Source of the DNA: Lacipirellula limnantheis
GTDB lineage: Bacteria > Planctomycetota > Planctomycetia > Pirellulales > Lacipirellulaceae
Assembly (NCBI RefSeq): GCF_007746075.1
Contig: NZ_CP036339.1
Location: forward strand, 2,118,885 to 2,182,884
Length of the DNA: 64,000 bases
Direction: 5' to 3'
Part shown: in pieces, positions 1-64,000 of the stretch
Layout of the letters: each line of letters starts with the position of its first letter
Numbering within the stretch: the stretch's first letter is position 1
Notes under the pieces: model-generated
What the model was told of the DNA's origin: nothing
The model's input: the letters and a program-made list of their open reading frames with translations, nothing else
Database searches by the model: none
Program-made: the position numbers and the translations under genes

Positions 1-1
1 C

Positions 2-691
2 CCCGCCGGGCTGGTCAACAACGGTCGGCTGACATTCGACAACACGCTCGTCGAGTCGACCGTCTTCACCAACAACGCGGCCCTGGCCGTGGTGGCGAAC
101 GACACGTCGACCATCCTCGGCGACATTACCCTGAGCAGTTCCAGCATCCTGGAGATGGAACTCGGCGACGACTACAGTCAGCTCTGGGTCACCGGCAACG
201 CGAACATCGGCGGCACGCTCGAATTGTCGCTGGCGCCCAACTACGCTCCGCGCACCGGCGACTCGTTTGAAATCCTGCGCAGCGACGCGCTGGCGGGCAC
301 CTTCTCGCTGGAAGTCTTGACCGGCAATCCTGGGTTGCTCTGGGACGTTAGCTACGTGAACGATAGCGTGTTCGTCACCTTTGGAGCAGTCGCGCCGCCC
401 GGGATGGGCGCCGACTTCAATGGCGACAACATCGTCGACGCGAACGACTTGGCGATCTGGCAGACGAACTTCGGCGTCGGCTCGAATCCCCCGCCGGCGG
501 CCACGCAGGCCCAGGGCGACGCCAATGGCGACGGCGTCATTGACGGCGCCGATTTGCTCTTGATTCAACAGCAGTTCGGCGGGCCTCCGATTGCCTCCCC
601 AGCGGTGGCCGCCGTGCCGGAACCAAGCTCGGTGCTGCTGGCGCTGGCCGCTTTCGGCTTGCCGCTGGCGGCCCGTCGCCGCCGGAGCTAG
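2..691 (+). CDS. C-terminal part of an exported dockerin / PEP-CTERM protein (5' end outside window)
   Basis: The frame is open from base 2, so the start lies upstream of the window. The visible 229 codons begin with a beta-rich passenger region of the autotransporter-like type. Two Ca-binding dockerin-like loops follow, at about bases 410-460 (DFNGDNIVDANDL) and 520-560 (DANGDGVIDGADL). The end has the PEP-CTERM layout: VPEPSS at about 614, a hydrophobic helix, and the basic cluster ARRRRS. In known PEP-CTERM systems this tail directs export and processing by an exosortase. The duplicated EF-hand-like loop could bind a cohesin or simply stabilise the fold. Substrate and role are unknown. The protein is probably cell-surface or secreted. 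Confidence 0.85.
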   Translation, partial: PAGLVNNGRLTFDNTLVESTVFTNNAALAVVANDTSTILGDITLSSSSILEMELGDDYSQLWVTGNANIGGTLELSLAPNYAPRTGDSFEILRSDALAGTFSLEVLTGNPGLLWDVSYVNDSVFVTFGAVAPPGMGADFNGDNIVDANDLAIWQTNFGVGSNPPPAATQAQGDANGDGVIDGADLLLIQQQFGGPPIASPAVAAVPEPSSVLLALAAFGLPLAARRRRS

Positions 692-737
692 CGATCGGCG
701 GCAGACGGCGGCCGGGTCGCGTTGCTATAGTTAGCGC

Positions 738-1283
738 ATGGCAAACCGTGCAAAACTCGGCGACTACTTCGGCGTGATCCTGCTCGTGGCGGCGGTCGTC
801 GGCGGTGCGCTCGTGCTGCTCACTTCTCCGCGCGGCGGCGAGAGCGAACTGAAGGTCGGCACGCTGATGCCGCCACTGAGCGTCGGCGGCTGGTTGAACC
901 TTCCGCCGGGCGAAACGTTCAATCCTGTGGACAAAATCGTCGTCGTCGACCTCTGGGCGACTTGGTGCGGACCGTGCCGTGAGGAAATTCCGCGGCTCGC
1001 CAAGGTCGTCGAGCAGTACCGTCCCTTGGGGGTGGCGTTCGTCGGCTTGACGAGCGAATCGAAGCGAGACGTTCCCGTGATCGAGGAATTCTTGGCCAAG
1101 CGGCCAGAGTTTACATGGCCGGTCGGGTGGGGAGCGATGGAATTTTTCGATGCGTTGCCGATCGAAGGAATCCCGACGGTGCTGGTGTTCGGCCGCGACG
1201 GCAAGCTGCGCTGGTCGTCGGTCGGGGCAGGGGAGCCGGGCCTGGAGGCGGCGCTCGATGCGGCGCTCGCCGAGGCTGGTTAG
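738..1283 (+). CDS. TlpA-like thioredoxin-fold protein, membrane-anchored
   Basis: The 181-residue protein has one N-terminal membrane segment (about residues 10-28), which should tether the rest outside the cytoplasmic membrane. The remainder is a thioredoxin fold. The redox motif WCGPC follows the usual VVDLWAT strand, and the cis-proline segment (IEGIPTVLVF) lies near residue 150. TlpA/ResA-family proteins reduce or exchange disulfides in exported proteins, for example before cytochrome c assembly. The partner is not apparent here. The gene lies 46 bases after the PEP-CTERM gene and converges with the next gene. Confidence 0.85.
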   Translation: MANRAKLGDYFGVILLVAAVVGGALVLLTSPRGGESELKVGTLMPPLSVGGWLNLPPGETFNPVDKIVVVDLWATWCGPCREEIPRLAKVVEQYRPLGVAFVGLTSESKRDVPVIEEFLAKRPEFTWPVGWGAMEFFDALPIEGIPTVLVFGRDGKLRWSSVGAGEPGLEAALDAALAEAG

Positions 1284-1312
1284 AAGCTTCATTCCCCGCA
1301 GCGCGTGACGGA

Positions 1313-2584
1313 CTACAGCGGTTCGCGAACGTAAACCACGCGCGGCTTGTGCTTTGACGAGGCCTGCAGCGTCGTATGATCCGTCGCGTAGCGGAGTCGT
1401 TCACGGCGGCGTTCGGGAACCCGGAAGTTGTCCCCCTTCTGAAAGATGACCATCGGGGTCGGCATCTCGCCGAAGGCCCGCGTCCCCGCGAGTTGGGCCG
1501 GGTACCAGTAACCTTTGCCGGTTTCGTCCTCGAGATAAAACTCGGCGTACTGATGGTTGTCGACCCACACCATGCGAGCGGGAACCTTCATCGTGCGGCA
1601 CATGGCGACGAACAGAGCGGAGAGCCCATAGCAGTCCGCCTGGCCGTTCTTGAGGGCCTCGATCGCGGGCATGTCTTCGGCCCCGTCAAGGTACTTCACC
1701 CTTGCCCGCACGAAGTCGTACAGTGCTTCCACTCGCTCCCAATCGGTCAACTTCTCAATCTTCGCCGCGAGTTCGGCGGCAGCTTGCGGATCGCGTTTCT
1801 CCGCCTTTTTGGGCTTCGCGGCCTCAGCGGTCTTTGAATTGGCTTGTTCCTCTGTCTTTGACGCCTCCTCCGGCGTCGCTGCGGGGGCGACGCCAATACG
1901 GTTGGCGACAACCGCTGCAGAGGCCTTCCGCGTCTCGTCGCTGGTCACACGCAACTGGAGTGCTTCCTCCACGGCGTCGCGAATCTTCCGGTCGCCGACG
2001 TTGATGAAGGGGCTCGTTGACACAAACGTCTTGATGTCGCGGGCCAGCTTCTTGGGGATGCGGAGCGGCGCCGTCTCTTTCGGAGCGAAGACGCGACTGG
2101 TGACGACCTCGTACGTCGCGACGGCCCCCGCGGTCTGTCGGGAGGGCAGTCGCGGAATGGAGATGAGCATCTGCTTCGCCCCAGGCTCCGCCAACTTCAC
2201 TTCGGGCAGCGTCCGAAACGCGACCGTCCCCAGATCGGTCGAGAAATCCTCGTCGACCACCTGGACCTTCTGTTCGGGGCAGTCGAGCGGTACGGCAACC
2301 ATCATGAAGATGTCTTGGACTTCGCCTCCCTTGGCTTCGACTCGTCCGCCGATGCGCATGCGCGTCGTCACAGGGTCGCCGTAAGTCGGCTGCACGGCCG
2401 CGGCGTTCGTCGCGGGCAGCTGCTTCGATTCGGCGTCGTCGGGCTTAATAACGTCGACGGGAGCCGGCGTCTCCTTGAGCGGTTCGTCGGCCCCAGCGAC
2501 GGGCAGCGCAAACGCGATCACGGCGAAACAGCAAACGGCACTGAAAGCGCCGGCGGAGCGACGAAGGCGGGACACGGCAAGCAT
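1313..2584 (-). CDS. Exported transglutaminase-like protein
   Basis: This 423-residue protein starts with a signal peptide (Arg-rich n-region, hydrophobic to about residue 30, cleavage near VAGA-DE). The C-terminal third is a transglutaminase/protease-like core, with candidate catalytic Cys318 in QADCYGLSALF and His344 in DNHQYAEFY. The Asp/Glu of the triad is probably in YLED just after. A Lys/Glu/Ala-rich low-complexity stretch (about 238-270) precedes the core. The N-terminal part (70-230) is unassigned. In planctomycetes such exported transglutaminase-core proteins are common and uncharacterised. Whether it acts as a protease, an amidase or a crosslinker cannot be told from sequence. Confidence 0.75.
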   Translation of the reverse strand: MLAVSRLRRSAGAFSAVCCFAVIAFALPVAGADEPLKETPAPVDVIKPDDAESKQLPATNAAAVQPTYGDPVTTRMRIGGRVEAKGGEVQDIFMMVAVPLDCPEQKVQVVDEDFSTDLGTVAFRTLPEVKLAEPGAKQMLISIPRLPSRQTAGAVATYEVVTSRVFAPKETAPLRIPKKLARDIKTFVSTSPFINVGDRKIRDAVEEALQLRVTSDETRKASAAVVANRIGVAPAATPEEASKTEEQANSKTAEAAKPKKAEKRDPQAAAELAAKIEKLTDWERVEALYDFVRARVKYLDGAEDMPAIEALKNGQADCYGLSALFVAMCRTMKVPARMVWVDNHQYAEFYLEDETGKGYWYPAQLAGTRAFGEMPTPMVIFQKGDNFRVPERRRERLRYATDHTTLQASSKHKPRVVYVREPL

Positions 2585-2776
2585 TCCGGGAGCGTCTGGA
2601 TGGGACCTAGTTCAGCATAGCCCAAACAGGACGAACCGGCGAATTTGCCGGTGGAGACGAGTGGACGGGTTGCGCGATCTAGTAAGGCGGCTGCCCAAAT
2701 CGTTCGCGTGAGTAACAATTGGGCTTGTCGGCGAAACGGTCTGCGAGCCGCTAATTGAGTAGCAGCGACGCAATAG

Positions 2777-2840
2777 GGCAAAAAAAGCAAAGTCCGGAGC
2801 CGCCCGGCTGCGTTCAGGATGGCGCAGGCCGAGCGGCTCC
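2777..2840 (-). terminator. Rho-independent terminator downstream of the Cys/Met-rich exported protein gene
   Basis: On the minus strand a strong GC hairpin is followed by a run of seven T. Its outer arms are GGAGCCGC at 2796-2803 and GCGGCTCC at 2833-2840. The inner arms continue with CCGG-CTGCG against CGCAGGCCG. The T-run is seen as aaaaaaa at about 2780-2786. It lies 37 bases beyond the stop of the gene ending at 2877. Confidence 0.8.
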
Positions 2841-2876
2841 AGTTTCGTTAGATCTTCAGACAGGCGGGAAGGCCGT

Positions 2877-3323
2877 TCAATTGGCCTGATCGCCCATCGG
2901 GGTCGGCATGACAGTCCCAGGCGGCATGACGGTCGACGGGGCGCTCATGACCGCGCCGCCGCCGGCACAATCGCATGCCGGGCCGGCCGCGGGGTATCCG
3001 CCGCCGTAGCCCATGGTCACCATGCCATTGGCGCACGGGTCGGCACAGGGATCAGCACAGGGGTCGGCGCACGGGTCAACAGGCATGCACATCGGCGCCT
3101 GCGGGACGCACATGGGGCCCGCCATCATCGGCGCGCCCATCATTGGCTGCGCCATCGGGGTTCCCATCGCGAGTGGCGCGCCGAGGACCGCGGGGGCGGC
3201 CATTGCCGTGCCGCAAGGTGAGCCTTTGTGGAACAGGTTTCTGCAGCGGCCGATGCAGCTCGAGCATCCGCTGCTCGCGGCGAGCGTGCTCGCCAGCGCC
3301 ATCAGAATCGTCAATTTCCTCAT
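2877..3323 (-). CDS. Small exported Met/Pro/Cys-rich protein with DPCA repeats
   Basis: 148 residues from the ATG at 3323, which has a GGAG motif about 9 bases upstream. An in-frame longer reading exists, but it starts without a ribosome site. The N-terminus is a signal peptide ending in LAASSGCSSC. This is a weak lipobox, so lipidation is possible but not certain. The mature part is rich in Met, Pro, Ala and Cys, with four tandem DPCA tetrapeptides around residues 95-112 and Met-Gly-Ala-Pro runs before them. I do not recognise a domain. Small Cys/Met-rich exported proteins of this kind occur in planctomycetes. Metal binding or a structural, disulfide-linked role are both possible and untested. 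Confidence 0.7.
   Translation of the reverse strand: MRKLTILMALASTLAASSGCSSCIGRCRNLFHKGSPCGTAMAAPAVLGAPLAMGTPMAQPMMGAPMMAGPMCVPQAPMCMPVDPCADPCADPCADPCANGMVTMGYGGGYPAAGPACDCAGGGAVMSAPSTVMPPGTVMPTPMGDQAN
3030..3077 (-). repeat. 12-bp tandem repeat, four copies, coding for DPCA units
   Basis: Four consecutive 12-base units, consensus GG(C/A)(G/A)CACGGGTC on the plus strand, lie inside the small exported protein gene. Units differ at third-codon and a few other positions, so the array has been kept at protein level. Array length is likely to vary between strains. Confidence 0.8.
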
Positions 3324-3601
3324 GACTTGATACTCCGCTGCCAGCGCACTGTAGCGAAGGCGTAGAAGGGGGGAGGGGTGTTTTGCTTCAGGAGGGCAAA
3401 ACGGAGGGTCCGGCAACTCTACAACATGCGGAATGATGTGCAAACGCAACGCGAGTTTTTTTTCGACCTCATAGCTTCCGCCCGCGCGCAGAAAAAATGC
3501 TACGCTTATGCGGGTCGCGAGTGCGCACTGGCCCAAAGGAGTCGTTGGTCTCACTTGATGCGCCAGCCGTGCAGATTGGACGAAGTCTGCGCTAGACGGT
3601 C

Positions 3602-4714
3602 ATGATGGAACGAGCAATTGACATGCTGAGATGCGGCGCCCTGCCGTTTGCCATGGCCATGCCCTTGGCATGCGCCGCCGGGAATTCCGTCTTCGCATCG
3701 AACCACCCGCACGCCCTCCATTCGAGCGGCGGAATTCTAACGGCGTCGGCGTCGCAATCGACGCGCTTGGCGGCCGGGTCGCTGCGTTATCATCATGAGG
3801 AAGACCAGGATCAAATCTTCTTGCTCAATACTCGCGCCATCGGCACGCGCTGTGAAAGCGACGCCATGTGCTCGGGGCTAGTGTGCGAAGCGTATGCCGG
3901 CCTCGGCGGCGCATTCGGTTGGGAGTCGTTGAGTTGGGAACAACTCGCTGCGGAACTCGCCAAGCCGACGCCTACGATCATCTACATCCACGGCAACCGG
4001 GTCGATTGCGGTTACTCAAAATCGCACGGCCTCGCGATGTACCGATCGTTGGCCAACCGCCGCCAAGACGATGGGCCGATCCGCTTTATCATCTGGTCTT
4101 GGCCCTCGTCGCAAATCCGCGGCCAAGTGCGCGACTACCAGGTGAAGGCCGCCCGCACCAAGCAAGTCGGGTGGCAATTGGCTTGGGCGATCGACCAACT
4201 CCCGTCCGAGACCCCGATCGCCGTCATCGGCTACAGCTACGGCGCCCGCGTCGCGAGCGGCGCTCTCCATCTGCTCGCCGGGGGACGGCTCGGCTCGCTC
4301 GAGTTGAACGAGCGAGTCCATCCCCAGCGTCCGCCGGTCCGCGCGGCCTTCGTCGCCGCCGCCCTCGACGCTAATTGGATTCGACCCGGCGGCTATCACG
4401 GGCGAGCTCTCGAACAGATCGACGAACTCTTGCTCGTGAACAACCACCTCGACCCGGCGATGCGGTTCTACCACTTGGCCATGGAAAGCGGCGCCCGACC
4501 GCTTGGCTATGGCGGACCTCGCGGCCTGGGCCAGTTTGCCGGCCGCGTCCGCTCCGTCGACGTCACCGGGGCCGTGGGCCGCCATCATGCGATTGAAGAG
4601 TATCTCGCCTCGTCGAACCGCGTGACGCGGGTGCTCGAACAGGTGGCACAATTTCCGGCACGCTTGCACGAAGAGCAGCGTGAGACCGAAACGGAACTCG
4701 CCGCGCGGCCTTAG
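3602..4714 (+). CDS. Alpha/beta hydrolase, probably exported
   Basis: A 370-residue protein. Residues 10-30 are hydrophobic and resemble a signal peptide. The hydrolase core begins around 122. It has the strand TIIYIHGN (oxyanion-hole HGN at 130-132), then a Trp-rich strand (FIIWSWPSS), and the nucleophile elbow GYSYGA with Ser212. A late His (HHAIEEY near 336) could complete the triad. The fold resembles the DUF900-type family seen in several phyla. The substrate is not predictable. Two adjacent ATG codons (3602 and 3605) could start it, and no strong ribosome site distinguishes them. Confidence 0.75.
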   Translation: MMERAIDMLRCGALPFAMAMPLACAAGNSVFASNHPHALHSSGGILTASASQSTRLAAGSLRYHHEEDQDQIFLLNTRAIGTRCESDAMCSGLVCEAYAGLGGAFGWESLSWEQLAAELAKPTPTIIYIHGNRVDCGYSKSHGLAMYRSLANRRQDDGPIRFIIWSWPSSQIRGQVRDYQVKAARTKQVGWQLAWAIDQLPSETPIAVIGYSYGARVASGALHLLAGGRLGSLELNERVHPQRPPVRAAFVAAALDANWIRPGGYHGRALEQIDELLLVNNHLDPAMRFYHLAMESGARPLGYGGPRGLGQFAGRVRSVDVTGAVGRHHAIEEYLASSNRVTRVLEQVAQFPARLHEEQRETETELAARP

Positions 4715-4810
4715 GAAATTTCTTTTGGGCGCCGCTGGCATCCTGCCAGTGGCCCCCATTCGAATGCGCTGGCAGTGTCCTATTAGCCCCGCGAGGGGCA
4801 ATATGTTGTC

Positions 4811-4979
4811 GCGAGGGGGCGTCAGCCCCTGGTTTGCGTTTCGCACAGTGATAGAAGGGCCGGAGGGGCGACACTCGTCACCTCATACGATTAGTGTCGT
4901 CCCTCCGGGGCTGCGCAATTTAAGACGATCTGAACCAGGGGCTCGCACCCCTGGCTACATTCTTTCGCCCCTCCGGGGC
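4811..4979. repeat. Nested palindromic intergenic element (REP-like)
   Basis: The 311-base gap between the hydrolase and the aminotransferase is filled by symmetrical DNA. An inner pair of 16-base arms (4860-4875 and 4893-4908, CCGGAGGG-x-CGACACT) matches at 15 of 16 positions. Outside it, AGCCCCTGGTTT near 4824-4835 mirrors GAACCAGGGGCT at 4932-4943. A perfect 7+6+7 hairpin lies at 4935-4954 (CCAGGGG/CCCCTGG), and GCCCC-TCC-GGGGC at 4967-4979. No protein is encoded. It belongs with the GGCTCCGCC-type hairpins at 18590 and 25102. It may work as a terminator or mRNA-end structure, but has no T-run. Confidence 0.75.
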
Positions 4980-5025
4980 TGATGCCGGCGTGGCCAAATC
5001 ACTTCCCCGCCGCCATAATTGGGCG

Positions 5026-5925
5026 ATGAACCTCAGCCAAGCTTATTTCTGCGGCGCGTGGATGCCGCTGCAGGACGCTCACATCCCCCTCAGCGACGTC
5101 GGCTTCGGCCTCGGCGTGACGGTGGTGGAACGCCTCCGCACCTTCGCCGGCCGCCCCTTTCGCGTGGATGAGCACCTCAAGCGGCTCCAGCGCTCGCTGG
5201 AGATCGTCGGCTGGAACGCCGCGACAATCGTCGCTGAAGTGCGCGAGGCCGTTGTCGCGTTTCCGGACGTGAACGCCGAACTGATGGCTCCCGGCGACGA
5301 TTGGTATATCGCGGTCTTCGTGACGCCCGGCGATTTGCCTACGGCGACGCAACCTCGCATCGGCGTCCATGGCGGGGCGCTGCCGTTCGCTGGTTGGGCC
5401 GACAAGTTCGAGACGGGCGTCGAGGTGGTGATCACCGACGTTCGCCAAACGCCCGCCAACTGTTGGCCGCCGGAACTGAAGTGCCGCAGCCGGATGCATT
5501 ACTACCTGGCCGATCAGGAAGCGGCCCGCCGTCAGCCCGGTGCGCGAGCCGTGCTGCTCGATCAACAAGGCTTCGTCGGCGAAGCATCGACGGCGAACGT
5601 CGTCGCCTACTATGCCGATCGCGGCATCGTGACGCCGCGCATCGGCGGGGTCTTGCCCGGCATCAGCCAACAAGTCCTCTTCGAACTCGCTGATACCGGG
5701 AAAATCGCGCACATCGAAGCCGACCTGACCCCGCAAGAGTTCGCCGCCGCCGATGAACTGTTCATCACAAGCACCTCTATTTGCCTCCAGCCGATTGTGC
5801 GGGTGGACGGGAAAGCGGTCGGGGGCGGCTTTCCCGGACCGGTCTATCGCCAACTCCTGGATGCTTGGAGTAAGAAGGTGGGCGTCGATATCGCCTCCCA
5901 AGCCCGCCAGTTCGCTGTCAGGTAG
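5026..5925 (+). CDS. Class IV aminotransferase (BCAT / ADC lyase fold), PLP-dependent
   Basis: 299 residues from the ATG at 5026. A GTG at 4990 is in frame, but it lies next to the palindromic repeat and would add a non-family leader. The family signatures are all present. Residues HIPLSDVGFGLGVTVVERLRT form the N-terminal strand-turn, the PLP lysine is Lys152 in ELKCRSRMHYY, and the phosphate-binding loop is EASTANVV followed by TPRIGGVLPGISQ. Members act as branched-chain aminotransferase, D-amino-acid aminotransferase or 4-amino-4-deoxychorismate lyase. Sequence alone does not choose between them. It stands alone, with no pab or ilv genes nearby. Confidence 0.85.
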   Translation: MNLSQAYFCGAWMPLQDAHIPLSDVGFGLGVTVVERLRTFAGRPFRVDEHLKRLQRSLEIVGWNAATIVAEVREAVVAFPDVNAELMAPGDDWYIAVFVTPGDLPTATQPRIGVHGGALPFAGWADKFETGVEVVITDVRQTPANCWPPELKCRSRMHYYLADQEAARRQPGARAVLLDQQGFVGEASTANVVAYYADRGIVTPRIGGVLPGISQQVLFELADTGKIAHIEADLTPQEFAAADELFITSTSICLQPIVRVDGKAVGGGFPGPVYRQLLDAWSKKVGVDIASQARQFAVR

Positions 5926-6091
5926 TCTCGGGTCGCTGACGTTCTAGATGCCCTGCCGAGGGTCTGCTCCCGACCCGCTAAAGCTTCCAATACGCTGCGG
6001 GTCGCCCTCGCCTATATCAGCAGTACCCATTCCGCTAGAATTACGGGTCTGTCGCCCGTTCGCAACGATTATCTAACGCACGTTTGACGCT

Positions 6092-7579
6092 ATGTTCGAA
6101 GCCCTTCAAGACGGTTTATCCGGCGCCTTCAAAACCCTTCGCGGGCAAGGGAAGCTTTCCGAATCGAACATGCGCGACGGCTTGAAGCTCGTCGAACGTT
6201 CGCTGCTGGAAGCCGACGTCAGCTTTCCGGTGGTCCGCGATTTCATGAAGCGGATCACCGACGAGTCGGTCGGCGAGGCGGTTCTCAAGTCGCTCAATCC
6301 CAGTCAGCAGGTCGTTGGCGTCGTTTATCAGGCGCTCATCGATTTCATGGGGCCGGTCGATCATTCGCTCCATTTGAAGGGGAAGAATGAGCTCACTGTC
6401 CTGATGATGTGCGGCTTGCAGGGCTCGGGCAAGACGACCACCAGCGGCAAGCTGGGCCGATTGCTGAAGGCCGCGGGGCGTTCGCCGCTCATGGTAGCGT
6501 GCGACTTGCAGCGGCCGGCGGCTATCGACCAGCTTCACATCATCGGCGAGCAACTCGACGTGCCGGTCTTTTCCGATCGCACGCAGAAAGACCCGGTCGC
6601 CGTGACGAAAGCGGCACAGGCCCACGCGAAGAAGATCGGCGCCGACGTGCTGATTCTCGATACGGCCGGCCGGCTCCACGTCGACGAAGCCCTCATGGAG
6701 GAGCTCAAGCGCGTCGACCGCCAGGCGATGCCCGACCAGGTGCTGCTGGTGATCGATAGCATGACCGGCCAGGATGCCGTCAACAGCGCTAAGGCGTTCA
6801 ACGACGCCCTGGAGCTTGACGGCGTCATCCTCACGAAGCTCGACGGCGACGCCCGCGGCGGCGCGGCCCTGTCGGTCAAGCACGTCACGGGCGTGCCGAT
6901 CAAGTTTATCGGCGTCGGCGAGCACCTCGACGCGCTCGAAGAATTTCACCCCGACCGGATGGCGGGACGTATTCTCGGCCAGGGCGACATCCTCACGCTG
7001 GTCGAAAAGGCGCAGCGCGAGTTCGACCAGGATGAAATGCTCGCACAGGAAGAGCGGCTCAAGAAGGGGGAGTTCACGCTCGACGACTTTCGTAAGCAGA
7101 TGGGCCAGATCAGCCGGCTCGGCCCGCTGCAAAAAGTGATGGGGATGATCCCGGGCATGGGCTCGCTGATGAAGCATCTCGACGACGTCGACGCCGAGCA
7201 GGGGATGAAGCGGATGCTGGGGATCGTCGATTCGATGACGGCCGACGAAAAGCGAAACCCGACAAAAGTCATCGATCAGAACCGCCGCCGCCGCATTGCC
7301 TCCGGGGCAGGGGTCGAGCCGCATGAGGTGAACGAACTGGTGAAGCAGTTCAGCGCCATGTCGCAGGTGATGACCGCCATGGCCGGCAAAGGGGTGAAGG
7401 ACCGGATGAAGATGGTCCGCGAGCTGCAGACTGGCGCCATGTCGAATCCGGCGGGGCAACTGACGAGGCAAAAGCAAAGCTCGGGCAAGCGCCTTTCGCC
7501 GCAGGAAAAGGCAAAACTGAAGAAACAGCGGGAAAAAGAGCTGCGCAAGCGGCGGCGGGATGGCAAAGGGGGGAAGTAG
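6092..7579 (+). CDS. ffh: Signal recognition particle protein Ffh
   Basis: A 495-residue SRP54-type GTPase that targets nascent membrane and secreted proteins to the FtsY receptor. The N domain covers residues 1-95. In the G domain, GLQGSGKT is at 108-115 (P-loop), DTAGR begins at 190 and TKLDGDARGG at 248. The Met-rich M domain runs from about 325 to 460 and includes GMIPGMGSLM and the RRRRIASGAG RNA-binding segment. The C-terminus is a basic tail of Lys/Arg. Length and domain order are normal. It opens the ribosomal/tRNA-modification block (rpsP, trmD, rplS), the common bacterial order. Confidence 0.97.
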   Translation: MFEALQDGLSGAFKTLRGQGKLSESNMRDGLKLVERSLLEADVSFPVVRDFMKRITDESVGEAVLKSLNPSQQVVGVVYQALIDFMGPVDHSLHLKGKNELTVLMMCGLQGSGKTTTSGKLGRLLKAAGRSPLMVACDLQRPAAIDQLHIIGEQLDVPVFSDRTQKDPVAVTKAAQAHAKKIGADVLILDTAGRLHVDEALMEELKRVDRQAMPDQVLLVIDSMTGQDAVNSAKAFNDALELDGVILTKLDGDARGGAALSVKHVTGVPIKFIGVGEHLDALEEFHPDRMAGRILGQGDILTLVEKAQREFDQDEMLAQEERLKKGEFTLDDFRKQMGQISRLGPLQKVMGMIPGMGSLMKHLDDVDAEQGMKRMLGIVDSMTADEKRNPTKVIDQNRRRRIASGAGVEPHEVNELVKQFSAMSQVMTAMAGKGVKDRMKMVRELQTGAMSNPAGQLTRQKQSSGKRLSPQEKAKLKKQREKELRKRRRDGKGGK

Positions 7580-7597
7580 TCCACGGGGGCTTTGCCG

Positions 7598-7654
7598 GTC
7601 ATTCCGAGCGGAGCGAGGAATCTGGGCGGACCCCTCGGAGTACCTCGGGGTGAC
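7598..7654. repeat. Dispersed palindromic repeat, TCATTCCGAG type
   Basis: Directly after ffh, GTCATTCCGAGCGGAGCGAGGAATCT at one side is mirrored by CTCGGGGTGAC at the other (GTCA..CCGAG / CTCGG..TGAC). A second copy with different spacing lies at 26622-26691. No coding potential was seen. Confidence 0.65.
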
Positions 7655-7816
7655 AGGATACGGTGGCCCCGTCTAAAAACCTTCGCGGGACCCCACTTGC
7701 CAGCAACCCCCTGTTTCTGGCAAGATACTGGATTCCCGTCTGGCCCCTAAGCTATGCCTGGGCGGGCACTTGCGAAATGCCACGGCGTTTCGCGTAACGC
7801 ATTTAGGAGATTGATC

Positions 7817-8305
7817 GTGGCGGTATGCATCCGCATGAAGAAGATGGGCCGCGCCCATCGCGCCTTCTTTCGTATTTGTGCGACCGACAAGCGCGCCCCG
7901 CGCGATGGTCGCGTGCTGGAAGAGCTCGGTACCTACGACCCTTCGGTTCCTGATACCGACGCGCGGGCGTTGTTCAACAAGGAGCGCGTCGCCCACTGGC
8001 TGAGCGTCGGCGCCCAGCCGAGCGAGAAGGTCGCGATCCTGATCAAGAAGTACGGCCCCAATGGCTCGCATCTTGAACAGCAGGAAAAGGCCATCGCGAA
8101 GCTGAAGGGCCCGAAGGTCGTCCCCGACGCTGGCCCAGCGGCTCCGTCGCTGAAGAAGTTGGCCGAAGAGGCCGCTGCCAAGGCTGCCGCCGAAGCCGCC
8201 GCGGCAAAGGCAGCCGAGGAAGCTGCCGCTGCGAAGGCCGCTGAAGAAGCCGCTGCCGAGGCGCCCGCTGCTGAAGAGGCCGCGGCTCCTTCGGCTGAAG
8301 GTTAA
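7817..8305 (+). CDS. rpsP: 30S ribosomal protein S16 with Ala/Glu-rich C-terminal extension
   Basis: The start is a GTG at 7817, preceded by AGGAGA at 7805-7810. It gives the family N-terminus (VAVCIRMKKMGRAHRAFFRI). Earlier in-frame ATGs would add 21 non-homologous residues. The S16 domain covers residues 1-80 and is complete. The remaining 80 residues are an Ala/Lys/Glu extension with repeated KAAEEAAA units, probably helical. S16 of most bacteria is 80-90 residues, so the protein is nearly twice the usual size. It binds 16S rRNA in the small subunit. Confidence 0.95.
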   Translation: MAVCIRMKKMGRAHRAFFRICATDKRAPRDGRVLEELGTYDPSVPDTDARALFNKERVAHWLSVGAQPSEKVAILIKKYGPNGSHLEQQEKAIAKLKGPKVVPDAGPAAPSLKKLAEEAAAKAAAEAAAAKAAEEAAAAKAAEEAAAEAPAAEEAAAPSAEG

Positions 8306-8337
8306 TTGCCGGCGAACAGCCAAGGAGCCGTCCGACC

Positions 8338-9024
8338 ATGCGGTTCGACGTCCTCACGCTGTTCCCGGAAATGTTTTCGGGATACCTGACGCAGAGTTTG
8401 CTGAAGCTCGCCATCGACAAATCGATCGTGTCGGTCAAGCTGCACAACATCCGCGACTGGGCCCAGGATAAGCATCATTCGGTCGACGATCGGCCCTTCG
8501 GGGGAGGGCCTGGCATGGTGATCATGCCAGGGCCCGCAGTCGAGGCGGTCGAAGCGGTGCAACAGCAGGACAAGACGCCGGGGCGAGTTGTGATGCTCAC
8601 CCCGCAGGGCCGGCCGCTCAACCAACGGCTGGTCGAAGAGTTGGCGACCCATCCGCGGCTGCTCCTGATGTGCGGCCGCTACGAGGGGTTCGACCAGCGC
8701 GTGGTCGACATTTTGGAGCCAGAGGAAGTCTCGATCGGCGATTTCATTATCAACGGCGGCGAAGTCGCCGCGATGGTGGTGATCGACGCGGTCATTCGAC
8801 TGGTTCCAGGGGTGTTGGGCGACGAAGACAGCGGCCGGTACGATTCGTTTTCGACCGGCAATCGGCTGTTGGAATTCGCTCAATACACGCGCCCGCGCGA
8901 GTTTCGAGGGTTGGAAGTGCCGGAAGTATTGCTTTCAGGCGACCACCAAAGAATCGCCAAATGGCGCGAAGAGAGTAGTCTGGAACGGACGAAAAAGCAG
9001 CGTCCCGACCTGCTGAACGAATAA
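8338..9024 (+). CDS. trmD: tRNA (guanine-N1)-methyltransferase TrmD
   Basis: 228 residues, normal for the family. TrmD makes m1G37 next to the anticodon using S-adenosylmethionine, preventing frameshifts. It has a trefoil-knot fold. Visible motifs are MRFDVLTLFPEMF at the start, DDRPFGGGPGMV, LMCGRYEGFDQRV and IGDFIINGGEVAA in the knot, and the C-terminal Asp-containing linker leading to YTRPREFRG and LLSGDHQRI. An AAGGAG motif lies 10 bases before the ATG. It follows rpsP by 32 bases, with no rimM between them. Confidence 0.97.
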   Translation: MRFDVLTLFPEMFSGYLTQSLLKLAIDKSIVSVKLHNIRDWAQDKHHSVDDRPFGGGPGMVIMPGPAVEAVEAVQQQDKTPGRVVMLTPQGRPLNQRLVEELATHPRLLLMCGRYEGFDQRVVDILEPEEVSIGDFIINGGEVAAMVVIDAVIRLVPGVLGDEDSGRYDSFSTGNRLLEFAQYTRPREFRGLEVPEVLLSGDHQRIAKWREESSLERTKKQRPDLLNE

Positions 9025-9035
9025 AGAATACTTTC

Positions 9036-9115
9036 ACCACGGAGATCACAGAGAGCACAGAGAAAAGAACCGGCTGTACGCATGGTTCTCTGTGCCGTCT
9101 GTGTTCTCTGTGGTT
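9036..9115. repeat. Dispersed inverted repeat, CCACGGAGA / ACAGAGAA type
   Basis: It lies between trmD and rplS. The left arm ACCACGGAGATCACAGAGAG continues CACAGAGAA. The right arm reads, in reverse complement, AACCACAGAGAACACAGACG then GCACAGAGAA. About 25 bases separate the arms. It has the same nested-arm plan as the repeats at 28940, 31132 and 35710 but different words. No gene was seen. Confidence 0.7.
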
Positions 9116-9150
9116 AATCCCAAGCGAATTTTTCATTACGGATTGCCAAG

Positions 9151-9531
9151 ATGAGCCAGCAAATCCTCGCCAGCGTCGAGAAGTCGAGCCTCAAGCCGGC
9201 CGAAGAGATCCAGAAGTTTGAGATCGGCGACACCGTCGACGTGCATACGAAGATCCTCGAAGGCGAAAAGGAGCGGATCCAGGTCTTCTCCGGCATCGTG
9301 ATCGCTCGCAGCGGTTCGGGCTCGAAGGAGATGTTCACCGTCCGGCGCATCGTCGCCGGCGAGGGCGTCGAGCGGAAATTTCCGCTCCACTCGCCCCGCA
9401 TCGCGAAGATCGACGTGAAGCGGAGCGCGGTCGTTCGCCGGGCAAAGCTCTACTACATGCGAAATCGCTCGGGCAAGTCGGCTCGCCTCCGTGAACGCCG
9501 CAGCGAACAGGCCGGCACCGACTCCAAGTAG
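9151..9531 (+). CDS. rplS: 50S ribosomal protein L19
   Basis: 126 residues, slightly longer than typical. L19 sits at the 30S-50S interface. The core motifs are visible: FEIGDTVDVHTKILEGEKERIQ, the loop FSGIVIARSGSGSKEMFTVR, GEGVERKFPLHSP and the final VRRAKLYYMRNRSGKSARLRER. A short polar tail follows. It is in its usual place after trmD, although an inverted repeat separates the two. Confidence 0.97.
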   Translation: MSQQILASVEKSSLKPAEEIQKFEIGDTVDVHTKILEGEKERIQVFSGIVIARSGSGSKEMFTVRRIVAGEGVERKFPLHSPRIAKIDVKRSAVVRRAKLYYMRNRSGKSARLRERRSEQAGTDSK

Positions 9532-9632
9532 CCAATTGCCGGTTGCAGGATGGTGGTTGGCAAGTAGGTTGGGACGGTGACCCCCGGCCCGCTGGCGTGG
9601 TGCGCGCCGCCAGTTGGGAATCGTCCTTCGTA

Positions 9633-11880
<2,248 letters not shown>

Positions 11881-11908
11881 CGGCGGTTAGTGTGGGAGGC
11901 GAATCGCG

Positions 11909-12301
11909 ATGAGCGACGAGAAAAAGATCATCATCGACGAAGACTGGAAGTCGCAGGTCGCCGCTGAAAAGGAAGCGGCGGCGCGGAGGCCCTCCGCCGA
12001 CGAGGACGCCGCAGGCACGGCGGAGGCTAATGCTGCGGACGGACCGATGCTCGAAGCGTCGTTCGAATTGCTCGTCTCGACGTTCGTCACCGAAGCGATG
12101 GTGGCCCTAGGGCAGTTCCCGCACCCTGGTTCGGGGCAGATCGAGACCGATCCTGGCCACGCCAAGTTTGCGATCGATATGCTCGAGGTGATTTCCGAGA
12201 AGACGAAGGGGAATCTCGACGCGATGGAAGAGCAGGGGATTAAGGACATCCTGCATCAGCTCCGCATGGCGTTTATCGCCGTCACTCAGGGAGCGCAATA
12301 G
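11909..12301 (+). CDS. DUF1844 domain protein
   Basis: 130 residues starting 28 bases after pyrG, with GGGAGG upstream, so probably co-transcribed. Residues 1-50 are charged and Ala-rich. From about residue 53 the family core appears: ASFELLVSTFVTEAMVALGQFPHP, then AKFAIDMLEVISEKTKGNL and a final amphipathic helix. The function of DUF1844 proteins is not known. The helical core resembles a protein-protein or membrane-peripheral module. Confidence 0.8.
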   Translation: MSDEKKIIIDEDWKSQVAAEKEAAARRPSADEDAAGTAEANAADGPMLEASFELLVSTFVTEAMVALGQFPHPGSGQIETDPGHAKFAIDMLEVISEKTKGNLDAMEEQGIKDILHQLRMAFIAVTQGAQ

Positions 12302-12619
12302 AAGTCACCGGCTCTGCCAGTGGACATCGTGCAAGCTCGGCCGGTCGAGGGTTCGATCATTGGCGGAGCCGCAACTTCAACGAGAAAAATGCCGCGCCCA
12401 GCCGGCAGGGGATGCGGGTCCCCTTTGCCGATTAACCTACCGGTAGACTTGCATCCCGAACCGGGTGACAACGGACGGGTGGTGAAAGGCTAACCGTGCC
12501 GGCCAAGCGCGACGTGTTTTTGAAGCAAAGAAGCTATCAGCGTTCAGCTAGACGGCTTCCATCGTACTTTTTCTTTTTCCTGTCTGGCTGATTGCTGAAA
12601 GCTGGCAGCTTCCGCGTTG
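12302..12619. other. Intergenic region with an imperfect inverted repeat
   Basis: No credible gene was seen in these 318 bases. The right half has an inverted repeat: AAGCTATCAGCGTTCAGC at 12531-12548 pairs with the segment at 12587-12611 (reverse complement begins AAGCTGCCAGCTTTCAGC), 15 of 18 matching. About 37 bases separate the arms, including a pyrimidine tract (cttttttctttttcc). It sits at the shared 3' side of the DUF1844 and mraZ genes, so a terminator role is possible. Confidence 0.6.
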
Positions 12620-13105
12620 CTACTCCGTCAGTTGATCGAACAACTGTCGGAAGCCCGGCATCTGTTCCCCAATGTGTTGAGCCCAGCTCTCGGGCCGCCA
12701 TAGCTCGATGCACACCGCGGCTCCGACAACAAGCAACTCCCCGCCTGGCTCGACTCCCAGAAAGTCTCGGAAGGCTTCCGGAATCGCGAGGCGTCCGCGA
12801 CCGGCAATTGGCGCCGTGCGGTACCGCGTCGACAGGAGCCGCCCAAAGAGCTGGACGCTTTCCGCCCGGCGATCGAGGCGGCCGCTGCGAAGTTTGCCCT
12901 TCATCAGCTCGACGCCCTGACTGAGCCAGCCTTGCCACTGGGATGTATTCCAGAGGCTGAGGCAGCCAGGGCGTTCCTTCGCCAACGTGCATCCCTCCGA
13001 ACCGCCAGCCAATGCCTCAACGCACTCGGTTGGCAGCGACAGACGATAGCGATCGTCGATCGTCCGGGGCCATTCGCCGATGAATAGTTCTCCCGATTCG
13101 ATCAC
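12620..13105 (-). CDS. mraZ: MraZ-like transcription factor (two SpoVT/AbrB-type domains)
   Basis: 161 residues from a GTG at 13105, with GGAGG about 11 bases upstream. Two MraZ half-domains are visible. The first has FIGEWPRTIDDRYRLSLP (about 8-25), and the second has PIAGRGRLAIPEAFRDFLGV (about 98-118) followed by a beta strand (ELLVVGAAVCIELW). In most bacteria mraZ heads the dcw cell-division cluster and represses it. Here no mraW, fts or mur gene is nearby, so its targets must lie elsewhere. The DNA-binding DxxGR-type motif is kept in the second repeat and changed to DDRYR in the first. Confidence 0.8.
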   Translation of the reverse strand: MIESGELFIGEWPRTIDDRYRLSLPTECVEALAGGSEGCTLAKERPGCLSLWNTSQWQGWLSQGVELMKGKLRSGRLDRRAESVQLFGRLLSTRYRTAPIAGRGRLAIPEAFRDFLGVEPGGELLVVGAAVCIELWRPESWAQHIGEQMPGFRQLFDQLTE

Positions 13106-13465
13106 GCGCTCGGCGTCCTCCGTCTAAACTTCCTCCATGCTGATATGGGCTGAATACCCGCAGAAACAACGTTTTATGGCGAATATTGGGCTTCCATCCC
13201 AGCAAACGCGTGAGCTGATTCTACCCCAGCCATTCTCGCCTGCAAGGCCTTCGATCGGTCTCTCCGCTAGCAATCCGCCGAAGTTGGCGCCTCGCTCGTG
13301 CCGAGGACTCCTTGCGGGGATCGACGAGCGTGGGTCGGGAAATTTTCCGCTTATTTGAGTCAATCAGGGTGGCGGCGATCGGGGATTTTCCGTATTCCTC
13401 CCTCATTCCAAGCGGTCTGAAATCCGCATGTTCCGCCGTGCGCCTCCTGCCACCAATTCCAATCG
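13106..13465. other. Divergent intergenic region between mraZ and the FabF-like gene
   Basis: These 360 bases should contain the promoters of mraZ (leftward) and the ketosynthase gene (rightward). Short open frames here are proline/serine/arginine-rich and carry no recognisable feature. I could not identify a convincing set of TGGG-type MraZ boxes. The word TATGGCGAATAT occurs here (about 13174) and again near 18782. Confidence 0.5.
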
Positions 13466-14719
13466 ATGGAAGATCGCGTCGTTATTACCGGCATCGGCAT
13501 GGTCACGGCCGTAGGGCATGACCGCGAGTCGACGTGGCGTGCCGTAAAGGCGGGGCACAACGGCGTCCGCAAACTCTGCGGGATGCCCGGCATCCCGGAT
13601 GGACTCCTCCTGGGAGCGACCGTGGAAGGGGTGCCACGCGACCGCTTCGGTGATCGCAACTTCCCCATCGCCATGGCCGCAGCGCGCGAGGCCCTCGCAG
13701 ACAGTCGACTTGACCTAAGACGTTGCGACCGTTCGCGGATCGCCAGTTCTTACGGCACCTGCGGCGGGCCAACCCCCTGGATGGCTGAGGAATACGCTCG
13801 CCGTGAGGGGACGACGCAAATCAAGCCCTGGTGGGAGAACCTGCTGTACTCGGCCGTTCCCACGCGAGTGGCCAATCGTCTCGGCATTTTTGGTCCGCGA
13901 TTGGTGAACTCCACGGCCTGCGCGACGGGAGCGATTGCGACCATCAACGGCATGCGAGCCATTCTCGACGGTCAGGCCGATATCGCGTTCGTGGGGTCCG
14001 CTCAAACGCTCCACCCGATCCTCTCTGCGGGATTCTACAACATGCGGGTCTTGGCGAACGCCGACGACCCCGCCGCGGCCTGCCGGCCGTTCGACGCTAA
14101 CCGCACCGGCTTCGTGATGGGGGAGGGAGCGGCGACGCTGGTGCTTGAGCGTCTCAGTTCCGCCCGCGCTCGCGGAGCGTCGATCTACGCTGAAATCTTG
14201 GGCGGCGCGCTCCTGAGCGATTCGACTCATGTCACCGACCTCAGCGCTGATAGCCGGCCGCTGACGCACCTGCTCGACCGCACGCTTCGGCAGTCGAACC
14301 TCGTGCCGAGCGACGTCGCCTACATCAACGCGCACGGCACGGGTACCAAGCAAAACGACGCGATGGAAACCCGCGGCATCCGCGCCGCGTTCGGCGCCGC
14401 TGCAAACCGCCTGTGCGTCAGCACGATCAAGGCTAATCTGGGCCATTTGGTGAACGCCGCCGGCGCCGTCGAACTGGCGATTACCGCTATGGCCCTGCGC
14501 GACGGGTTCGCTCCGCCGACGGTGAACTTGACGCATCCCGATCCCGACTGCGACCTCGACTGCGTGCCGCTAGTCGGCCGTCGACGTGCCCTGGAGCACG
14601 CCGTGAAGATCTCGATTGCTTTTGGCGGGCACCTTGCCGCCATTGCACTGCGCCGCTGGTCTGGCGCCGGCGAACGCTGCGAACCTGCCCCCGCTGCGAT
14701 GCTGCGACTCGCGGCCTAG
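13466..14719 (+). CDS. fabF: Beta-ketoacyl-ACP synthase II-like condensing enzyme
   Basis: 417 residues, the usual KAS II length. The enzyme condenses malonyl-ACP with an acyl-enzyme. All catalytic residues are in place: nucleophile Cys152 in NSTACATGA, His290 in [12 protein letters not shown], Lys322 and His327 in [13 protein letters not shown]. The N-terminus [13 protein letters not shown] and [14 protein letters not shown] are also typical. There is no acyl-carrier-protein or other fab gene alongside, so it could be the housekeeping FabF or a paralogue for a special lipid. The sequence does not decide between these. Confidence 0.9.
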
Positions 14720-14746
14720 CGATCGGCGCCGCACCAAACTTCGTGC

Positions 14747-15904
14747 TCATCGCGAGCGACGTTGCACGGCGTACCCCATTTGCACCGGCCACGTCGGTTG
14801 CCCGCCCAGTTCCTGCTCGGCCTTGAGCGCCCAATACGGCTCGCGCAGCAGTTCGCGGCCGAGAAACACGAGGTCGGCGTCGCCGCCGGTGATGATCTCG
14901 TTCGCCTGCTTCGCCTCGATGATGAGGCCGACGGCCCCGGTGGCGATGCCGGCTTCGTCGCGAATCTGCCGGGCGAAAGGGACTTGATACCCTTTGGCCA
15001 CCGGGATGCGGGCTTTGGGCGTAAGGGCTCCCGAGGAGACGTCAATCAGGTCGACGCCGCGGGACTTCAATTCGCGGCAAAGCGTCACTGAATCAGCGGC
15101 GCTCCAGCCCCCTTCGACCCAATCGGTCGCCGAGATGCGCGTGAATAATGGCATGTTGCTAGGGATTGTCGCGCGCAGCGCCTCAGCCACCTGCAATAGC
15201 AGGCGCATGCGGTTTTCGATCGATCCCCCATAGTCGTCGGTCCGTTGATTACTGAGCGGCGAGAGAAATTCATGCAGCAGATATCCATGCGCGCCATGAA
15301 TTTCAATGATCTTGAAACCAGCCGCGATCGCGCGGCGGGCCGCTGAGACAAATGCGGCCCGCACCGCGTCGATGCCGGCGGCGTCCAGCGGTTCGGGCGC
15401 CGGACTGCCGTCGTCGAAGGCGAGGGGGCTTGGACCCCACACCGGTCGCCAGCCCCCTTGTTCGGGGGTCAGCGGCGCGCCGCCGCGCCACGGTAGATCA
15501 CAACTTGCCTTCCGGCCCGCGTGGGCCAATTGAATGCTCGGCACGGCGCCTTGTGATTCGACGAAGCGGGCGATGCGCGCGAGCGGTTCGACATGCTCAT
15601 CGCTCCAAATTCCCATGTCGCCGGGCGAGATACGTCCATCGCTCGTGACGGCGGTCGCCTCGACCATCACCAGACCGACGCCGCCCGCCGCCCGACTGCC
15701 GAGGTGGACCAAGTGCCAGTCGTTCGCCATCCCGTCGATGGCCGAATATTGGCACATGGGCGACATGACGATGCGATTGCGAAGCGTAACTCCCCTGACC
15801 GTCCACCGCGACAGCAAGTCAACGTCGGGGACTTCGCGATCGTGGTCGGCGGCGGATGAGCAGCCTTGCGGGCGGGCGTCGCCGGCGTCGTTCGAGGGAG
15901 TCAT
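14747..15904 (-). CDS. NADH:flavin oxidoreductase, OYE family (YqjM-like)
   Basis: 385 residues from the ATG at 15904, with GGA upstream; the longer in-frame start at 16015 adds a non-family leader. This is an FMN-containing TIM barrel. Class markers of the YqjM branch are visible: Cys51 in MSPMCQYSA, IQLAHAGRKA, the substrate His pair 203/206 in EIHGAHGYLLHEFLSP, and the phosphate-binding end (ADLVFLGRELLREPYW). Such enzymes reduce activated C=C bonds with NAD(P)H. The physiological substrate is unknown. It is convergent with the ketosynthase gene. Confidence 0.9.
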   Translation of the reverse strand: MTPSNDAGDARPQGCSSAADHDREVPDVDLLSRWTVRGVTLRNRIVMSPMCQYSAIDGMANDWHLVHLGSRAAGGVGLVMVEATAVTSDGRISPGDMGIWSDEHVEPLARIARFVESQGAVPSIQLAHAGRKASCDLPWRGGAPLTPEQGGWRPVWGPSPLAFDDGSPAPEPLDAAGIDAVRAAFVSAARRAIAAGFKIIEIHGAHGYLLHEFLSPLSNQRTDDYGGSIENRMRLLLQVAEALRATIPSNMPLFTRISATDWVEGGWSAADSVTLCRELKSRGVDLIDVSSGALTPKARIPVAKGYQVPFARQIRDEAGIATGAVGLIIEAKQANEIITGGDADLVFLGRELLREPYWALKAEQELGGQPTWPVQMGYAVQRRSR

Positions 15905-16123
15905 GATCGGTCCTGCCAATGGTGGGTAGATGGATCGCCAGGCGTGCGAAGCGCTAACGTCTCCATGCAAAATGGAGTCGAGCGCGTCCGAGTTGTCAAA
16001 CCGTGGCGTTGCCATCTTCGCAATTGGGCGAAGCTCTCGGAATCGGGGCGAGGTTCCACTTGCGCCACCCTTCTCTTCGGAAGAGTTGCGCCGCAGCGAC
16101 CGCCGATGGACACGCGATGAAGG

Positions 16124-17464
16124 CTAAGCCTGCGGACGAGACCATGGCTCGCGATACGGCCGCGCTAGCCGCTGATTCGCTTCATCGTCGTCGATAATTT
16201 TCCCCGCCGCGGCGTCCCACTTGAAACTGCGCCCAAGGTCCATCGACAGGTTCGCCAGAATGCAGCAGGCGGAACTGATGTACCCTTCCTCGATGTTGCT
16301 CACGGGCAGGCGTTTTTCCTGCCGGGCGGCGAGGAAGTCCTGCATGTGCCGACGCGTGGCGGGGGCGGCGAACAATTCCGTTTCCTTGTGCTGCTGATCC
16401 TCAGGAAATTTGCTGCGTTCGTCGAGATGATCGCCATGCTCGGCTTGTCTCGCGCCATGCGGTTTGAAGTCATAGCTGTGGACGCTGAGCTTCAGCGTTC
16501 CCTTATCGCCGTAGAGCGTCGCGCCCCACGGATACTCGGGGTCCGCGGGCTCGCCCCAATTCCTCTGCGTCCAAACAATCTGGAGGTCAGGGTATTCGAA
16601 CGTAGCCGTTTGCGTATCGGCGATGGTGGCGATGGACGTCTTATCGCGCACGAACACTCCGCCGTTGGCCGAAACCGTCGTCGGCCAGCCGATGCCTAAG
16701 AAATATCGCACGACATCGAACATGTGGACGCAGAGATCCCCTATCTGCCCGTTGCTGAAGTTGCGAAAATCGCGCCAACTGCGGGGATGGATGTGCGGAT
16801 GATAGTCGAGCCACGGCGCCGGGCCGACGTACATTTCCCAATCGAGATTGGCCGGCGGCGTCGCTGTGGGCGGGAAGCCCCCTGGGCCGCCGTAGTAGCT
16901 ATGGATGTCCACGAACGCCACCTTGCCGAGCTTGCCGCTGGTGATGTAACGGTCGCGGGCTTCGATGAGGTGGGGCGTGCTGCGCCGTTGCAGTCCGACC
17001 TGCACGGTGCGGCCAGTGCGCTTCGCCGCGGCGACCATCGCCTGTCCCTCAGCCACGTCGACGCTGATTGGCTTTTGACAGTAAACGTCCGCGCCCGCCT
17101 CGACCGCGGCGATCATCGGCAATGCATGCCAGTGGTCCGGCGTGGCAATGTTGACCACGTCGGGCTTCTGCTCCGCGAGCAGCTTCCGATAGTCGCCGTA
17201 AACCGGCGGCTTCGTCTTGGAGGGCTGTCGCTGCGCGACCAATTCCGCGGCCTCGGCCGCCATGTTGGCGTCGACGTCGCATAGACCGACCACCTCGACT
17301 GGCGCCACCTGGATCAGGTGAAACAGATCGGTCTTGCCATACCAGCCGCAGCCGATCGTCGCGACGCGGAGCGGCTTGTCGCCCGCCAGAGCGAACGCCC
17401 GGGGCTGGATCGCGGCAAGGGCGGAAGTGAGAGCGGCCGTGTGGAGAAAATCGCGGCGATTCAT
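16124..17464 (-). CDS. Gfo/Idh/MocA family oxidoreductase with Tat signal
   Basis: 446 residues from the ATG at 17464. The N-terminus MNRRDFLHTAALTSALA is a twin-arginine signal, so the protein should be exported folded with its cofactor. The Rossmann part begins LRVATIGCGWYGKTDL and continues CDVDANMAAEAAEL; VVNIATPDHWHALPM and EAGADVYCQKPIS are the characteristic EKP-like segment (here QKP). The C-terminal half has the expected alpha/beta substrate domain. Exported members are abundant in planctomycetes and are thought to act on sugars or polyols. The substrate is unknown. Confidence 0.85.
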   Translation of the reverse strand: MNRRDFLHTAALTSALAAIQPRAFALAGDKPLRVATIGCGWYGKTDLFHLIQVAPVEVVGLCDVDANMAAEAAELVAQRQPSKTKPPVYGDYRKLLAEQKPDVVNIATPDHWHALPMIAAVEAGADVYCQKPISVDVAEGQAMVAAAKRTGRTVQVGLQRRSTPHLIEARDRYITSGKLGKVAFVDIHSYYGGPGGFPPTATPPANLDWEMYVGPAPWLDYHPHIHPRSWRDFRNFSNGQIGDLCVHMFDVVRYFLGIGWPTTVSANGGVFVRDKTSIATIADTQTATFEYPDLQIVWTQRNWGEPADPEYPWGATLYGDKGTLKLSVHSYDFKPHGARQAEHGDHLDERSKFPEDQQHKETELFAAPATRRHMQDFLAARQEKRLPVSNIEEGYISSACCILANLSMDLGRSFKWDAAAGKIIDDDEANQRLARPYREPWSRPQA

Positions 17465-17492
17465 GGAGTGGCTCTTGGGGCTGAAAATGCTG

Positions 17493-17668
17493 ACCACAAA
17501 GGCACGAGGGCACAAAGAAAAGCACTGAGGAGGAAAAAGCGTTGTGAAGAAGCCGGAACGCTAATCTTCGCTGATCTACGCTAATCTAGTCAATTAGCGA
17601 GGATTGGCTGAGATGACCATTCCCTGTTTCTTTGTGCTTTCCTTAAGTGCGTTGGCGCCTTGGTGGTT
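17493..17668. repeat. Nested inverted repeat, ACCACAAAGGCACGAGG type
   Basis: The outer arms are ACCACAAAGGCACGAGGGC with CACAAAGAAAAGCAC at the left, and TTTGTGCTTTCC with GGCGCCTTGGTGGTT at the right. The middle contains CGCTAATCT-type words repeated three times on alternating strands (about 17560-17606). The right edge runs into the stop codon of the CDF gene (17667-17669). There is no gene inside. Confidence 0.7.
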
Positions 17669-18563
17669 AGTGGCACGTATGCCCAGCCGGCGGGAATGCG
17701 CTGTTGCAATGTTCCCCTTCGAGCTCCGTCTCGATCGTGATGTGCTCGAACTCACGGTCCCGCAGCAAGCGGTAGAGCTCCCCCTTGGCCACGCAAATAT
17801 CTTCTCGAGTTGCGCCGGCCCGCATGAGCAGATGCGTCGCAATGACGTGGCGTTCGCCGTCGAGCGTCCAGGTGTACGTGTCGTGCAGCTCAATCACATT
17901 CGGCAAGGCGATGGCTTCACGACGAAACTGGTCGACGTCGAAGCCTGCGGGCGCGGCTTGCAGGAATACCAGCGCGACTTTGTTGAGATTGCGGACCACG
18001 TTAACCAACACGAACGCCGAAATGCCGAGCGAGAGAATCGGGTCGATGATCGGGACGTCCCAAAACGCCATGATGGCGCCGCCGATGAGGACGGCAATCC
18101 AGCCAAGCGTATCCTCCAGCAAGTGCCAGGTCGCCACTTGCTCGTTGAGCGATCGCCCGCCGCGCAGTCGCCAGGCGGCCGCGCCATTGGCCAAGACTCC
18201 GACGATAGCGAGGGCGACCATGCCGCCGGCGCGAACCGGCTTTGGTTCAAACAGGCGGTGGACCGATTCCCATAGAATGAAGCTGAGGCCGATGATCAGC
18301 ACGCATCCGGTGATGAGAGCGCCCAGGGCCGAAAGCCGCCGATAGCCGTAGGTGAAGCGGTCGTTCGCCTCGCGGTCCGAAACCCCTTGCAAGTACCAGG
18401 CAAGTCCAAGCGAGATGCAGTCCCCGGCGTCATGCACGGCGTCGCTGAGGATCGCGACGCTCCCGGTCCAGATGCCGCCGGCGATCTCGATGAACGTGAA
18501 AACGAAGTTTACGAAGAACGCAAAGCGAAGATTCTGGCCGGCGTGGTGAGCGTGATCGTGCAT
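17667..18563 (-). CDS. Cation diffusion facilitator (CDF) family metal exporter
   Basis: 298 residues with His-rich ends (MHDHAHHAG and GHTCH). Six membrane segments are apparent, starting FAFFVNFVFTFIEIAGG. The metal-site motifs of the Zn/Cd-type CDF branch are present: SDAVHDAGD in helix 2 and HLLEDTLG in helix 5, i.e. Asp/His pairs at site A. The cytoplasmic C-terminal domain (about 205-290) has the ferredoxin-like metallochaperone-like fold. It most likely exports Zn2+ (or Cd2+/Co2+) in exchange for protons. The last codons overlap a dispersed repeat. Confidence 0.92.
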   Translation of the reverse strand: MHDHAHHAGQNLRFAFFVNFVFTFIEIAGGIWTGSVAILSDAVHDAGDCISLGLAWYLQGVSDREANDRFTYGYRRLSALGALITGCVLIIGLSFILWESVHRLFEPKPVRAGGMVALAIVGVLANGAAAWRLRGGRSLNEQVATWHLLEDTLGWIAVLIGGAIMAFWDVPIIDPILSLGISAFVLVNVVRNLNKVALVFLQAAPAGFDVDQFRREAIALPNVIELHDTYTWTLDGERHVIATHLLMRAGATREDICVAKGELYRLLRDREFEHITIETELEGEHCNSAFPPAGHTCH

Positions 18564-18589
18564 GCGAAAGCGTTTTTCGTATTGTCAGT

Positions 18590-18606
18590 CCCGGGCTCCG
18601 CCCGGG
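18590..18606. repeat. GGCTCCGCC-type hairpin upstream of the CDF gene
   Basis: CCCGGGC-TCC-GCCCGGG is a perfect 7+3+7 hairpin. The core GGCTCCGCC recurs in the hairpin at 25102-25120, and a related GGCGGAGCC at 25151-25169. It lies in the 260-base gap between the CDF gene start and the uvrC end, which holds no gene. Confidence 0.7.
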
Positions 18607-18756
18607 GGCCGGCTTGAAGTAGAGGAACGGTTAGCGTGGACGCAACGCGACGCCCTGGCGGAGAAGCTTATTCAACGGCGATCATTCTTGAAATGCTTTC
18701 ATGATGGCGGATGAATAAGCCTCGGGGCCGGGGAGCGCAATCGCCATTGTCATAAT

Positions 18757-18827
18757 GTAGGTCAGTCTAGGTAGCGTGGCCTATGGCGAATATCGGGCCA
18801 CGCGCCACGCAAGACAGCGCGACCTAC
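18757..18827. repeat. Imperfect palindrome at the 3' end of uvrC
   Basis: The outer arms GTAGGTC (18757-18763) and GACCTAC (18821-18827) enclose inner words GCGTGGCC/GGCCACGC. The right arm overlaps the uvrC stop codon. A second stem lies next to it: GCTTATTCA at about 18670 pairs with TGAATAAGC at about 18712. Without a T-run this is not a classical terminator. Confidence 0.55.
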
Positions 18828-20206
18828 GAATCGCCCAGCGTCCGCTTCCGACGCAGCAGATGATGGTAGTGCTGTGCAAATCGATGCGCTTCATCCCGCA
18901 CGTATTGTAGTAGCCGCAACGCGAACGCATGGCGGCTTAGCCGAATCGGTTCGTCACGCCCCATCACGTAAATCAGCTCTTCCTTTTTGGCCAGCGAAAG
19001 CACCAGCGGCGGCTCGATCCCTAGGGTTTCGAACGCCGTGAGCGCTTTGCCCAACTGACCTTTCCCGCCATCGATCAGCAGGATGTCGGGGAAGACTTCC
19101 CCTTCGCGGTCGAGGCGCCGAAATCGCCGCGCAACTACCTCGTGCATGCTGGCATAGTCGTCGACGCCCTGCACCTCGCGGATGCGGAACCGTCGATACC
19201 CCGGCTTGAACGGCAGGCCGTCGATAAACTGCACGAGGCTGGCGACTGTCTCCGTACCGCCGAGATGCGCGATGTCGCAGCCTTCGATGGTGCGCGGCTG
19301 AACGTCGAGTTTCAACACCTTCTGCAATCCGGCGAGTCCCTTCTTCGGATCGATGTAGAAAACCTCGGGCTGCTCATTCTTTTCAAGATCGCCGCGGTCT
19401 TCCAACGACTCGAGCATTTGGATTTCGTCGCGGAGCTTCGCCGCTTGTTCGAACCGCCGCGCGGCGGCCGCTTCTTGCATCTCCACCCGCATCTCCGCCA
19501 ACAGCGGCTTGCGGCCGCCGTCGAGAAACTTGCGCAGTCGGTTGATGTCCTTGCGGTATTCCTCTTTCGAAATACGGAAATTACAAGGCGCCGTGCACTG
19601 TCGAATCGAGGCGAGCAGGCAGGGCCGGAACCAGCGCCAGCGGTCGTCGCTCTCCTCGATGTCGAGCGGACAGGTCCGAAACTTGAAGACCCGTTGCAGC
19701 ACCTGCAGGGCGCCGCGCAGCGAACTGACGTTGGCGAAGGGGCCGTAAAGCTTCACGCCGCTGCTGCGCGGCGTGCGGGTGATCTCGACGCGTGGAAAAT
19801 CTTCGTGCGTGGTGATCTGCAGGTAAGGGAACGACTTGTCATCGCGGAGGTCGCGATTGAATCTCGGCTGGATATCCTTGACCAGGCGGGCCTCTTTCAG
19901 CAAAGCGTCGACCTCGCTCTCCGTTTCCATGAAGTCGATGTCATAAGCCTCGAGCACCAGTTGCGCAGTGCGGGAGTCTTCGGCGGCCGCCTTGAGAAAG
20001 TAGCTGCCGGCGCGGGCGCGCAGATTCTTCGCCTTGCCGATGTAGATCACTCGGCCGAGCTTGTCTTGGAAGAGGTAGACGCCCGGCCTATCGGGAAACT
20101 GCGTGCGGACTTTCTCGGCGGCGCGGAGAAAGAATTCGACCTGTGACTTCGGCAGGTCGGGCGGTACTTCAGGCTGAGCCTCATGTTCAGGCGGCGGGGC
20201 GTCCAT
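18824..20206 (-). CDS. uvrC: Compact UvrC, excinuclease ABC subunit C, lacking the HhH tail
   Basis: 460 residues against roughly 600 in typical UvrC. The order is: GIY-YIG nuclease (GVYLF 42-46, YIG 55-57), a Cys group C179, C196, C204, C208 with the spacing of the UvrC iron-sulfur site, and the UVR helix pair that binds UvrB (235-268). The RNase H-like nuclease follows, with Asp311 (CDIAH), Asp379 (LLIDGGKGQL) and His441 (RDEAH). About 90 residues between the UVR and RNase H parts and the whole C-terminal (HhH)2 DNA-binding domain are missing. The gene ends with a normal stop and no frame disruption. It should make both incisions in nucleotide excision repair. Confidence 0.9.
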   Translation of the reverse strand: MDAPPPEHEAQPEVPPDLPKSQVEFFLRAAEKVRTQFPDRPGVYLFQDKLGRVIYIGKAKNLRARAGSYFLKAAAEDSRTAQLVLEAYDIDFMETESEVDALLKEARLVKDIQPRFNRDLRDDKSFPYLQITTHEDFPRVEITRTPRSSGVKLYGPFANVSSLRGALQVLQRVFKFRTCPLDIEESDDRWRWFRPCLLASIRQCTAPCNFRISKEEYRKDINRLRKFLDGGRKPLLAEMRVEMQEAAAARRFEQAAKLRDEIQMLESLEDRGDLEKNEQPEVFYIDPKKGLAGLQKVLKLDVQPRTIEGCDIAHLGGTETVASLVQFIDGLPFKPGYRRFRIREVQGVDDYASMHEVVARRFRRLDREGEVFPDILLIDGGKGQLGKALTAFETLGIEPPLVLSLAKKEELIYVMGRDEPIRLSRHAFALRLLQYVRDEAHRFAQHYHHLLRRKRTLGDS

Positions 20207-20278
20207 GCGTGAATTGTAGCGCAGCCTTTTGCCCCCGGTCAGTGACCGCCGGTCGAATCACCTAAAAATCCACGCCCA

Positions 20279-22084
20279 TTACACGCCGGCAAACGCCCGC
20301 ATGTCGGCCTCCATCGCTAGCAGTCGCTGATCCAGCATCTGCTTGGCGTCCTCCAGATTCGCCAGTTGCTCGGGCGGTTCGTACGTGAACATGTAAAGCT
20401 TGATCTTCGGCTCGGTGCCGCTGGGGCGGATGGCGACGTAGTTCCCCTCCAGCGCTAGGTCGAGAATTACCAAGTCTCCCAGCGGGCCATCAAATGGCCG
20501 TTTGCCGCCGTCGGCGAGGATGACGGTTTGGTCGAAGTAGTCGCGGATCTGCACGACCGCGCTCCCGGCGACCGTCTTGGGCGCCGCCGTGCGGAATTGG
20601 GCCATCACTTCCTTCATCCGCAGCATGCCCTCGCTGCCTGGCATCTGCACCGAGACAGTCCGTTCCATGTGGACGCCGTGCTGCCAGAACAGATCGTCGA
20701 GCTTCTGATGCAGCGTCTTCTTCTGCGATTTGAGCTTCGCCGCTAGCTCGCATAGGAGCATCGAGGCCAGTCCCCCATCCTTGTCGCGGACGTAGCTCCC
20801 CGCCATGTAGCCGTGCGACTCCTCGGTGCCGTAGAGGAATTTGTCGGCGCCTTCGCGATCAATGACGCCGGCAATCCACTTGAAGCCTACGAGGTTGTCG
20901 CCAAAGGTCTTCACGCCGTAGCTATCGCCAATCCGACGCGTCAGCTCGGTGGTGACCAGCGTCTTGACGAGAAAGTTGTCGCGCGAGAGCTTCCCCAGCG
21001 CCTTGCGCGAGTCGAGTATGTAGTCGGCCAGCAGGGCGCCGATCTCATTGCCGTTGAGCGTCAACCACTGCGAGCCCGTGGCCGGCGTCAGCGGCGCCGC
21101 GCAGCCAATGCGATCGCAGTCGGGGTCGGTCGCCACGGCAAGGTCGGCCCCAGTGTGCATGGAATGGGCGATCATCGTGTCGAACACGTGCGGATTTTCA
21201 GGGTTCGACACATGCCCCGGCACGTTCGGAAAATCGCCGTCGGGCTTGGCGTGAAGGCTGAATAGTTCGACGTCCTTGAATCCGTCGGCCGCCAGCACCG
21301 GCAATACCGCGCTCGCGCCCACGCCGTGCAGCGGCGAATAGAGGATTTTCAGGTCGCGCGGCCCCGGCAGGGCCTGCGTCAGCACCGCCTCGACGTATTT
21401 CGGATCAATCTCGTCCTGGCAGATCTCGATGCGTCCGTCCGCCACGGCCGTATCGAACGGGACACGCTCGATGGCGCCGACCGACATGACGCGGTCGATC
21501 ACCCCTTTGTCGTGCGGCGGCAGAAGCTGCCCGCCGGTCGACCAGTACGCCTTCACCGCGTTGTCGCTCGGCGGGTTGTGGCTCGCCGTCACCATGATGC
21601 CGCAGGAGGCTTGCTTGTACCGCACGGTGAACGATAGCTCGGGCGTACTGCGGAAACCTTGCAAGAAGTAGACCCGAAAACCGCTCGCCACCATAATTTC
21701 CGCGCAGAGTCGTGCAAAGTGCTCCGAGCGGTGGCGGGTGTCGTACGCCAGCGCACACGACAGATTCCCGTCGGCGCCAAGTTGCTCCTTCACATAGTCG
21801 GCCAAGCCCTGGGCGCTCTCGCCTATGGTGCGGTCATTGATCGCGTTCGCCCCGACTGGATACATGCGACCGCGACGACCACCCGTGCCAAAGGGAATCA
21901 CCGTCCAAAACACGTCGTCTAGCGTCTGCCACTGCTCGGCTTCGACCATCTCGGCCACTTGCGGGGCGTACTCCCCGTAACGAGCCTCCGTCAGCCAAGA
22001 GGTGATGTTTTTTTTCGCCGTGCTCGTGATCTTCCCGGTTTCGGCGGCTTGGCGGACCAGGGCAAGCGTATTCTCGTACGACAT
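20279..22084 (-). CDS. Alpha-D-phosphohexomutase (phosphoglucomutase/phosphomannomutase)
   Basis: 601 residues from the ATG at 22084; the frame extends upstream through non-family sequence to 22408, which is rejected. The four family loops are present: phosphoserine Ser168 in VTASHNPPSDN, metal loop DPDCDRIG (320-327), sugar loop GTEESHGY, and phosphate loop RPSGTEPKIKLY near the end. The length fits the longer PGM2/PgcA-like group. It interconverts hexose 1- and 6-phosphates for glycogen, cell envelope or exopolysaccharide precursors. It is divergent from the cytochrome gene. Confidence 0.92.
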   Translation of the reverse strand: MSYENTLALVRQAAETGKITSTAKKNITSWLTEARYGEYAPQVAEMVEAEQWQTLDDVFWTVIPFGTGGRRGRMYPVGANAINDRTIGESAQGLADYVKEQLGADGNLSCALAYDTRHRSEHFARLCAEIMVASGFRVYFLQGFRSTPELSFTVRYKQASCGIMVTASHNPPSDNAVKAYWSTGGQLLPPHDKGVIDRVMSVGAIERVPFDTAVADGRIEICQDEIDPKYVEAVLTQALPGPRDLKILYSPLHGVGASAVLPVLAADGFKDVELFSLHAKPDGDFPNVPGHVSNPENPHVFDTMIAHSMHTGADLAVATDPDCDRIGCAAPLTPATGSQWLTLNGNEIGALLADYILDSRKALGKLSRDNFLVKTLVTTELTRRIGDSYGVKTFGDNLVGFKWIAGVIDREGADKFLYGTEESHGYMAGSYVRDKDGGLASMLLCELAAKLKSQKKTLHQKLDDLFWQHGVHMERTVSVQMPGSEGMLRMKEVMAQFRTAAPKTVAGSAVVQIRDYFDQTVILADGGKRPFDGPLGDLVILDLALEGNYVAIRPSGTEPKIKLYMFTYEPPEQLANLEDAKQMLDQRLLAMEADMRAFAGV

Positions 22085-22213
22085 GGTGCGGGCGTCCCAA
22101 TGGGGAAAGGGAACCGGCCCCCCTGCGCTCACAGGATAGGCAGGCCTGACAGGGCGATTTAACCTACACCATAGTGGAACGACGGGGAAGTTCGAGGGAA
22201 GGAGCAAGGGCGA

Positions 22214-23206
22214 ATGCGAAATGCTAAATGGGGTAGGGGGATGAGCATGTTGTGTCGATGCACGGCGGTTTTGGTCGTCGTCGTCGTTGTCGCATTTTTG
22301 TGCAATCGCATGTACGCAGGGGAGCAGGCGGGTTCGTTGCAGCGGGCGAAGCCGCCGGTGTGGTCGCAAGACGTGCTCGATGAGTTCTTCGTCGACGCCC
22401 GCGAGCAACTCGTCGGCGAGCGACCGGCCAAACGCAGCGAAGCGGCCGCGACGAAGTCGCCTGCGGGGCAGGGGAGTGTCGCCGCGCCTGCTGCTGAGAC
22501 TGGCGACGCAGCGCGCTGGTCGAAGGTGATCAGCGGCGACGCGCTAGCCGCCGAAGTGAAACAACTCGCTGCCACGCTCCGCGACCCGCTCGCCAATCCC
22601 GCCAAGTTCAAAAGCGGCGGCTACAAGGCGTGCCGCGCAGCGTTCAACGAACTGGCCGTCCTCTTCGCCGTCATCGCCGAGTACGACGGCGACGTCCGCT
22701 GGCAAGAGGACGCGCCGGCGCTTCGCGATGCGCTTGCGCGCGCGGCGCGCAATTGCAAAACAGGAACCGATCAAACCTTCGCCGAAGGAGCTGGCCTGCG
22801 GACCCAACTCGACGACCTCATCCGCGGCGAGCGCCTCGGCGGGAAACCGCAGCCGCCCCCGGAGCGCTGGAGCGACCTCGCCGATCGCTCGCTGCTAATG
22901 GCCCGCATGGAAGCAGCGCTGCAGGAAGGAATTTCGCCCGCCCTCTCGAGCGCCCGCGACTTCTCACGCAAGGCAGTCGACGTCCAGCAGCACGCTGAAG
23001 TCCTCGCCATGCTGGCGATGATGATTGATCGTGAAGAGTTTGATTACTGGGACGACGAGACCTTTCAGCAGCACAGCAGCGATTTGCGCTCAGCGTCGCG
23101 CGAGTTGAGCCGCGCGGCCGCCGACGGCGACTACGAAGCCGCCCGCGCCGCCGCTGGCCAGGCAAGCCAATCGTGCAGCGCCTGCCACGAAGGGTATCGC
23201 GGCTGA
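22214..23206 (+). CDS. Exported cytochrome c'-like protein with one C-terminal CxxCH
   Basis: 330 residues. The N-terminus is a signal peptide (Val-rich core, residues 15-33). The end reads QASQSCSACHEGYRG: a c-type heme site within 10 residues of the terminus, as in cytochrome c' and c556, which are four-helix bundles. An earlier helical segment (about 130-185) ends ARAARNCKTGT, as if a first bundle had lost its heme motif. The product therefore may be two bundles with one heme. An AAGGAG motif precedes the ATG at 22214. The redox partner or ligand (NO, O2, or electron transfer) is not known. Confidence 0.75.
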   Translation: MRNAKWGRGMSMLCRCTAVLVVVVVVAFLCNRMYAGEQAGSLQRAKPPVWSQDVLDEFFVDAREQLVGERPAKRSEAAATKSPAGQGSVAAPAAETGDAARWSKVISGDALAAEVKQLAATLRDPLANPAKFKSGGYKACRAAFNELAVLFAVIAEYDGDVRWQEDAPALRDALARAARNCKTGTDQTFAEGAGLRTQLDDLIRGERLGGKPQPPPERWSDLADRSLLMARMEAALQEGISPALSSARDFSRKAVDVQQHAEVLAMLAMMIDREEFDYWDDETFQQHSSDLRSASRELSRAAADGDYEAARAAAGQASQSCSACHEGYRG

Positions 23207-23213
23207 CGCGCGG

Positions 23214-23789
23214 TTACTTCCGCATCCGAAAAATCGCCCGCCAATCCGCCGGCGTCGATAGCGCCGCCGTGGCCCCGCCATGGTACTCGCGCACCAGGTC
23301 GACGCTGTAATAAATGTGGGGATCGACGCCACGCGCCGTTTCGAGCAGATCGCTCGTCCGTCGCCGCGGTGCAATGACGAAGATCATCGTATTCGGCCCG
23401 TCGGCGCCGATCCCCTGAAACGTCGTGGGATGCCACCCGGCGATGCTCAGCGCCGAAGCAATCGCACCGCCGGCCTGCGACGAGAACATGCGGATCACGA
23501 CGATCCCCATCGCGATCTTTCGCTCGATCTGAATGCCGACGGCATTTCCCGCAGCGAACCCGCCGCAATAGGCGAGCATCAGCAGCGGGTTCTTCTCAAT
23601 GCCCATCAACGCTTGCGCAACTGCTGTGAGCCAGACGAACGTTTCAAAAAAACCCAGCAGCACCGAAAGCTTCACGCGCCCTTGCACGACGGAAATCGTT
23701 CGCAAGGTGCCGAGCGACACGTCAATGATGCGCAGCGCGAAGATGACCAGCGCCGCAACTACGGGGTGAAGTGCCACCAACGTTTCCAT
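23214..23789 (-). CDS. DUF2179 / UPF0316-type membrane protein
   Basis: 191 residues. Three hydrophobic segments (about 10-28, 42-62, 68-86) form the DUF5698-like membrane part; FALRIIDVSLGTLRTISVVQGR between them is a family signature. The soluble C-terminal domain resembles DUF2179 (ISVVQGR..., then IFVIAPRRRTSDLLE and DPHIYYSVDLVREY). Function is unestablished; related domains in YitT-type proteins suggest ligand sensing. The gene converges on the cytochrome gene, with 7 bases between stops. Confidence 0.82.
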   Translation of the reverse strand: METLVALHPVVAALVIFALRIIDVSLGTLRTISVVQGRVKLSVLLGFFETFVWLTAVAQALMGIEKNPLLMLAYCGGFAAGNAVGIQIERKIAMGIVVIRMFSSQAGGAIASALSIAGWHPTTFQGIGADGPNTMIFVIAPRRRTSDLLETARGVDPHIYYSVDLVREYHGGATAALSTPADWRAIFRMRK

Positions 23790-24043
23790 CGCGTCAAGAC
23801 CTCAAGCTTTCGATTGATCAACGCAGCGGCCGTCAGCGTCGCTTGCCCGGTGGCGGGTCGTCAAGTTCCTCGCCGCTGCAACGCCGAGGCGTCGCCGCGC
23901 GCTCCATAGGCTGCCGCGATCGCTTCCATAGGCGCCACGTCGTGAAAACGCCGAGTTTACGCCCCACGGCGCGCCCCCTATAATTCCCGCTTACCCCAGC
24001 GAGTTTGGGTGCACTTATGACCGAGCCCGAAGGATGTGCGACT

Positions 24044-25093
24044 GTGGCAGAACATGTGGTAATTATTGGTAGCGGACCCGCCGGATGGACCTCGGCGATC
24101 TACACGGCGCGGGCCAATCTCACGCCGCTGGTGTTCGAAGGCGCCATCACTGAAGAAAATCGCCAGGTCGGCACGCTGCCCCTGGGGCAGCTCGCGCTGA
24201 CCACCGAGGTCGAAAACTTCCCCGGCTTCCCCAAGGGCGACCTGAGCCATTACCTCCGCTCGGCCCTCGATGAGGAAAACCACTACCTTGCCGACATGCA
24301 TCACAAGGAAGGCTGCTCGGGCCCTGAACTGATGCATCTGATGCGCAAGCAGGCTAAGAATTTTGGCACGCGGATCGAAACCGACGACATCGTCTCGGTT
24401 GACTTCACCAAGCGGCCCTTCTGTCTTCACTCGTCAAGCGGCCAGCGGATCGAAGCCCAGTCCGTAATCGTCGCCACCGGCGCCCGCGCCAACTACCTTG
24501 GCCTCCCGTCGGAAGATATGTACAAGAACCGCGGCGTGAGCGCCTGTGCCGTCTGCGATGGCGCGTTGCCGCGATTCCGCAACAAGCCGCTGGTCGTCGT
24601 CGGCGGCGGCGACTCGGCCGTCGAGGAAGCCGACTACCTGTCGAAGTTCGGCAGCGTCGTCTACATGATCCATCGCCGCGATCAATTGCGGGCGTCGAAG
24701 ATCATGGCGGACCGAGCGCTCGCCAATCCGAAGATCAACATTCAGTGGAACACCGAAGTTGACGAAGTTCTCGGCGACGAGGCCAGCGGCGTCACAGGGG
24801 TGCGGCTCAAATCGACCACCGGCGACGGCAAGACAATTGAACTCGCCGCGACGGGGATGTTCGTCGCCATCGGCCACACGCCGAACACACGCTTTCTGGA
24901 GGGCCAGCTCGACATGACCCCCAAGAAATATCTGACGTGGACGGTTCCCTTCCGTACCAACACCAGCGTTGAAGGGGTCTTCGCCGCCGGCGACGTCGCC
25001 GACGATTACTACCGCCAGGCCGTCACCGCCGCGGGCAGCGGCTGTATGGCGGCTATCGACGCGGAGCGATGGTTGGCCTCGCAAGGGCTGTAG
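24044..25093 (+). CDS. trxB: Thioredoxin reductase
   Basis: 349 residues from a GTG at 24044, which has GAAGGA 9 bases upstream and gives the normal start [14 protein letters not shown]. An ATG at 24017 would add nine residues and has no ribosome site, but it cannot be excluded. FAD site [16 protein letters not shown], redox motif CAVCDGA, NADPH site [15 protein letters not shown], and the terminal [13 protein letters not shown] are all present. It keeps thioredoxin reduced with NADPH in the cytoplasm. A hairpin-type repeat follows the stop. Confidence 0.93.
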
Positions 25094-25101
25094 TTTTTCA
25101 G

Positions 25102-25169
25102 CCCCCGGCTCCGCCGGGGGGTAACGCAACGGATAGCCGACCGCATCAATCCCCTGGCGGAGCCAGGGG
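25102..25169. repeat. Pair of GGCTCCGCC-type hairpins between trxB and asnS
   Basis: CCCCCGGC-TCC-GCCGGGGG at 25102-25120 and CCCCTGGC-GGA-GCCAGGGG at 25151-25169 are perfect 8+3+8 hairpins. They share the same core in opposite orientation, with 30 bases between. Together they look like one REP-like unit with two heads. It sits just after the trxB stop. Confidence 0.8.
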
Positions 25170-25211
25170 CTGCAAGCGCGTTTGGCGCCACATTGCAGCA
25201 GGGATGACGCG

Positions 25212-26606
<1,395 letters not shown>

Positions 26607-26621
26607 TCTTGTTGTTGAACC

Positions 26622-26691
26622 GTCATCCTGAGCGAAGCGAAGGATCTAGCCATTCATTTGACGCCAGATTCTTCGCTTTGCTCCGAATGAC
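26622..26691. repeat. Dispersed palindromic repeat, TCATCCTGAGCG type
   Basis: It lies after asnS. The left arm GTCATCCTGAGCGAAGCGAA continues GGATCT. The right arm, AGATTCTTCGCTTTGCTCCG then AATGAC, is its approximate reverse complement. The loop is about 18 bases. It is the second copy of the family at 7598. The arms could form a long hairpin in the asnS mRNA tail. Confidence 0.7.
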
Positions 26692-26712
26692 AAGAAACGG
26701 AAAGCAGCGTCC

Positions 26713-27441
26713 ATGATCCTCGAAGAAATGACCACCGTTGAAGTTGAAGCCGCACTCAAAACGTGCCGCAGCGTCTTCATCCCTTTCGGCGTCATGGAAG
26801 CCCACGGCCCCCACTTGCCGCTATCGACCGACACGATTCAAGCCTACGACGCCGGCAAGCGGGCCGCTCAACTTGTCCCGCTCTTCGTCGCGCCCCCGAT
26901 CCCCTACGGCTACTGCCGCAGTCTCGGCGGCCATGACGGCACGATCAGCATTAGCGCCGAAACGTTGCGCGCTCTGGTCCGGGACATCGTTCATTCGCTC
27001 TACCAAACCGGCCTGCGGAACTTCATCCTCTATTCCGGCCACGCCAGCGCGCTGCAGATGGCCGCAATCGAAGAGGCCGCCGAGCGGCTCCTGCGCAGCA
27101 GTCCCGATGCGAACATCGCCATCGTCTTGGAGTACGACGTGCTGTTGAAACGCATCGGCGGCATCATCGAAACCCCAGGCGACATGCACGCGGGCGAGAT
27201 CGAAACGTCTCGGCTGATGTCAATCTGCCCGCAGTTGGTTCGCAACGAGCTGCTTCCTGAGGAGAGCGGCCGCGAATCGCCCAAGCCGCTGCTCGTGCGC
27301 GACGTCAAGCGTTACTGGCCCAGTTCGGTCCTCGGCGCCCCCCGCAAAGCTACGCCTGAAAAAGGCGAGCGACTCGGCGCCATCGTCGCCGAGTATCTCG
27401 CCGAGCTGGTGAAGCGGATGGAGGCGTTTGAGCCCCACTAG
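26713..27441 (+). CDS. Creatininase-family amidohydrolase-like protein
   Basis: 242 residues. The fold and metal ligands of the creatininase/MftE family are visible: Glu and His in FGVMEAHGPHLPLSTDT (about 25-40), an Asp in YDAG, the His of SLGGHDGTISISAET, FILYSGHASALQMAA, and a late Glu in DMHAGEIETSR. Members hydrolyse cyclic or peptide-like amides (creatinine, formamidopyrimidines, mycofactocin leader peptide). There is no mycofactocin or creatine context here, so the substrate is open. Confidence 0.85.
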   Translation: MILEEMTTVEVEAALKTCRSVFIPFGVMEAHGPHLPLSTDTIQAYDAGKRAAQLVPLFVAPPIPYGYCRSLGGHDGTISISAETLRALVRDIVHSLYQTGLRNFILYSGHASALQMAAIEEAAERLLRSSPDANIAIVLEYDVLLKRIGGIIETPGDMHAGEIETSRLMSICPQLVRNELLPEESGRESPKPLLVRDVKRYWPSSVLGAPRKATPEKGERLGAIVAEYLAELVKRMEAFEPH

Positions 27442-27557
27442 AGGTAGCGACCGCTCGCCGCGCCTTCGTAAACGAGGGAAAGACTCAAAATCGCTGTTCC
27501 GTCTTGGCGGCCTGGCTCCGGTCAATGGCGTCAATCGCGGACGCGGCCATCGCGCCC

Positions 27558-28358
27558 TTACTTGTCCGCAGCCTTCTCCACCGGCAGCTGAATCTCAAAA
27601 AACTGCCGCGCGGTCGGCGTCATCGGACTGTTGTAACCCATCAGGACCACGTCACCTGTCGCCTTGTAGTCGGGATTCGCGTCGAGCCATGCTCGCAGCC
27701 GTCTTTCGCCCGCGGCGACAACGTCTCGATTCCATCGTCCGCGCTGCCCAAGCGCAACGACTGTCTGTTCGCCGGCCTCGACTGTCTTGACGCTGTCGTC
27801 GTCCCCATCGACGCCGACGCTTCCAGTTTGCGGATCGCCATAGTAGAACGCCATCGACTCTTGTTTAAGCTTGCCGTCATCAGCGTGGCCGTACTCCATC
27901 CGGACTGGCGCCGTCATGGCAATCTTGTTCCGAGTGATGTGTCCAAACAATGCGAAGAACTCATTGGCCACGGCGCGTCGATGGATCGGGTAAGTTTTCA
28001 GTTCGATGACCCCCGGCGGCGTGAACGTCGGAAAGCCGGCAGGCAACTCGGCCTCGCGCAGCGGCTGAAACGCGAGCTCGTCCTGGACTTTATTCAGCTT
28101 TGCCCGCAGCTGGTTGGCGTCTTCCGTGCTCGCGGCGAGGATGGCGAGCGTTTCAGCGGCGGGACTCTGTGGAGCAAGCAGTGCGGCAGCGGCGGCAGCT
28201 GCCTTGCGGAGCTCGTCAGCCGTCGCCTCCGCGGGTAGTTTTTCCAGCATCGCGGCCGCCTCCACGCCTGGCCCCGTCGGCGGGGCGAATGTCTTCTCCT
28301 GGTTTTCTTCGGCGCCGGTCGCCAGCAGCAGCGACCAGAGCAATAATGAGCTAATCAT
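27558..28358 (-). CDS. Exported SOUL heme-binding-family protein
   Basis: 266 residues from the ATG at 28358, with GGAGG about 9 bases upstream. A short signal peptide (residues 1-17) is followed by a helical Ala-rich region. From about residue 110 a SOUL/HBP-type domain follows: FTPPGVIELKTYPIHRRAV, then NKIAMTAPVRMEYG, a hallmark of the family (the MTxPV segment), and YNSPMTPTARQFFEIQL. Bacterial SOUL proteins bind tetrapyrroles in some cases; heme binding here is unproven. The protein is probably periplasmic. Confidence 0.82.
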   Translation of the reverse strand: MISSLLLWSLLLATGAEENQEKTFAPPTGPGVEAAAMLEKLPAEATADELRKAAAAAAALLAPQSPAAETLAILAASTEDANQLRAKLNKVQDELAFQPLREAELPAGFPTFTPPGVIELKTYPIHRRAVANEFFALFGHITRNKIAMTAPVRMEYGHADDGKLKQESMAFYYGDPQTGSVGVDGDDDSVKTVEAGEQTVVALGQRGRWNRDVVAAGERRLRAWLDANPDYKATGDVVLMGYNSPMTPTARQFFEIQLPVEKAADK

Positions 28359-28454
28359 CGCGATCTGCCTCCGTCTTAGTCTGTCAGAAACGTGTACAAA
28401 AGACCGCTGATGGCCTTCGCGGACGAGCGCCGCGCGGATTCGCGCGCCCAACCA

Positions 28455-28826
28455 CTACCGCTGCAGCGCTTGGACCACTAACGCCAAAATCGGCGCCAAG
28501 CTGCTGCAGACAGCGAATACTAAGAAACCCGTCGGCGGGGGCGTTCGACGCAGGCGAAAGACAGCCGGTAGCAGCATTAGCGAGATGAACCCGATCCCCG
28601 CGGCCGAAAACAGGAGCAGCTGGCTCAGCATCCGCGCACCGCCCAGCTGGGGATTGGCCTGCGCGTAAACGTGGGCCGCCACCGCCGCAATGTCGCATAG
28701 AAACACCGTCGTCACCGAAACGGTCCATGCCACCGTGGCCGCATCCGATGTCCGAGACTCGCCCGTTCCGTGTTCTACATGCCGCACTTGCTTCTGACGT
28801 CGCGGTTTTGTCTTGCGCTTCGACAT
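28455..28826 (-). CDS. Small membrane protein of unknown function
   Basis: 123 residues from the ATG at 28826, with AGGAGG 10 bases upstream. The N-terminal 30 residues are polar and basic (MSKRKTKPRRQKQ). Three hydrophobic helices follow (about 33-55, 68-88, 98-118), separated by short loops. I recognise no family. It lies 96 bases before the SOUL gene on the same strand, so the two may be expressed together. Confidence 0.65.
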   Translation of the reverse strand: MSKRKTKPRRQKQVRHVEHGTGESRTSDAATVAWTVSVTTVFLCDIAAVAAHVYAQANPQLGGARMLSQLLLFSAAGIGFISLMLLPAVFRLRRTPPPTGFLVFAVCSSLAPILALVVQALQR

Positions 28827-29508
28827 CGCGAGGCCGCCTCCTGCCAGAGAATTAGAAGAGTAGAGGTTCACGATACGAACTTTCACCTAATTGGCAACTC
28901 CGACCGCAGACTTTGCGGAGCATTGGGAGAAGAAAGTTCACCGCCAAGGGCGCCAACGCTTGGCGTGACGATTTGAACCACGACGACACGGCGGGCACGA
29001 CGAAACACCAAGCCCGCTAACTCATCGCTCGCGGCAATTCTCAGCGCCTTCGCGCCTTGGCGTGAGATTGAGATCCCGGCTGCGTCACGCAAAGGCGCGA
29101 AGACGCAAAGGAGAACGGGGTTCCCGTAGTTTCCTTGGCGACCCTCGGCGTCCTTGGCGGCAATAAAAGAACCCGGCTCAAGGCGCGATTGTACCGGCGG
29201 CTCGCCCAGCTCCCCGCCCATTTTCTCAACATCCCGTTCCGCCGCGCGCGCCGCCGTAAGCTATGATTCCGGTGGAGTCGCCGTGCATCCGCGGCGACCC
29301 TCGACTCGTCCCGCCCCTTTTCAGTTGTACGGCTGCCACGCTGCTCTACGGCCCTGGCCGAATGGAGCGACGCCGGTGGTCGGCCCGCACTCGTTAGGCT
29401 TCGCCCACGATCGACGTTGCGGCGTTCTGCGCGCATGCGACCTGAGGCTTGGCCGCGCTATCCGTCCGCCGATTTGTTCTTCGCACCATCAGGCATGTCA
29501 CTACGGCA
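28827..29508. other. Long non-coding stretch containing a composite repeat
   Basis: About 680 bases lie between the divergent membrane-protein and coiled-coil genes. The first half is mostly the composite repeat at 28940-29160. The remainder (29161-29508) has only short, Arg/Pro-rich frames. A promoter for the rightward gene must be here, but I cannot point to one. Confidence 0.6.
28940..29160. repeat. Composite nested inverted repeat, copy 1 (CCGCCAAGG / CACGCAAAGG words)
   Basis: The outer arms are ACCGCCAAGGGCGCCAA at 28940 and TCGGCGTCCTTGGCGG ending 29160. Inside come an ACCACGACGACACGGCGGGC-type word, then an inner inverted pair: CGCCTTCGCGCCTTGGCGTG at about 29045 with TCACGCAAAGGCGCGAAG at about 29085. 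Copy 2 at 35710-35931 has the same modules in the same order and almost the same length. Neither has a gene. Confidence 0.8.
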
Positions 29509-30141
29509 ATGGTCGAATTTCGATCGATCGACACGCTCCGCGAGGCTTTGGCGCCAGTCGAAGCATTGCGCGGGGAACAATCCGAACTCGAATCTTGGGT
29601 TCGCGAATCGTTCGCGACGCTCGACTCACTTCATGGAGAGCTCTCGGATTGGCAGCGCGACCTGACGCGCCAGCAGGCGCTGCTCGACCAGCGGCAAGCA
29701 GCCGTCGACGACGCCGGCGACGCGCTAGCTCAGGTGGCCGAGTATCGCCAACGTCTGGCCGACGCTGAGAACGAGTATCGGCAGCTCGAGGCAGAGAACG
29801 CTGAGCAGTTGCGGACGCTCGAAGATATTGAACGGCAGCTTGCCGTGGCGAAAGTGGAAATGCGCCTATTGCACCGCGATGCACACGAGCACCGCGAAGA
29901 ACGCCGCGAGTGGCTCGCCGAGCTTAGCGACATGCGGCGATCGATGGAGTCGCAGGGAACGCTGCTCCAGCAAATTTTCGACAGGTCGGGCGAGGGGGAA
30001 TGTGACGGCGCCCTGGGCGCAAGTCATGGAATCGAGGCTCCAGAAGATTTGGCCGCGGGCGACGATGACGTCGCGTGTCGCTCAGCCGAACTGCGGCGGC
30101 GGGCCGATTCGCGCCGCGCCGCCCAACGACGGCCGTCTTAA
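29509..30141 (+). CDS. Coiled-coil protein of unknown function
   Basis: 210 residues from the ATG at 29509 (MVEFRSIDTLREAL). A start 60 bases upstream is in frame but less likely. Residues 15-165 form an almost continuous heptad pattern rich in Glu, Arg, Gln and Leu, with no membrane segment. The last 45 residues are acidic then Arg-rich and less protein-like. The neighbouring frame reads TAPWAQVMESRLQKIW at about 30004-30051, so the true end could differ. The family is not recognised; a structural or scaffold role is possible. Confidence 0.6.
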   Translation: MVEFRSIDTLREALAPVEALRGEQSELESWVRESFATLDSLHGELSDWQRDLTRQQALLDQRQAAVDDAGDALAQVAEYRQRLADAENEYRQLEAENAEQLRTLEDIERQLAVAKVEMRLLHRDAHEHREERREWLAELSDMRRSMESQGTLLQQIFDRSGEGECDGALGASHGIEAPEDLAAGDDDVACRSAELRRRADSRRAAQRRPS

Positions 30142-30201
30142 CTGCCGTCCGATCGGGTTTGCTTCTCCCCCCTTCTTCGCTCATCCACCAGCCCAACCGC
30201 C

Positions 30202-30564
30202 ATGGCAGCCAACTTGAACATGCATGGTCCTCATCGACAGGCGGCGAACTCCGCCGCGGCCGATCTCGACGTCACCGGCCCGCTTGACCCGGAGTCGCGC
30301 GAAGCCCACGATTTGCTCGAAGCGCTCGACGACGCCATGTTCGAAGCGATCGCCGGCGACGAGGCGTCGCTCACCCGCGCCCACGATCTCTGGCAGCGGG
30401 CCGTCGCGGCGGTCGGCGGGGAGCGAGTCGAGGAATCGCGCGAACAGTATCTACGATTCGCCGTCGAGACCACCAAGCAGTGCGCCACGGGCGAAGTGCG
30501 CGAGCCGGCCAAGATGCTGGCCGCCGTCGAAGTCATCGCCTGGCTGACCCGCGGCGCAGCCTGA
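30202..30564 (+). CDS. Small acidic helical protein of unknown function
   Basis: 120 residues, mainly predicted helix. The first 28 residues are variable and polar. The core (DPESREAHDLLEALDDAMFEA, then TRAHDLWQRAVAAVG and ESREQYLRFAVE) has regular Leu/Ala spacing. No cysteines, membrane segments or known motifs were seen. It follows the coiled-coil gene by 60 bases on the same strand and converges with the methyltransferase gene. Confidence 0.6.
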   Translation: MAANLNMHGPHRQAANSAAADLDVTGPLDPESREAHDLLEALDDAMFEAIAGDEASLTRAHDLWQRAVAAVGGERVEESREQYLRFAVETTKQCATGEVREPAKMLAAVEVIAWLTRGAA

Positions 30565-30590
30565 GCACGAGGTAGAGGGGCAGCGAGTCG

Positions 30591-31088
30591 CTAGCCTTCC
30601 GGATACTGCCGGCAGTACTCGTACAGCGCCATCGTTGTCGCCGTCGCGACGTTGTAACTGTACGGCAGCCCCCACACCGGAATCTCTACAACGTCGTGCA
30701 CCAACTTGAGCAGATCGGGCGTCAGCCCCGTGCGCTCGTTGCCGATCACCAGCGCCGTTTTCCGCTGGAACGAGTAGTGGTGCATGTCCTGCGAGTCGGT
30801 CGTCTGCTCCAGCCCCACGAGCCGATATCCCTCGTCGCGCAGCCGTTCCAGCACCGGCGGCAGCGTCCGCCGTACCTCGATCGTGATCGTATCGGCCCCG
30901 TCGCGGGCGATCTTGCGGTCCAAGCTCGCTTGGCCGGTGCAGACGATGCGGTCCAGCCCGCAGCAACTCGCCGCCCGCGCGATTCGCGACAGGTTGACGT
31001 TGCTCCGCATCGGCGCGCAAACGATCAGCAACTCGCGCGGCTGGGCAAGTTCGCGTGGGGGCTTATGTCGCAAGTGTTCAAAGCTCAT
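30591..31088 (-). CDS. SpoU/TrmH-family RNA 2'-O-methyltransferase
   Basis: 165 residues, the short single-domain form. The knot-fold motifs are: motif 1 PMRSNVNLSRIARAASCCGL, motif 2 TALVIGNERTGLTPDLL, motif 3 VEIPVWGLPYSYNVATATTMALYEY. These bind S-adenosylmethionine and place the catalytic Arg (about 38). Members methylate ribose in tRNA (position 18 or 34) or rRNA. Which target applies here cannot be told. Confidence 0.9.
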   Translation of the reverse strand: MSFEHLRHKPPRELAQPRELLIVCAPMRSNVNLSRIARAASCCGLDRIVCTGQASLDRKIARDGADTITIEVRRTLPPVLERLRDEGYRLVGLEQTTDSQDMHHYSFQRKTALVIGNERTGLTPDLLKLVHDVVEIPVWGLPYSYNVATATTMALYEYCRQYPEG

Positions 31089-31131
31089 GCCGAGCGATTC
31101 TAACAGTTCACTTCCTCTAGTTCAGGAGACT

Positions 31132-31314
31132 AACCGCCAAGGACGCCAAGGAAATGCGCGGAGGATTTCGCCACGAAACATATGAAAGGAACGCAAGAAA
31201 GTCAGAGAGGCGCTAAGCCTTTCCTTGTTCCCCTACTTCTTTCGTCGTTTTCGTGTGTTTCATGGTTAGTGCAATTGCATTTTTTCCTTAACGCACTTGG
31301 CGTCCTTGGCGGTT
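31132..31314. repeat. Nested inverted repeat with the same outer arms but different core
   Basis: The outer arms AACCGCCAAGGACGCCAAGG (left) and CTTGGCGTCCTTGGCGGTT (right) match those at 35710 and 28940. The core differs: CCACGAAACATATGAAAGGA with ACGCAAGAAAG at the left is mirrored by CTTTCGTCGTTTTCGTGTG then TTTCATGG at the right. The copy fills most of the 335-base gap before the peptide-binding protein gene. Confidence 0.8.
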
Positions 31315-31423
31315 CAAAACCAACCTCGTTAGTTCTTTGCCGCAACCGCACCGTCCGGTAAGCTAAAGGCCGCGGTATGACCTATTCGCTTACTCAATTA
31401 AACCACCTCCATAGCACAGCCGC

Positions 31424-33358
31424 ATGCGTCTGGAAGGCCGATCGCTGTTCCCCTGGATCGCCGGCGCGGCGATTCTCTGCTCCATCGGCTGGGCCCTCGA
31501 TCGCGGTCAACTCCCGCCGGCTGACTTCACCTTCGTCAACGGCACGGAGGTCAAGAGTCTCGACCCCGCGATCGTCACCGGTCAGCCCGAAAACCGCATG
31601 ATCAACGCCCTCTTCGAAGGGCTCACCCGCTGGAACCCTGAGACGCTCGATCCCGAGCCCGGCGTCGCCGAGCGCTGGGACGTCTCTGACGACCTGCTCA
31701 CCTACACCTTCCACCTGCGGCAGGACGCCAAGTGGTCCGACGGCTCGCCGGTGACGGCCCACGATTTCATCTACTCGATGCGGCGGTTCCTCGACCCTCG
31801 CACCGCCGCCGAGTATTCCTACCAGGCCTGGTATGTGAAAAACGCGAAGAAGTACAGCGGCGGCGGCCGCGCCGTACGCCCCGGCGACAACGTTGAAGTC
31901 GAGTTGAACGTCGACCCCAACGGCGTCAACTCCATTCGCGGCGCCGTCATCCGCGGCAAACTGGTCCGCATCGAAGACAAGAGCGGCAACGAACTCGCCG
32001 GCGACGCCCTCGACACGGCCGCCGGCGACGCGTCGCTCAACATCGAAGACTGGACCTTCGTCGTCGCCACCGAAGCCGGCGAAGAGCGATTCCGCTACGC
32101 CGACGATCTTTCCGCCAGCCGGAACGAACCGGCCGCAGGCGAGCGTCACGCCCGCCAGATTCTGCTCGACCTCCACGACGTCGGCATGCGTGCGATCGAC
32201 GATCACACGATCGAGTTCACGCTCGAAAACCCCACGCCCTACTTCCTCAACCTCCTCGGCTTTTACCCGCTCTTCCCCGTGCAGCAGCAGTGCGTCGAAA
32301 CGTTCGGGTCGCCCCAATGGACCGACGTAGAAAACATCGTCTGCAACGGCCCCTTCAAGCCCGAGTTCCGCCGCTTGCGCGATCGGACCCGCGTCGTGAA
32401 GAACGAGCACTACTGGGATCGCGACAACGTCAAGCTCAACAGCGTCGACTTCCTCGCCGTCGAATCGAGCACCACAGCGCTCAATCTTTACCTCACCGGC
32501 GAGGTGGACTGGATCTACGACGTTCCCGCCGCAGCATTGCGAACGCTGCTCGCCGAACGGCCCGCGCGAGACGATCTTAATCCCAAGCCCATGCTCAATA
32601 CGTACTTCTACCTCCTCAACGTCACGCGAAAGCCGTTTGACGACGTGCGCGTTCGCAAGGCCCTGTCGATGGCCATGGATCGCACCGAACTCACCGAACG
32701 CCTGCTTGGCGCCGGGGAGCTTCCTACCTACAGCCTCGTCCCCCCGGGACTTCCAGGGTACGACCCTCCGCAAAGTCCGCACGAAAACGTCAAGGAGGCT
32801 CAGCGGCTCCTGGCCGAGGCTGGCTACCCCGAGGGCCGCGGCTTTCCGACGATCGAAATCCTCTACAACACGCACGAAGGCCATCAAGCAATTGCTCAGC
32901 TTATTCGCAAGCAGTGGCAGAACAACCTCGGGATCAAGGTTCGCACCCGCAACGAAGAGTGGGCCACCTTCAACTCAAGTCAGCGGCAACTTAACTACGA
33001 CGTTTCCCGCCGCGGCTGGATCGGCGACTACGCCGACCCCAACACGTTCCTCGACATGTTCGTCACCGGCGGCGAGAACAACTGCACCGGCTGGGGCAAC
33101 GCCGAGTACGACAAACTGATCGCCGCCGCGGCCGTCGAGACCGATCCCGCGAAACGGCTCGACCTGCTCCACCAAGCCGAAACGATCCTCATGGACGAGC
33201 AGCCGATCATTCCGTTTTACAACTACGTCAGTAAAAACATGGTGAAGCCCAATATCCGCGGCTTCTACAACAACATTCAGGACACGCACCCCCTCTCGGC
33301 ACTTTGGATCGACGCCGAGGAAGAGACGCCCAACCCGTTCATGGAAGGGCGAAAATGA
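31424..33358 (+). CDS. Oligopeptide/dipeptide ABC transporter substrate-binding protein (SBP family 5)
   Basis: 644 residues, longer than usual OppA (about 540). Residues 8-26 are a signal or membrane anchor without a clear lipobox. The family 5 fold begins FTFVNGTEVKSLDPAIVTGQ and continues LFEGLTRWNPETLDPEPGVAERW, FHLRQDAKWSDGSPVTAHDF and the late segment VRKALSMAMDRTEL. Extra length lies in an insert at about 140-235 (GGGRAVRPGDN to SRNEPAAGERH). It delivers peptides to the two permeases encoded next; its stop overlaps the start of the first permease gene. Confidence 0.92.
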   Translation: MRLEGRSLFPWIAGAAILCSIGWALDRGQLPPADFTFVNGTEVKSLDPAIVTGQPENRMINALFEGLTRWNPETLDPEPGVAERWDVSDDLLTYTFHLRQDAKWSDGSPVTAHDFIYSMRRFLDPRTAAEYSYQAWYVKNAKKYSGGGRAVRPGDNVEVELNVDPNGVNSIRGAVIRGKLVRIEDKSGNELAGDALDTAAGDASLNIEDWTFVVATEAGEERFRYADDLSASRNEPAAGERHARQILLDLHDVGMRAIDDHTIEFTLENPTPYFLNLLGFYPLFPVQQQCVETFGSPQWTDVENIVCNGPFKPEFRRLRDRTRVVKNEHYWDRDNVKLNSVDFLAVESSTTALNLYLTGEVDWIYDVPAAALRTLLAERPARDDLNPKPMLNTYFYLLNVTRKPFDDVRVRKALSMAMDRTELTERLLGAGELPTYSLVPPGLPGYDPPQSPHENVKEAQRLLAEAGYPEGRGFPTIEILYNTHEGHQAIAQLIRKQWQNNLGIKVRTRNEEWATFNSSQRQLNYDVSRRGWIGDYADPNTFLDMFVTGGENNCTGWGNAEYDKLIAAAAVETDPAKRLDLLHQAETILMDEQPIIPFYNYVSKNMVKPNIRGFYNNIQDTHPLSALWIDAEEETPNPFMEGRK

Positions 33359-34278
33359 TGATCGCGTTTATCATCAAACGCTTCTTCTGGCTGCTGGTGA
33401 CACTGTGGGCGGTCTTCACCGTCTCGTTCATCCTCATGCGCAGCGTCCCCGGCGGGCCGTTCGATCGCGAGAAGGCGGTGGCGCCGGAGATCAAGCGGAA
33501 CCTTGAACGCCGCTACAATCTCGACAAGCCGGTGCTGGTGCAGTACGGCCTCGAACTTGAGCGCGTCTTCTTGCACGGCGATCTCGGCCACTGCATGAAC
33601 ATCGCCGACGCCAGCGTGAACTTCGTCATTCGCCAAGGCCTGCCGATCTCCGCCGCCCTCGGCATCCTGGCGATGACTTTTGCCGTGAGCTTCGGCGTCC
33701 TTACCGGCGTCGTCGCCGCCGCGATGCGCGGCAGCCCGCTCGACGTGGGTCTCCGCTTGGCAGCCACCGCGGGGATTGCGCTGCCGAATTTCGTCGTCGC
33801 CGGCGTCTGCATTTTGCTTTTCGTCTTTTGGCTTTCGCTGCTCCCCGCCGCCGGTTGGGGCAGCTTGTCGCAACTCGTCCTCCCGGCGTTCTGCCTCGGC
33901 GCCCCCTACGCCGCGGAGGTCGCCCGCATCTCGCGCACCAGCATGCTCGACGCCCTGTCGCACGACTACATCCGCACAGCCCGGGCGAAAGGCGTGAGCC
34001 GCACCCGCGTCGTTCTGGTCCACGGTCTCCGCAATTCGCTGCTGCCGGTGGTGTCGTTTCTCGGCCCCGCCGTCGCCGGAATCCTCACCGGCTCGCTCAT
34101 CGTCGAACAAATCTTCGGCATCCCCGGCCTCGGCGTCTACTTCGTCAAGTCGGCGCTGCAGCGCGACTACACCCTCTCGATGGGCGTCGTGCTGCTCTAC
34201 ACCCTGGTCCTCTACACGATGAACTTCCTGGTCGACCTCTCCTACGCCTACCTCGACCCTCGCGTGGAACTGGAATGA
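33355..34278 (+). CDS. Oligopeptide ABC transporter permease, OppB/DppB type
   Basis: 307 residues. The ATG at 33355 overlaps the upstream stop (ATGA), indicating translational coupling; a second ATG follows at once. The N-terminus IIKRFFWLLVTLWAVFTVSFILMRSVPGGPF is the family start, and six membrane helices are apparent. The EAA loop that contacts the ATPase reads DYIRTARAKGVSRTRVV. The binding-protein-dependent transport domain spans about 95-305. Confidence 0.95.
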   Translation: MMIAFIIKRFFWLLVTLWAVFTVSFILMRSVPGGPFDREKAVAPEIKRNLERRYNLDKPVLVQYGLELERVFLHGDLGHCMNIADASVNFVIRQGLPISAALGILAMTFAVSFGVLTGVVAAAMRGSPLDVGLRLAATAGIALPNFVVAGVCILLFVFWLSLLPAAGWGSLSQLVLPAFCLGAPYAAEVARISRTSMLDALSHDYIRTARAKGVSRTRVVLVHGLRNSLLPVVSFLGPAVAGILTGSLIVEQIFGIPGLGVYFVKSALQRDYTLSMGVVLLYTLVLYTMNFLVDLSYAYLDPRVELE

Positions 34279-34306
34279 TGTGGAAGTTCATCGTTGAAAA
34301 AGAAGA

Positions 34307-34386
34307 TCTCACGCAAAGGCGCAAAGAAGAGTGCGAGCCGAACAAACTCCCGCATTTCCTTCGCGCCTTCGCGCCTTTGCGTTAGA
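34307..34386. repeat. Single-module inverted repeat between the two permease genes
   Basis: TCTCACGCAAAGGCGCAAAG at the left pairs with CGCGCCTTTGCGTTAGA at the right; CGCGCCTT is doubled in the right arm. It is the inner module of the composite repeats at 28940 and 35710 without their outer arms. It occupies most of the 123-base gap inside what should be one operon. Confidence 0.8.
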
Positions 34387-34401
34387 TAAACAACGAACAG
34401 C

Positions 34402-35697
34402 ATGCCAGACGAGCCAAAACAATCGACCGCCGGAACCTCACTCGCCCGCGACGCCTGGCGGCGGCTGCGCCGCGATTGGGCCGCCATGGGCGCGCTTGCC
34501 ACGCTGTTGGTCGTCTGCTTCCTCGCCGCCGTCACGCCGCTGCTGCCGCTGCAGCCGCCTGACCGCGTGCAGACCGATCTCCAGTACACGCCCCCCACGC
34601 TCAAGCCGCTGATGATCGGCGGCTTCGCGATCAACCTCGCAGCAATTGAAAAAACGCCGGTCGAAGTCGCGAGGCTCCGCGAGCAACTCCCTGACCTCGA
34701 AGCCGCTCATCGCGAAGCGACGCAGGTTTTCCGCACCGCTGAAGCAAACCTCGCCGCCGATTTGCCGCCGCTCGATCGCCAGGCCCAGCTCGGACCCGCT
34801 CGCACGGCCCGCAACGGCGCCTTCGAAGCTCTCGTCCGCAAGCACAACGAAATCGGCGACACGATCCAGGCCCCCTACACGCAAGCCGGCTTCGCCGAGC
34901 TCGGCCCGCTGAGCCGTTGGATGGTCCGGACGCGCTACGCGATGTTCGGCGAGTCGCAGGTGAACGCGATCTGCGGCCGCGACCTCTTCGGCCGCGACGT
35001 GCTGTCCCGCGTCTTCTGGGGCGCCCGCATCTCGCTGATGGTTGGACTCGTGGCGACGATGGTGTCGCTGGTGATCGGCGTCACCTACGGCGCCGTCGCC
35101 GGCTTCTTCGGCGGCTGGCTCGACAACGCGATGATGCGGTTCGTCGATTTGCTCTATTCGATCCCCTTCATCTTCGTCGTGATCTTTATCATCACGATTC
35201 TCAACGACGACAGCACGCCTGAAAGCTGGGGAACCCGCCTCGGCTACCTCGGCCTCAACAAAATCACGGTCTTCTACTTGGTCGTCGGCGCCATCTACTG
35301 GCTGACGATGGCTCGCGTCGTCCGCGGCCAAGTGATCTCGCTCAAAACCGAGCCGTTCGTCGAAGCGGCCCGCTCCCTCGGCGCCGGCAGCTGGCGCATC
35401 ATCTTCCGCCATCTGCTGCCGAACGTTTCGAGCGTCGTGCTCGTCTACCTCACGCTCACCATTCCGCGGGTGATGCTCTTCGAGGCCTTCCTCTCGTTTC
35501 TCGGCCTCGGCGTCGAAGCCCCCGACGTCTCCTGGGGCCTCCTGGCGAAGGAAGGAATCGAAGTCCTCTCGCCGGTGCAAATCTACTGGTGGCTCGTCCT
35601 CTTCCCCAGCCTTGCCCTCGGCGCCACGCTGCTAGCCCTCAACTTCCTCGGCGACGGCCTACGCGACGCGCTCGATCCACGAATGAAAGACCGCTAA
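34402..35697 (+). CDS. Oligopeptide ABC transporter permease, OppC/DppC type, with long insert
   Basis: 431 residues against about 300 in the family. The N-terminal part (ARDAWRRLRRDWAAMGALATLLVVCFLAAVTP) is the usual first helix. Next comes an unusual insert of about 110 residues (60-170) rich in Arg, Ala and Glu, partly coiled-coil-like. The conserved CGRDLFGRDVLSRVFWGARISLMVG and the remaining five helices follow. The EAA loop is TEPFVEAARSLGAGSWRII. No ATPase gene follows; a repeat and a divergent-strand gene come next. Confidence 0.92.
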   Translation: MPDEPKQSTAGTSLARDAWRRLRRDWAAMGALATLLVVCFLAAVTPLLPLQPPDRVQTDLQYTPPTLKPLMIGGFAINLAAIEKTPVEVARLREQLPDLEAAHREATQVFRTAEANLAADLPPLDRQAQLGPARTARNGAFEALVRKHNEIGDTIQAPYTQAGFAELGPLSRWMVRTRYAMFGESQVNAICGRDLFGRDVLSRVFWGARISLMVGLVATMVSLVIGVTYGAVAGFFGGWLDNAMMRFVDLLYSIPFIFVVIFIITILNDDSTPESWGTRLGYLGLNKITVFYLVVGAIYWLTMARVVRGQVISLKTEPFVEAARSLGAGSWRIIFRHLLPNVSSVVLVYLTLTIPRVMLFEAFLSFLGLGVEAPDVSWGLLAKEGIEVLSPVQIYWWLVLFPSLALGATLLALNFLGDGLRDALDPRMKDR

Positions 35698-35709
35698 GCG
35701 GAGAAGATT

Positions 35710-35931
35710 AACCGCCAAGGACGCCAAGGTTCGCCAAGGAAAAAACGGAGGCGGGTGAACCACAACGGCACAACGGGCACGACGAAAGAGTAGACCAGTC
35801 AAACTCTACTGGTGGTCGTATTGCCTTTGCGACTTCGTGCCTTAGCGTGAGACAATCTTGATTTAGATCTCACGCGAAGGCGCAAAGGAAGACGGGTTTC
35901 TTGTAGTTTTCCTTGGCGAACCTTGGCGGTT
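35710..35931. repeat. Composite nested inverted repeat, copy 2
   Basis: The outer arms are AACCGCCAAGGACGCCAAGG at the left and CTTGGCGAACCTTGGCGGTT at the right. Inside are ACCACAACGGCACAACGGGC with ACGACGAAA, then the inner pair TTCGTGCCTTAGCGTGAGA and TCTCACGCGAAGGCGCAAAG. Module order and size match copy 1 at 28940-29160. The right arm ends in the stop codon of the amidohydrolase gene (TGA at 35931-35933, reading leftward). Confidence 0.85.
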
Positions 35932-37271
35932 CAATTCTTCTTCTTCGCCAATAAATCCAGCGAAGCCGCGGTTAGCGTGCGCACCCCAGTCGTCAGCGTC
36001 CCATCAATGTCGGGATAGAAAAGCGGCGAGTGGAGCGAAGGCGCGAGCGTCCCGTCCGTTTCGTACTTCGTCAGTCGCGTCTGATCGACCGCCCCCACCG
36101 CGATCATCAAGATCGGCACGCCGGCTCGCCCGTAGGCTCCAAAGTCCTCGCCACCCATCGACGGCTCCGACTCTTCCACCTTGTCTTTGCCTAACTCCTT
36201 CTGAATCACCGGCTCCAACCGCTTCGCCAAGTCAGCATCGTTCGCCAGCGCCGGCGTCCCGTCTGACACCGTAATCTCGGGCTTCGGCGCCCCCGCACTC
36301 GCGGCCGCCGCGTTCGCCTTCCGCTCGATCGCGTCGAGAATCTGCTTCCGCACTTCCGGAGTGTAGCTTCGCACGGTGAGCTGCAGCGTGCAGTCGTCGC
36401 TAATGACGTTGTGCTTCGCCCCGCCGTGGATCGAACCGACCGTCACCACCACCGGGTCGATCGGCTTCACCTCGCGGCTGGCGATCGTCTGCAGGTCGAG
36501 CACCAGCTTCGCGGCGATCACAATTGGGTCGATCGTCATGTGGGGATAGGCCCCGTGTCCTCCCTTGCCATGGATGACGATGTCGACGCTGTCGACGTTC
36601 GCCATCGCATACCCCGGCCGCCACGCGACGTGGCCTGTCGGACGATCGGCGGCCACATGGAGCGCCAGCGCGTAGTCGGGTCGCGGGAAGCGGCGGAACA
36701 ATCCGTCATCAAGCATCGCCTGCGCGCCGGCGCCCTTTTCTTCCGCCGGCTGAAAGATTGGCACCAGCGTCCCGCTCCACTGGTCGCGATGCGTCGCCAG
36801 GAACTCCAGCGTCCCCAACAGCATCGTCATGTGCATGTCGTGCCCGCACGCATGCATCACGCCGACCGTCGCCCCGCGAGCGTCCCGAACCTTCACCTGC
36901 GAGGCGTACGGCAACCCCGTCTCCTCGATGACCGGCAACGCATCCATGTCAGCTCGCAACAATAGCGTCGGGCCGTCGCCGTTCTTCAAGACCCCAACCA
37001 CGCCATGGCCGCCGACCTTTTCGGCGACGGTGAAGCCAAGCTTCTGCAGCCGCTCGGCCATTATCGCCGCCGTTTTTTCTTCTTCGTGCGACAGTTCCGG
37101 CGCCTGGTGAAGCGACTTGTAAAACTGGGTAAGCTCCGGCAACGCTGCCGCCACCCAGCCGCTCAGCGTCTCCGCCCCCAGCGCGGAGTGACCGGCCGCC
37201 GCCATCAAGCAAAAAAACAGGAAGCACCCGTTGGCGACGGAAACCGCGCGCGTTACACTTCGGGCATTCAT
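35931..37271 (-). CDS. Exported M20-family amidohydrolase (N-acyl-amino acid / hippurate hydrolase type)
   Basis: 446 residues from the ATG at 37271; another in-frame ATG six codons upstream is possible. A signal peptide covers residues 1-33. The M20D metallopeptidase fold is clear: LLLRADMDALPV, metal ligands in GVMHACGHDMHMTMLLG, FQPAEEKGAGAQAML, ALHVAADRP, and the late SLHSPLFYPD. The dimerisation insert is at about 215-330. Such enzymes release amino acids from N-acyl or N-aroyl conjugates. The exported location would fit use of external peptides, beside a peptide transporter. Confidence 0.92.
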   Translation of the reverse strand: MNARSVTRAVSVANGCFLFFCLMAAAGHSALGAETLSGWVAAALPELTQFYKSLHQAPELSHEEEKTAAIMAERLQKLGFTVAEKVGGHGVVGVLKNGDGPTLLLRADMDALPVIEETGLPYASQVKVRDARGATVGVMHACGHDMHMTMLLGTLEFLATHRDQWSGTLVPIFQPAEEKGAGAQAMLDDGLFRRFPRPDYALALHVAADRPTGHVAWRPGYAMANVDSVDIVIHGKGGHGAYPHMTIDPIVIAAKLVLDLQTIASREVKPIDPVVVTVGSIHGGAKHNVISDDCTLQLTVRSYTPEVRKQILDAIERKANAAAASAGAPKPEITVSDGTPALANDADLAKRLEPVIQKELGKDKVEESEPSMGGEDFGAYGRAGVPILMIAVGAVDQTRLTKYETDGTLAPSLHSPLFYPDIDGTLTTGVRTLTAASLDLLAKKKN

Positions 37272-37386
37272 ACGACCGCTCTTGTTCATTGGAGCCGCTG
37301 TGAGTTCATCGCTCGCAGCGGCTCCTCTTGTTTGATGACAAGAAACAAGCCCGCCGCGGCACGGCTGATTGTAATAGAGCGCGAAG

Positions 37387-37461
37387 GGGGTCGGGAGTCT
37401 TTTGCGACTGGCGAGTTACTATTCAAGGTAGGGTCTCTAGTCGCAAAAGACTCCCGACCCC
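37387..37461. repeat. Perfect 23-bp inverted repeat (GGGGTCGGGAG...GCGACT)
   Basis: The left arm at 37387-37409 begins GGGGTCGGGAGTCTTTT and ends GCGACT. The right arm at 37439-37461 is its exact reverse complement. The 29-base spacer is unrelated. It lies between the divergently placed ends of the amidohydrolase (start side) and rdgB (stop side). Without any open frame it looks like a miniature mobile or REP-type element, or a hairpin at the end of the rdgB transcript. Confidence 0.9.
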
Positions 37462-37469
37462 GTCAAAAC

Positions 37470-38093
37470 TCAGTCCCACGCGCCGCTGCCGGCCAGCGCA
37501 AGCAGCTTCGGCACCACGCTCCGCAGTGCCCTGGCGCGGTGGCTGATCGCCGACTTCACCAGCGGTCCTAGCTGGCCGAACGTTTGGTGATACTCCACCA
37601 CCTCGAACAGCGGATCGTAGCCGAACCCGTTCATTCCCGCCGGCTCGAACACGATCCGCCCGCGGCAAATATCGTCGCTTTCGGCCCGAATTTCCCCGCG
37701 CGGGTCGGCCACTGCCACATGGCAGACGTAGTGGGCCGTACGCTTGGCAAGCGGCAGCGCGCCCAACTCCGCGAGCAGCTTCGCGTTGTTGTCGGCGTCC
37801 GTCGCATTCTCGCCCGCGTACCGCGCCGAATAGACCCCCGGTCGGCTGCCCAGCGCATCGACCGCCAACCCGCTGTCGTCGGCCATCACCCACGCCCCGA
37901 GATAGACCGCCTGCTCCGCCGCCTTCTTCCGGGCGTTGTATGCAAACGTGTCGCCATCCTCGACGACGTCCAAAACCGGCCGCCCTGTTTCGCGGAGCGT
38001 CTGCACCTCAAACCCGTAGGGGGCGAGCAGTTCTTGCATCTCCCGCCCCTTCTTTAGGTTGGTCGTCCCAATCACCAGTCGATGCGCCGTCAT
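37470..38093 (-). CDS. rdgB: Non-canonical purine NTP pyrophosphatase, RdgB/HAM1 family
   Basis: 207 residues, normal length. It removes dITP, dXTP and ITP from the nucleotide pool. Visible motifs: the start LVIGTTNLKKGREMQELL (T-N-x-x-K), WVMADDSGLAVDALGSRPGVYSARYAG, and the late FEVVEYHQTFGQL with the SHRARAL segment. It should be cytoplasmic. The end of the gene is 8 bases from a perfect inverted repeat. Confidence 0.95.
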   Translation of the reverse strand: MTAHRLVIGTTNLKKGREMQELLAPYGFEVQTLRETGRPVLDVVEDGDTFAYNARKKAAEQAVYLGAWVMADDSGLAVDALGSRPGVYSARYAGENATDADNNAKLLAELGALPLAKRTAHYVCHVAVADPRGEIRAESDDICRGRIVFEPAGMNGFGYDPLFEVVEYHQTFGQLGPLVKSAISHRARALRSVVPKLLALAGSGAWD

Positions 38094-38760
38094 GATCGTT
38101 CGTCGCCCCTAGCAAACCTATTAGCCACCGGTTAATTCACAGCGGAGGAATTCCCGCCACTTAACTCTTAAAAACGGCGACGAATGGCGATAGTGTACAA
38201 ATAAACACATTTAATCCGCTCTTTGAACACGCAACCCAACGAATCCAGGGCGCCATTTCCACCGGGAGCGCCTAGCCCTGACGCGCGACGCCCTCATCAC
38301 CAGGACCTGACGCTCGCAAACCGCCGAGATCACATCCATCCCAAAGGTGGAGACGGTGATCTCGGTGGACTCGCCAAAAACCGCCGTTGTTTGCATCGCC
38401 CGAGTTGGCCAAAAAATCTTGGCCGACACGGCCGACTCGAAAAAAACAGGTAAAAACGACCACGCCCACCTCTGCCAAAACTACTGGCACAGTTGGCAGA
38501 CGTGGCAGACTTGGCGGACAAGGCCGAAATGTAGCAGGCGCGCCTCGTGTGCTGCCGCGAACCGCGCCGGAATTACCGGAGAAACACGGCCTCGTGTTGA
38601 GAGGAGCCTCTATCACCAGCGCCGAGTGAGGTTTGCAACATCACACTCAGTGTGTCTGCGACGAAAAAAGAACCGACGATGAACGCATTCATCGCCGGTT
38701 CCGATAGCCTGTGTATTTTTTGTGGCGCTCGTGGCGTCCTTGGCGGTTCAGGCCTTCATG
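38094..38760. other. 667-base non-coding region with short 9-mer repeats and a terminator
   Basis: No credible gene was found on either strand. Around 38420-38440 and 38493-38519 the DNA has a 9-base period: TTGGCAGAC, GTGGCAGAC, TTGGCGGAC in tandem, and TTGGCCGAC, ACGGCCGAC. A short perfect palindrome CACACT-C-AGTGTG lies at 38642-38654. The terminator at 38664-38701 and a half-copy of the CCGCCAAGG repeat at 38727-38752 close the region. The upstream part should hold the rdgB promoter. Confidence 0.6.
38664..38701 (-). terminator. Terminator hairpin downstream of the SPOR-like protein gene
   Basis: The arms GAACCG-x-CGATGAA and TTCATCG-x-CGGTTC (38670-38701) form a 14-base stem with one mismatch and a 4-base loop. 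On the minus strand it is followed by TTCTTTTTTCG. On the plus strand a weaker T-run (ATTTTTTG at about 38714) also follows, so it could act both ways. Confidence 0.8.
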
Positions 38761-40029
38761 CTACTGCCGCACGTAGGCCGAACTGACCGATTCCTTCGGC
38801 GCCTCGATCGCCGTCGGTTGAATATCGAACGGCAAACCGACGAAATCCTTCGGATGGAATCCTTCCATCACGTCGCCGAACGATTTGGAGAAGCGTTGGT
38901 CGAATTCGCTGAGGACTTTTTCTTCGGTATGTTCGGCCTTCTGAATATCTTCGCTGTCGGCCCCGATCGCTTGATACGTGGCTCGTTCGAAGCCGACGTT
39001 GGGCGTCGCGGCGCCGAACGTGTTGACGATAATTTGGGCCTCGCGGGTCGACGCCGTGAGCTGGCCGTACTCATTCCGCTGCAAGTCGTTGAACGACCCG
39101 ACGGTCACGTAGCTTTCGTAGCGATCGTGGAACTCGTACGCTTCCCAACCTTTGCTCCGCAGCGCGACCGTTAGCTTGTGGGCCTTATCCACCGCAACAA
39201 CCAGGGCGTCGTTCTCTTGAGCGCGGCGAACTGACCCGCCGCTGGCAGAGCCATTGTTTGCTTCCTTCAGCGACGTCTTGCCGCTGAAGGTCGCCACCTT
39301 GATCGTGTATTTGCCCGGGCATTTCAGCAGCGAATGCTCAAAGTCCTTGTTCCACTTCGCGACCTCCGCATCGACGCCGACCGGCGCAAAATACTCCTTC
39401 GGCAGCATTGGATTTCGCGTCAGGAAGGCGTGGCCCATCGGACCGCGGTTAACTTGCTTGCCCAGCTTCTGCTTCACCGAGCGCTGGAGTTGGCGCACGG
39501 CCACCAGGCTCTGCGAAGTCGCTTCTCCCGATTCGACTTTCAGGCATTCCGGCTCCAGCGTCTTCACCCGATCGAGCAATGCCTGAGCCTCGGCATCGTC
39601 AATATGCTGGAACTCGCCAACCAACACCGCGTGCTCCAGGATCTGACTTCCCCGTTGGTATCGCCGCTTGATCGGCGTCCCATAGTTGTCGATGCCTCGG
39701 CCGGGGCGTTCATCTTCGAGCTTGAACGTCATCGCATAGTAGTAGGCCGGCAGGTTGTACTTCGTGCGCAGTTCGGTGACGAGCTCCCGGGCTTCGGTCT
39801 CACCCCCTTCGCCGTTGAACGACATGGCCATAATCAGCCAGGGGCCATTTTTTTCCGCCAGCGAGTAGTCGCCGTTTGGATCGGCGGCGACCCGCTTCCG
39901 CGGCATCACTTGGCGCCAAAAGGGCTCCGCCGCATGGCTGTAGGAAAACGAGCTGATTGCTCCCGCCGCCAGCAGGGCGACGGTTGCCAAGGGGCGAAGG
40001 CGGAGGGCCAAGGAGACGCGATGGAGCAT
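38761..40029 (-). CDS. Exported protein with SPOR-like segment, function unknown
   Basis: 422 residues from the ATG at 40029, with a signal peptide (residues 1-33, cleaving near SHAA-EP). I do not recognise the full-length family, which looks planctomycete-specific. Two regions have the character of a SPOR-type fold: PWLIMAMSFNGEGGETEARELVTELR at about 63-90, and YTIKVATFSGK ... LRSKGWEAYEFHDRYESYVTVGSF at about 245-315. SPOR domains bind denuded peptidoglycan. This is inference from pattern only. The C-terminus ends with a low-complexity tail. Confidence 0.65.
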   Translation of the reverse strand: MLHRVSLALRLRPLATVALLAAGAISSFSYSHAAEPFWRQVMPRKRVAADPNGDYSLAEKNGPWLIMAMSFNGEGGETEARELVTELRTKYNLPAYYYAMTFKLEDERPGRGIDNYGTPIKRRYQRGSQILEHAVLVGEFQHIDDAEAQALLDRVKTLEPECLKVESGEATSQSLVAVRQLQRSVKQKLGKQVNRGPMGHAFLTRNPMLPKEYFAPVGVDAEVAKWNKDFEHSLLKCPGKYTIKVATFSGKTSLKEANNGSASGGSVRRAQENDALVVAVDKAHKLTVALRSKGWEAYEFHDRYESYVTVGSFNDLQRNEYGQLTASTREAQIIVNTFGAATPNVGFERATYQAIGADSEDIQKAEHTEEKVLSEFDQRFSKSFGDVMEGFHPKDFVGLPFDIQPTAIEAPKESVSSAYVRQ

Positions 40030-40392
40030 GGTCGATTCCGCGGTCGGGAGGCGCAAGTGAGTCTGGCCGGGCCTAATTTCCGGCTGATTCGCGGCGGAAA
40101 AGTACCAAAGAACGACGCCCCGCGCCCAGGTCGGATTGATTCCCTGCTAGCAGCGATTCGTCCCGCTCCCGGCCGCTGACGATTTAGCGACGGTTCACAG
40201 GTAACGCCCAGCCCAAAAAAACCGGTCAGAACCATCAGCACGGCTGTCCCAAGGTGAAATTTCCTCAATTCATCCAAGAGCTTCGAGCCCCTAGCGAATC
40301 ACCCGGAACGACCCGCTATAGTGGTAATGACGATCCTGCGGCGGCGCGGGGATGTCTCCGCGGACTAAGAGACTCAGAACGGGGAAAGAACG
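40030..40392. other. Divergent intergenic region before sppA
   Basis: These 363 bases should contain promoters of the SPOR-like gene (leftward) and sppA (rightward). A leftward frame starting at 40277 opens with MDELRKFHLGTAVLMVLTGF, but it soon becomes Arg/Pro-rich and overlaps the SPOR-like gene start, so it is not accepted. Nothing else was seen. Confidence 0.5.
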
Positions 40393-42459
40393 ATGCGTGA
40401 ATTCTTGCTCGGAATGTGGTTAGCTATCGCTGTCGTTGCGGCCGGCCCGGCTGTTCGCTCCTTTGCCGACGAGTCGCCTGCGAAGGACGAGAAAGTCGTC
40501 GCGGCCGAGAAGTCCGCAAAGGGTGACGACAAATCCGCCGACGAAGCGAAAGACGCGGACAAAACCGAAGCATCCGACAAGGACAGCGACAAGGACGAGG
40601 CCGACGACAACGCCGCCAAGGACGAAGCGAAGGCCGAAGCCAAGAAATTGAAGGAGAAGAAAGAAGCCGCTAAGGCCGAAGCAAAGGCCGACGCGGACAA
40701 GAAAGCAGCAGCCGAGAAGAGCCCCGCCAAGGACGGTGAGAAGAAGGAAACGAAGGCGGCCGAGAAGAAGGTTCGCATCGCGTACATCATCATCGATGGC
40801 GCCCTGCCGGAGTCGCCCGGTGAGATGTCGCTCTTCGGCGATCTTGGCGTCGATCTTCGCAAGACCATGGCCCGGATTGAAAAGGCGGGGGACGACGAAG
40901 CAATCGCCGGCGTGATCCTGCAAATCGACGCCGCCCCGGGTCGCGGCAAGCTCAATGAACTTCGCAGCGCCATCAAGCGGGTTCAAGGCAAGGGGAAGAA
41001 GGTCTACGCCCTGCTCGAGTCGGCCATGGGCCCGCAGTACCAGCTCGCCTCGGCCTGCGATGAAATCATCCTCCCCGAGTCGGGCGAAGTCCTGCTACCG
41101 GGCATTCGGGCCGAGTTCTCGTTCTACAAGGACCTATTCGCGAAGGTTGGCGTCGAAGCCGACATGATGCACGTCGGCGACTTCAAAGGCGCCGCGGAAC
41201 CCTACACTCGCGACAGCCTCAGCGAGCCGGTTCGCAAGAATATGACGGCGCTAATCGACGACCTGTACGATGAGATGTTGACCACCATCGCATCGGATCG
41301 CGACATCAAGATTGAGGATATTCGCAAGCTCGTTGATCAAGGCCTGCTGATGGCGGCCGAAGCCAAGGAAGCGGGCCTAGTCGATCGAATCGCGTATCCC
41401 GACCAGTTCCGCGATTCGCTGCAAAAAGAGTACAAGGCCGACAAGCTGGTCTACGTCGAGAACTACGCGAAGCAGAAAGTCGACACCGACTTCAGCGGCC
41501 CGATGGGAATGATGAAGCTCTTCCAGTCGATGATGGGCGAAGGGCGTTCTGGCAGCGGCGACAGTGCGCCGAAGATCGCCGTCGTCTACGCCGTCGGCCC
41601 GATCATGAGCGGCAAAAGCCAGAGCAGTCTCATGGGCGGGACGTCGATGGGCTCCACCACCATCGTTGAAGCGTTGCAAGAGGCCGCGAAGGACGAAACC
41701 GTCAAAGCGATCGTTCTCCGCGTCGACAGCCCCGGCGGATCGGCCCTCGCCAGCGACCTGATCTGGCGGCAGACGCAAGCCATCGAGAAGCCGATCATCG
41801 CCAGCATGGGCGATGTCGCCGCCAGCGGCGGATACTATATCTCCATGGGCGCCGACCGCATCTTTGCCGAACCCGGAACCGTCACCGGTTCGATCGGCGT
41901 CGTCGGCGGCAAGCTGGCGATGAAGGGCGTTTACGACAAGCTTGGCATCGACACCGAGTCGATCTCGCGCGGCGAGAACAGCGGCATCTTTTCGACGACC
42001 CACAAGTTCTCGGATTCGGAGCGGAAGGTCGTCGAACGCATGATGAAGGTGGTTTATCAGCAGTTCACCTCCAAGGCGGCCGAAGGTCGCAAGATGAAGC
42101 AGGAAGACCTCGAGAAGCTCGCCGGCGGTCAGGTTTACACCGGACGCGTGGCCAAGCGGCTCGGCCTGATCGACGAAGTCGGCACGCTGCGCGACTCGAT
42201 CCAAGCTGCTAAGCGACAGGCTGGGCTCGATCCAGACAAGAAGGTTGAACTGATCGTTTTGCCGAAGCCGGAGAATCCGTTGGAGGCGCTCTTCGGCGGG
42301 AATATGGACGCCGAACGAGAAGCCGAGGCACGGATGGTTGCCGGCCTCGCGTCTTTCGCACCCGAGTTGCGCGGCGTCCTGCAGCATGCACTGCAGCTCC
42401 GGCAGGTGATGCGCGAACCAGTGGCTCTCATGATGCCGTATTGGTTCGAGATCAAGTAA
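40393..42459 (+). CDS. sppA: Signal peptide peptidase SppA, long form, with charged linker
   Basis: 688 residues. A signal peptide or anchor (1-25) is followed by about 100 residues of Lys/Asp/Glu/Ala repeat (27-126). Two SppA/crotonase-like domains follow. The catalytic dyad is split between them as in E. coli SppA: Lys265 in HVGDFKGAAEPYTRDSLS and Ser478 in GDVAASGGYYIS. LRVDSPGGSALASDLIW and GSIGVVGGKLAM also match. It degrades leftover signal peptides in the membrane. The charged linker is unusual in size. Confidence 0.93.
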   Translation: MREFLLGMWLAIAVVAAGPAVRSFADESPAKDEKVVAAEKSAKGDDKSADEAKDADKTEASDKDSDKDEADDNAAKDEAKAEAKKLKEKKEAAKAEAKADADKKAAAEKSPAKDGEKKETKAAEKKVRIAYIIIDGALPESPGEMSLFGDLGVDLRKTMARIEKAGDDEAIAGVILQIDAAPGRGKLNELRSAIKRVQGKGKKVYALLESAMGPQYQLASACDEIILPESGEVLLPGIRAEFSFYKDLFAKVGVEADMMHVGDFKGAAEPYTRDSLSEPVRKNMTALIDDLYDEMLTTIASDRDIKIEDIRKLVDQGLLMAAEAKEAGLVDRIAYPDQFRDSLQKEYKADKLVYVENYAKQKVDTDFSGPMGMMKLFQSMMGEGRSGSGDSAPKIAVVYAVGPIMSGKSQSSLMGGTSMGSTTIVEALQEAAKDETVKAIVLRVDSPGGSALASDLIWRQTQAIEKPIIASMGDVAASGGYYISMGADRIFAEPGTVTGSIGVVGGKLAMKGVYDKLGIDTESISRGENSGIFSTTHKFSDSERKVVERMMKVVYQQFTSKAAEGRKMKQEDLEKLAGGQVYTGRVAKRLGLIDEVGTLRDSIQAAKRQAGLDPDKKVELIVLPKPENPLEALFGGNMDAEREAEARMVAGLASFAPELRGVLQHALQLRQVMREPVALMMPYWFEIK

Positions 42460-42546
42460 CTCCCTGAAGAGTCGGTTTTTTCGGACTCGGCATGGCAGCG
42501 CAGCAGCGGCAGGCGGTCGCGCACACTCAACGATGATCGTCAGCCT

Positions 42547-44172
42547 ATGCGGCGTCTGCCCTTAAAGATCGGTGTGCGCCGCCGTATCACAGCGATGGCA
42601 GCGCTGCTGGCTTTACTGCTTGCATTCGATTCCGACAAGACTTTGCCGCCCGTTAAGTCGGGCGCTCAAGCGGCGGAGATCGTGCAACGGTCGACGCCCG
42701 CAGAAACCGCGGGCGCCTCGGCCGACGTCGAACGAGGCCGGACGCTGGCCGCCAAGTGGTGCGGCAACTGTCACTTAGCGCCCGAGCCCAGCGACCTCCC
42801 TCGCGATCGTTGGCCTTACATCATCAAATGGATGGGCAACTACCTCGGCCACCCGAATATAGACGATGACGTCAAGAACTTGATTTATCCGACGCTCGTC
42901 GCCACGAAGCCGTTCGTCACGGCCGAAGAATTGCGCGCCATCCAGGACTATTACATGTCGGCGGCGCCCGCGGAAACTGAACCGGCCTTTCCGCGAAATC
43001 AGCCGCTCCCCACTACAGCGCTTTTCTCGCCGCAACGGTGGCCCGGATACCTCAAGCCGGCGACGGCGTCTTTGGTCGCCATCGATGCGCCGCGACGACG
43101 CCTTTACGTCGGTACCGCCGATGATTCGATGCTCCGCATTTTTACCCAGGATGGGCTTCTGTATAAGCAAATTGGCTGCGACGAGAATCAAGCGGTGGAG
43201 GTTCGCCCAACCGCTGACGGGTTCGACTTAGCCCTGCTCGGCGACATCGGCATCGACCGCCATCGTGGCACAGTCCAAAAGATTGAAGGCTTCGGTCCGC
43301 AGGCAGGGCCGCTCCGCGCCTCGCGCATCGTGGCCGGTTTTCATCGAACCAGCGGCGCCGCTTGGGGCGACCTCGACCGGGATGGTCACGAGGACGTCGC
43401 TTTGGCTGGCTTCGGCGACTATGCCGACGGAGCGCTTTCATGGTTTGCCGTCAAGCCAAACGAGGAGCCGATTCGGCGCGACCTGCGCATCGGCTCGGGG
43501 GCCCTCGACGTCGTGGTGGACGACGTGGACCAGGACGGTGACTTGGACATCCTAAGCCTCATCGCTCAAGGGCACCAGGAAATGCTGTGGTTCGAGAATG
43601 ACGGGACCGGACATTTCCAGTCGCGGCCACTTTGGAAGGAGCGGTCGGTTTACGGCTACAACTCGTTTCAATGGACCGATTTCAATGGGGACGGAAAGAA
43701 GGATCTTGTCGTCGCCAGCGGGAATAACATGGAGATGCCCGATCCTCCCATCAAGCCAGTGCACGGCGTGTACGTGTATCTGCAAACAGGTCCGATGGAG
43801 TTCACGAAAACGCACTTTCTGCGCATGGACGGCGCCGCCAAAGCATTAGCCAATGACTACGACAACGACGGCGACGTCGACGTCGCCGCAATTTCGGCTT
43901 ATCCCGATTGGCGATCCGACGCGCCAGCCATGTTTGTATTGTTCACCAATGACGGAATGGGCGGATTCGCGCCCTCTACCATTCCGGCTTCCTTCTCCAG
44001 TCAAGCGATCACGATGGACGCGGGCGACCTCGATGGAGACGGCGACGTCGATCTAGCAATTGGCGGCGCCAGTTGGAAGCCGCTTCTTCCGGAACCTTGG
44101 CTAGCAGGCGCCGCCAAGCGAATTGAGGAGGTCCCGCCGGTTGTCGTCTTGTGGAACCAGTCCGTGCGCTAG
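42547..44172 (+). CDS. Exported c-type cytochrome / FG-GAP (VCBS) propeller protein
   Basis: 541 residues. A signal peptide or anchor (10-30) is followed by a small cytochrome c domain: C72-G-N-C-H76 in AAKWCGNCHLAPEP, with Met137 (DYYMSAA) or Met96 as possible sixth ligands. From about 150 to 535 an integrin-alpha-like propeller follows, with Ca-loop repeats DLDRDGHEDVALAG, DVDQDGDLDILSL, DFNGDGKKDLVVAS, DYDNDGDVDVAAIS and DLDGDGDVDLAIGG. This domain pairing is common in planctomycetes, with unknown substrates. First gene of the three-gene exported set. Confidence 0.85.
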   Translation: MRRLPLKIGVRRRITAMAALLALLLAFDSDKTLPPVKSGAQAAEIVQRSTPAETAGASADVERGRTLAAKWCGNCHLAPEPSDLPRDRWPYIIKWMGNYLGHPNIDDDVKNLIYPTLVATKPFVTAEELRAIQDYYMSAAPAETEPAFPRNQPLPTTALFSPQRWPGYLKPATASLVAIDAPRRRLYVGTADDSMLRIFTQDGLLYKQIGCDENQAVEVRPTADGFDLALLGDIGIDRHRGTVQKIEGFGPQAGPLRASRIVAGFHRTSGAAWGDLDRDGHEDVALAGFGDYADGALSWFAVKPNEEPIRRDLRIGSGALDVVVDDVDQDGDLDILSLIAQGHQEMLWFENDGTGHFQSRPLWKERSVYGYNSFQWTDFNGDGKKDLVVASGNNMEMPDPPIKPVHGVYVYLQTGPMEFTKTHFLRMDGAAKALANDYDNDGDVDVAAISAYPDWRSDAPAMFVLFTNDGMGGFAPSTIPASFSSQAITMDAGDLDGDGDVDLAIGGASWKPLLPEPWLAGAAKRIEEVPPVVVLWNQSVR

Positions 44173-44363
44173 GACCGCTGATCAAGGCAACGACGGCATG
44201 CATCCACGTGATCGGCAGCTTAATTTTCATTCAATTGCCAATAAGATGCGTTTGGAATCGAAGTGCTAGGCGTTACACGACGGATCGACGATAATGCCGG
44301 CCGTTGACGATGGACCGTCATCGTCGAGTTCCCCAGTTCACTCTCCCGTACCGGAGCGGAAAG

Positions 44364-45725
44364 ATGGCAATCAAGCGTCCCTTCGAACGTCTGGTGGTCG
44401 GAATCGCCTTAATGGCCTCTGTTGAGTCCACCGCTTTGGCAGAGACTGCGCTGGACGAGCAAGCAGTCGTCGAGGTCGCAGCCACTGCGGATGAAGCCAA
44501 CGATAAGGATGACGCGACAGGGGAGGAGCCGACCCATAAACAATCGGCGCTGATCAACATCAATGCGGAGGGTCTACCGCAGGCCAGCGTGCAATGCTTC
44601 TGCCTCCTCGGAGATGATCGGTTGCTGGCCGGTTGTTCCGGCGCCAAGAACGAGATTCGGGTCTTCGACGATCAGGGAACATACGTCGAATCTTTTGATC
44701 TCCCGGTGGCTCCGGAAGCCATCAACATCGCGCCCGATGGAACGATTCTAGCGGCCGGCGAAGGAGAACTGTTGCGTCTCTCCGCTGACGGGAAGGTTCT
44801 CGCCACAGCCGAGTCGCCGCATGCGGCGGCCATTCGAGACGCGAAGGAAGAAGTTCGCAAACAAACGATTGAGCAGCACCAAGAGCAGGCGAATATGCTG
44901 CCTCAGATGCTCGAGGCTTACGATTCCGCGATGAAAGAACTCGAGAAGCAGATTGCCCAGCTCGAAGAGCAAGGAGAGGATGGAAAGGATCAACTCCGAG
45001 CCTCCAAAGAGATGATGGAGTCTTACAAGCAGGCCAAGGAGCAGATGAAGGAGGAGTACGGCGACAACGCCAAAGAGTTGACCGAAGAGCAAGTTGAAGA
45101 GATGGTCACATCGGCGATTCAGTACAAGCTGAAGGTCGCCTCGATTAGCTCTGACGGCGAGGCGGTGTTCGTCGCCTGCGGCATGCCTGCCGGCTATGGA
45201 TACGCGGTCTGGAAGTTGACTCCAGACTTCACTGACGGCAAGGAAATCGTGTCAGGGCTTAGCGGTTGCTGCGGCCAAATGGACGTCCAAGCGAATGCTG
45301 ACGGCGTCTTTGTCGCTGAGAACTCCCGCAAGCGAGTCCGCCGGTTTGACCCCGAGGGAGAATCGGTATGCGATTGGGGCAAGGCGTCCGAGGGAATCGA
45401 CGGCTTTGGCAGTTGTTGCAATCCGATGAATCTGGCCTTCGGAGCGAACGGCTCGGTCTACACGGCTGAAGATACGACTGGACGCATCAAGCGTTATTCG
45501 AACGACGGCAAGTTGCTCAGCGTCGTTGGAGCCGCCGACGTCGTCCCGGGCTGCAAGAAGGTTTCCATTGGCGTCGACTCGACGGGAGACCGGGTCTACA
45601 TGCTCGATATCACCCGTAACAACGTGGCCGTGCTTTCACGGGTAAATCCAGACCCAAAAGAGCCGCTGGCGAACGCCACTTCCGCGAGCGGAAACTTCTT
45701 GTTGAAGCTCTTCGGGTTGGAATAG
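44364..45725 (+). CDS. Exported NHL-like beta-propeller with cysteine pairs and a coiled-coil insert
   Basis: 453 residues from the ATG at 44364, preceded by CGGAAAG. A signal peptide covers residues 1-27. Propeller blades appear at about 65-150 and 255-430. Between them a long charged helical hairpin (about 152-252) is inserted. Cysteines fall at corresponding blade positions: VQCFCLL (78, 80), SGCCGQMDV (302, 303), GSCCNPMNL (351, 352) and PGCKKVS (397), so they probably lie together at the propeller face. Metal, heme or disulfide function is possible. I know no named family for this combination. Confidence 0.75.
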   Translation: MAIKRPFERLVVGIALMASVESTALAETALDEQAVVEVAATADEANDKDDATGEEPTHKQSALININAEGLPQASVQCFCLLGDDRLLAGCSGAKNEIRVFDDQGTYVESFDLPVAPEAINIAPDGTILAAGEGELLRLSADGKVLATAESPHAAAIRDAKEEVRKQTIEQHQEQANMLPQMLEAYDSAMKELEKQIAQLEEQGEDGKDQLRASKEMMESYKQAKEQMKEEYGDNAKELTEEQVEEMVTSAIQYKLKVASISSDGEAVFVACGMPAGYGYAVWKLTPDFTDGKEIVSGLSGCCGQMDVQANADGVFVAENSRKRVRRFDPEGESVCDWGKASEGIDGFGSCCNPMNLAFGANGSVYTAEDTTGRIKRYSNDGKLLSVVGAADVVPGCKKVSIGVDSTGDRVYMLDITRNNVAVLSRVNPDPKEPLANATSASGNFLLKLFGLE

Positions 45726-45819
45726 CTTCGTCCCACCGGCATACGATCATAGAGCGGCGGCACGACTGTCCCGTCAGGTCGTCGCTGCACTTTTCCATAT
45801 AGTGCTAAGGAGGCCTGTC

Positions 45820-47964
45820 ATGGGTCATTGCAGAATTCCAACCGTTGCCTGGGCGATGCTGGCTGCCCTATTTGCCGCGGCGCCGCTGCGAGCGCCTGCC
45901 GACGACGCCAAGTCCGCCGAGGGCCCCATTTCCATGCTCGTGATGGATCCGCTGGCTCTTCCCCTATCGTGTCCCTGCGTTGCGGGCTATGCCCAGCGAA
46001 AGTACGAAGTCCTTGGAGATTATCTCAGCAAGGAACTTGGCCGACCAGTCGAGATTACGTTCGCGGAGTCGATCAAGAACGCGCTCGACAAAGAGCACGT
46101 CGACGACATTCACTTGATCATTGGCAAAGACTCGGTCGTGCGTGCACAGAGCAAAAAGCACAAGTACGAACCGTCGCTGCTGGCTCGACTTGTCGGCAAA
46201 GATGGTAACGTGAACCAAACGGGACTCATTGTCGTGCGTTCTGCTGACCCGGCGAAGACGCTCTCTGAACTCAACGGTTATCGAATCTTATTCGGTCCGC
46301 CAGAGTGTGATGAGAAGTTCAGCGCCGCCCGCGAGTTGCTCGAGGAGGCGGGCGTTGACGTGCCCGCGGAGAAGGAGGCCGAGATCGCTTACGCCTGCAG
46401 CGACGGAGCCTGCATGATTATCGATTGGGGCGATAAGATTCACGGGGCGGCCGTAATTTCCAGTTACGCTGCTCCGCTACTTGAAGGTTGCGGCACGATC
46501 AAAAAGGGTGATTTGCGGGTGATTGGCGAAACGAAGCCCGTTCCCTTCGTCGCTGCATTCGCCACTAACTCCCTTGACAAGGAAGAGCAAAAGAAAGTGC
46601 AGGACGCTCTGCTGAAGGCCGGCAAAGCTCCCCGAATGCTGGCGGCGCTCGAAACAATGCTTGGCTTCGTGCCAGAAGACTTCAAACCAATCGTACCGGC
46701 GAAGCCCGTGATCAAAGCGGCCGAAAAGCCGACGGCCACGCAACCATCTTCCGGCGAAGCCAAAACATCCGCCGACGTCCGTTCGCCGACGATCCGGGCG
46801 TGGCCCGGGTGGCTCGGACCCGAGCGGAACGGCCGCGTTGAATGGCTGCCAGATTCGCTGCCCGCGAAGCTCGATATCGTCTGGTCTCGTCCCTTTCTTC
46901 GCCCCGGCATGGGCGGCCTCGCGGCCACCGACCGACATGTGTTCGTCGGCGACCGCGACGCCGCCAACCGGGCCGACGTCTTCCGCTGCCTCGATGCAAC
47001 CAATGGCGAGGAGCGCTGGTCGATTACTCAACCAGCGCTGGGACAGCTCGACTACGACAATCTTCCCCGAGCCACGCCCCTCATCTACCAAGATAAGGTT
47101 CTCTTCTTCGGCGCCTTCGGCGACCTTGTTTGTGCGGAGATGGAAACTGGCCGCGTCGCGTGGCGAATGAACGTCCGCTTGAGGTTTCTAGCCCTCGACA
47201 AATTGCCTTGGGGGACATGCTCGTCGCCGCTCTTGGTAAATGATATGGTCGTTGTTAATCCCGGGGCTCCACGAGCGTCGATTGCCGCCGTGGACGCGGC
47301 GACAGGCGAAACTCGTTGGCAAACGCCGGGCGAGCCGCAAGGCTACGGCTCGTTAATTGCGGCGACATTGGGAGGCGTTCGACAAATCGTCGGTCATACG
47401 CAGTCGACGCTATGCGGCTGGAATGCGGAAACAGGTGTACGTCTTTGGTCGCTCAAACCGCGTACGGACGGTGATTTCAACGTGCCGACGCCCATCGTCA
47501 TTGGCGACAAGTTGTTGGTCGCCACCGAGAATAACGGCGGTCGCCTCTACCGTTTTCGAGAAGGAGGTGAAATCGAACCCGAGCAGGTTGCCGTTAACAC
47601 GAAGCTGAATCCGCAAATGAGCACGCCGATCGCCGTTGGTCGACGAGTGTTCTGCGTCAACCGCCGCTTAGATTGCTTCGACGCGGCCGACGACTTGAAA
47701 AACGTATGGACAGCTCGCGACCGCGCCTTCTGCGAGTTCGGGGCGGCCATCGCGACCGATTCTCGCGTTCTCGTGCAGGGACGTGGGGGCGAGCTAGTAT
47801 TGATCGACGTTTCCGGGCCTGAACCGGCGATCGTCTCACGCAGTCTACTTACGACCGACAAGGTGGCAGCCGATGCAGAGCTGCTGACGTTTCCCGCCCT
47901 GGTAGGAAGTCGCTTGTTTCTCCGGAACGAAACGGCCGTAGTCTGCATTGAGCTTGGCGGCTGA
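45820..47964 (+). CDS. Fusion of PhnD-like binding domain and PQQ-type beta-propeller, cysteine-rich
   Basis: 715 residues from the ATG at 45820, with a perfect AAGGAGG 6 bases upstream (a GTG at 45802 is in frame but would place the Shine-Dalgarno inside the gene). A signal peptide (1-27) is followed by a PhnD/phosphonate-type binding domain (about 36-290): ISMLVMDPLALPL, YLSKELGRPVEITFAESIKNAL and SELNGYRILFG. It carries six cysteines (51, 53, 163, 193, 198, 224), where PhnD proteins usually have few. After a Pro/Ala/Thr linker (295-322), WPGWLGPERNGRVEW opens a BamB-like PQQ propeller (to 715). Substrate unknown; no permease or ATPase follows. Confidence 0.85.
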   Translation: MGHCRIPTVAWAMLAALFAAAPLRAPADDAKSAEGPISMLVMDPLALPLSCPCVAGYAQRKYEVLGDYLSKELGRPVEITFAESIKNALDKEHVDDIHLIIGKDSVVRAQSKKHKYEPSLLARLVGKDGNVNQTGLIVVRSADPAKTLSELNGYRILFGPPECDEKFSAARELLEEAGVDVPAEKEAEIAYACSDGACMIIDWGDKIHGAAVISSYAAPLLEGCGTIKKGDLRVIGETKPVPFVAAFATNSLDKEEQKKVQDALLKAGKAPRMLAALETMLGFVPEDFKPIVPAKPVIKAAEKPTATQPSSGEAKTSADVRSPTIRAWPGWLGPERNGRVEWLPDSLPAKLDIVWSRPFLRPGMGGLAATDRHVFVGDRDAANRADVFRCLDATNGEERWSITQPALGQLDYDNLPRATPLIYQDKVLFFGAFGDLVCAEMETGRVAWRMNVRLRFLALDKLPWGTCSSPLLVNDMVVVNPGAPRASIAAVDAATGETRWQTPGEPQGYGSLIAATLGGVRQIVGHTQSTLCGWNAETGVRLWSLKPRTDGDFNVPTPIVIGDKLLVATENNGGRLYRFREGGEIEPEQVAVNTKLNPQMSTPIAVGRRVFCVNRRLDCFDAADDLKNVWTARDRAFCEFGAAIATDSRVLVQGRGGELVLIDVSGPEPAIVSRSLLTTDKVAADAELLTFPALVGSRLFLRNETAVVCIELGG

Positions 47965-48138
47965 AGGCGACGACACGAGCGTCAAGTATGCTCCGGGGGG
48001 AAGTCCAGCGGATGAAACAATTGCTTCGAGGGACGTCCATACCGCACGGACCATTACGACTTGTGGGATGGCAATACGAAAAAAACCGTATCGTGCGAAC
48101 TAGGGCACTCTTCCATCCTCAACTCAACGTAATCCTAA

Positions 48139-48211
48139 TGCCCCCGGCAGGAATCGAACCTGCGACCAACGGTTTAGGAAACCGCTGCTCTATCCCCTGA
48201 GCTACGAGGGC
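48139..48211 (-). tRNA. tRNA-Arg (anticodon CCU)
   Basis: A cloverleaf is readable on the minus strand. The acceptor arms are GCCCTCG and CGGGGGC, the D-arm is GCTC..GAGC, the anticodon arm GCGGT-TTCCTAA-ACCGT (anticodon CCU), and the T-arm GCAGG-TTCGAAT-CCTGC. The discriminator base is A. CCA is not encoded. It reads AGG arginine codons. Confidence 0.95.
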
Positions 48212-48333
48212 GGCACGCCCCTCAATGTAAAGAGTCGCCGCTCGCCTGGGTAGCGATGCTCCTTCAGGGCGAAGGGCAGCCCCTCAACGATGTCCAGCGA
48301 GCGTGCCAACGACGCCTTGAAGAGGGATAGCCA

Positions 48334-49266
48334 TTATCCCTGGGGCGACTGAAGCATCTGCTTCAACCGTGCGAAATCGCGGCCGATCGCCTGCAAGTTC
48401 TCTTCGGCCGTCGCGCTCGGCAGATATTCAACATGCACTGAAATCGGCACGTTGAGATCGTCGCAGCGCAGCATCTCGAAGTAGGTCGGGTCGACGCGGC
48501 CCTCGCCGAAGGGTACGTCCTTGTCCTGGCGATCGTCCCAGACGAAGTCCTTCATGGAAAGCGCCCCGATGTGAGGTTTGATCAATTGGTAAAGTCGCGG
48601 CCATGAGCGCCCGGCCTCGACTGTCGCGTGTCGAATGTCGAATGCAGCGGCAAGCTCCTGGGGAGAAACGTTCTCGATGAGCTGATGGAGATCCCAGATC
48701 GTCGCGCCAACGTATTCCGGACCACAATGATTCTGCCATAGCCCGACGATGCCGAGTTGTCGATTTAATGCGGCCAGCTCCAACACTTGTGGGCGAATAT
48801 CATTCAGCTGCGCAGAAATCGGACGTTCATCGTCGTAGTGAAACCATCCTAGGCGATAACGCTTGATGCCAAGCTTAGCGGCGACGGCAAGGAGCTTCTC
48901 GTTCGTCGCATTGTCTGCGCGGTTCACCTCGGTGGTTAGTATCGTCACCTCGAGGTTGCGCTTCGCGAGGGAGTCAACCAGCTTTGGTAACTCCTCTTCT
49001 GCACGCTCAGGCGCGATCCGCCCGCCGGTGCGCGCGGTGACTTCAACGCCGCTGAAGCCCAAATCGGCTAGCGAGTCGGCAAGTTCTTCATAACTCAGCT
49101 TTTGGAGGAATTTCTCAAAGGCGCAAAACTGCATCGGTCGGACGCTCGGAGCCGCAGCAAACCCGGCGCTCATCGGAGAATGTCCCATGCCGATGGCGGA
49201 ACCGATGGCTCCAACGGCGGCCAGGAACTCGCGACGGCAGGGTTGTGTTACCGAACTGATGGACAT
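48334..49266 (-). CDS. Tat-exported sugar-phosphate isomerase/epimerase-like protein (AP endonuclease 2 fold)
   Basis: 310 residues from the ATG at 49266, with GGAGG 5 bases upstream. The N-terminus CRREFLAAVGAIGSAIGMG is a twin-arginine signal. A TIM barrel of the xylose isomerase-like family follows: YEELADSLADLGFSGVEVTA, RYRLGWFHYDD, IVGLWQNHCG, AAFDIRHATVEAG, and HVEYLPS at the end, with Glu/His metal-binding positions kept. Members act on sugars or inositol derivatives. A related protein lies at 61484. Confidence 0.85.
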   Translation of the reverse strand: MSISSVTQPCRREFLAAVGAIGSAIGMGHSPMSAGFAAAPSVRPMQFCAFEKFLQKLSYEELADSLADLGFSGVEVTARTGGRIAPERAEEELPKLVDSLAKRNLEVTILTTEVNRADNATNEKLLAVAAKLGIKRYRLGWFHYDDERPISAQLNDIRPQVLELAALNRQLGIVGLWQNHCGPEYVGATIWDLHQLIENVSPQELAAAFDIRHATVEAGRSWPRLYQLIKPHIGALSMKDFVWDDRQDKDVPFGEGRVDPTYFEMLRCDDLNVPISVHVEYLPSATAEENLQAIGRDFARLKQMLQSPQG

Positions 49267-49557
49267 CTCAACCTCCGCGTGCAAGGAGCGAGTCAGCAAG
49301 GGCAGCGCGACAGTGGGCAGTATACACTGCAATAGATGAAGTCGCTTGGAACGGGCAGGACGAGGCGATCGTGCATCGCAATTTCCGTGCGGCCGTTGTA
49401 CCGCAACTGCTTATTGCTCTTTGACTGGATCGCGCTAAGCCGTCCGCGGTGGATTTCCTGGCGTACGCCGGCGCCGCGACCTATCGCGATTTCCGCTCGC
49501 GAGACGGTGATTGGCTCCTGAACCACGCAGTATTGGCGGGCCGAGTCGTCCGTCTTT

Positions 49558-50220
49558 CTATCCTTCGCTAGCGATCGTGCGTTTCTTCTCGCGCCGGGCG
49601 CGCCAATACTCAAATGCCGCCGGCAGCAACGAGATGAACACGATGGCGATGATAATCAGCGAGAAATTCTCCTTGACGACCGTCAAGCCGCCAAACAAAT
49701 ATCCTGCGTAGACGCCGATGACGACCCAAGCGATCGCTCCCACGACGTTGTACAGCGCGAACTGTCGGTAGCTCATCTGGCCCACGCCGGCGATGAACGG
49801 AGCAAACGTTCGCACAATCGGCACGAAGCGCGCGATGATGATCGTCTTGCCGCCATACCGCTCGTAAAACGCGCGAGTCTTCTCCAAATGTGATCGCTTG
49901 AACAACCGCGAATCTTCTTTCTTGAAGACCGCGGGCCCGATGTAGCGGCCGATCTGGTAATTGACGGCGTCGCCTAGCACTGCGGCAATGGTCAGCAGCA
50001 CCACGAGCAAATGAGGATTGAGCGAGCCCAAGGCCGCGATCGCCCCCGCGGCAAACAACAGCGAATCTCCCGGCAAGATCGGAGTGACGACCAGTCCCGT
50101 CTCGCAGAAGACAATGAGGACGAGGACCAGGTATGTCCACGTCCCGTATTCCTTCACCAACTCGCCGAGGTGTTTGTCGAGATGGAGGAAGAGATCAACG
50201 AAGTGGGAGAGATATTCCAT
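49558..50220 (-). CDS. DedA-family membrane protein
   Basis: 220 residues. Four to five membrane segments are apparent. The family motif is clear: [26 protein letters not shown] at about 38-63, and the second conserved part [23 protein letters not shown] at about 132-155. DedA proteins are implicated in recycling undecaprenyl phosphate or other lipid carriers and in membrane-potential homeostasis. A basic C-terminus (RREKKR) ends the protein. Nothing around it indicates a specialised role. Confidence 0.93.
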
Positions 50221-50361
50221 GAAACGGCAGACGTCTGAGTCGAGGAAAGAATACGTCGGGCTTTCAAGAATAGCTTAGACCCCGCCGGCGGGCGACGTTC
50301 GGGTTCTTCCCAAAGCCGCCGTTTCGGCGAATTGTGCGAGTTTCCAACAGCTGGACGCCGT

Positions 50362-51252
50362 CTAAGCCGCTTTCTCGTCGGCGGGAAGCACATCGACGTT
50401 GACGCCCATGCTGTGTTCGCCGCCGCCGACAAAGACGCCCTGGATGGGGCAGACGTCGCTGTAGTCGCGACCCCATGCAATGGTGATGTGAGCGTCGCCA
50501 ATCAAGGCGTTGTTCGTGGGATCAAAGTCGACCCAACCAAGGGGGCCGCAATGGACTGACGCCCAGGCGTGCGACGCGTCGGCGCCAATCATCCGCGGTT
50601 TTCCCGGGGGCGGAATCGTGCGGAGGTAGCCGCTCACATAGCGACTCGGAAGCCCCATGGACCGCGCGCAGCCGATCGCCAAATGCGCAAAATCTTGGCA
50701 AACGCCGCGACGCAGCCGCAATAGTTCCTCCAGCGGCGTATGCACCGTCGTCGCCTTGGCGTCGAACTGGAAATCGCGATGGATCCTGGCGGTCAGATCG
50801 ACGATCGCTTCTAGAATTGGCCTACCAGCTGGGAAGCTAGGGGACGCATAGTCTCGCAACTGGGCCGAAGGCCTCACGCGAGGCGAGCGGAGCGTCAATT
50901 GGTAGATAGAGAGGTCCGCGCTCGTTGCCCCAGTGATCGACTGTCGCGCCGCGACTTCCCAGGTGAGCGACTCGCTGGGCGTGAGCTGCGGCGTTGGCAA
51001 GACTTGGACGACGCTTCGCGCCGTCACCTCCAGCCCGTTGTGCGACCCTTCGATCGAAAAGTAGTCGACGATATTGCCGAACCAATCAGTACGACTCGTC
51101 ATGAACGCCGGCTCAGGCACGATCTGCAGTCGGTACTCAGCGCACACCTGGCGCTTCGAGGCGCGCGGCGCCAAGTGGAGCATGTTGTGACAGACGGGCG
51201 CGGCTTCCGCGTATGCGTACCAGGTTCGGTGCTTGATTGTGTACTTCATCAT
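50362..51252 (-). CDS. Transglutaminase-like protein of the ATP-grasp/alpha-E cluster
   Basis: 296 residues without a signal peptide, so cytoplasmic. The N-terminal beta domain (KYTIKHRTWYAYAEAAPVCHNMLHLAPR) is the bacterial transglutaminase N-terminal family. The core has the triad Cys185 (RRGVCQDFAHLAIG), His228 (DASHAWASVHC) and Asp244 (GWVDFDPTNN). It is third in an operon with the fusion protein (9-base gap) and the large transglutaminase. In this context it probably hydrolyses or transfers an amide made by the ATP-grasp partner. Confidence 0.92.
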   Translation of the reverse strand: MMKYTIKHRTWYAYAEAAPVCHNMLHLAPRASKRQVCAEYRLQIVPEPAFMTSRTDWFGNIVDYFSIEGSHNGLEVTARSVVQVLPTPQLTPSESLTWEVAARQSITGATSADLSIYQLTLRSPRVRPSAQLRDYASPSFPAGRPILEAIVDLTARIHRDFQFDAKATTVHTPLEELLRLRRGVCQDFAHLAIGCARSMGLPSRYVSGYLRTIPPPGKPRMIGADASHAWASVHCGPLGWVDFDPTNNALIGDAHITIAWGRDYSDVCPIQGVFVGGGEHSMGVNVDVLPADEKAA

Positions 51253-51261
51253 GAAGCGTCG

Positions 51262-53781
51262 CTAGTTGTTCGCTAGTCTCTGCGCCGAGCCGCTGTGGAA
51301 GAAGTACCGATGAGACACAGCGTCCGAAAGCTTCGGCAACGTCGTATCGATGGTCGTCAATAACGAATCTAGCGGCTCCTCGTCGCCTGATTCGTACGCC
51401 CGGGCGATCGCCAGCGGATCGGAGCGCCGAATAAGGTGCAGCAGCGAAGCGGCGAGTCGCTCCTCCGTGACTTGGCCAGGGACGACGGACTCCCGCGGCA
51501 ATTGCGCCGCGTGCGAAGTACATTCTACCAACTGAAATGCCATCGATCGTGGATTTGTTTCGTCTGTCATTAGCAGATCGAGTACCGCCCCCAACTGGAA
51601 CCGCGAGTAATACCGCGACCGGTACGTCATTAAGCTGTCGGAGACTTCCAGCAGCGATTCAAGTGCGGCCGGATCGCTGCCGCCGCCCTCGGCGACGACG
51701 GAGCGAATCAACTGCGACGCTTGCAGCGTGCGCTCCAATCGCCGGCCAAAGTCGAGGAAGCGCCATGCGTGGGTACGAGTCATTCCTTCGGCGAATTGGC
51801 CGGTAAGCGCCGCCAGGCTTGCCAGCAGGCCGTCTACCTTCACGAGCATATCGAGAAGACCGTCGTCCGACTTCACTGGCTGAAACTCGTCGTTGAGTTC
51901 GCGAATGATTCGCCAGGTGTCGAGTGAAATGAGGTCCCGCACCGTGGCTGCCAATTGGGCGAGATTTGCCACGGTCGAGCGCAGCGTGCCGGGCGTCTTA
52001 TCATCGAAAACCGCCGCTGGCAGGAGCTTTTCCAGGGCCGGCATCTGCACCTTGATCTCTTCGACGACGTAACCAGGCTCGATCTGTCCTAATTCAGCAA
52101 GCACGCGGATCAGTAGTTGAAGCTCCGGGATTCGCTCTGCATCCTGTTCGCTTGTCAAGCGCAGAGCAACGGCGCGAATCAACTTGCCGAGCGACTCGGC
52201 GCGCACCGACTGACGTCCCAGCCAAAAGAAATGCTCCGCCGCGCGGCTGGGCAAATCAACGCCGCCGCGCCGTAGCGCCAGCGGTTCGTCGGGCGCCGAG
52301 AGCAATGTGACCGAACTGACGGGACCCTCGGCCAAGACCCAAGTGTCTTTACTCCGCTCGCCTTCCAGAAGCGACACGTCGAGCGGACCGAGCGCGGCGC
52401 TGACCCGCGCCAACCCGCCCGGCATCACCTCGTAGCTATCCGCGGTCGAAACGGCGAACGCCCGCAGGGAAATGTAGGAATGCGTGACGTCGTTCCCCGA
52501 CCAGACCGGCGCGGTGGAGCGGCGGACCCGTTCCTGAGCGACGTACGCTGCGGGATTCGCCTCGATCATCGCCGTCAATTCGCTGCGGCTCAGTTCCAAC
52601 AACCGGGAGTCGTTGACGCCCCGCCGACGATAGGCCGGGCGAATCGCCAACTCAGAGATACGGCTCAGCACATAGCGCTTGCTCTTGGGATCTCCGCACC
52701 ACCAGGTGGCGACGTTAGGCATCAACAACGGCTCGCTGAGCAACGTCTCGGATAGTTGCGGCAAGAACGCCATAAACAGCGGCGACTCTAGCAGTCCGCT
52801 TCCGAGGCCGTTCGCCACCGCGGCGTTGTTGCTCCGCAGGCATTGCAACAGTCCAGCGACTCCCATCGACGACGCATCGGAAAGTTCCAGCGGATCGCAG
52901 TTTTCGCTGTTCGGCCGTCGCAACAGCACGTCGACCGGCGACAGGCCGCCGAGGGTCTTCAAGTAGAGTCGATTGCGCCTTACGGCAAGGTCCCCCGCCT
53001 CGGCAAGGGTATAACCCAGGTAACGCGCGAGGAAAGCGTCTTCAAAGTAGTTTGCACTTCCCGCCAGCTGGCTTAGCCACACGATGCGTGCCCGCTCTCG
53101 GTCGGGCGCCAGACGGGCTAGATGTTCTTGAACGGAGATAAAATAGGGCGCGAGCCTCTCGACGCGGCATTCATGGATCACGTCGGGCAGCATCCGCGAC
53201 ATGGCGATGCGGTTCTGCAAGGCGAAGCCGGCGCCAGAAGGCGATTCGCAGCGATCGTCGAGCACCCACCAACGTCCCTCGGGTGAACGAGCGACGTCGG
53301 CGCCGTAAACGTGGAGGATGCGCTGCGGCGAAACTTCCGGCCGGCAGTAGGGCAGCAGGAACCCCGGATGACGAAACACAGCTTCCGCGGGAATGTGACC
53401 TGACTTGATAAGCTGCTGCGGGCCGTAGAGATCCTGCAGGACGAGGTCGAGGAGCGTCGCGCGCTGGCGCAGCGCCGCGGCGACGCCGCGCCACTCGGCC
53501 GCCTCGATTACCAACGGAAAGGCGTCAAGCTCCCAAGGGTGGCTTCTGGCGTGCGGGGCCTTCGGATCGGGGTAGGCCAAGCTGTTCTGCTGAAGCAATC
53601 GCTGAGCCTGTTCCCAACGGCGGCCAAACTCTGCGCGCGTTAACCCTTCCGTGGCTTCGATAAACTGCCGCCACGCAGGCCGCAATTCGCCCGGAGCGGA
53701 GAAGACTTCGTCGTACGACCCGCCCGCGCCTGCATAACCGCTGAACAGAGTGGCGTCCACGCGTAGATCTGAGCCAGGCAA
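51262..53781 (-). CDS. Circularly permuted ATP-grasp / alpha-E domain fusion protein
   Basis: 839 residues from a TTG at 53781; an in-frame stop lies just upstream, and a GTG seven codons later is the alternative. The N-terminal part (about 30-490) matches the circularly permuted ATP-grasp family: YDEVFSAPGELRPAW, LQDLYGPQQLI, VYGADVARSPEGRWWVLDDRCESPSGAGFAL. The rest (about 500-830) is the helical alpha-E domain: PSRAAEHFFWLGRQSVRAE to YRSRYYSRFQLGAVLDLLM. In many bacteria these are two adjacent genes. It is likely to form an amide or peptide bond with ATP. Confidence 0.92.
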   Translation of the reverse strand: MPGSDLRVDATLFSGYAGAGGSYDEVFSAPGELRPAWRQFIEATEGLTRAEFGRRWEQAQRLLQQNSLAYPDPKAPHARSHPWELDAFPLVIEAAEWRGVAAALRQRATLLDLVLQDLYGPQQLIKSGHIPAEAVFRHPGFLLPYCRPEVSPQRILHVYGADVARSPEGRWWVLDDRCESPSGAGFALQNRIAMSRMLPDVIHECRVERLAPYFISVQEHLARLAPDRERARIVWLSQLAGSANYFEDAFLARYLGYTLAEAGDLAVRRNRLYLKTLGGLSPVDVLLRRPNSENCDPLELSDASSMGVAGLLQCLRSNNAAVANGLGSGLLESPLFMAFLPQLSETLLSEPLLMPNVATWWCGDPKSKRYVLSRISELAIRPAYRRRGVNDSRLLELSRSELTAMIEANPAAYVAQERVRRSTAPVWSGNDVTHSYISLRAFAVSTADSYEVMPGGLARVSAALGPLDVSLLEGERSKDTWVLAEGPVSSVTLLSAPDEPLALRRGGVDLPSRAAEHFFWLGRQSVRAESLGKLIRAVALRLTSEQDAERIPELQLLIRVLAELGQIEPGYVVEEIKVQMPALEKLLPAAVFDDKTPGTLRSTVANLAQLAATVRDLISLDTWRIIRELNDEFQPVKSDDGLLDMLVKVDGLLASLAALTGQFAEGMTRTHAWRFLDFGRRLERTLQASQLIRSVVAEGGGSDPAALESLLEVSDSLMTYRSRYYSRFQLGAVLDLLMTDETNPRSMAFQLVECTSHAAQLPRESVVPGQVTEERLAASLLHLIRRSDPLAIARAYESGDEEPLDSLLTTIDTTLPKLSDAVSHRYFFHSGSAQRLANN

Positions 53782-53819
53782 TGGAAGTGTCCCGCCGCGG
53801 TCGAGGTCTCAACTGGTGA

Positions 53820-56800
53820 TTATCGGTTTCGGCGTAGATCGAGCGTTAATGGAAAATCGGGGTTCGGCTCATCTCGCGGCGGCACGATCGGTCCGCCGCG
53901 ATGCCCCATCTTGAAAAAGCGTGCATAACGGCGACTTTCAGCCTCGAAGGCGTTGATCGGGAACAACTCGGGATTGAGACCCCCCGGATGTCCGACGTGG
54001 TAGGTACACCCGCCCAGCGAACGGTTCATCCAACCGTCGACCAAATCAAAGGCCAATGGGGCATCGATCGGGATCGTCGGATGAAGACAACTTGGCGGTT
54101 GCCAGGCGCGATAACGCACGCCCGCGACGTACTCTCCTTCCGTTCCCGTTGGGTGGAGCGGCACCTTGCGACCGTTGCACGTCATGTAATGGCGCGTGTC
54201 GGTCATGCCCTGGACCAACACCTGCAACCGCTCCAGCGATGAATCGACGTAGCGCGAGGTCCCGGTCCCGGTCGCCTCTTCGCCAAGGACGTACCACGGT
54301 TCGATGGCTTTGCGCAGCTCGATCCTCATGCCGGCCTGAGAGAATTCTCCCATCCGCGGAAAGCGAAACTCGAAGTGGGCCTCGAACCATGCCTTGTCCA
54401 TGGCGTAGCCTGCTTGGCGAATCTCTTCGACGACGTCGTTGAAATCTTGCCGCACGAACTGCGGCAGCATGAAGCGATCATGCAACGACGTATCCCAATC
54501 GACTAACGTTGCGCTGTACGGCTTCTCCCAGAAGCGAGCGACGAGGCACCGCAATAGTAACTGTTGCGCCATACTCATGCGCCAGTGGGGCGGCATCTCG
54601 AACGCGCGGAATTCGACAAGGCCGAGTCGCCCCGTCGAACTGTCCGGCGAGAACAACTTGTCGATGCAAAACTCCGCGCGGTGCGTGTTGCCGGTGCCGT
54701 CGACCAGTAGATTGCGGAAGACGCGATCGACCATCCACGACGGGTAATTCCCTCGGTCGCGAATTTGCTCCATGGCAATCTGCAATTCGTACCGTGCATC
54801 GCGGCGGCCTTCGTCGACGCGCGGCGCCTGGCTCGTCGGGCCAATAAAGCTGCCCGAGAAGAGGTACGAAAGCGATGGGTGATTATGCCAATAGGCGAGC
54901 AGGCTCCGCAGCACGTCGGGGCGTCGCAGAAACGGGCTGTCCGCTGGCGTCGCCCCGCCAAGGACGACGTGGTTGCCGCCGCCGGTGCCGGTATGCGTGC
55001 CGTCGAGATCGAATTTCTCCGTTCCTAGCCGCGAATAGCGGGCGTCTTCGTAAACGCCCGAGGTGATCGCGACGAGCTCGTCCCAACTCTCGGCCGGGTG
55101 GACGTTCACTTCGATGACGCCGGGATCAGGCGTCACTTTGAAGTGGTTGATCCGGTGATCGTGCGGCGGCTCGTATCCTTCAATGACCACCGGCGTCCTG
55201 AATTGGGTCGCCGTTTCTTCAATGGCCGTGACGAGCTCCAGGTAATCTTCAAGCCGATCGAGCGGCGGCATGAAGAGGTGGATCACGCCGTCGCGCGGCT
55301 CGACGCAGAGGGCCGTCCGCACCATCCAGGCGGGGTCAGTCTGCTGCCCGCGGACGACGGCGCCGCCGCGCTGGCCAGCGAAGTCGTTGTTCCCGTTCTG
55401 CAGCCAGGGGGCGTGCGGTCCGCGGCCAGGTTCATGGCCGTTGCCTTCATGCACCCCGCCGTTGCCGGAAAAACCTTCGACAATCTGACCAGAGTAGTCG
55501 CCGAAGTAGGCGCCTTCCGGGCCCGTACCCCAACCGCCGCCGCCGCTCCATGCTGGCTGCAGCGTCTGAGCGCCGACGGCGCTTCGCGCCGCGATATTGT
55601 CGCGCATGCGCTGATACTGCGGCAATGGCTGTCGATCGGCGAACGGCTCCATCGCGTACCCGTACGATTCGATTGCTGGCCGTTTCGCCCACAGCAGCGA
55701 CTGAATCGGCAAACGAAAGCCCATCGGCGAATCGCCCGGCAGCAAGAACATCTCGTCGCTGCGGACAACCCACTCGCCGCTTTCCCAGTACGGATCGTCC
55801 GCCCACCAGACGCGGCGAATCGGCAGCGCACAGCCGACCGGCGACGTGATGCCTTGCTCAAAGACTTTGGCCATCCGCGCGCGGTCTTCGGCATTCTCCA
55901 GTTTTGAATCCCGCAGCGTGACGTTTGCCGGCAGCCGGCGCTCTTTCCAAGCGTAGTACAGGACATCCTCAAAACCGTCGATCACATGCTCCGGCTTCAC
56001 GCCCAAACGTTCGGCCAATGATTGCCCAAAGCGGCGGGCATCGTCGACCGTCTGCTCACCCTTCTTCGTCGGATCGGCGAAGAGCGACTCATCCCCCCAG
56101 ATCGGTTGGCCGTCGCGACGCCAGTAGCACTTCAGCGACCAGCGCGGGAGCGGTTCGCCCGGATACCATTTGCCTTGACCCAGGTGGAGCAGCCCCCCTG
56201 GCGCGAAACGGTGCTTCATGCGCGTCAACAGGTCGCCCGCCAGCCGCCGTTTGTTCGGTCCCATTGCGGCCGTTTTCCACTCGGCGCCTTCCATGTCGTC
56301 GATCGACACGAACGTCGGCTCGCCCCCCATCGTCAGCCGCACGTCGCCGGCCGCGAGATGGCGATCAACTTCTTGACCGAGCGCGTTGACCGCGACCCAT
56401 TCTTCATCGCTATACGGCTTCGTAACGCGCGGATCTTCGTGGATCCGCGTGATTTCCATGTGGAACTTAAACTCGCTCGCCGCCGCGGTTGCAGAGAAAG
56501 AGATGGGCGCCGCGCCAACCGGATCGGGCGTGCAGGCGAGCGGTATATGACCTTCGCCGCACATCAACCCCGAGGTCGGGTCGAGGCCGATCCAACCGGC
56601 GCCCGGCAAAAAGACCTCAGTCCAGGCGTGCAGATCGGTGAAGTCATGCTCGGCCCCGCTGGGGCCGTCGAGCGACTTTACGTCAGGAGTCAATTGAATC
56701 AGGTAGCCCGAGACGAATCGCGCGGCCAGTCCCGAACGCCGCAAAATGTTTACCAGCAGCCATGCTGTGTCGCGGCACGAGCCGCTGCGCTTCTGCAACG

Positions 56801-57320
56801 TCTCGTCGCACGTCTGCACGCCCGGCTCCATGCGGATCGTGTAGCTGATGTCGCGCTGCAGTTGACTGTTGAGTTCGACCAGGAAGTCGATCGTTCGGCG
56901 CTTGCGGCGATCGATCTTCCGCACGTACTCCGCCAGCGGCGAGCCCTCCATCGCAGGCGCCACATGCAGGAAGGGCATCAGGTCCTTCAGCATGTCGGGG
57001 CCGTACGAGAATGGAAACTCCGTCGCGTCGTCTTCCAGAAAGAAGTCGAAAGGATTGATGACCGTCATCTCGGCGGTCAGCGCCACCTCGACCGAAACAT
57101 GGTTCGCTGGCTTGGGGTGGACGATACGGGCTTGGAAGTTCCCGTACGGGTCCTGCTGCCAATTGAGAAAGTGACCTGCTGGTTCGATCCACAGCGAGTA
57201 CGCCGTGATCGGCGTCCGGCAGTGGGGGGCGGGCCGCAGCCGCACCACCTGGGGGCCGAACTCAACCAGTTCGTCGTAGCGGTACTCGGTGCGGTGATGG
57301 AGAGCGACTCGAATCGGCAT
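53820..57320 (-). CDS. Large transglutaminase / DUF2126 protein
   Basis: 1166 residues from the ATG at 57320 (family start PIRVALHHRTEYRYDELV). The N-terminal beta domain and a transglutaminase core with Cys182 (KRSGSCRDTAWLL), His231 (DLHAWTEVF) and Asp247 (IGLDPTSG) occupy the first 290 residues. The remainder, about 320-1166, is DUF2126: LTMGGEPTFVSIDD, PGEPLPRWSLKCYW, VEVNVHPAESWDE and LDGTHTGTGGGNHVVLGG. The last motifs recall glutamine-synthetase or ATP-grasp-like catalytic centres, so DUF2126 is probably an enzyme. First gene of the operon. Confidence 0.92.
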   Translation of the reverse strand: MPIRVALHHRTEYRYDELVEFGPQVVRLRPAPHCRTPITAYSLWIEPAGHFLNWQQDPYGNFQARIVHPKPANHVSVEVALTAEMTVINPFDFFLEDDATEFPFSYGPDMLKDLMPFLHVAPAMEGSPLAEYVRKIDRRKRRTIDFLVELNSQLQRDISYTIRMEPGVQTCDETLQKRSGSCRDTAWLLVNILRRSGLAARFVSGYLIQLTPDVKSLDGPSGAEHDFTDLHAWTEVFLPGAGWIGLDPTSGLMCGEGHIPLACTPDPVGAAPISFSATAAASEFKFHMEITRIHEDPRVTKPYSDEEWVAVNALGQEVDRHLAAGDVRLTMGGEPTFVSIDDMEGAEWKTAAMGPNKRRLAGDLLTRMKHRFAPGGLLHLGQGKWYPGEPLPRWSLKCYWRRDGQPIWGDESLFADPTKKGEQTVDDARRFGQSLAERLGVKPEHVIDGFEDVLYYAWKERRLPANVTLRDSKLENAEDRARMAKVFEQGITSPVGCALPIRRVWWADDPYWESGEWVVRSDEMFLLPGDSPMGFRLPIQSLLWAKRPAIESYGYAMEPFADRQPLPQYQRMRDNIAARSAVGAQTLQPAWSGGGGWGTGPEGAYFGDYSGQIVEGFSGNGGVHEGNGHEPGRGPHAPWLQNGNNDFAGQRGGAVVRGQQTDPAWMVRTALCVEPRDGVIHLFMPPLDRLEDYLELVTAIEETATQFRTPVVIEGYEPPHDHRINHFKVTPDPGVIEVNVHPAESWDELVAITSGVYEDARYSRLGTEKFDLDGTHTGTGGGNHVVLGGATPADSPFLRRPDVLRSLLAYWHNHPSLSYLFSGSFIGPTSQAPRVDEGRRDARYELQIAMEQIRDRGNYPSWMVDRVFRNLLVDGTGNTHRAEFCIDKLFSPDSSTGRLGLVEFRAFEMPPHWRMSMAQQLLLRCLVARFWEKPYSATLVDWDTSLHDRFMLPQFVRQDFNDVVEEIRQAGYAMDKAWFEAHFEFRFPRMGEFSQAGMRIELRKAIEPWYVLGEEATGTGTSRYVDSSLERLQVLVQGMTDTRHYMTCNGRKVPLHPTGTEGEYVAGVRYRAWQPPSCLHPTIPIDAPLAFDLVDGWMNRSLGGCTYHVGHPGGLNPELFPINAFEAESRRYARFFKMGHRGGPIVPPRDEPNPDFPLTLDLRRNR

Positions 57321-57836
57321 GGTGGCCAGCGGGGTCGGAGGCGGCAATGGGGGGAGTGCTGTCGACAGGTGCGGCCAGCGGGCGCCGCGATGTCCTGCCT
57401 GGGGGGCCGCCTAAAGCCCGCAGTCGTTAACAACGCGTCGTGCCTCAATATCCTGCGCTCTGTTTTGGCTTGCGCCAATTAGTAACCGCAAATTCGCCGA
57501 GATTTGCCGCCCGATGGCGCCCCCAACGACCAGGTTTCTGTCACGGGCGCCCAGGCGTCGGCGGGGCGCGGCCGGCGCCTGCAATCAAATTGCCGGTCGT
57601 TGAGCAGATTCTCTGTTTCGGCGGTCCGATTGACGCGGCAATTCCCTCTAAGGAGTTGGAGTCAACGCCTAGCCAGTAATCGTCATGTCGGCCATCCGGC
57701 AAGATTTCGGCCCGTCGTGCGATTAGTCCTACAGCAGCGGCGTTAGGTACAGACAATTTGGCCTGCGAAGCCATTTTGTCGCATGACGCCGTTGTCGAAG
57801 GCGAAGATCGCCTCGCTAGCGAATTGGAGGGGAACC
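57321..57836. other. Divergent intergenic region upstream of the transglutaminase operon
   Basis: Over 500 bases without a credible gene. It should hold the promoter of the leftward operon and that of the rightward binding-protein gene. I see neither a dispersed repeat nor a clear hairpin. The rightward gene has GGAGGGG just upstream at about 57825-57832. Confidence 0.5.
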
Positions 57837-58757
57837 ATGCTTGGCCTGCGTTTAGTGTTGGGCGCCATCGCCCTGATGGCCTTACTCACTGCCAGCACAG
57901 GCGTGCTCGCGATCGTCGATATCGAGGGATACGAGCCGCAGCTCTCCATCGACCTAACGCTCGGCGGCGAAGGACCTTATTGGGAGGCCGTCGCCAATGG
58001 AGCTCGGGACTCCGCCGCCCATCGCGGCGTGGAACTCTCGATTCGAGACGAGATCGAGCCGAGCGGTCGCGCGTTGCTGACGATCGACGGCGCCGAGGAA
58101 ACCGCCAGCTGCGGCGGCGACGCGGGAATGGCGCCCCCCATGTTCCACGTTGGCGTCGCGAACTACGCCGCGGGACGACTCTGCGCACACTACGCCGCCA
58201 AGGATGTTCCTGCTGGGCGGGGCATCCTCCTGATTACCGACGGCGCGGCGCAGTCGCCCGCTGGGGCGCGCCTGCAGGGGTTCCTGGACACGACTCGATG
58301 CTACGACGACGATGACCGGTCAAGGCATCCGTGGACGATGGGAATAGTTGCCATCGCCCACGGTTCGGGGGACGAACAGCGCGATTTGGCGGCAGCGGCA
58401 AAGAAGCACGGAGAGGCGGCCCTGGTCATCGACTTCACGGGTAGGCCGGTGGCAGAGTTGCAGAACTCATTCGTTGACCGCGGTCGAAATGCAATGAGTC
58501 GACTCCTAACCTTTGATCAGTCGCAAGCGGCGCTGTCGGCTATCGAAACGGGAGACGTGGCGGCGGTCGTCACCCATGATCCCTATCAGTGCGGTTTTCA
58601 GGCGGTCGATCGGCTTATCATGTTTCACCGCAGCGATCTGCTTGGCAGGCCCGCGGCAGGGAAGGGCTTTATTCACGTCCCGGCGCAACTAGTCGAACGG
58701 GGCAATCTCGCTGAGTTTCGTTCTAGCTTAAAGCTTGCCGCCGCTGCTGCGCCGTAG
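57837..58757 (+). CDS. Exported periplasmic-binding-fold protein (type 1, RbsB-like)
   Basis: 306 residues from the ATG at 57837, with GGAGGGG closely upstream. A signal peptide covers residues 1-26. The following pattern (LGGEGPYWEAVANGARDSAAHRGVEL; FHVGVANYAAGRLCAHY; GRGILLITDGAAQSPAGARLQGF; AALSAIETGDVAAVVTHDPYQCGFQAVDRL) is that of type 1 periplasmic sugar-binding proteins. The domain is shorter than usual near residues 70-85. No permease or ATPase is adjacent, so it may be a sensor subunit or a lone binding protein. Confidence 0.75.
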   Translation: MLGLRLVLGAIALMALLTASTGVLAIVDIEGYEPQLSIDLTLGGEGPYWEAVANGARDSAAHRGVELSIRDEIEPSGRALLTIDGAEETASCGGDAGMAPPMFHVGVANYAAGRLCAHYAAKDVPAGRGILLITDGAAQSPAGARLQGFLDTTRCYDDDDRSRHPWTMGIVAIAHGSGDEQRDLAAAAKKHGEAALVIDFTGRPVAELQNSFVDRGRNAMSRLLTFDQSQAALSAIETGDVAAVVTHDPYQCGFQAVDRLIMFHRSDLLGRPAAGKGFIHVPAQLVERGNLAEFRSSLKLAAAAAP

Positions 58758-58894
58758 CCGTGGGGATGCGCAAGCGCTCGGTCGGTTGCCCCTCAGCGGC
58801 ATCACTTCGGTTGTCATTCGCCCGAGAATCGCCTACGCTGGTTTCACTGGACGCGACCGTCCGAGGAACCAATCTCTTCAGCGAGGCGCCATCG

Positions 58895-59629
58895 ATGGGA
58901 CGACTGACTGTTGCCGATGCCAAACGGATGTGCACGAAAGCGGAACTCGGCGTGGTGATGGGGAGCCGCCCCGACGCGATCGAGAAGTTATCGGCCGATC
59001 AGCTCAAGAAAAACGTTGCCTCCGCGCGACGGTTGCGTGACAAGTGGCGGGACCTCGCGACTGAGCAACGTCGCGAAACCCAGCAGGCGCAGAAGGCGCG
59101 GGTTACGGATAAGAACGCGCGCAGCGACGAGAAGGCTGCCCTCTTTGCTCACGTCTTAAAGCGATACGAAGACCAGCTGAAGAAGGCGGAAGCCACCGGC
59201 GGCGGACTGACGCTGCCGAAGCCGGCGAAGAAGAAGGTTCGCGTCGCCGGGCATCGGATCAAGCGAGCCGTGGTGCGCGACGAGCTGAAGGACGTCCGCC
59301 GCGAGCTGAACGCCGCCAGTAAAGCCAAGGTCAAGAAGAAGGCCGCCAAGAAAAAACCGGCCGCGGCTGCTGCCCAGAAGAAAAAGGCCGCGACGAAGAA
59401 AGTCGCCAAAAAGGCGCCGCTCAAGAAGAAAGTCGCCAAGAAAGTCGCCAAGAAGAAAACCACATTCGGCGTCGGTTCGACGGGATTGGTCTCGGTCGAC
59501 CCCGCGCGGCAGCTTTCGGCTGTCACCGCGGCGAAGAAGTCGCGTCTCAAGTCGAGCGAAATGACCGCCATGCGTGCCCACTCGCTGGCCCGCGGCGCGC
59601 GTAAGCAAGCGAAGCGCGATTCGCGGTAG
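58895..59629 (+). CDS. Lys/Ala-rich basic protein, histone H1-like C-terminal half
   Basis: 244 residues from the ATG at 58895 (MGRLTVADAKRMC). Upstream in-frame starts would add non-family sequence. The first 110 residues are helical and polar (SADQLKKNVASARRLRDKW). Residues 145-215 are a basic repeat region with AKKK and KVAKK units, as in histone H1 and bacterial nucleoid proteins. The end (TAMRAHSLARGARKQAKRDSR) is again basic. DNA or RNA binding is likely; the N-terminal family is not recognised. A terminator follows. Confidence 0.75.
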   Translation: MGRLTVADAKRMCTKAELGVVMGSRPDAIEKLSADQLKKNVASARRLRDKWRDLATEQRRETQQAQKARVTDKNARSDEKAALFAHVLKRYEDQLKKAEATGGGLTLPKPAKKKVRVAGHRIKRAVVRDELKDVRRELNAASKAKVKKKAAKKKPAAAAAQKKKAATKKVAKKAPLKKKVAKKVAKKKTTFGVGSTGLVSVDPARQLSAVTAAKKSRLKSSEMTAMRAHSLARGARKQAKRDSR

Positions 59630-59670
59630 CGATGAACGTTCGTCTAAATTTTCCTTGAATATCGTAATTA

Positions 59671-59707
59671 AGAGCCCGGCGAATCGACTTCGCCGGGCTC
59701 TCGGCTT
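59671..59707 (+). terminator. Rho-independent terminator after the Lys-rich protein gene
   Basis: AGAGCCCGGCGAA and TTCGCCGGGCTCT (59671-59701) form a perfect 13-base stem with a 5-base loop, followed by CGGCTTTTG. It lies between two convergent genes and may also end the icd transcript from the other side, though there the T-run is poor. Confidence 0.85.
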
Positions 59708-59738
59708 TTGTTGCCATACGTCCTGGTGCCTAACTCGG

Positions 59739-60971
<1,233 letters not shown>

Positions 60972-61483
60972 CGGGCGGCTCCTGGCGGACGTTCAGTCGC
61001 TATGCGATTCGGGTCGAAGTACGGGAAACTCGCGATTCTCGACCGATTGGCGGGCATGGTCAATGGGGCAGGGGGCGTGTGGTGAAACTCCCATTCTCGT
61101 TCTGTGCGAGAATTTGCTAGGGCGCCACGTCGGCCACGTCGGCCAGCTGATTCATTGGCCGGCATGGGGGACGCGGACAAAACCGACAAAACTCACGTCG
61201 AAGGTGCGCATCGGGGGCGTTGCGGTGACAGACGCCGAGTCCGACGGAGTGCGAAGATTAAACTTGTCAACGATCTCGCTGTGAATAAACGTACACTGCC
61301 GAGGCGAGCGGTTCCTTTTCAACTAGAAAGCCGTCAGATAATGACCTTTTGGCAGCGCCGTGGTTGCTCCGCGAATTGTGGCGGCCGCATTCCCTCTCTA
61401 TACTCGCGGTAGTGGCTATTTCTCTTGTCCCGCCGCCGTCTGACCCAGGCGCCTACCCCTCTGTACGGAGCTAGTTTTCACCC
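60972..61483. other. Intergenic region with 9-mer repeats
   Basis: 512 bases upstream of both icd and the Tat isomerase gene, with no credible coding frame. Two tandem GCCACGTCG 9-mers at 61124-61141 are followed by GCCAGC, a pattern like that at 38493-38519. GACAAAACCGACAAAACTCAC at about 61176 has a 9-base period too. Promoters for both genes should be here. Confidence 0.55.
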
Positions 61484-62410
61484 ATGAGCGAGTCATTGCG
61501 CACCGTCGATCGTCGTTGGTTTCTGCGAACCGGGGCGGCGGCCGCCGGAACTGGATTGGCCCTGGGCCGCGGCCTGAGCGGCGTGCTCGCAGCCGACGCC
61601 AAAGCCCCGCTGTTCAAGATTTCTCTGGCGGAATGGTCGCTCCATAAGGCGATCCAGGGTGGCAAGCTGGATAATTTGGAGTTTCCCGGGTTCGCCAAGA
61701 AGTGCGGCATCGACGCCGTCGAATACGTCAACCAGTTCTTCAAGGACAAAGCTCGCGACGAAAAATACCTCACCGAGCTGAAAAAACGGTGCTCGGACGA
61801 GGGTGTGACGAGCGTCCTGATCATGTGCGACGGCGAGGGGAACCTGGGCGACCCCGACGATGCCAAGCGAAAGCAGGCGGTGGAAAACCACCATCAGTGG
61901 GTCGACGCGGCGAAGTTCCTCGGGTGCCACTCGATCAGAGTGAATGCACATTCCGAGGGAACGCCCGAGGAACAGGGCAAGCTAGCAGCCGACGGCTTGC
62001 GTCAATTGTCGGAGTACGCCGCCCCGCACAAGATCAATGTGATCGTCGAAAACCACGGCGGCCTCTCCTCGAACGGCGAGTGGCTGGCCGGTGTAATGAA
62101 GGCGGTCGACCTGCCCAATTGCGGGACGCTCCCCGACTTTGGCAACTTCCACGAGTACGACCGGTATAAGGGGTGCGCCGAGCTGATGCCGTTCGCCAAG
62201 GGAGTCAGCGCCAAGAGTCACGAGTTCAATGCCGCCGGCGATGAAGTGCGGACCGATTACTTCAAGATGATGAAGATCGTCCTCGACGCCGGGTACCACG
62301 GATACGTTGGCATCGAGTGGGAAGGCGATACGCCGGACGAGCAAGAAGGGATCATGCTGACGAAGCGTCTGCTGGAGCGCGTCCGGGACAAGTTCACGGC
62401 CGAAGCCTAG
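61484..62410 (+). CDS. Tat-exported sugar-phosphate isomerase/epimerase-like protein
   Basis: 308 residues. The N-terminus [20 protein letters not shown] is a twin-arginine signal. A TIM barrel of the xylose isomerase-like family follows: [90 protein letters not shown]. The Glu-Asp-His-Glu metal positions of the fold are kept. Many planctomycete relatives occur with Gfo/Idh oxidoreductases; here it stands alone. Confidence 0.9.
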
Positions 62411-62532
62411 TTGCCAGCAATGCTAGCTGCCAAATCGGCAGTGACGTATGCGTCCAGTGGTACTGGTGAGTCGAGGCGGATGCTAGCATCCACCAAGTGT
62501 CCAGGACTTGAGAAAAACTGAAAAATTCTTCG

Positions 62533-62559
62533 GAGGCGGCCCTCGGGCCGCCTCTTTTC
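62533..62559 (+). terminator. Rho-independent terminator after the Tat isomerase gene
   Basis: GAGGCGGCC-CTCG-GGCCGCCTC (62533-62554) is a perfect 9-base stem with a 4-base loop, followed directly by TTTTC. It lies 122 bases after the stop codon. Confidence 0.9.
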
Positions 62560-62854
62560 GTTGATAGCAAAGGAGTTGCGTCGAATGCTAGCAGTGCATT
62601 TTGCAACTGCGCCCCATCGGACATTTAGCCCTGCGGGAAAAGTCGCTCTGCCTAGAAACTAAGCAGTGGGGCCGTGCGCCGATCTTCAGCATTGCCTGCC
62701 GCGGAATAGGCACGCTAGCAGAGTCGACGTAAGTGCAAGCAGTGCAAGGACCTCTGTGGATTGCTTGACGCGGGGTGAAGATGAGGACACGCGAAGGTCA
62801 CCCCGGGGCCTTCGATTCGCCCATCCCAAAGCTGTTCGGAAGGAGACGTCAGCC
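62560..62854. promoter_or_regulatory. Leader region of the RHH protein gene with GCTAGC sites
   Basis: This is the 5' region of the ribbon-helix-helix gene. Two GCTAGC hexamers (about 62588 and 62714) lie here; one more precedes each side of the terminator (62422, and within the 14-base palindrome GGATGCTAGCATCC at 62478-62491). Two further copies lie inside and just after the gene. I infer possible operator sites; no promoter box could be fixed. Confidence 0.35.
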
Positions 62855-63442
62855 GTGCTTACCCAAACTACGGAAAAGTATCAGGAAGTCCTCGAGTTCG
62901 CAGAGTCCCGTTATCGCCAGAATCCCGATTGGGTGACGTTCTTCCGTGAAGTCCTCGGCGTCGACGGCGCCGCTCGCAAGACCTTCCCGACCTTCGACGA
63001 GCTCACCGCGTTCGAGCAAAGCGAGGAGTTCGACAAGATTCAGAAACTCCTCGTCAAGCTGCGCGAGAAGCGCCCCTCGGCCGACACCGAAAGCGAGCCA
63101 ACCCGCGTCATCACCGTCCGCCTGCCGAAGAGCATGCACGAGTCGCTGCGGACCGAAGCGCACGACTTGCGGACGAGCATGAACAAGCTTTGCATCTCGA
63201 AGCTGCTGCAAGTGATCGGCGAAGAGATGATCCCCAACGAACGTGCTAGCGGCGGATCACCGACGCCGAGCAGCACGCCGTCGATTGGCTCGACCTCGAA
63301 TCATGGGTCCAACCATTCGGCCCCCCTGGGTCTGCGAGCGCACCAGCCACATACGGCAGGAGTGAGTTCACCTTATGGCCAACCGCTGCAACCGACTTCT
63401 CAAGGTCTGCCGCCGTTTAAGCCGTCGCAGCCCCGGTTCTAG
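62855..63442 (+). CDS. Ribbon-helix-helix-like DNA-binding protein with Pro/Ser-rich tail
   Basis: 195 residues from a GTG at 62855, with GGAAGGAG upstream; an in-frame ATG at 62666 would add 63 residues lacking family character. Residues 1-85 are helical (KYQEVLEFAESRYRQNPDWVTFF; FREVLGVDGAARKTFPTFDEL). Residues 93-135 read RVITVRLPKSMHESLRTEAHDLRTSMNKLC: a beta strand plus two helices, as in Arc/MetJ-type repressors. The last 55 residues are Ser/Pro/Gly-rich and disordered. It is likely a dimeric DNA-binding regulator. A terminator follows. Confidence 0.75.
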   Translation: MLTQTTEKYQEVLEFAESRYRQNPDWVTFFREVLGVDGAARKTFPTFDELTAFEQSEEFDKIQKLLVKLREKRPSADTESEPTRVITVRLPKSMHESLRTEAHDLRTSMNKLCISKLLQVIGEEMIPNERASGGSPTPSSTPSIGSTSNHGSNHSAPLGLRAHQPHTAGVSSPYGQPLQPTSQGLPPFKPSQPRF

Positions 63443-63485
63443 GACCGAGTTTGCTAGCACGAGTTAGTTTCCGCTGTGATTGACA

Positions 63486-63526
63486 AAAGGAGCCGTCCCC
63501 GCGTGTGGGGCGGCTCCTTTCATTTT
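63486..63526 (+). terminator. Rho-independent terminator after the RHH protein gene
   Basis: AAAGGAGCCG with CCCC, then GCGTGT, then GGGG with CGGCTCCTTT (63486-63520) form a long stem with one bulge, followed by CATTTTTCG. It lies 44 bases after the stop codon. Confidence 0.9.
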
Positions 63527-63573
63527 TCGTGATCTGCGTGATTGAACGGGATGGCAACTCGCCCGGCGCGCCA

Positions 63574-63597
63574 GACTGTTCGCTTAAGCGAACAGTC
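63574..63597. repeat. Perfect 24-bp palindrome
   Basis: GACTGTTCGCTT is followed at once by its exact reverse complement, with no spacer. The symmetry stops at both ends. It lies between the terminator of the RHH gene and the start of the PQQ-propeller gene, so it could be an operator for a dimeric or tetrameric regulator. No T-run follows. Confidence 0.9.
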
Positions 63598-63718
63598 CGA
63601 ACCCGCGTCGGGTCTTCGTAGCTGAGGAACGGGCTCAACTATCGCCGCGATCTGCTATAACGGCGACTATACGGCACGTCGGTTTCGCCTCATCTCTATT
63701 CGCGCCCCGCAGGTCACT

Positions 63719-64000
63719 ATGAAACAGTTCGTGATCTCGCTCGTCTTCTCGGTCGTCTGCCTCGTCGCGACATGCGCCCAATCAGCGGACGTTGCCAGCA
63801 GCACTCGGGGCGAAGGTGATTGGACCCAGTTCCGCGGTCCTGGCGGGCAGGGCGACGCCGGCAACGTCGCGTTGCCGCTGCGGTGGAGCGAAACTGAGGG
63901 GATAAAGTGGAAGACGGCGCTGCCGGGCCGCGGTTGGTCGTCGCCGGTCATCGCCGACGGGAAAATTTGGCTTACCACGGCGGTGGAGCTACCGCCGACC
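63719..64000 (+). CDS. Exported PQQ-like beta-propeller protein (3' end outside window)
   Basis: The ATG at 63719 opens 94 codons that run to the window end. A signal peptide covers residues 1-23 (MKQFVISLVFSVVCLVATCAQSA). Then comes DWTQFRGPGGQGDAGNVALPLRWSE and WKTALPGRGWSSPVIADGKIWLTT, the typical opening of the planctomycete BamB-like PQQ-propeller family, with the first blade complete. Members bind no known cofactor in most cases. It is the same fold as the C-terminal part of the protein at 45820. Confidence 0.85.
   Translation, partial: MKQFVISLVFSVVCLVATCAQSADVASSTRGEGDWTQFRGPGGQGDAGNVALPLRWSETEGIKWKTALPGRGWSSPVIADGKIWLTTAVELPPT

Follow-up and report, generated by a model that had tools for sequence, protein, structure and literature searches.

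The window, a 64,000-nt stretch of the Lacipirellula limnantheis contig NZ_CP036339.1 (positions 2,118,885 to 2,182,884, forward strand), carries three consecutive open reading frames on the same strand, separated by 191 bases (FG-GAP to NHL) and 94 bases (NHL to PhnD–PQQ), as given in a preliminary description of this DNA (Table 1). That description had called all three products exported propeller proteins, which agrees with a signal-peptide-like hydrophobic N-terminal segment read from each sequence, with FG-GAP repeats found by Pfam in the first protein (E 1.6e-29) and with NHL and PQQ-type propellers in the AlphaFold2 models of the second and third. Pfam propeller matches of the NHL gene were weak only, and the PhnD–PQQ gene matched Phosphonate-bd PF12974 (4e-25) and PQQ_2 PF13360 (1e-21). 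The c-type heme ascribed to the first product corresponds to a single CGNCH motif, and the ligand-binding domain proposed for the third was recovered both by PF12974 and in the model. A search for sigma-70-type promoters from position 42300 to 48200 returned no match, and terminators did not exceed those of shuffled sequences.

Table 1. Genes and sequence features at the locus (window coordinates)
Feature	Position	Strand	Remark
FG-GAP protein, one CGNCH heme-c motif	42547..44172	+	541 aa; neighbour only, outside the unit
NHL gene, 453 aa, first gene of the conserved unit	44364..45725	+	start picked for GGAGCGGAAAG-ATG ribosome site
NHL product: signal peptide, six-bladed NHL propeller, ~100-aa helical insertion	44364..45725	+	
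C80 of the NHL protein	44601..44603	+	conserved 58/70
Helical/coiled-coil insertion, blades 2–3, residues 152–255	44817..45128	+	AlphaFold2 model
GCCGQMD motif, C302-C303, just before a blade's inner strand	45267..45272	+	invariant 71/71
SCCNPM motif, C351-C352, equivalent place, next blade after C302-C303	45414..45419	+	invariant 71/71
GCK motif, C397, equivalent place, blade after C351-C352	45552..45554	+	invariant 70/70
Fused PhnD-like/PQQ-like gene, 714 aa	45820..47964	+	AAGGAGG upstream of ATG
PhnD-like (type II periplasmic-binding) domain, residues 36–283	45925..46668	+	PF12974 E 4e-25
C51-P-C53	45970..45978	+	both cysteines invariant 80/80
C-D-E-K, residues 163–166, replaces S-T-S oxyanion loop	46306..46317	+	E165, K166 80/80
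C193-S-D195	46396..46404	+	C193 invariant 80/80; D195 at position of PtxB ligand histidine
C224	46489..46491	+	invariant 80/80
Low-confidence linker PhnD/propeller	46699..46788	+	in frame in window; longest A run = 4
PQQ-type, BamB-like propeller, begins at WPGWLGP motif	46795..47961	+	

Co-occurrence and constant order had been expected of all three families, and held for two of them. NHL and PhnD were found together in 52 of the 249 genomes of the class, with 1 NHL-only and 2 PhnD-only genomes (Fisher p about 5e-50, phylogeny ignored). All three modules (NHL, PhnD and propeller) were present in 71/80 loci, on the same strand in 72/72 and in constant order, with a median NHL–PhnD gap of 20 nt and a 4-nt overlap in nine loci. 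The FG-GAP gene had no homologue in 120 homologous cassette neighbourhoods and no match at E 1e-30 in the other sampled genomes of the same family, and it showed no association with the cassette across the 249 genomes (8 shared, Fisher p = 0.20); the absence from the neighbourhoods and the lack of a genome-level association rule it out as a member, and with it the proposed system loses its only direct electron-transfer cofactor. The original proposal, in which the three genes form a redox-sensing system and the FG-GAP c-heme protein carries the electrons, is therefore hardly credible, its heme motif and same-strand adjacency in the window genome notwithstanding, as the co-occurrence data already contradict it.

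Genes 2 and 3 are thus well supported, on comparative sequence grounds, as a planctomycete extracytoplasmic cassette that consists of an NHL propeller, a PhnD-like binding protein and an eight-bladed PQQ/BamB-like propeller. PhnD and propeller form one in-frame gene in the window and 24 relatives, and separate ORFs in 51/80 of the relatives' loci, with at least 5 (starred branches) to 10 switches between the two states on the PhnD tree. Such repeated interchange is expected of physical partners and constitutes strong comparative evidence for a complex of binding protein and propeller, in parallel to FecB–Rv3035. No shared pathway emerged from the neighbours, a Pfam tally of 111 flanking genes returning only common planctomycete families; beside the cassette no gene, be it a sensor kinase, a regulator or any other, was conserved or enriched, and no plasmid match pointed to plasmid-borne spread. 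Links to copper/N2O reduction (NosZ in 5/249 genomes) and to PQQ alcohol dehydrogenase (7 genomes over cut-off) were rejected, none of these genomes being cassette-bearing.

In the model of the NHL protein (pLDDT 88.4) a coiled coil is inserted into a six-bladed NHL propeller, whose fold matched the NHL domains of Mei-P26, Thin and Brat (Z 28.4). The protein contains five invariant cysteines, four of which form two vicinal pairs on successive blades; judging from blade register and alignment, the invariant residues would line up from one blade to the next. A same-genome NHL paralog (L010) lacks the CC motifs and was set aside as an ordinary NHL protein. The PhnD–PQQ model comprised the binding domain and a PQQ/BamB-like propeller (pLDDT 90.5), the latter matching BamB, tetrathionate hydrolase and PQQ alcohol dehydrogenases at Z 29–36 (BamB about 32). 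The propeller scored 44.8 bits vs the BamB equivalog cut-off of 285.2 and 29.4 vs 480.05 bits for a full-length match to PQQ_enz_alc_DH (TIGR03075). A PqqC search of the window genome was empty, its controls being silent as well.

At the junction of PhnD and propeller, the split relatives share a homopolymer. A run of A8–A10 lies at the PhnD end in 51/51 split loci, where it codes for AKKK-stop, and its length is exactly A9 in 43 of the 50 detected runs. Cultured strains that carry it include Rubripirellula obstinata CECT 8602 (A9) and Gemmata sp. IIL30 (A8). The propeller ORF stands in the −1 frame relative to PhnD in 49/51 loci; its frame is open through the run, with no stop within 150 codons (50/50), and the conserved WxGWRG motif is not preceded by an ATG (50/50), the first ATG following at a median of 118 codons. 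A signal-peptide-like stretch was found in PhnD in 48/51 loci vs 1/51 for the propeller frame. The propeller ORF, with neither a signal peptide nor an upstream ATG, would thus be exported only as part of a fusion. Runs of at least nine A's on that strand occurred 45 times at the junction and nowhere else in 557 kb, and in one 8.4-Mb genome (G137) there were nine or fewer other tracts genome-wide. The controls, NHL 3′ ends (0/72) and propeller-less PhnD paralogs, were free of the run. One locus (L124, genome G043) has an in-frame TAG in place of the run and another (L144) a second frame break, each a single exception. Assembly errors were rejected as the source of the junction frameshifts, since 51 loci, some of them from isolates, show the same run, frame and product.

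This pattern strongly suggests that the A run causes programmed slippage in the relatives, which would yield free PhnD together with a PhnD–propeller fusion, most likely by RNA polymerase adding an A. The polymerase is favoured because it is the run length, usually nine, that is conserved, across three codon phases and whichever of G or C follows, because locus L148 (A10) needs the opposite frame, and because Shine–Dalgarno sequences are not enriched upstream of the run (3/50 vs 6/50 in a control window). The same three observations weigh against −1 ribosomal frameshifting on an A-rich heptamer (A AAA AAG/AAC) of the dnaX type, which would explain 49/51 loci too; a possible A AAA AA(G/C/A) slip site is present in all −1 loci, a stop follows 4–9 nt past the run in most, and downstream RNA structure is slightly stronger than in the control (mean z −0.98 vs −0.15), yet we regard this mechanism as unlikely. 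A phase-variable contingency site, at which replication slippage would switch the fusion on (A10) or off (A9) within a population, would suit a homopolymer and the in-frame relatives L146 and L152, which have A10 at the junction spot next to A9 relatives. It is very improbable, since runs of exactly A9 in 43/50 cases, nearly all in one off frame, are hard to explain under free variation, and the propeller sequence is conserved although, on this view, nearly every species sampled would leave it silent. The slippage belongs to the relatives and not to the window locus, where the gene is fused in frame and the longest junction A run is 4.

The binding domain scored 89 bits against PF12974 vs a gathering threshold of 27, with 5jvb and 5o2j as the nearest PDB sequences, and by this similarity is taken to keep the PhnD fold. 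In the columns of the STS-H oxyanion motif the relatives have C/A/S, D/E, E (80/80) and mostly D/E, so that the motif itself is not retained. A search of the window genome for the cognate permease, covering the PhnE family, gave 29.2 bits at best vs a cut-off of 216.7. The PhnD signal peptides are mostly of the Sec type (about 9/79 Tat-like), which speaks against cytoplasmic loading of a cofactor. The emphasis of the preliminary description on cysteine richness in the second and third proteins gains from the invariance of these residues across relatives, and redox or metal sensing or scavenging by the two proteins is plausible.

The best reading is an exported assembly that would capture or sense a thiophilic metal or redox ligand. 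In the relatives, addition of an A at the run by RNA polymerase would provide free PhnD, with its AKKK end, and the PhnD–propeller fusion. The PhnD-like protein is with moderate confidence no longer an oxyanion binder of an ABC transporter; with its oxyanion motif turned acidic and its four invariant cysteines, it may bind a thiophilic metal(loid) ion, or the cysteines may act as redox switches, and it would be mounted on the eight-bladed propeller as a scaffold. The NHL protein, with invariant cysteines on successive blades, would be a hub that works with PhnD in ligand hand-over or sensing.

The invariant cysteines could also simply form disulfides, and PhnD might still bind a phosphorus oxyanion or organic ligand within a nutrient-binding complex in which the propellers are scaffolds. 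Membership in PF12974, phosphite binders (5jvb, 5o2j) as closest solved relatives and four PhnD cysteines that could pair as two disulfides are in keeping with this; we nevertheless hold it to be fairly unlikely given the replacement of STS-H by x-D/E-E and D/E, a window genome without PhnE and five strictly invariant NHL cysteines, two vicinal pairs on neighbouring blades among them, a pattern unusual for disulfides. Sensing of arsenite or another metalloid after the manner of AioX, a PhnD-fold protein that has a pocket cysteine (C106) and retains Ser161/Ser163/His192 (PMC5908839), would combine cysteine-aided As(III) binding with signalling. A propeller-less PhnD paralog stands directly after a CobW-family GTPase in three genomes, a hint of a metal ligand in the main reading; in the one of these genomes that is shown it also lies behind an ArsR-type regulator, which speaks for AioX-like sensing. 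Such sensing is quite improbable, as the three AioX residues are replaced in the cassette PhnD and the flanking genes are not conserved, with no enriched partner. The CobW-type GTPase was rejected as a general partner, being widespread (161/249 genomes) and not found in the window genome at the threshold used, and for the same reasons the metal link that it offers is weak.

Taken as a whole, we consider it somewhat probable that the cassette, A-run recoding and an orphan PhnD that binds a thiophilic metal(loid) or switches redox state belong together with an NHL hub. A narrower version, given rather less than an even chance, is that slippage on A9 might set the ratio of free to propeller-mounted metal(loid) binder, that the NHL protein might hold a CC-CC-C thiolate metal site at its channel mouth, that the clade of the window might have hard-wired the fusion, and that this might be an undescribed envelope system of Planctomycetota.

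No described system with these parts was found in the papers searched, and the preliminary description had known of none, nor was programmed recoding of this kind reported there for these proteins. Outside insertion sequences, dnaX and prfB, it is rare for recoding to be conserved across many genera of a phylum, and the cassette allows programmed slippage by the polymerase to be tested directly and cheaply in Planctomycetota. Gene callers would report two products, an exported half and a 'cytoplasmic' propeller without a leader, so that most such propellers are probably misannotated. The invariant cysteines carried by both the PhnD fold and the NHL propeller suggest a binding-site chemistry that the papers searched describe for neither fold.

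Among known systems, PhnD and PtxB (PF12974; 5jvb, 5o2j) share with the cassette protein the type II binding-protein fold, export and recognisable sequence similarity, whereas their STS-H is replaced by acidic residues and four invariant cysteines in a protein tied to a propeller, in a window genome without PhnE. The arsenic-oxyanion sensors AioX, ArxX and ArrX are alike in PhnD fold, pocket cysteine and sensing rather than transport; their Ser/Ser/His ligand residues and their X-S-R module with kinase and regulator are both lacking from the cassette. BamB, tetrathionate hydrolase and PQQ alcohol dehydrogenases have the PQQ-type propeller fold in common with the third module, which nevertheless falls below every family cut-off for BamB and the dehydrogenases, and the genomes that carry true PQQ alcohol dehydrogenases lack the cassette. 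In mycobacterial FecB–Rv3035 (PDB 9p3f; PMC12802301), a transporterless binding protein sits on an eight-bladed PQQ-like propeller; FecB is a relative of iron-acquisition binding proteins and interacts with the arabinosyltransferase AftB (PMC12802301). Of the fold matches to the cassette propeller, Rv3035 ranks with the best (Z 34.8), and both systems have a binding protein physically joined to a PQQ-like propeller, in the cassette through the fused gene of the window and of 24 relatives. The likeness is one of arrangement only, with no sequence relation found between FecB and the PhnD-like protein, and FecB–Rv3035, unlike the cassette, is without an NHL partner and without slippage. Slippage on nine A's in Thermus dnaX and on U's in Shigella mxiE gives two products each, the longer mxiE protein requiring it (PMC1088944). 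A conserved homopolymer with a downstream ORF in the shifted frame is likewise found in the relatives of the window locus, which share the A9 homopolymer with dnaX and the dependence of the longer protein on slippage with mxiE; here, instead, the run links a propeller to an exported binding protein, and its conservation extends across many genera of planctomycetes.

The ORF coordinates in the preliminary description were borne out (table); of the three adjacent exported propeller genes that it proposed as one redox-linked sensing or scavenging system, genes 2 and 3 belong together and gene 1 does not. Of 249 class genomes searched, 53 had the NHL protein, 54 the PhnD domain and 52 both (Fisher p about 5e-50, phylogeny not corrected for). 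The FG-GAP gene occurred in 27, overlapping with cassette genes in 8 (p = 0.20); it had no match at E 1e-30 in other sampled genomes of the window's family and was missing from all 120 neighbourhoods examined. Gene neighbourhoods revealed a third module in the order NHL, PhnD, propeller, the PhnD domain and the PQQ-type propeller being separate ORFs in most genomes. Relatives were collected from GTDB r220 with one genome per species, and the best 80 of 158 PhnD relatives were analysed: all three modules were found in 71 of these 80 loci, with the NHL gene on the PhnD strand in 72/72 and a median spacing of 20 nt (4-nt overlap in nine). Three of the eight loci lacking NHL start at a contig edge (L139, L142, L156); L133 (Aeoliella) and L161 (Botrimarina) are from the window's own family. 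Record titles of PhnD relatives were almost all planctomycete, the few others looking like mislabelled MAGs, and the family was sparse elsewhere in the phylum, outside the class. Neither conservation nor functional enrichment was seen among genes flanking the cassette. That the NHL-PhnD-propeller cassette is real we regard as nearly certain.

Features of the window and of related loci (L, fetched loci; G, genomes)
Feature	Location	Strand	Description
SppA-like (S49-type) peptidase	40393-42459	+	By sequence reading; unusual N-terminal extension, ~100 residues, Lys/Glu/Ala/Asp-rich
Gene 1	42547-44172	+	Exported FG-GAP protein, one CGNCH motif
Gene 2	44364-45725	+	Exported six-bladed NHL propeller, ~100-residue helical insertion between blades 2/3 (AlphaFold2)
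Gene 3	45820-47964	+	AAGGAGG upstream of start; PhnD-type domain and PQQ/BamB-type propeller
tRNA-Arg (CCT)	48139-48211	-	Closely 3' of cassette
Three ORFs, 296, 839, 1175 aa	50362-57347	-	By sequence reading, look like a transglutaminase-like/alpha-E-like/large transglutaminase-like group; same order again in L104
Propeller-less PhnD paralogs	L210:1105-2592, L107:6248-8283 (G214); L106:7968-9979 (G129); L199:3438-5699		Directly follow a CobW/G3E-type GTPase gene
Second frame break	L144:4380-4480		Within propeller, one Gimesia MAG, close to A7 run; assembly error possible

In 51 fetched loci with PhnD and propeller as separate ORFs, the PhnD ORF ended in an A run near its stop in 50 (A9 in 43, A8 in five, A10 in two), usually as GCA AAA AAA AAG TAG (AKKK-stop); in L180 an A8 run lies further upstream. 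The propeller ORF occupied the -1 frame in 49/51 loci, and in 51/51 no stop interrupted it across the run. Read from the run it begins KKKV, reaches a conserved WxGWRG start after a median of 8.5 codons and contains no stop within 150 codons (50/50). An ATG preceded this motif in 0/50, the first lying at a median of 118 codons, and a GTG or TTG in 7/50; in L203 about 190 codons lack a start codon of any kind. Signal-peptide-like stretches preceded PhnD in 48/51 loci versus the propeller frame in 1/51. On the coding strand of 557 kb of split loci, 45 runs of at least nine A were at the junction and none elsewhere, and NHL 3' ends carried an A run in 0/72. In the first genome set (40 loci, species partly overlapping the 51), 26 of 29 split PhnD genes had the run; those without were two propeller-less paralogs (L106, L107) and L124. 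Among in-frame relatives, L146 and L152 have A10 at the same position; in the others, including the window's gene, the run has been lost and the linker is longer. Parsimony gives 10 changes between the fused and the split state, no fewer than 5 of them on starred branches. Recoding at the junction in relatives is very probable.

In a single species, L124 (G043), PhnD and propeller share a frame that one TAG interrupts, and there is no A run; stop readthrough, reinitiation or error may account for this. Free PhnD proteins of split loci (L090-L209) end in a lysine tail, with KKK within the last 8 residues in 36/54; the tail may simply follow from the A9 run, or may itself be functional.

Given recoding, polymerase slippage is the probable route, as in Thermus dnaX, the classic example with A9, and in Shigella mxiE, whose longer product requires slippage (PMC1088944). 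Ribosomal -1 frameshifting at the run is a less likely alternative, consistent with a slight excess of downstream RNA structure; slippage is favoured over it because the length of the run stays conserved whichever of three codon phases it is in and whether G or C comes next, because L148 (A10) needs the opposite frame, and because Shine-Dalgarno sequences are not enriched upstream (3/50 versus 6/50 in a control window). Phase variation at the A9 tract is unlikely, since run length is so constant. The main text of a genome-wide frame-transition survey makes no mention of these proteins (PMC3711429). Of six relatives checked genome-wide, five had few tracts of at least nine A (about 8 to 25 each) and one had about 66, the junction being among them in G051, G109, G137 and G232. 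In most of these genomes A9 tracts are few, and those away from the junction may mark further slippage-expressed genes of Planctomycetota.

The cysteines that the preliminary description had noted in genes 2 and 3 proved invariant in both families: C51, C53, C193 and C224 in PhnD (80/80), and C302, C303, C351, C352 (71/71) and C397 (70/70) in NHL, where M355 (69/71), H58 (63/69) and C80 (58/70) are also conserved. The NHL model (pLDDT 88.4, AlphaFold2) matched NHL domains of Mei-P26, Thin and Brat (Z 28.4); in its secondary structure, GCCGQM, SCCNPM and GCK each immediately precede the innermost strand of a blade, on three blades in succession, an arrangement that, judging from blade register, should place the thiols around the mouth of the channel. 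Gene 3 contains PF12974 (E 4e-25) and PF13360 (E 1e-21), joined in the predicted model by a low-confidence linker of ~30 residues. The phosphite ligands of Te_PtxB, S130-T131-S132 and H160 (PMC5700983), align by profile with PhnD-family residues 163-165, which are C/A/S, D/E and E (80/80), and 195, mostly D/E, replacements by which the oxyanion pocket would now be acidic and cysteine-flanked. No PhnE permease exceeded the cut-off in the window's 6.8 Mb genome (29 versus 217 bits), so that, with respect to this permease family, the PhnD-like protein counts as an orphan binding protein.

A role in binding a thiophilic metal(loid) or in thiol redox is favoured by the invariant thiols and by the acidic pocket; for a metal(loid) ligand we see an even chance. 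PhnD paralogs lacking a propeller lie directly 3' of a CobW-type GTPase gene encoding a CFCC motif in three genomes, in L210 with an ArsR-family regulator in front, and these neighbours weakly support such a role. Elsewhere, CobW/G3E-type GTPase genes often have an ArsR-family regulator gene or an aquaporin (MIP) gene as a neighbour. Tat-like signals were found in about nine of 79 PhnD proteins, and neither NosZ nor PQQ alcohol dehydrogenases co-occurred with the cassette.

No account of a system with this set of parts turned up in text searches, and the preliminary description knew of none; subscription journals lay largely outside the library searched, hence novelty is not proven. Judged from the reading frames, fusion to PhnD is presumably the only way for the propeller of split species to leave the cell; because of this, and because the window gene is fused outright, the core of the system would be a binding protein-on-propeller complex. 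Among the best structural matches of the cassette propeller is Rv3035, which partners FecB, an orphan binding protein with a role in envelope biogenesis, not import (PMC12802301). By analogy with FecB-Rv3035, the PhnD-propeller protein may serve as a unit for sensing or scaffolding and not for import.

Follow-up and report, generated by a model that had tools for sequence, protein, structure and literature searches.

A conserved A-run between a cysteine-bearing PhnD-type domain and a BamB-like propeller in relatives of an in-frame fusion gene of Lacipirellula limnantheis

The window analysed in this study, a stretch of 64,000 nucleotides of Lacipirellula limnantheis, carries a gene in which a PhnD-type binding domain is predicted to be joined in frame to a BamB-like propeller. 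As read from the genome sequences, the two halves are also in frame in the clade of the window, and in most relatives they lie in different frames, joined by a conserved run of 8 to 10 A (A8-A10). Slippage on this run very probably yields both a PhnD protein and a PhnD-propeller protein in the split relatives. Judged from the alignment of 112 homologues, the PhnD fold has lost its oxyanion ligand residues and gained four conserved cysteines. The whole explanation that we favour with moderate confidence is a secreted module without transporter, made of an NHL protein, the Cys-PhnD domain and a PQQ propeller, which would use slippage in the relatives and in which the cysteines would have a metal or redox role.

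The fusion gene and its family

Re-reading of the sequence showed a single ORF of 714 aa at 45820-47964 of the forward strand, exactly as delimited in the original prediction; an alternative GTG start is possible upstream, at 45802. The gene, its parts and its partner gene are as follows.

44304..45725, forward strand: secreted NHL-repeat propeller, 473 aa from a TTG start, with an in-frame ATG at 44364; the partner gene upstream
45820..47964, forward strand: Cys-PhnD/PQQ_2 fusion gene, an in-frame fusion to a BamB-like propeller, 714 aa (Pfam and model)
45820..45927, forward strand: signal-peptide-like N-terminus, residues 1-36 (judged by eye; low pLDDT)
45928..46683, forward strand: Cys-PhnD domain, residues 37-288 (PF12974, model and 112-row alignment)
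46696..46791, forward strand: linker, residues 293-324, disordered in the model and without an A-run, unlike most relatives, which have the A8-A10 run and the frame break here
46798..47961, forward strand: PQQ_2/BamB-like propeller, residues 327-714 (Pfam and structural matches)

The Pfam family Phosphonate-bd (PF12974) matched residues 59-282 (E 4e-25, 89 bits for a cut-off of 27) and PQQ_2 matched residues 387-623 (E 1e-21, 78 bits for a cut-off of 27.6). The 714-aa protein stayed below the cut-offs of the NCBIfam models TIGR03431 and TIGR01098 (for PhnD/PtxB receptors; 30.7 versus 261.1 and 33.2 versus 112.05 bits) and TIGR03300 (the BamB equivalog; 44.8 versus 285.2 bits), and a search of PHROGs gave no match. 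The AlphaFold2 model, calculated from 41 aligned sequences, showed two domains modelled with confidence and, at residues 293-324, a disordered linker (mean pLDDT 88.9, pTM 0.59). The Pfam matches and the two-domain model thus bear out the predicted fusion of a PhnD-like domain to a PQQ propeller.

The fold search run with the full 714-aa model covered the propeller only, and structural matches with Z values within 1 of each other were considered as tied. The best solved structure was tetrathionate hydrolase (Z 35.4, rmsd 3.4, 347 aligned residues), and values of 34.1 for YxaL and 33.6 for Rv3035 in the FecB complex (9p3f; rmsd 2.7, 342 aligned residues) were obtained; in a viral structure library only generic propellers matched. 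The window propeller therefore has its fold in common with the BamB, YxaL and tetrathionate hydrolase propellers (Z 30 to 35), and the PQQ_2 model matches. It differs from BamB itself by its score far under the TIGR03300 cut-off and shows no evidence of a role in outer-membrane assembly. Recurrent cysteines overlooked in the original prediction are present in this half: C390 (87 of 97 filled rows), C438 (87 of 98) and C467 (70 of 100). About 17 further proteins, scattered over the genome of the window, match the propeller half of the gene.

Full-length or near-full-length relatives are present in the genus and in the family of the window. Among 297 genomes sampled within the class, the PhnD domain turned up in 68 (E up to 1e-8, one very weak match included), and a profile search at the level of the phylum matched 18 of 392 genomes. 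A scan of contigs recovered 164 relatives, the best 80 of the 164 being nearly all planctomycete by title. Sequence comparison served to discard duplicate loci of the same genomes, which left 65 distinct split and 37 distinct fused loci, the window not being counted. One candidate member, L254, proved to be an ordinary PhnD-like protein without the cysteines and was dropped.

The A-run at the junction

In the split relatives the PhnD ORF, of 275-387 aa, ends at an A-run, and the propeller frame is already open upstream of the run. An A8-A10 run, mostly A9, is located at the junction in 64 of the 65 distinct split loci. In 63 of them it is no more than 45 nt away from the stop (A9 in 52, A8 in 9 and A10 in 2); L168 has an A8 run about 150 nt upstream of the stop, and L107, with an in-frame stop, is the lone split locus without a run. 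The propeller frame was scored by script as -1 in 60 split loci, +1 in 4 and in frame in 1. In two of the loci scored +1 (L131 and L160) the propeller is broken and, by coordinates, its first piece lies in -1, so the tally becomes 62, 2 and 1, respectively. With one A added, 59 of 63 loci would encode a product of 640 aa or more, the exceptions being L131, L138, L149 and L160. In 44 of the 59 scorable split loci, no ATG, GTG or TTG precedes the propeller motif in its own frame and the first start falls inside the propeller. Long runs are nearly confined to the junction: 50 runs of at least A9 were counted on both strands of 80 named loci (1,060,988 bases), 45 of them at split junctions, 3 at in-frame fused junctions (L135, L142 and L169) and 2 elsewhere, hence 48 of 50 at junctions. 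The junction runs occupy the same place in isolates and in single-contig genomes (e.g. L095, L096, L101, L147 and L187).

We propose that RNA polymerase (or the ribosome) would slip on the A-run and produce, in a set ratio, a short protein made of PhnD alone (about 275-390 aa, mostly ending in KKK) and a long PhnD-propeller protein (about 650-810 aa), and that the lineage of the window would have fixed the long form. A precedent is dnaX of Thermus thermophilus, where an A9 run within the gene likewise leads by slippage to a short and a long product (PMC1088944); according to the same paper, many bacteria show selection against such runs at a length of nine. The two cases differ in that the DNA frame of Thermus dnaX encodes the long product, whereas in most relatives studied here it encodes the short one.

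We think it probable that the slippage is transcriptional. The competing mechanism, which we regard as unlikely, is programmed -1 ribosomal frameshifting at A-AAA-AAG as in E. coli dnaX, with RNA polymerase uninvolved. Several features of the 63 loci would suit it: AAA AAN is in phase in 51 of them (an A9 starting from the third codon base, or an A8 from the first), the run is followed by G in 52 and by C in 11, and the stop lies one base past the run in 41. Moreover, ribosomes are reported to slide on lysine-coding A stretches (PMC4363877). However, the run counts at least 8 A in 63 of 63 loci, which exceeds the heptamer that ribosomal frameshifting needs, and no Shine-Dalgarno-like enrichment was seen upstream (8 of 63 loci versus 11.6 in shuffles). 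Downstream folding was weak, with z of -3 or below in just 4 of the 20 loci tested out of the 63, and a downstream stem-loop acting as universal stimulator was discarded on this count. Finally, L138 (A10) and L168 (A8) need the opposite shift. Run length, the need for both shift directions, the missing Shine-Dalgarno enrichment and the weak downstream structure all argue for transcriptional slippage.

Phase variation, in which replication slippage on the A-run would toggle the fusion at the DNA level within a population, appears very unlikely. The run does vary between close Gimesia-like relatives, being an in-frame A10 or A8 in L091, L092 and L135 and an out-of-frame A9 in L095; yet over the 69 distinct run-bearing loci the phase is not random (62 in -1, 2 in +1 and 5 in frame). 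That the split loci are merely two separate genes, with an A-run that is incidental or a sequencing error, would fit L107 with its in-frame stop and no run, but is highly improbable and was rejected given the propeller frames without usable start, the near absence of A9 elsewhere and the recurrence of the run at one position in isolates and single-contig genomes.

Slippage does not apply to the window gene, since its linker has no A-run. A run of at least A8 persists in 5 of the 37 distinct in-frame fused loci (L091, L092, L098, L135 and L142) and is missing from the other 32. KKK is absent from all 32 linkers without run; the run is therefore kept at the level of DNA, not for its lysines. In L098, L135 and L142, removing one A leads to an immediate KKK-stop, which restores the short form. 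In a tree of 107 rows the window gene belongs to a starred set of 17 rows, all of them in-frame fusions. In the Gimesia group, in-frame rows with A10 and A8 stand next to out-of-frame rows with A9. The slip label changes at least 14 times on this tree, 8 of the changes being forced by starred branches; these counts are approximate because L103 and L197 are mislabelled, L103 being scored "fusedA" for an A8 within the propeller coding part and L197 "lone" though its contig ends at the gene.

Cysteines, ligand site and NHL partner

The original prediction placed six cysteines in the PhnD domain, at residues 51, 53, 163, 193, 198 and 224, and all six positions are exact. Their location and their conservation in the 112-row alignment are given below.

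45967..45978, forward strand: S-C51-P-C53, invariant C-x-C; loop from strand 37-42 to helix 62-73, both Cys in 112/112
46306..46308, forward strand: C163, variable, Cys in 67/112, aligned with PtxB S130
46396..46398, forward strand: C193, Cys in 110/112, the residue before the PtxB H160 position
46411..46413, forward strand: C198, variable, Cys in 35/112
46489..46491, forward strand: C224 in LLEGCG, Cys in 111/112, just after helix 215-222

Conservation in homologues had been named as the test of the prediction, which treated the six as one set. The set did not hold together: C51, C53, C193 and C224 are kept, unlike C163 and C198. An initial alignment of 41 homologues agrees with this pattern and gives VMDPLAxPLSCPCVxGYAQRxY as the motif around C51 and C53. 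The exceptions among the 112 rows are L105 and L106, without C193, and L246, without Cys in the C224 column.

PMC5700983 gives Y55, Y100, S130, T131, S132, H160 and, in the cap, Y208 as the phosphite-binding residues of PtxB. These were mapped onto the family through a profile alignment, in which the Cys-PhnD domain has sequence matches to 5jvb and 5o2j; 5jvb was taken as the PtxB of that paper because its S-T-S and H have the same numbers. The columns of Y55, Y100, S130, T131 and S132 are occupied in the family by L/I, Q, C/A/S, D/E and E, respectively, the latter in 111 of 112 rows. Ser is kept at the S130 column in only 15 of 112 rows, the H160 column is S in 92 and never H, and the Y208 column is I/V. 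The STS-H motif and the binding tyrosines of the PhnD/PtxB receptors are thus absent from the aligned columns of the family. With the PtxB phosphite-binding residues essentially gone, a phosphonate ligand is unlikely; it was rejected on this mapping, which supports the prediction that the ligand is not a phosphonate.

The cysteines had also been placed at loops around the cleft. C163 aligns with S130 and C193 precedes H160, so both are at cleft loops by homology. C224, which follows helix 215-222, may according to the model be far from the cleft. Taken as a whole, the original prediction is partly supported, and the heme or metal ligand suggested there is conceivable.

An NHL gene accompanies the PhnD-propeller gene in 36 of 40 loci and in 71 of 80 named ones; in these 71 the strand is the same without exception, and in 69 of them the NHL gene overlaps or ends within 300 nt. 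Over the 40 loci, examined for about 9 kb on each side where the contig allowed, it was the only recurrent neighbour; no ABC permease or ATPase, histidine kinase or Fe-S gene recurs. The predicted absence of a transporter nearby is thus supported in that no transporter gene recurs in these loci. The model of the NHL protein (pLDDT 86.7) resembles the NHL domains of Thin (Z 28.5) and TRIM2 (Z 28), with a long helical hairpin of about 100 residues inserted in the propeller. Its cysteines, overlooked in the original prediction, are highly conserved: C322, C323, C371 and C372 in 37 of 37 sequences and C417 in 35 of 37. We infer from the sequence that each conserved CC or C would start the inner strand of a blade.

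Two other features were observed in the window. Upstream of the module, positions 42547-44172 encode an FG-GAP/VCBS-type protein with a CGNCH heme-c-like motif, which is not a recurrent neighbour. At 50362-57347, on the reverse strand, are three consecutive genes which we take to resemble transglutaminase-like and circularly permuted ATP-grasp type proteins.

Candidate functions and meaning

We propose that the PhnD and NHL cysteines would hold a metal or redox centre, or form a thiol relay, at the cell surface and would not serve phosphonate binding, and that the propeller would be the scaffold of an orphan binding protein, in the way that mycobacterial Rv3035 serves FecB. For the cysteines, the likeliest role is in thiol redox or metal chemistry, and we give a Cys-based metal or redox function an even chance of being correct.

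Two distant loci provide a hint in this direction. The distant homologue of L246, in which C51, C53 and C193 are retained, is encoded between an NHL gene and a gene for a twin-arginine-like 4Fe-4S ferredoxin. In L257 (5867-14858), from a distant planctomycete family, an operon contains genes for a PQQ_2 propeller, an NHL protein (with CCNPTN), a twin-arginine-like ferredoxin, a membrane Fer4_5 protein, a 2Fe-2S-thioredoxin-type protein, a Nuo51-type protein and a pyridine-nucleotide oxidoreductase, with NapH-like and NuoE/NuoF-type genes among them, which together look like an electron-transfer unit. The ferredoxins of L246 and L257 are homologous (E 9e-27), and the L257 NHL protein matches that of the window (E 1e-16). 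Only weak similarity (E 0.009) links the L257 membrane protein to the truncated gene that follows the ferredoxin of L246. These operons may tie NHL relatives to Fe-S electron transfer. Plasmids searched with the PhnD-like protein of L246 yielded a single weak match.

It is also conceivable, if doubtful, that the ligand of the Cys-PhnD domain is arsenite, a heavy metal or another thiol-reactive metal(loid), and that the domain works as a sensor or scavenger in the manner of AioX. AioX, according to PMC5908839, is a PhnD-type protein whose arsenite site includes Cys106, and the arsenic-oxyanion sensors AioX, ArxX and ArrX are likewise of PhnD type, without transporter and with a Cys at the site. 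In the same direction, lone Cys-PhnD paralogues without propeller or NHL gene (L183 3808-8771, L186 3-2011 and L189 3438-6204) directly follow a CobW GTPase gene (with CFCC); an ArsR-type gene is close to those of L183 and L189, and in L183 there are also an MFS gene and a protein whose N-terminus is of ArsI/CadI type and whose C-terminus is ArsM-like. However, CobW is found without this PhnD in 119 of 198 genomes of the class; its link to the lone paralogues is therefore weak, and the latter were set aside as a guide to function. The Cys position may differ as well: Cys106 of AioX corresponds to Gly65 of PhnD in PMC5908839 and, as read from that correspondence, none of the cysteines of the window gene seems to be there. 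The partners of the sensors, a histidine kinase and a response regulator, are not recurrent here, no histidine kinase recurring beside the main module in the 40 loci.

That the protein is still a phosphate, phosphite or phosphonate receptor, with cysteines serving only as structural disulfides, seems quite unlikely. The PF12974 match would speak for it, and disulfides are common in secreted domains; against it are the replaced PtxB ligand residues and the 40 loci without recurrent ABC genes. The window domain shares fold and PF12974 membership with PtxB, PhnD and HtxB, and its family differs from them by the replaced ligand residues, the four conserved cysteines, the lack of recurrent transporter genes, and a propeller that is fused or linked by slippage.

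A close arrangement is found in mycobacteria. FecB is of the siderophore-binding type. In PMC12802301, FecB, MMAR_1667/Rv3035 and AftB offer a precedent for an orphan binding protein with a BamB-like propeller, the likeness being that of the propeller fold, the only part compared (9p3f, Z 33.6). FecB is encoded apart from Rv3035, whereas the window pair is one gene and has conserved cysteines.

No published description of this module or of its slippage site was found in the open-licence literature. As far as their available text goes, a large survey of frame transitions (PMC3711429) includes only two planctomycete genomes and leaves phosphonate unmentioned, and a review of recoding (PMC5009743) mentions neither planctomycetes nor phosphonate.

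The module appears to be a binding-protein system without transporter and with conserved cysteines, close to the FecB-Rv3035 arrangement. Tentatively, the conserved A9 site would give two secreted proteins, a Cys-bearing orphan binding protein and its propeller fusion, which with the Cys-ringed NHL protein would make up a new extracytoplasmic metal or redox assembly, the lineage of the window being one in which the site was resolved into a permanent fusion. To our knowledge, not many slippage sites of ordinary cellular genes are conserved widely. The present run, almost missing elsewhere in these loci, has been retained at a single position in divergent planctomycetes, at times with the default frame flipped. 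How bacteria set the ratio between a protein and its fused form, and how a slippage site becomes a permanent fusion, could be put to the test on this case.
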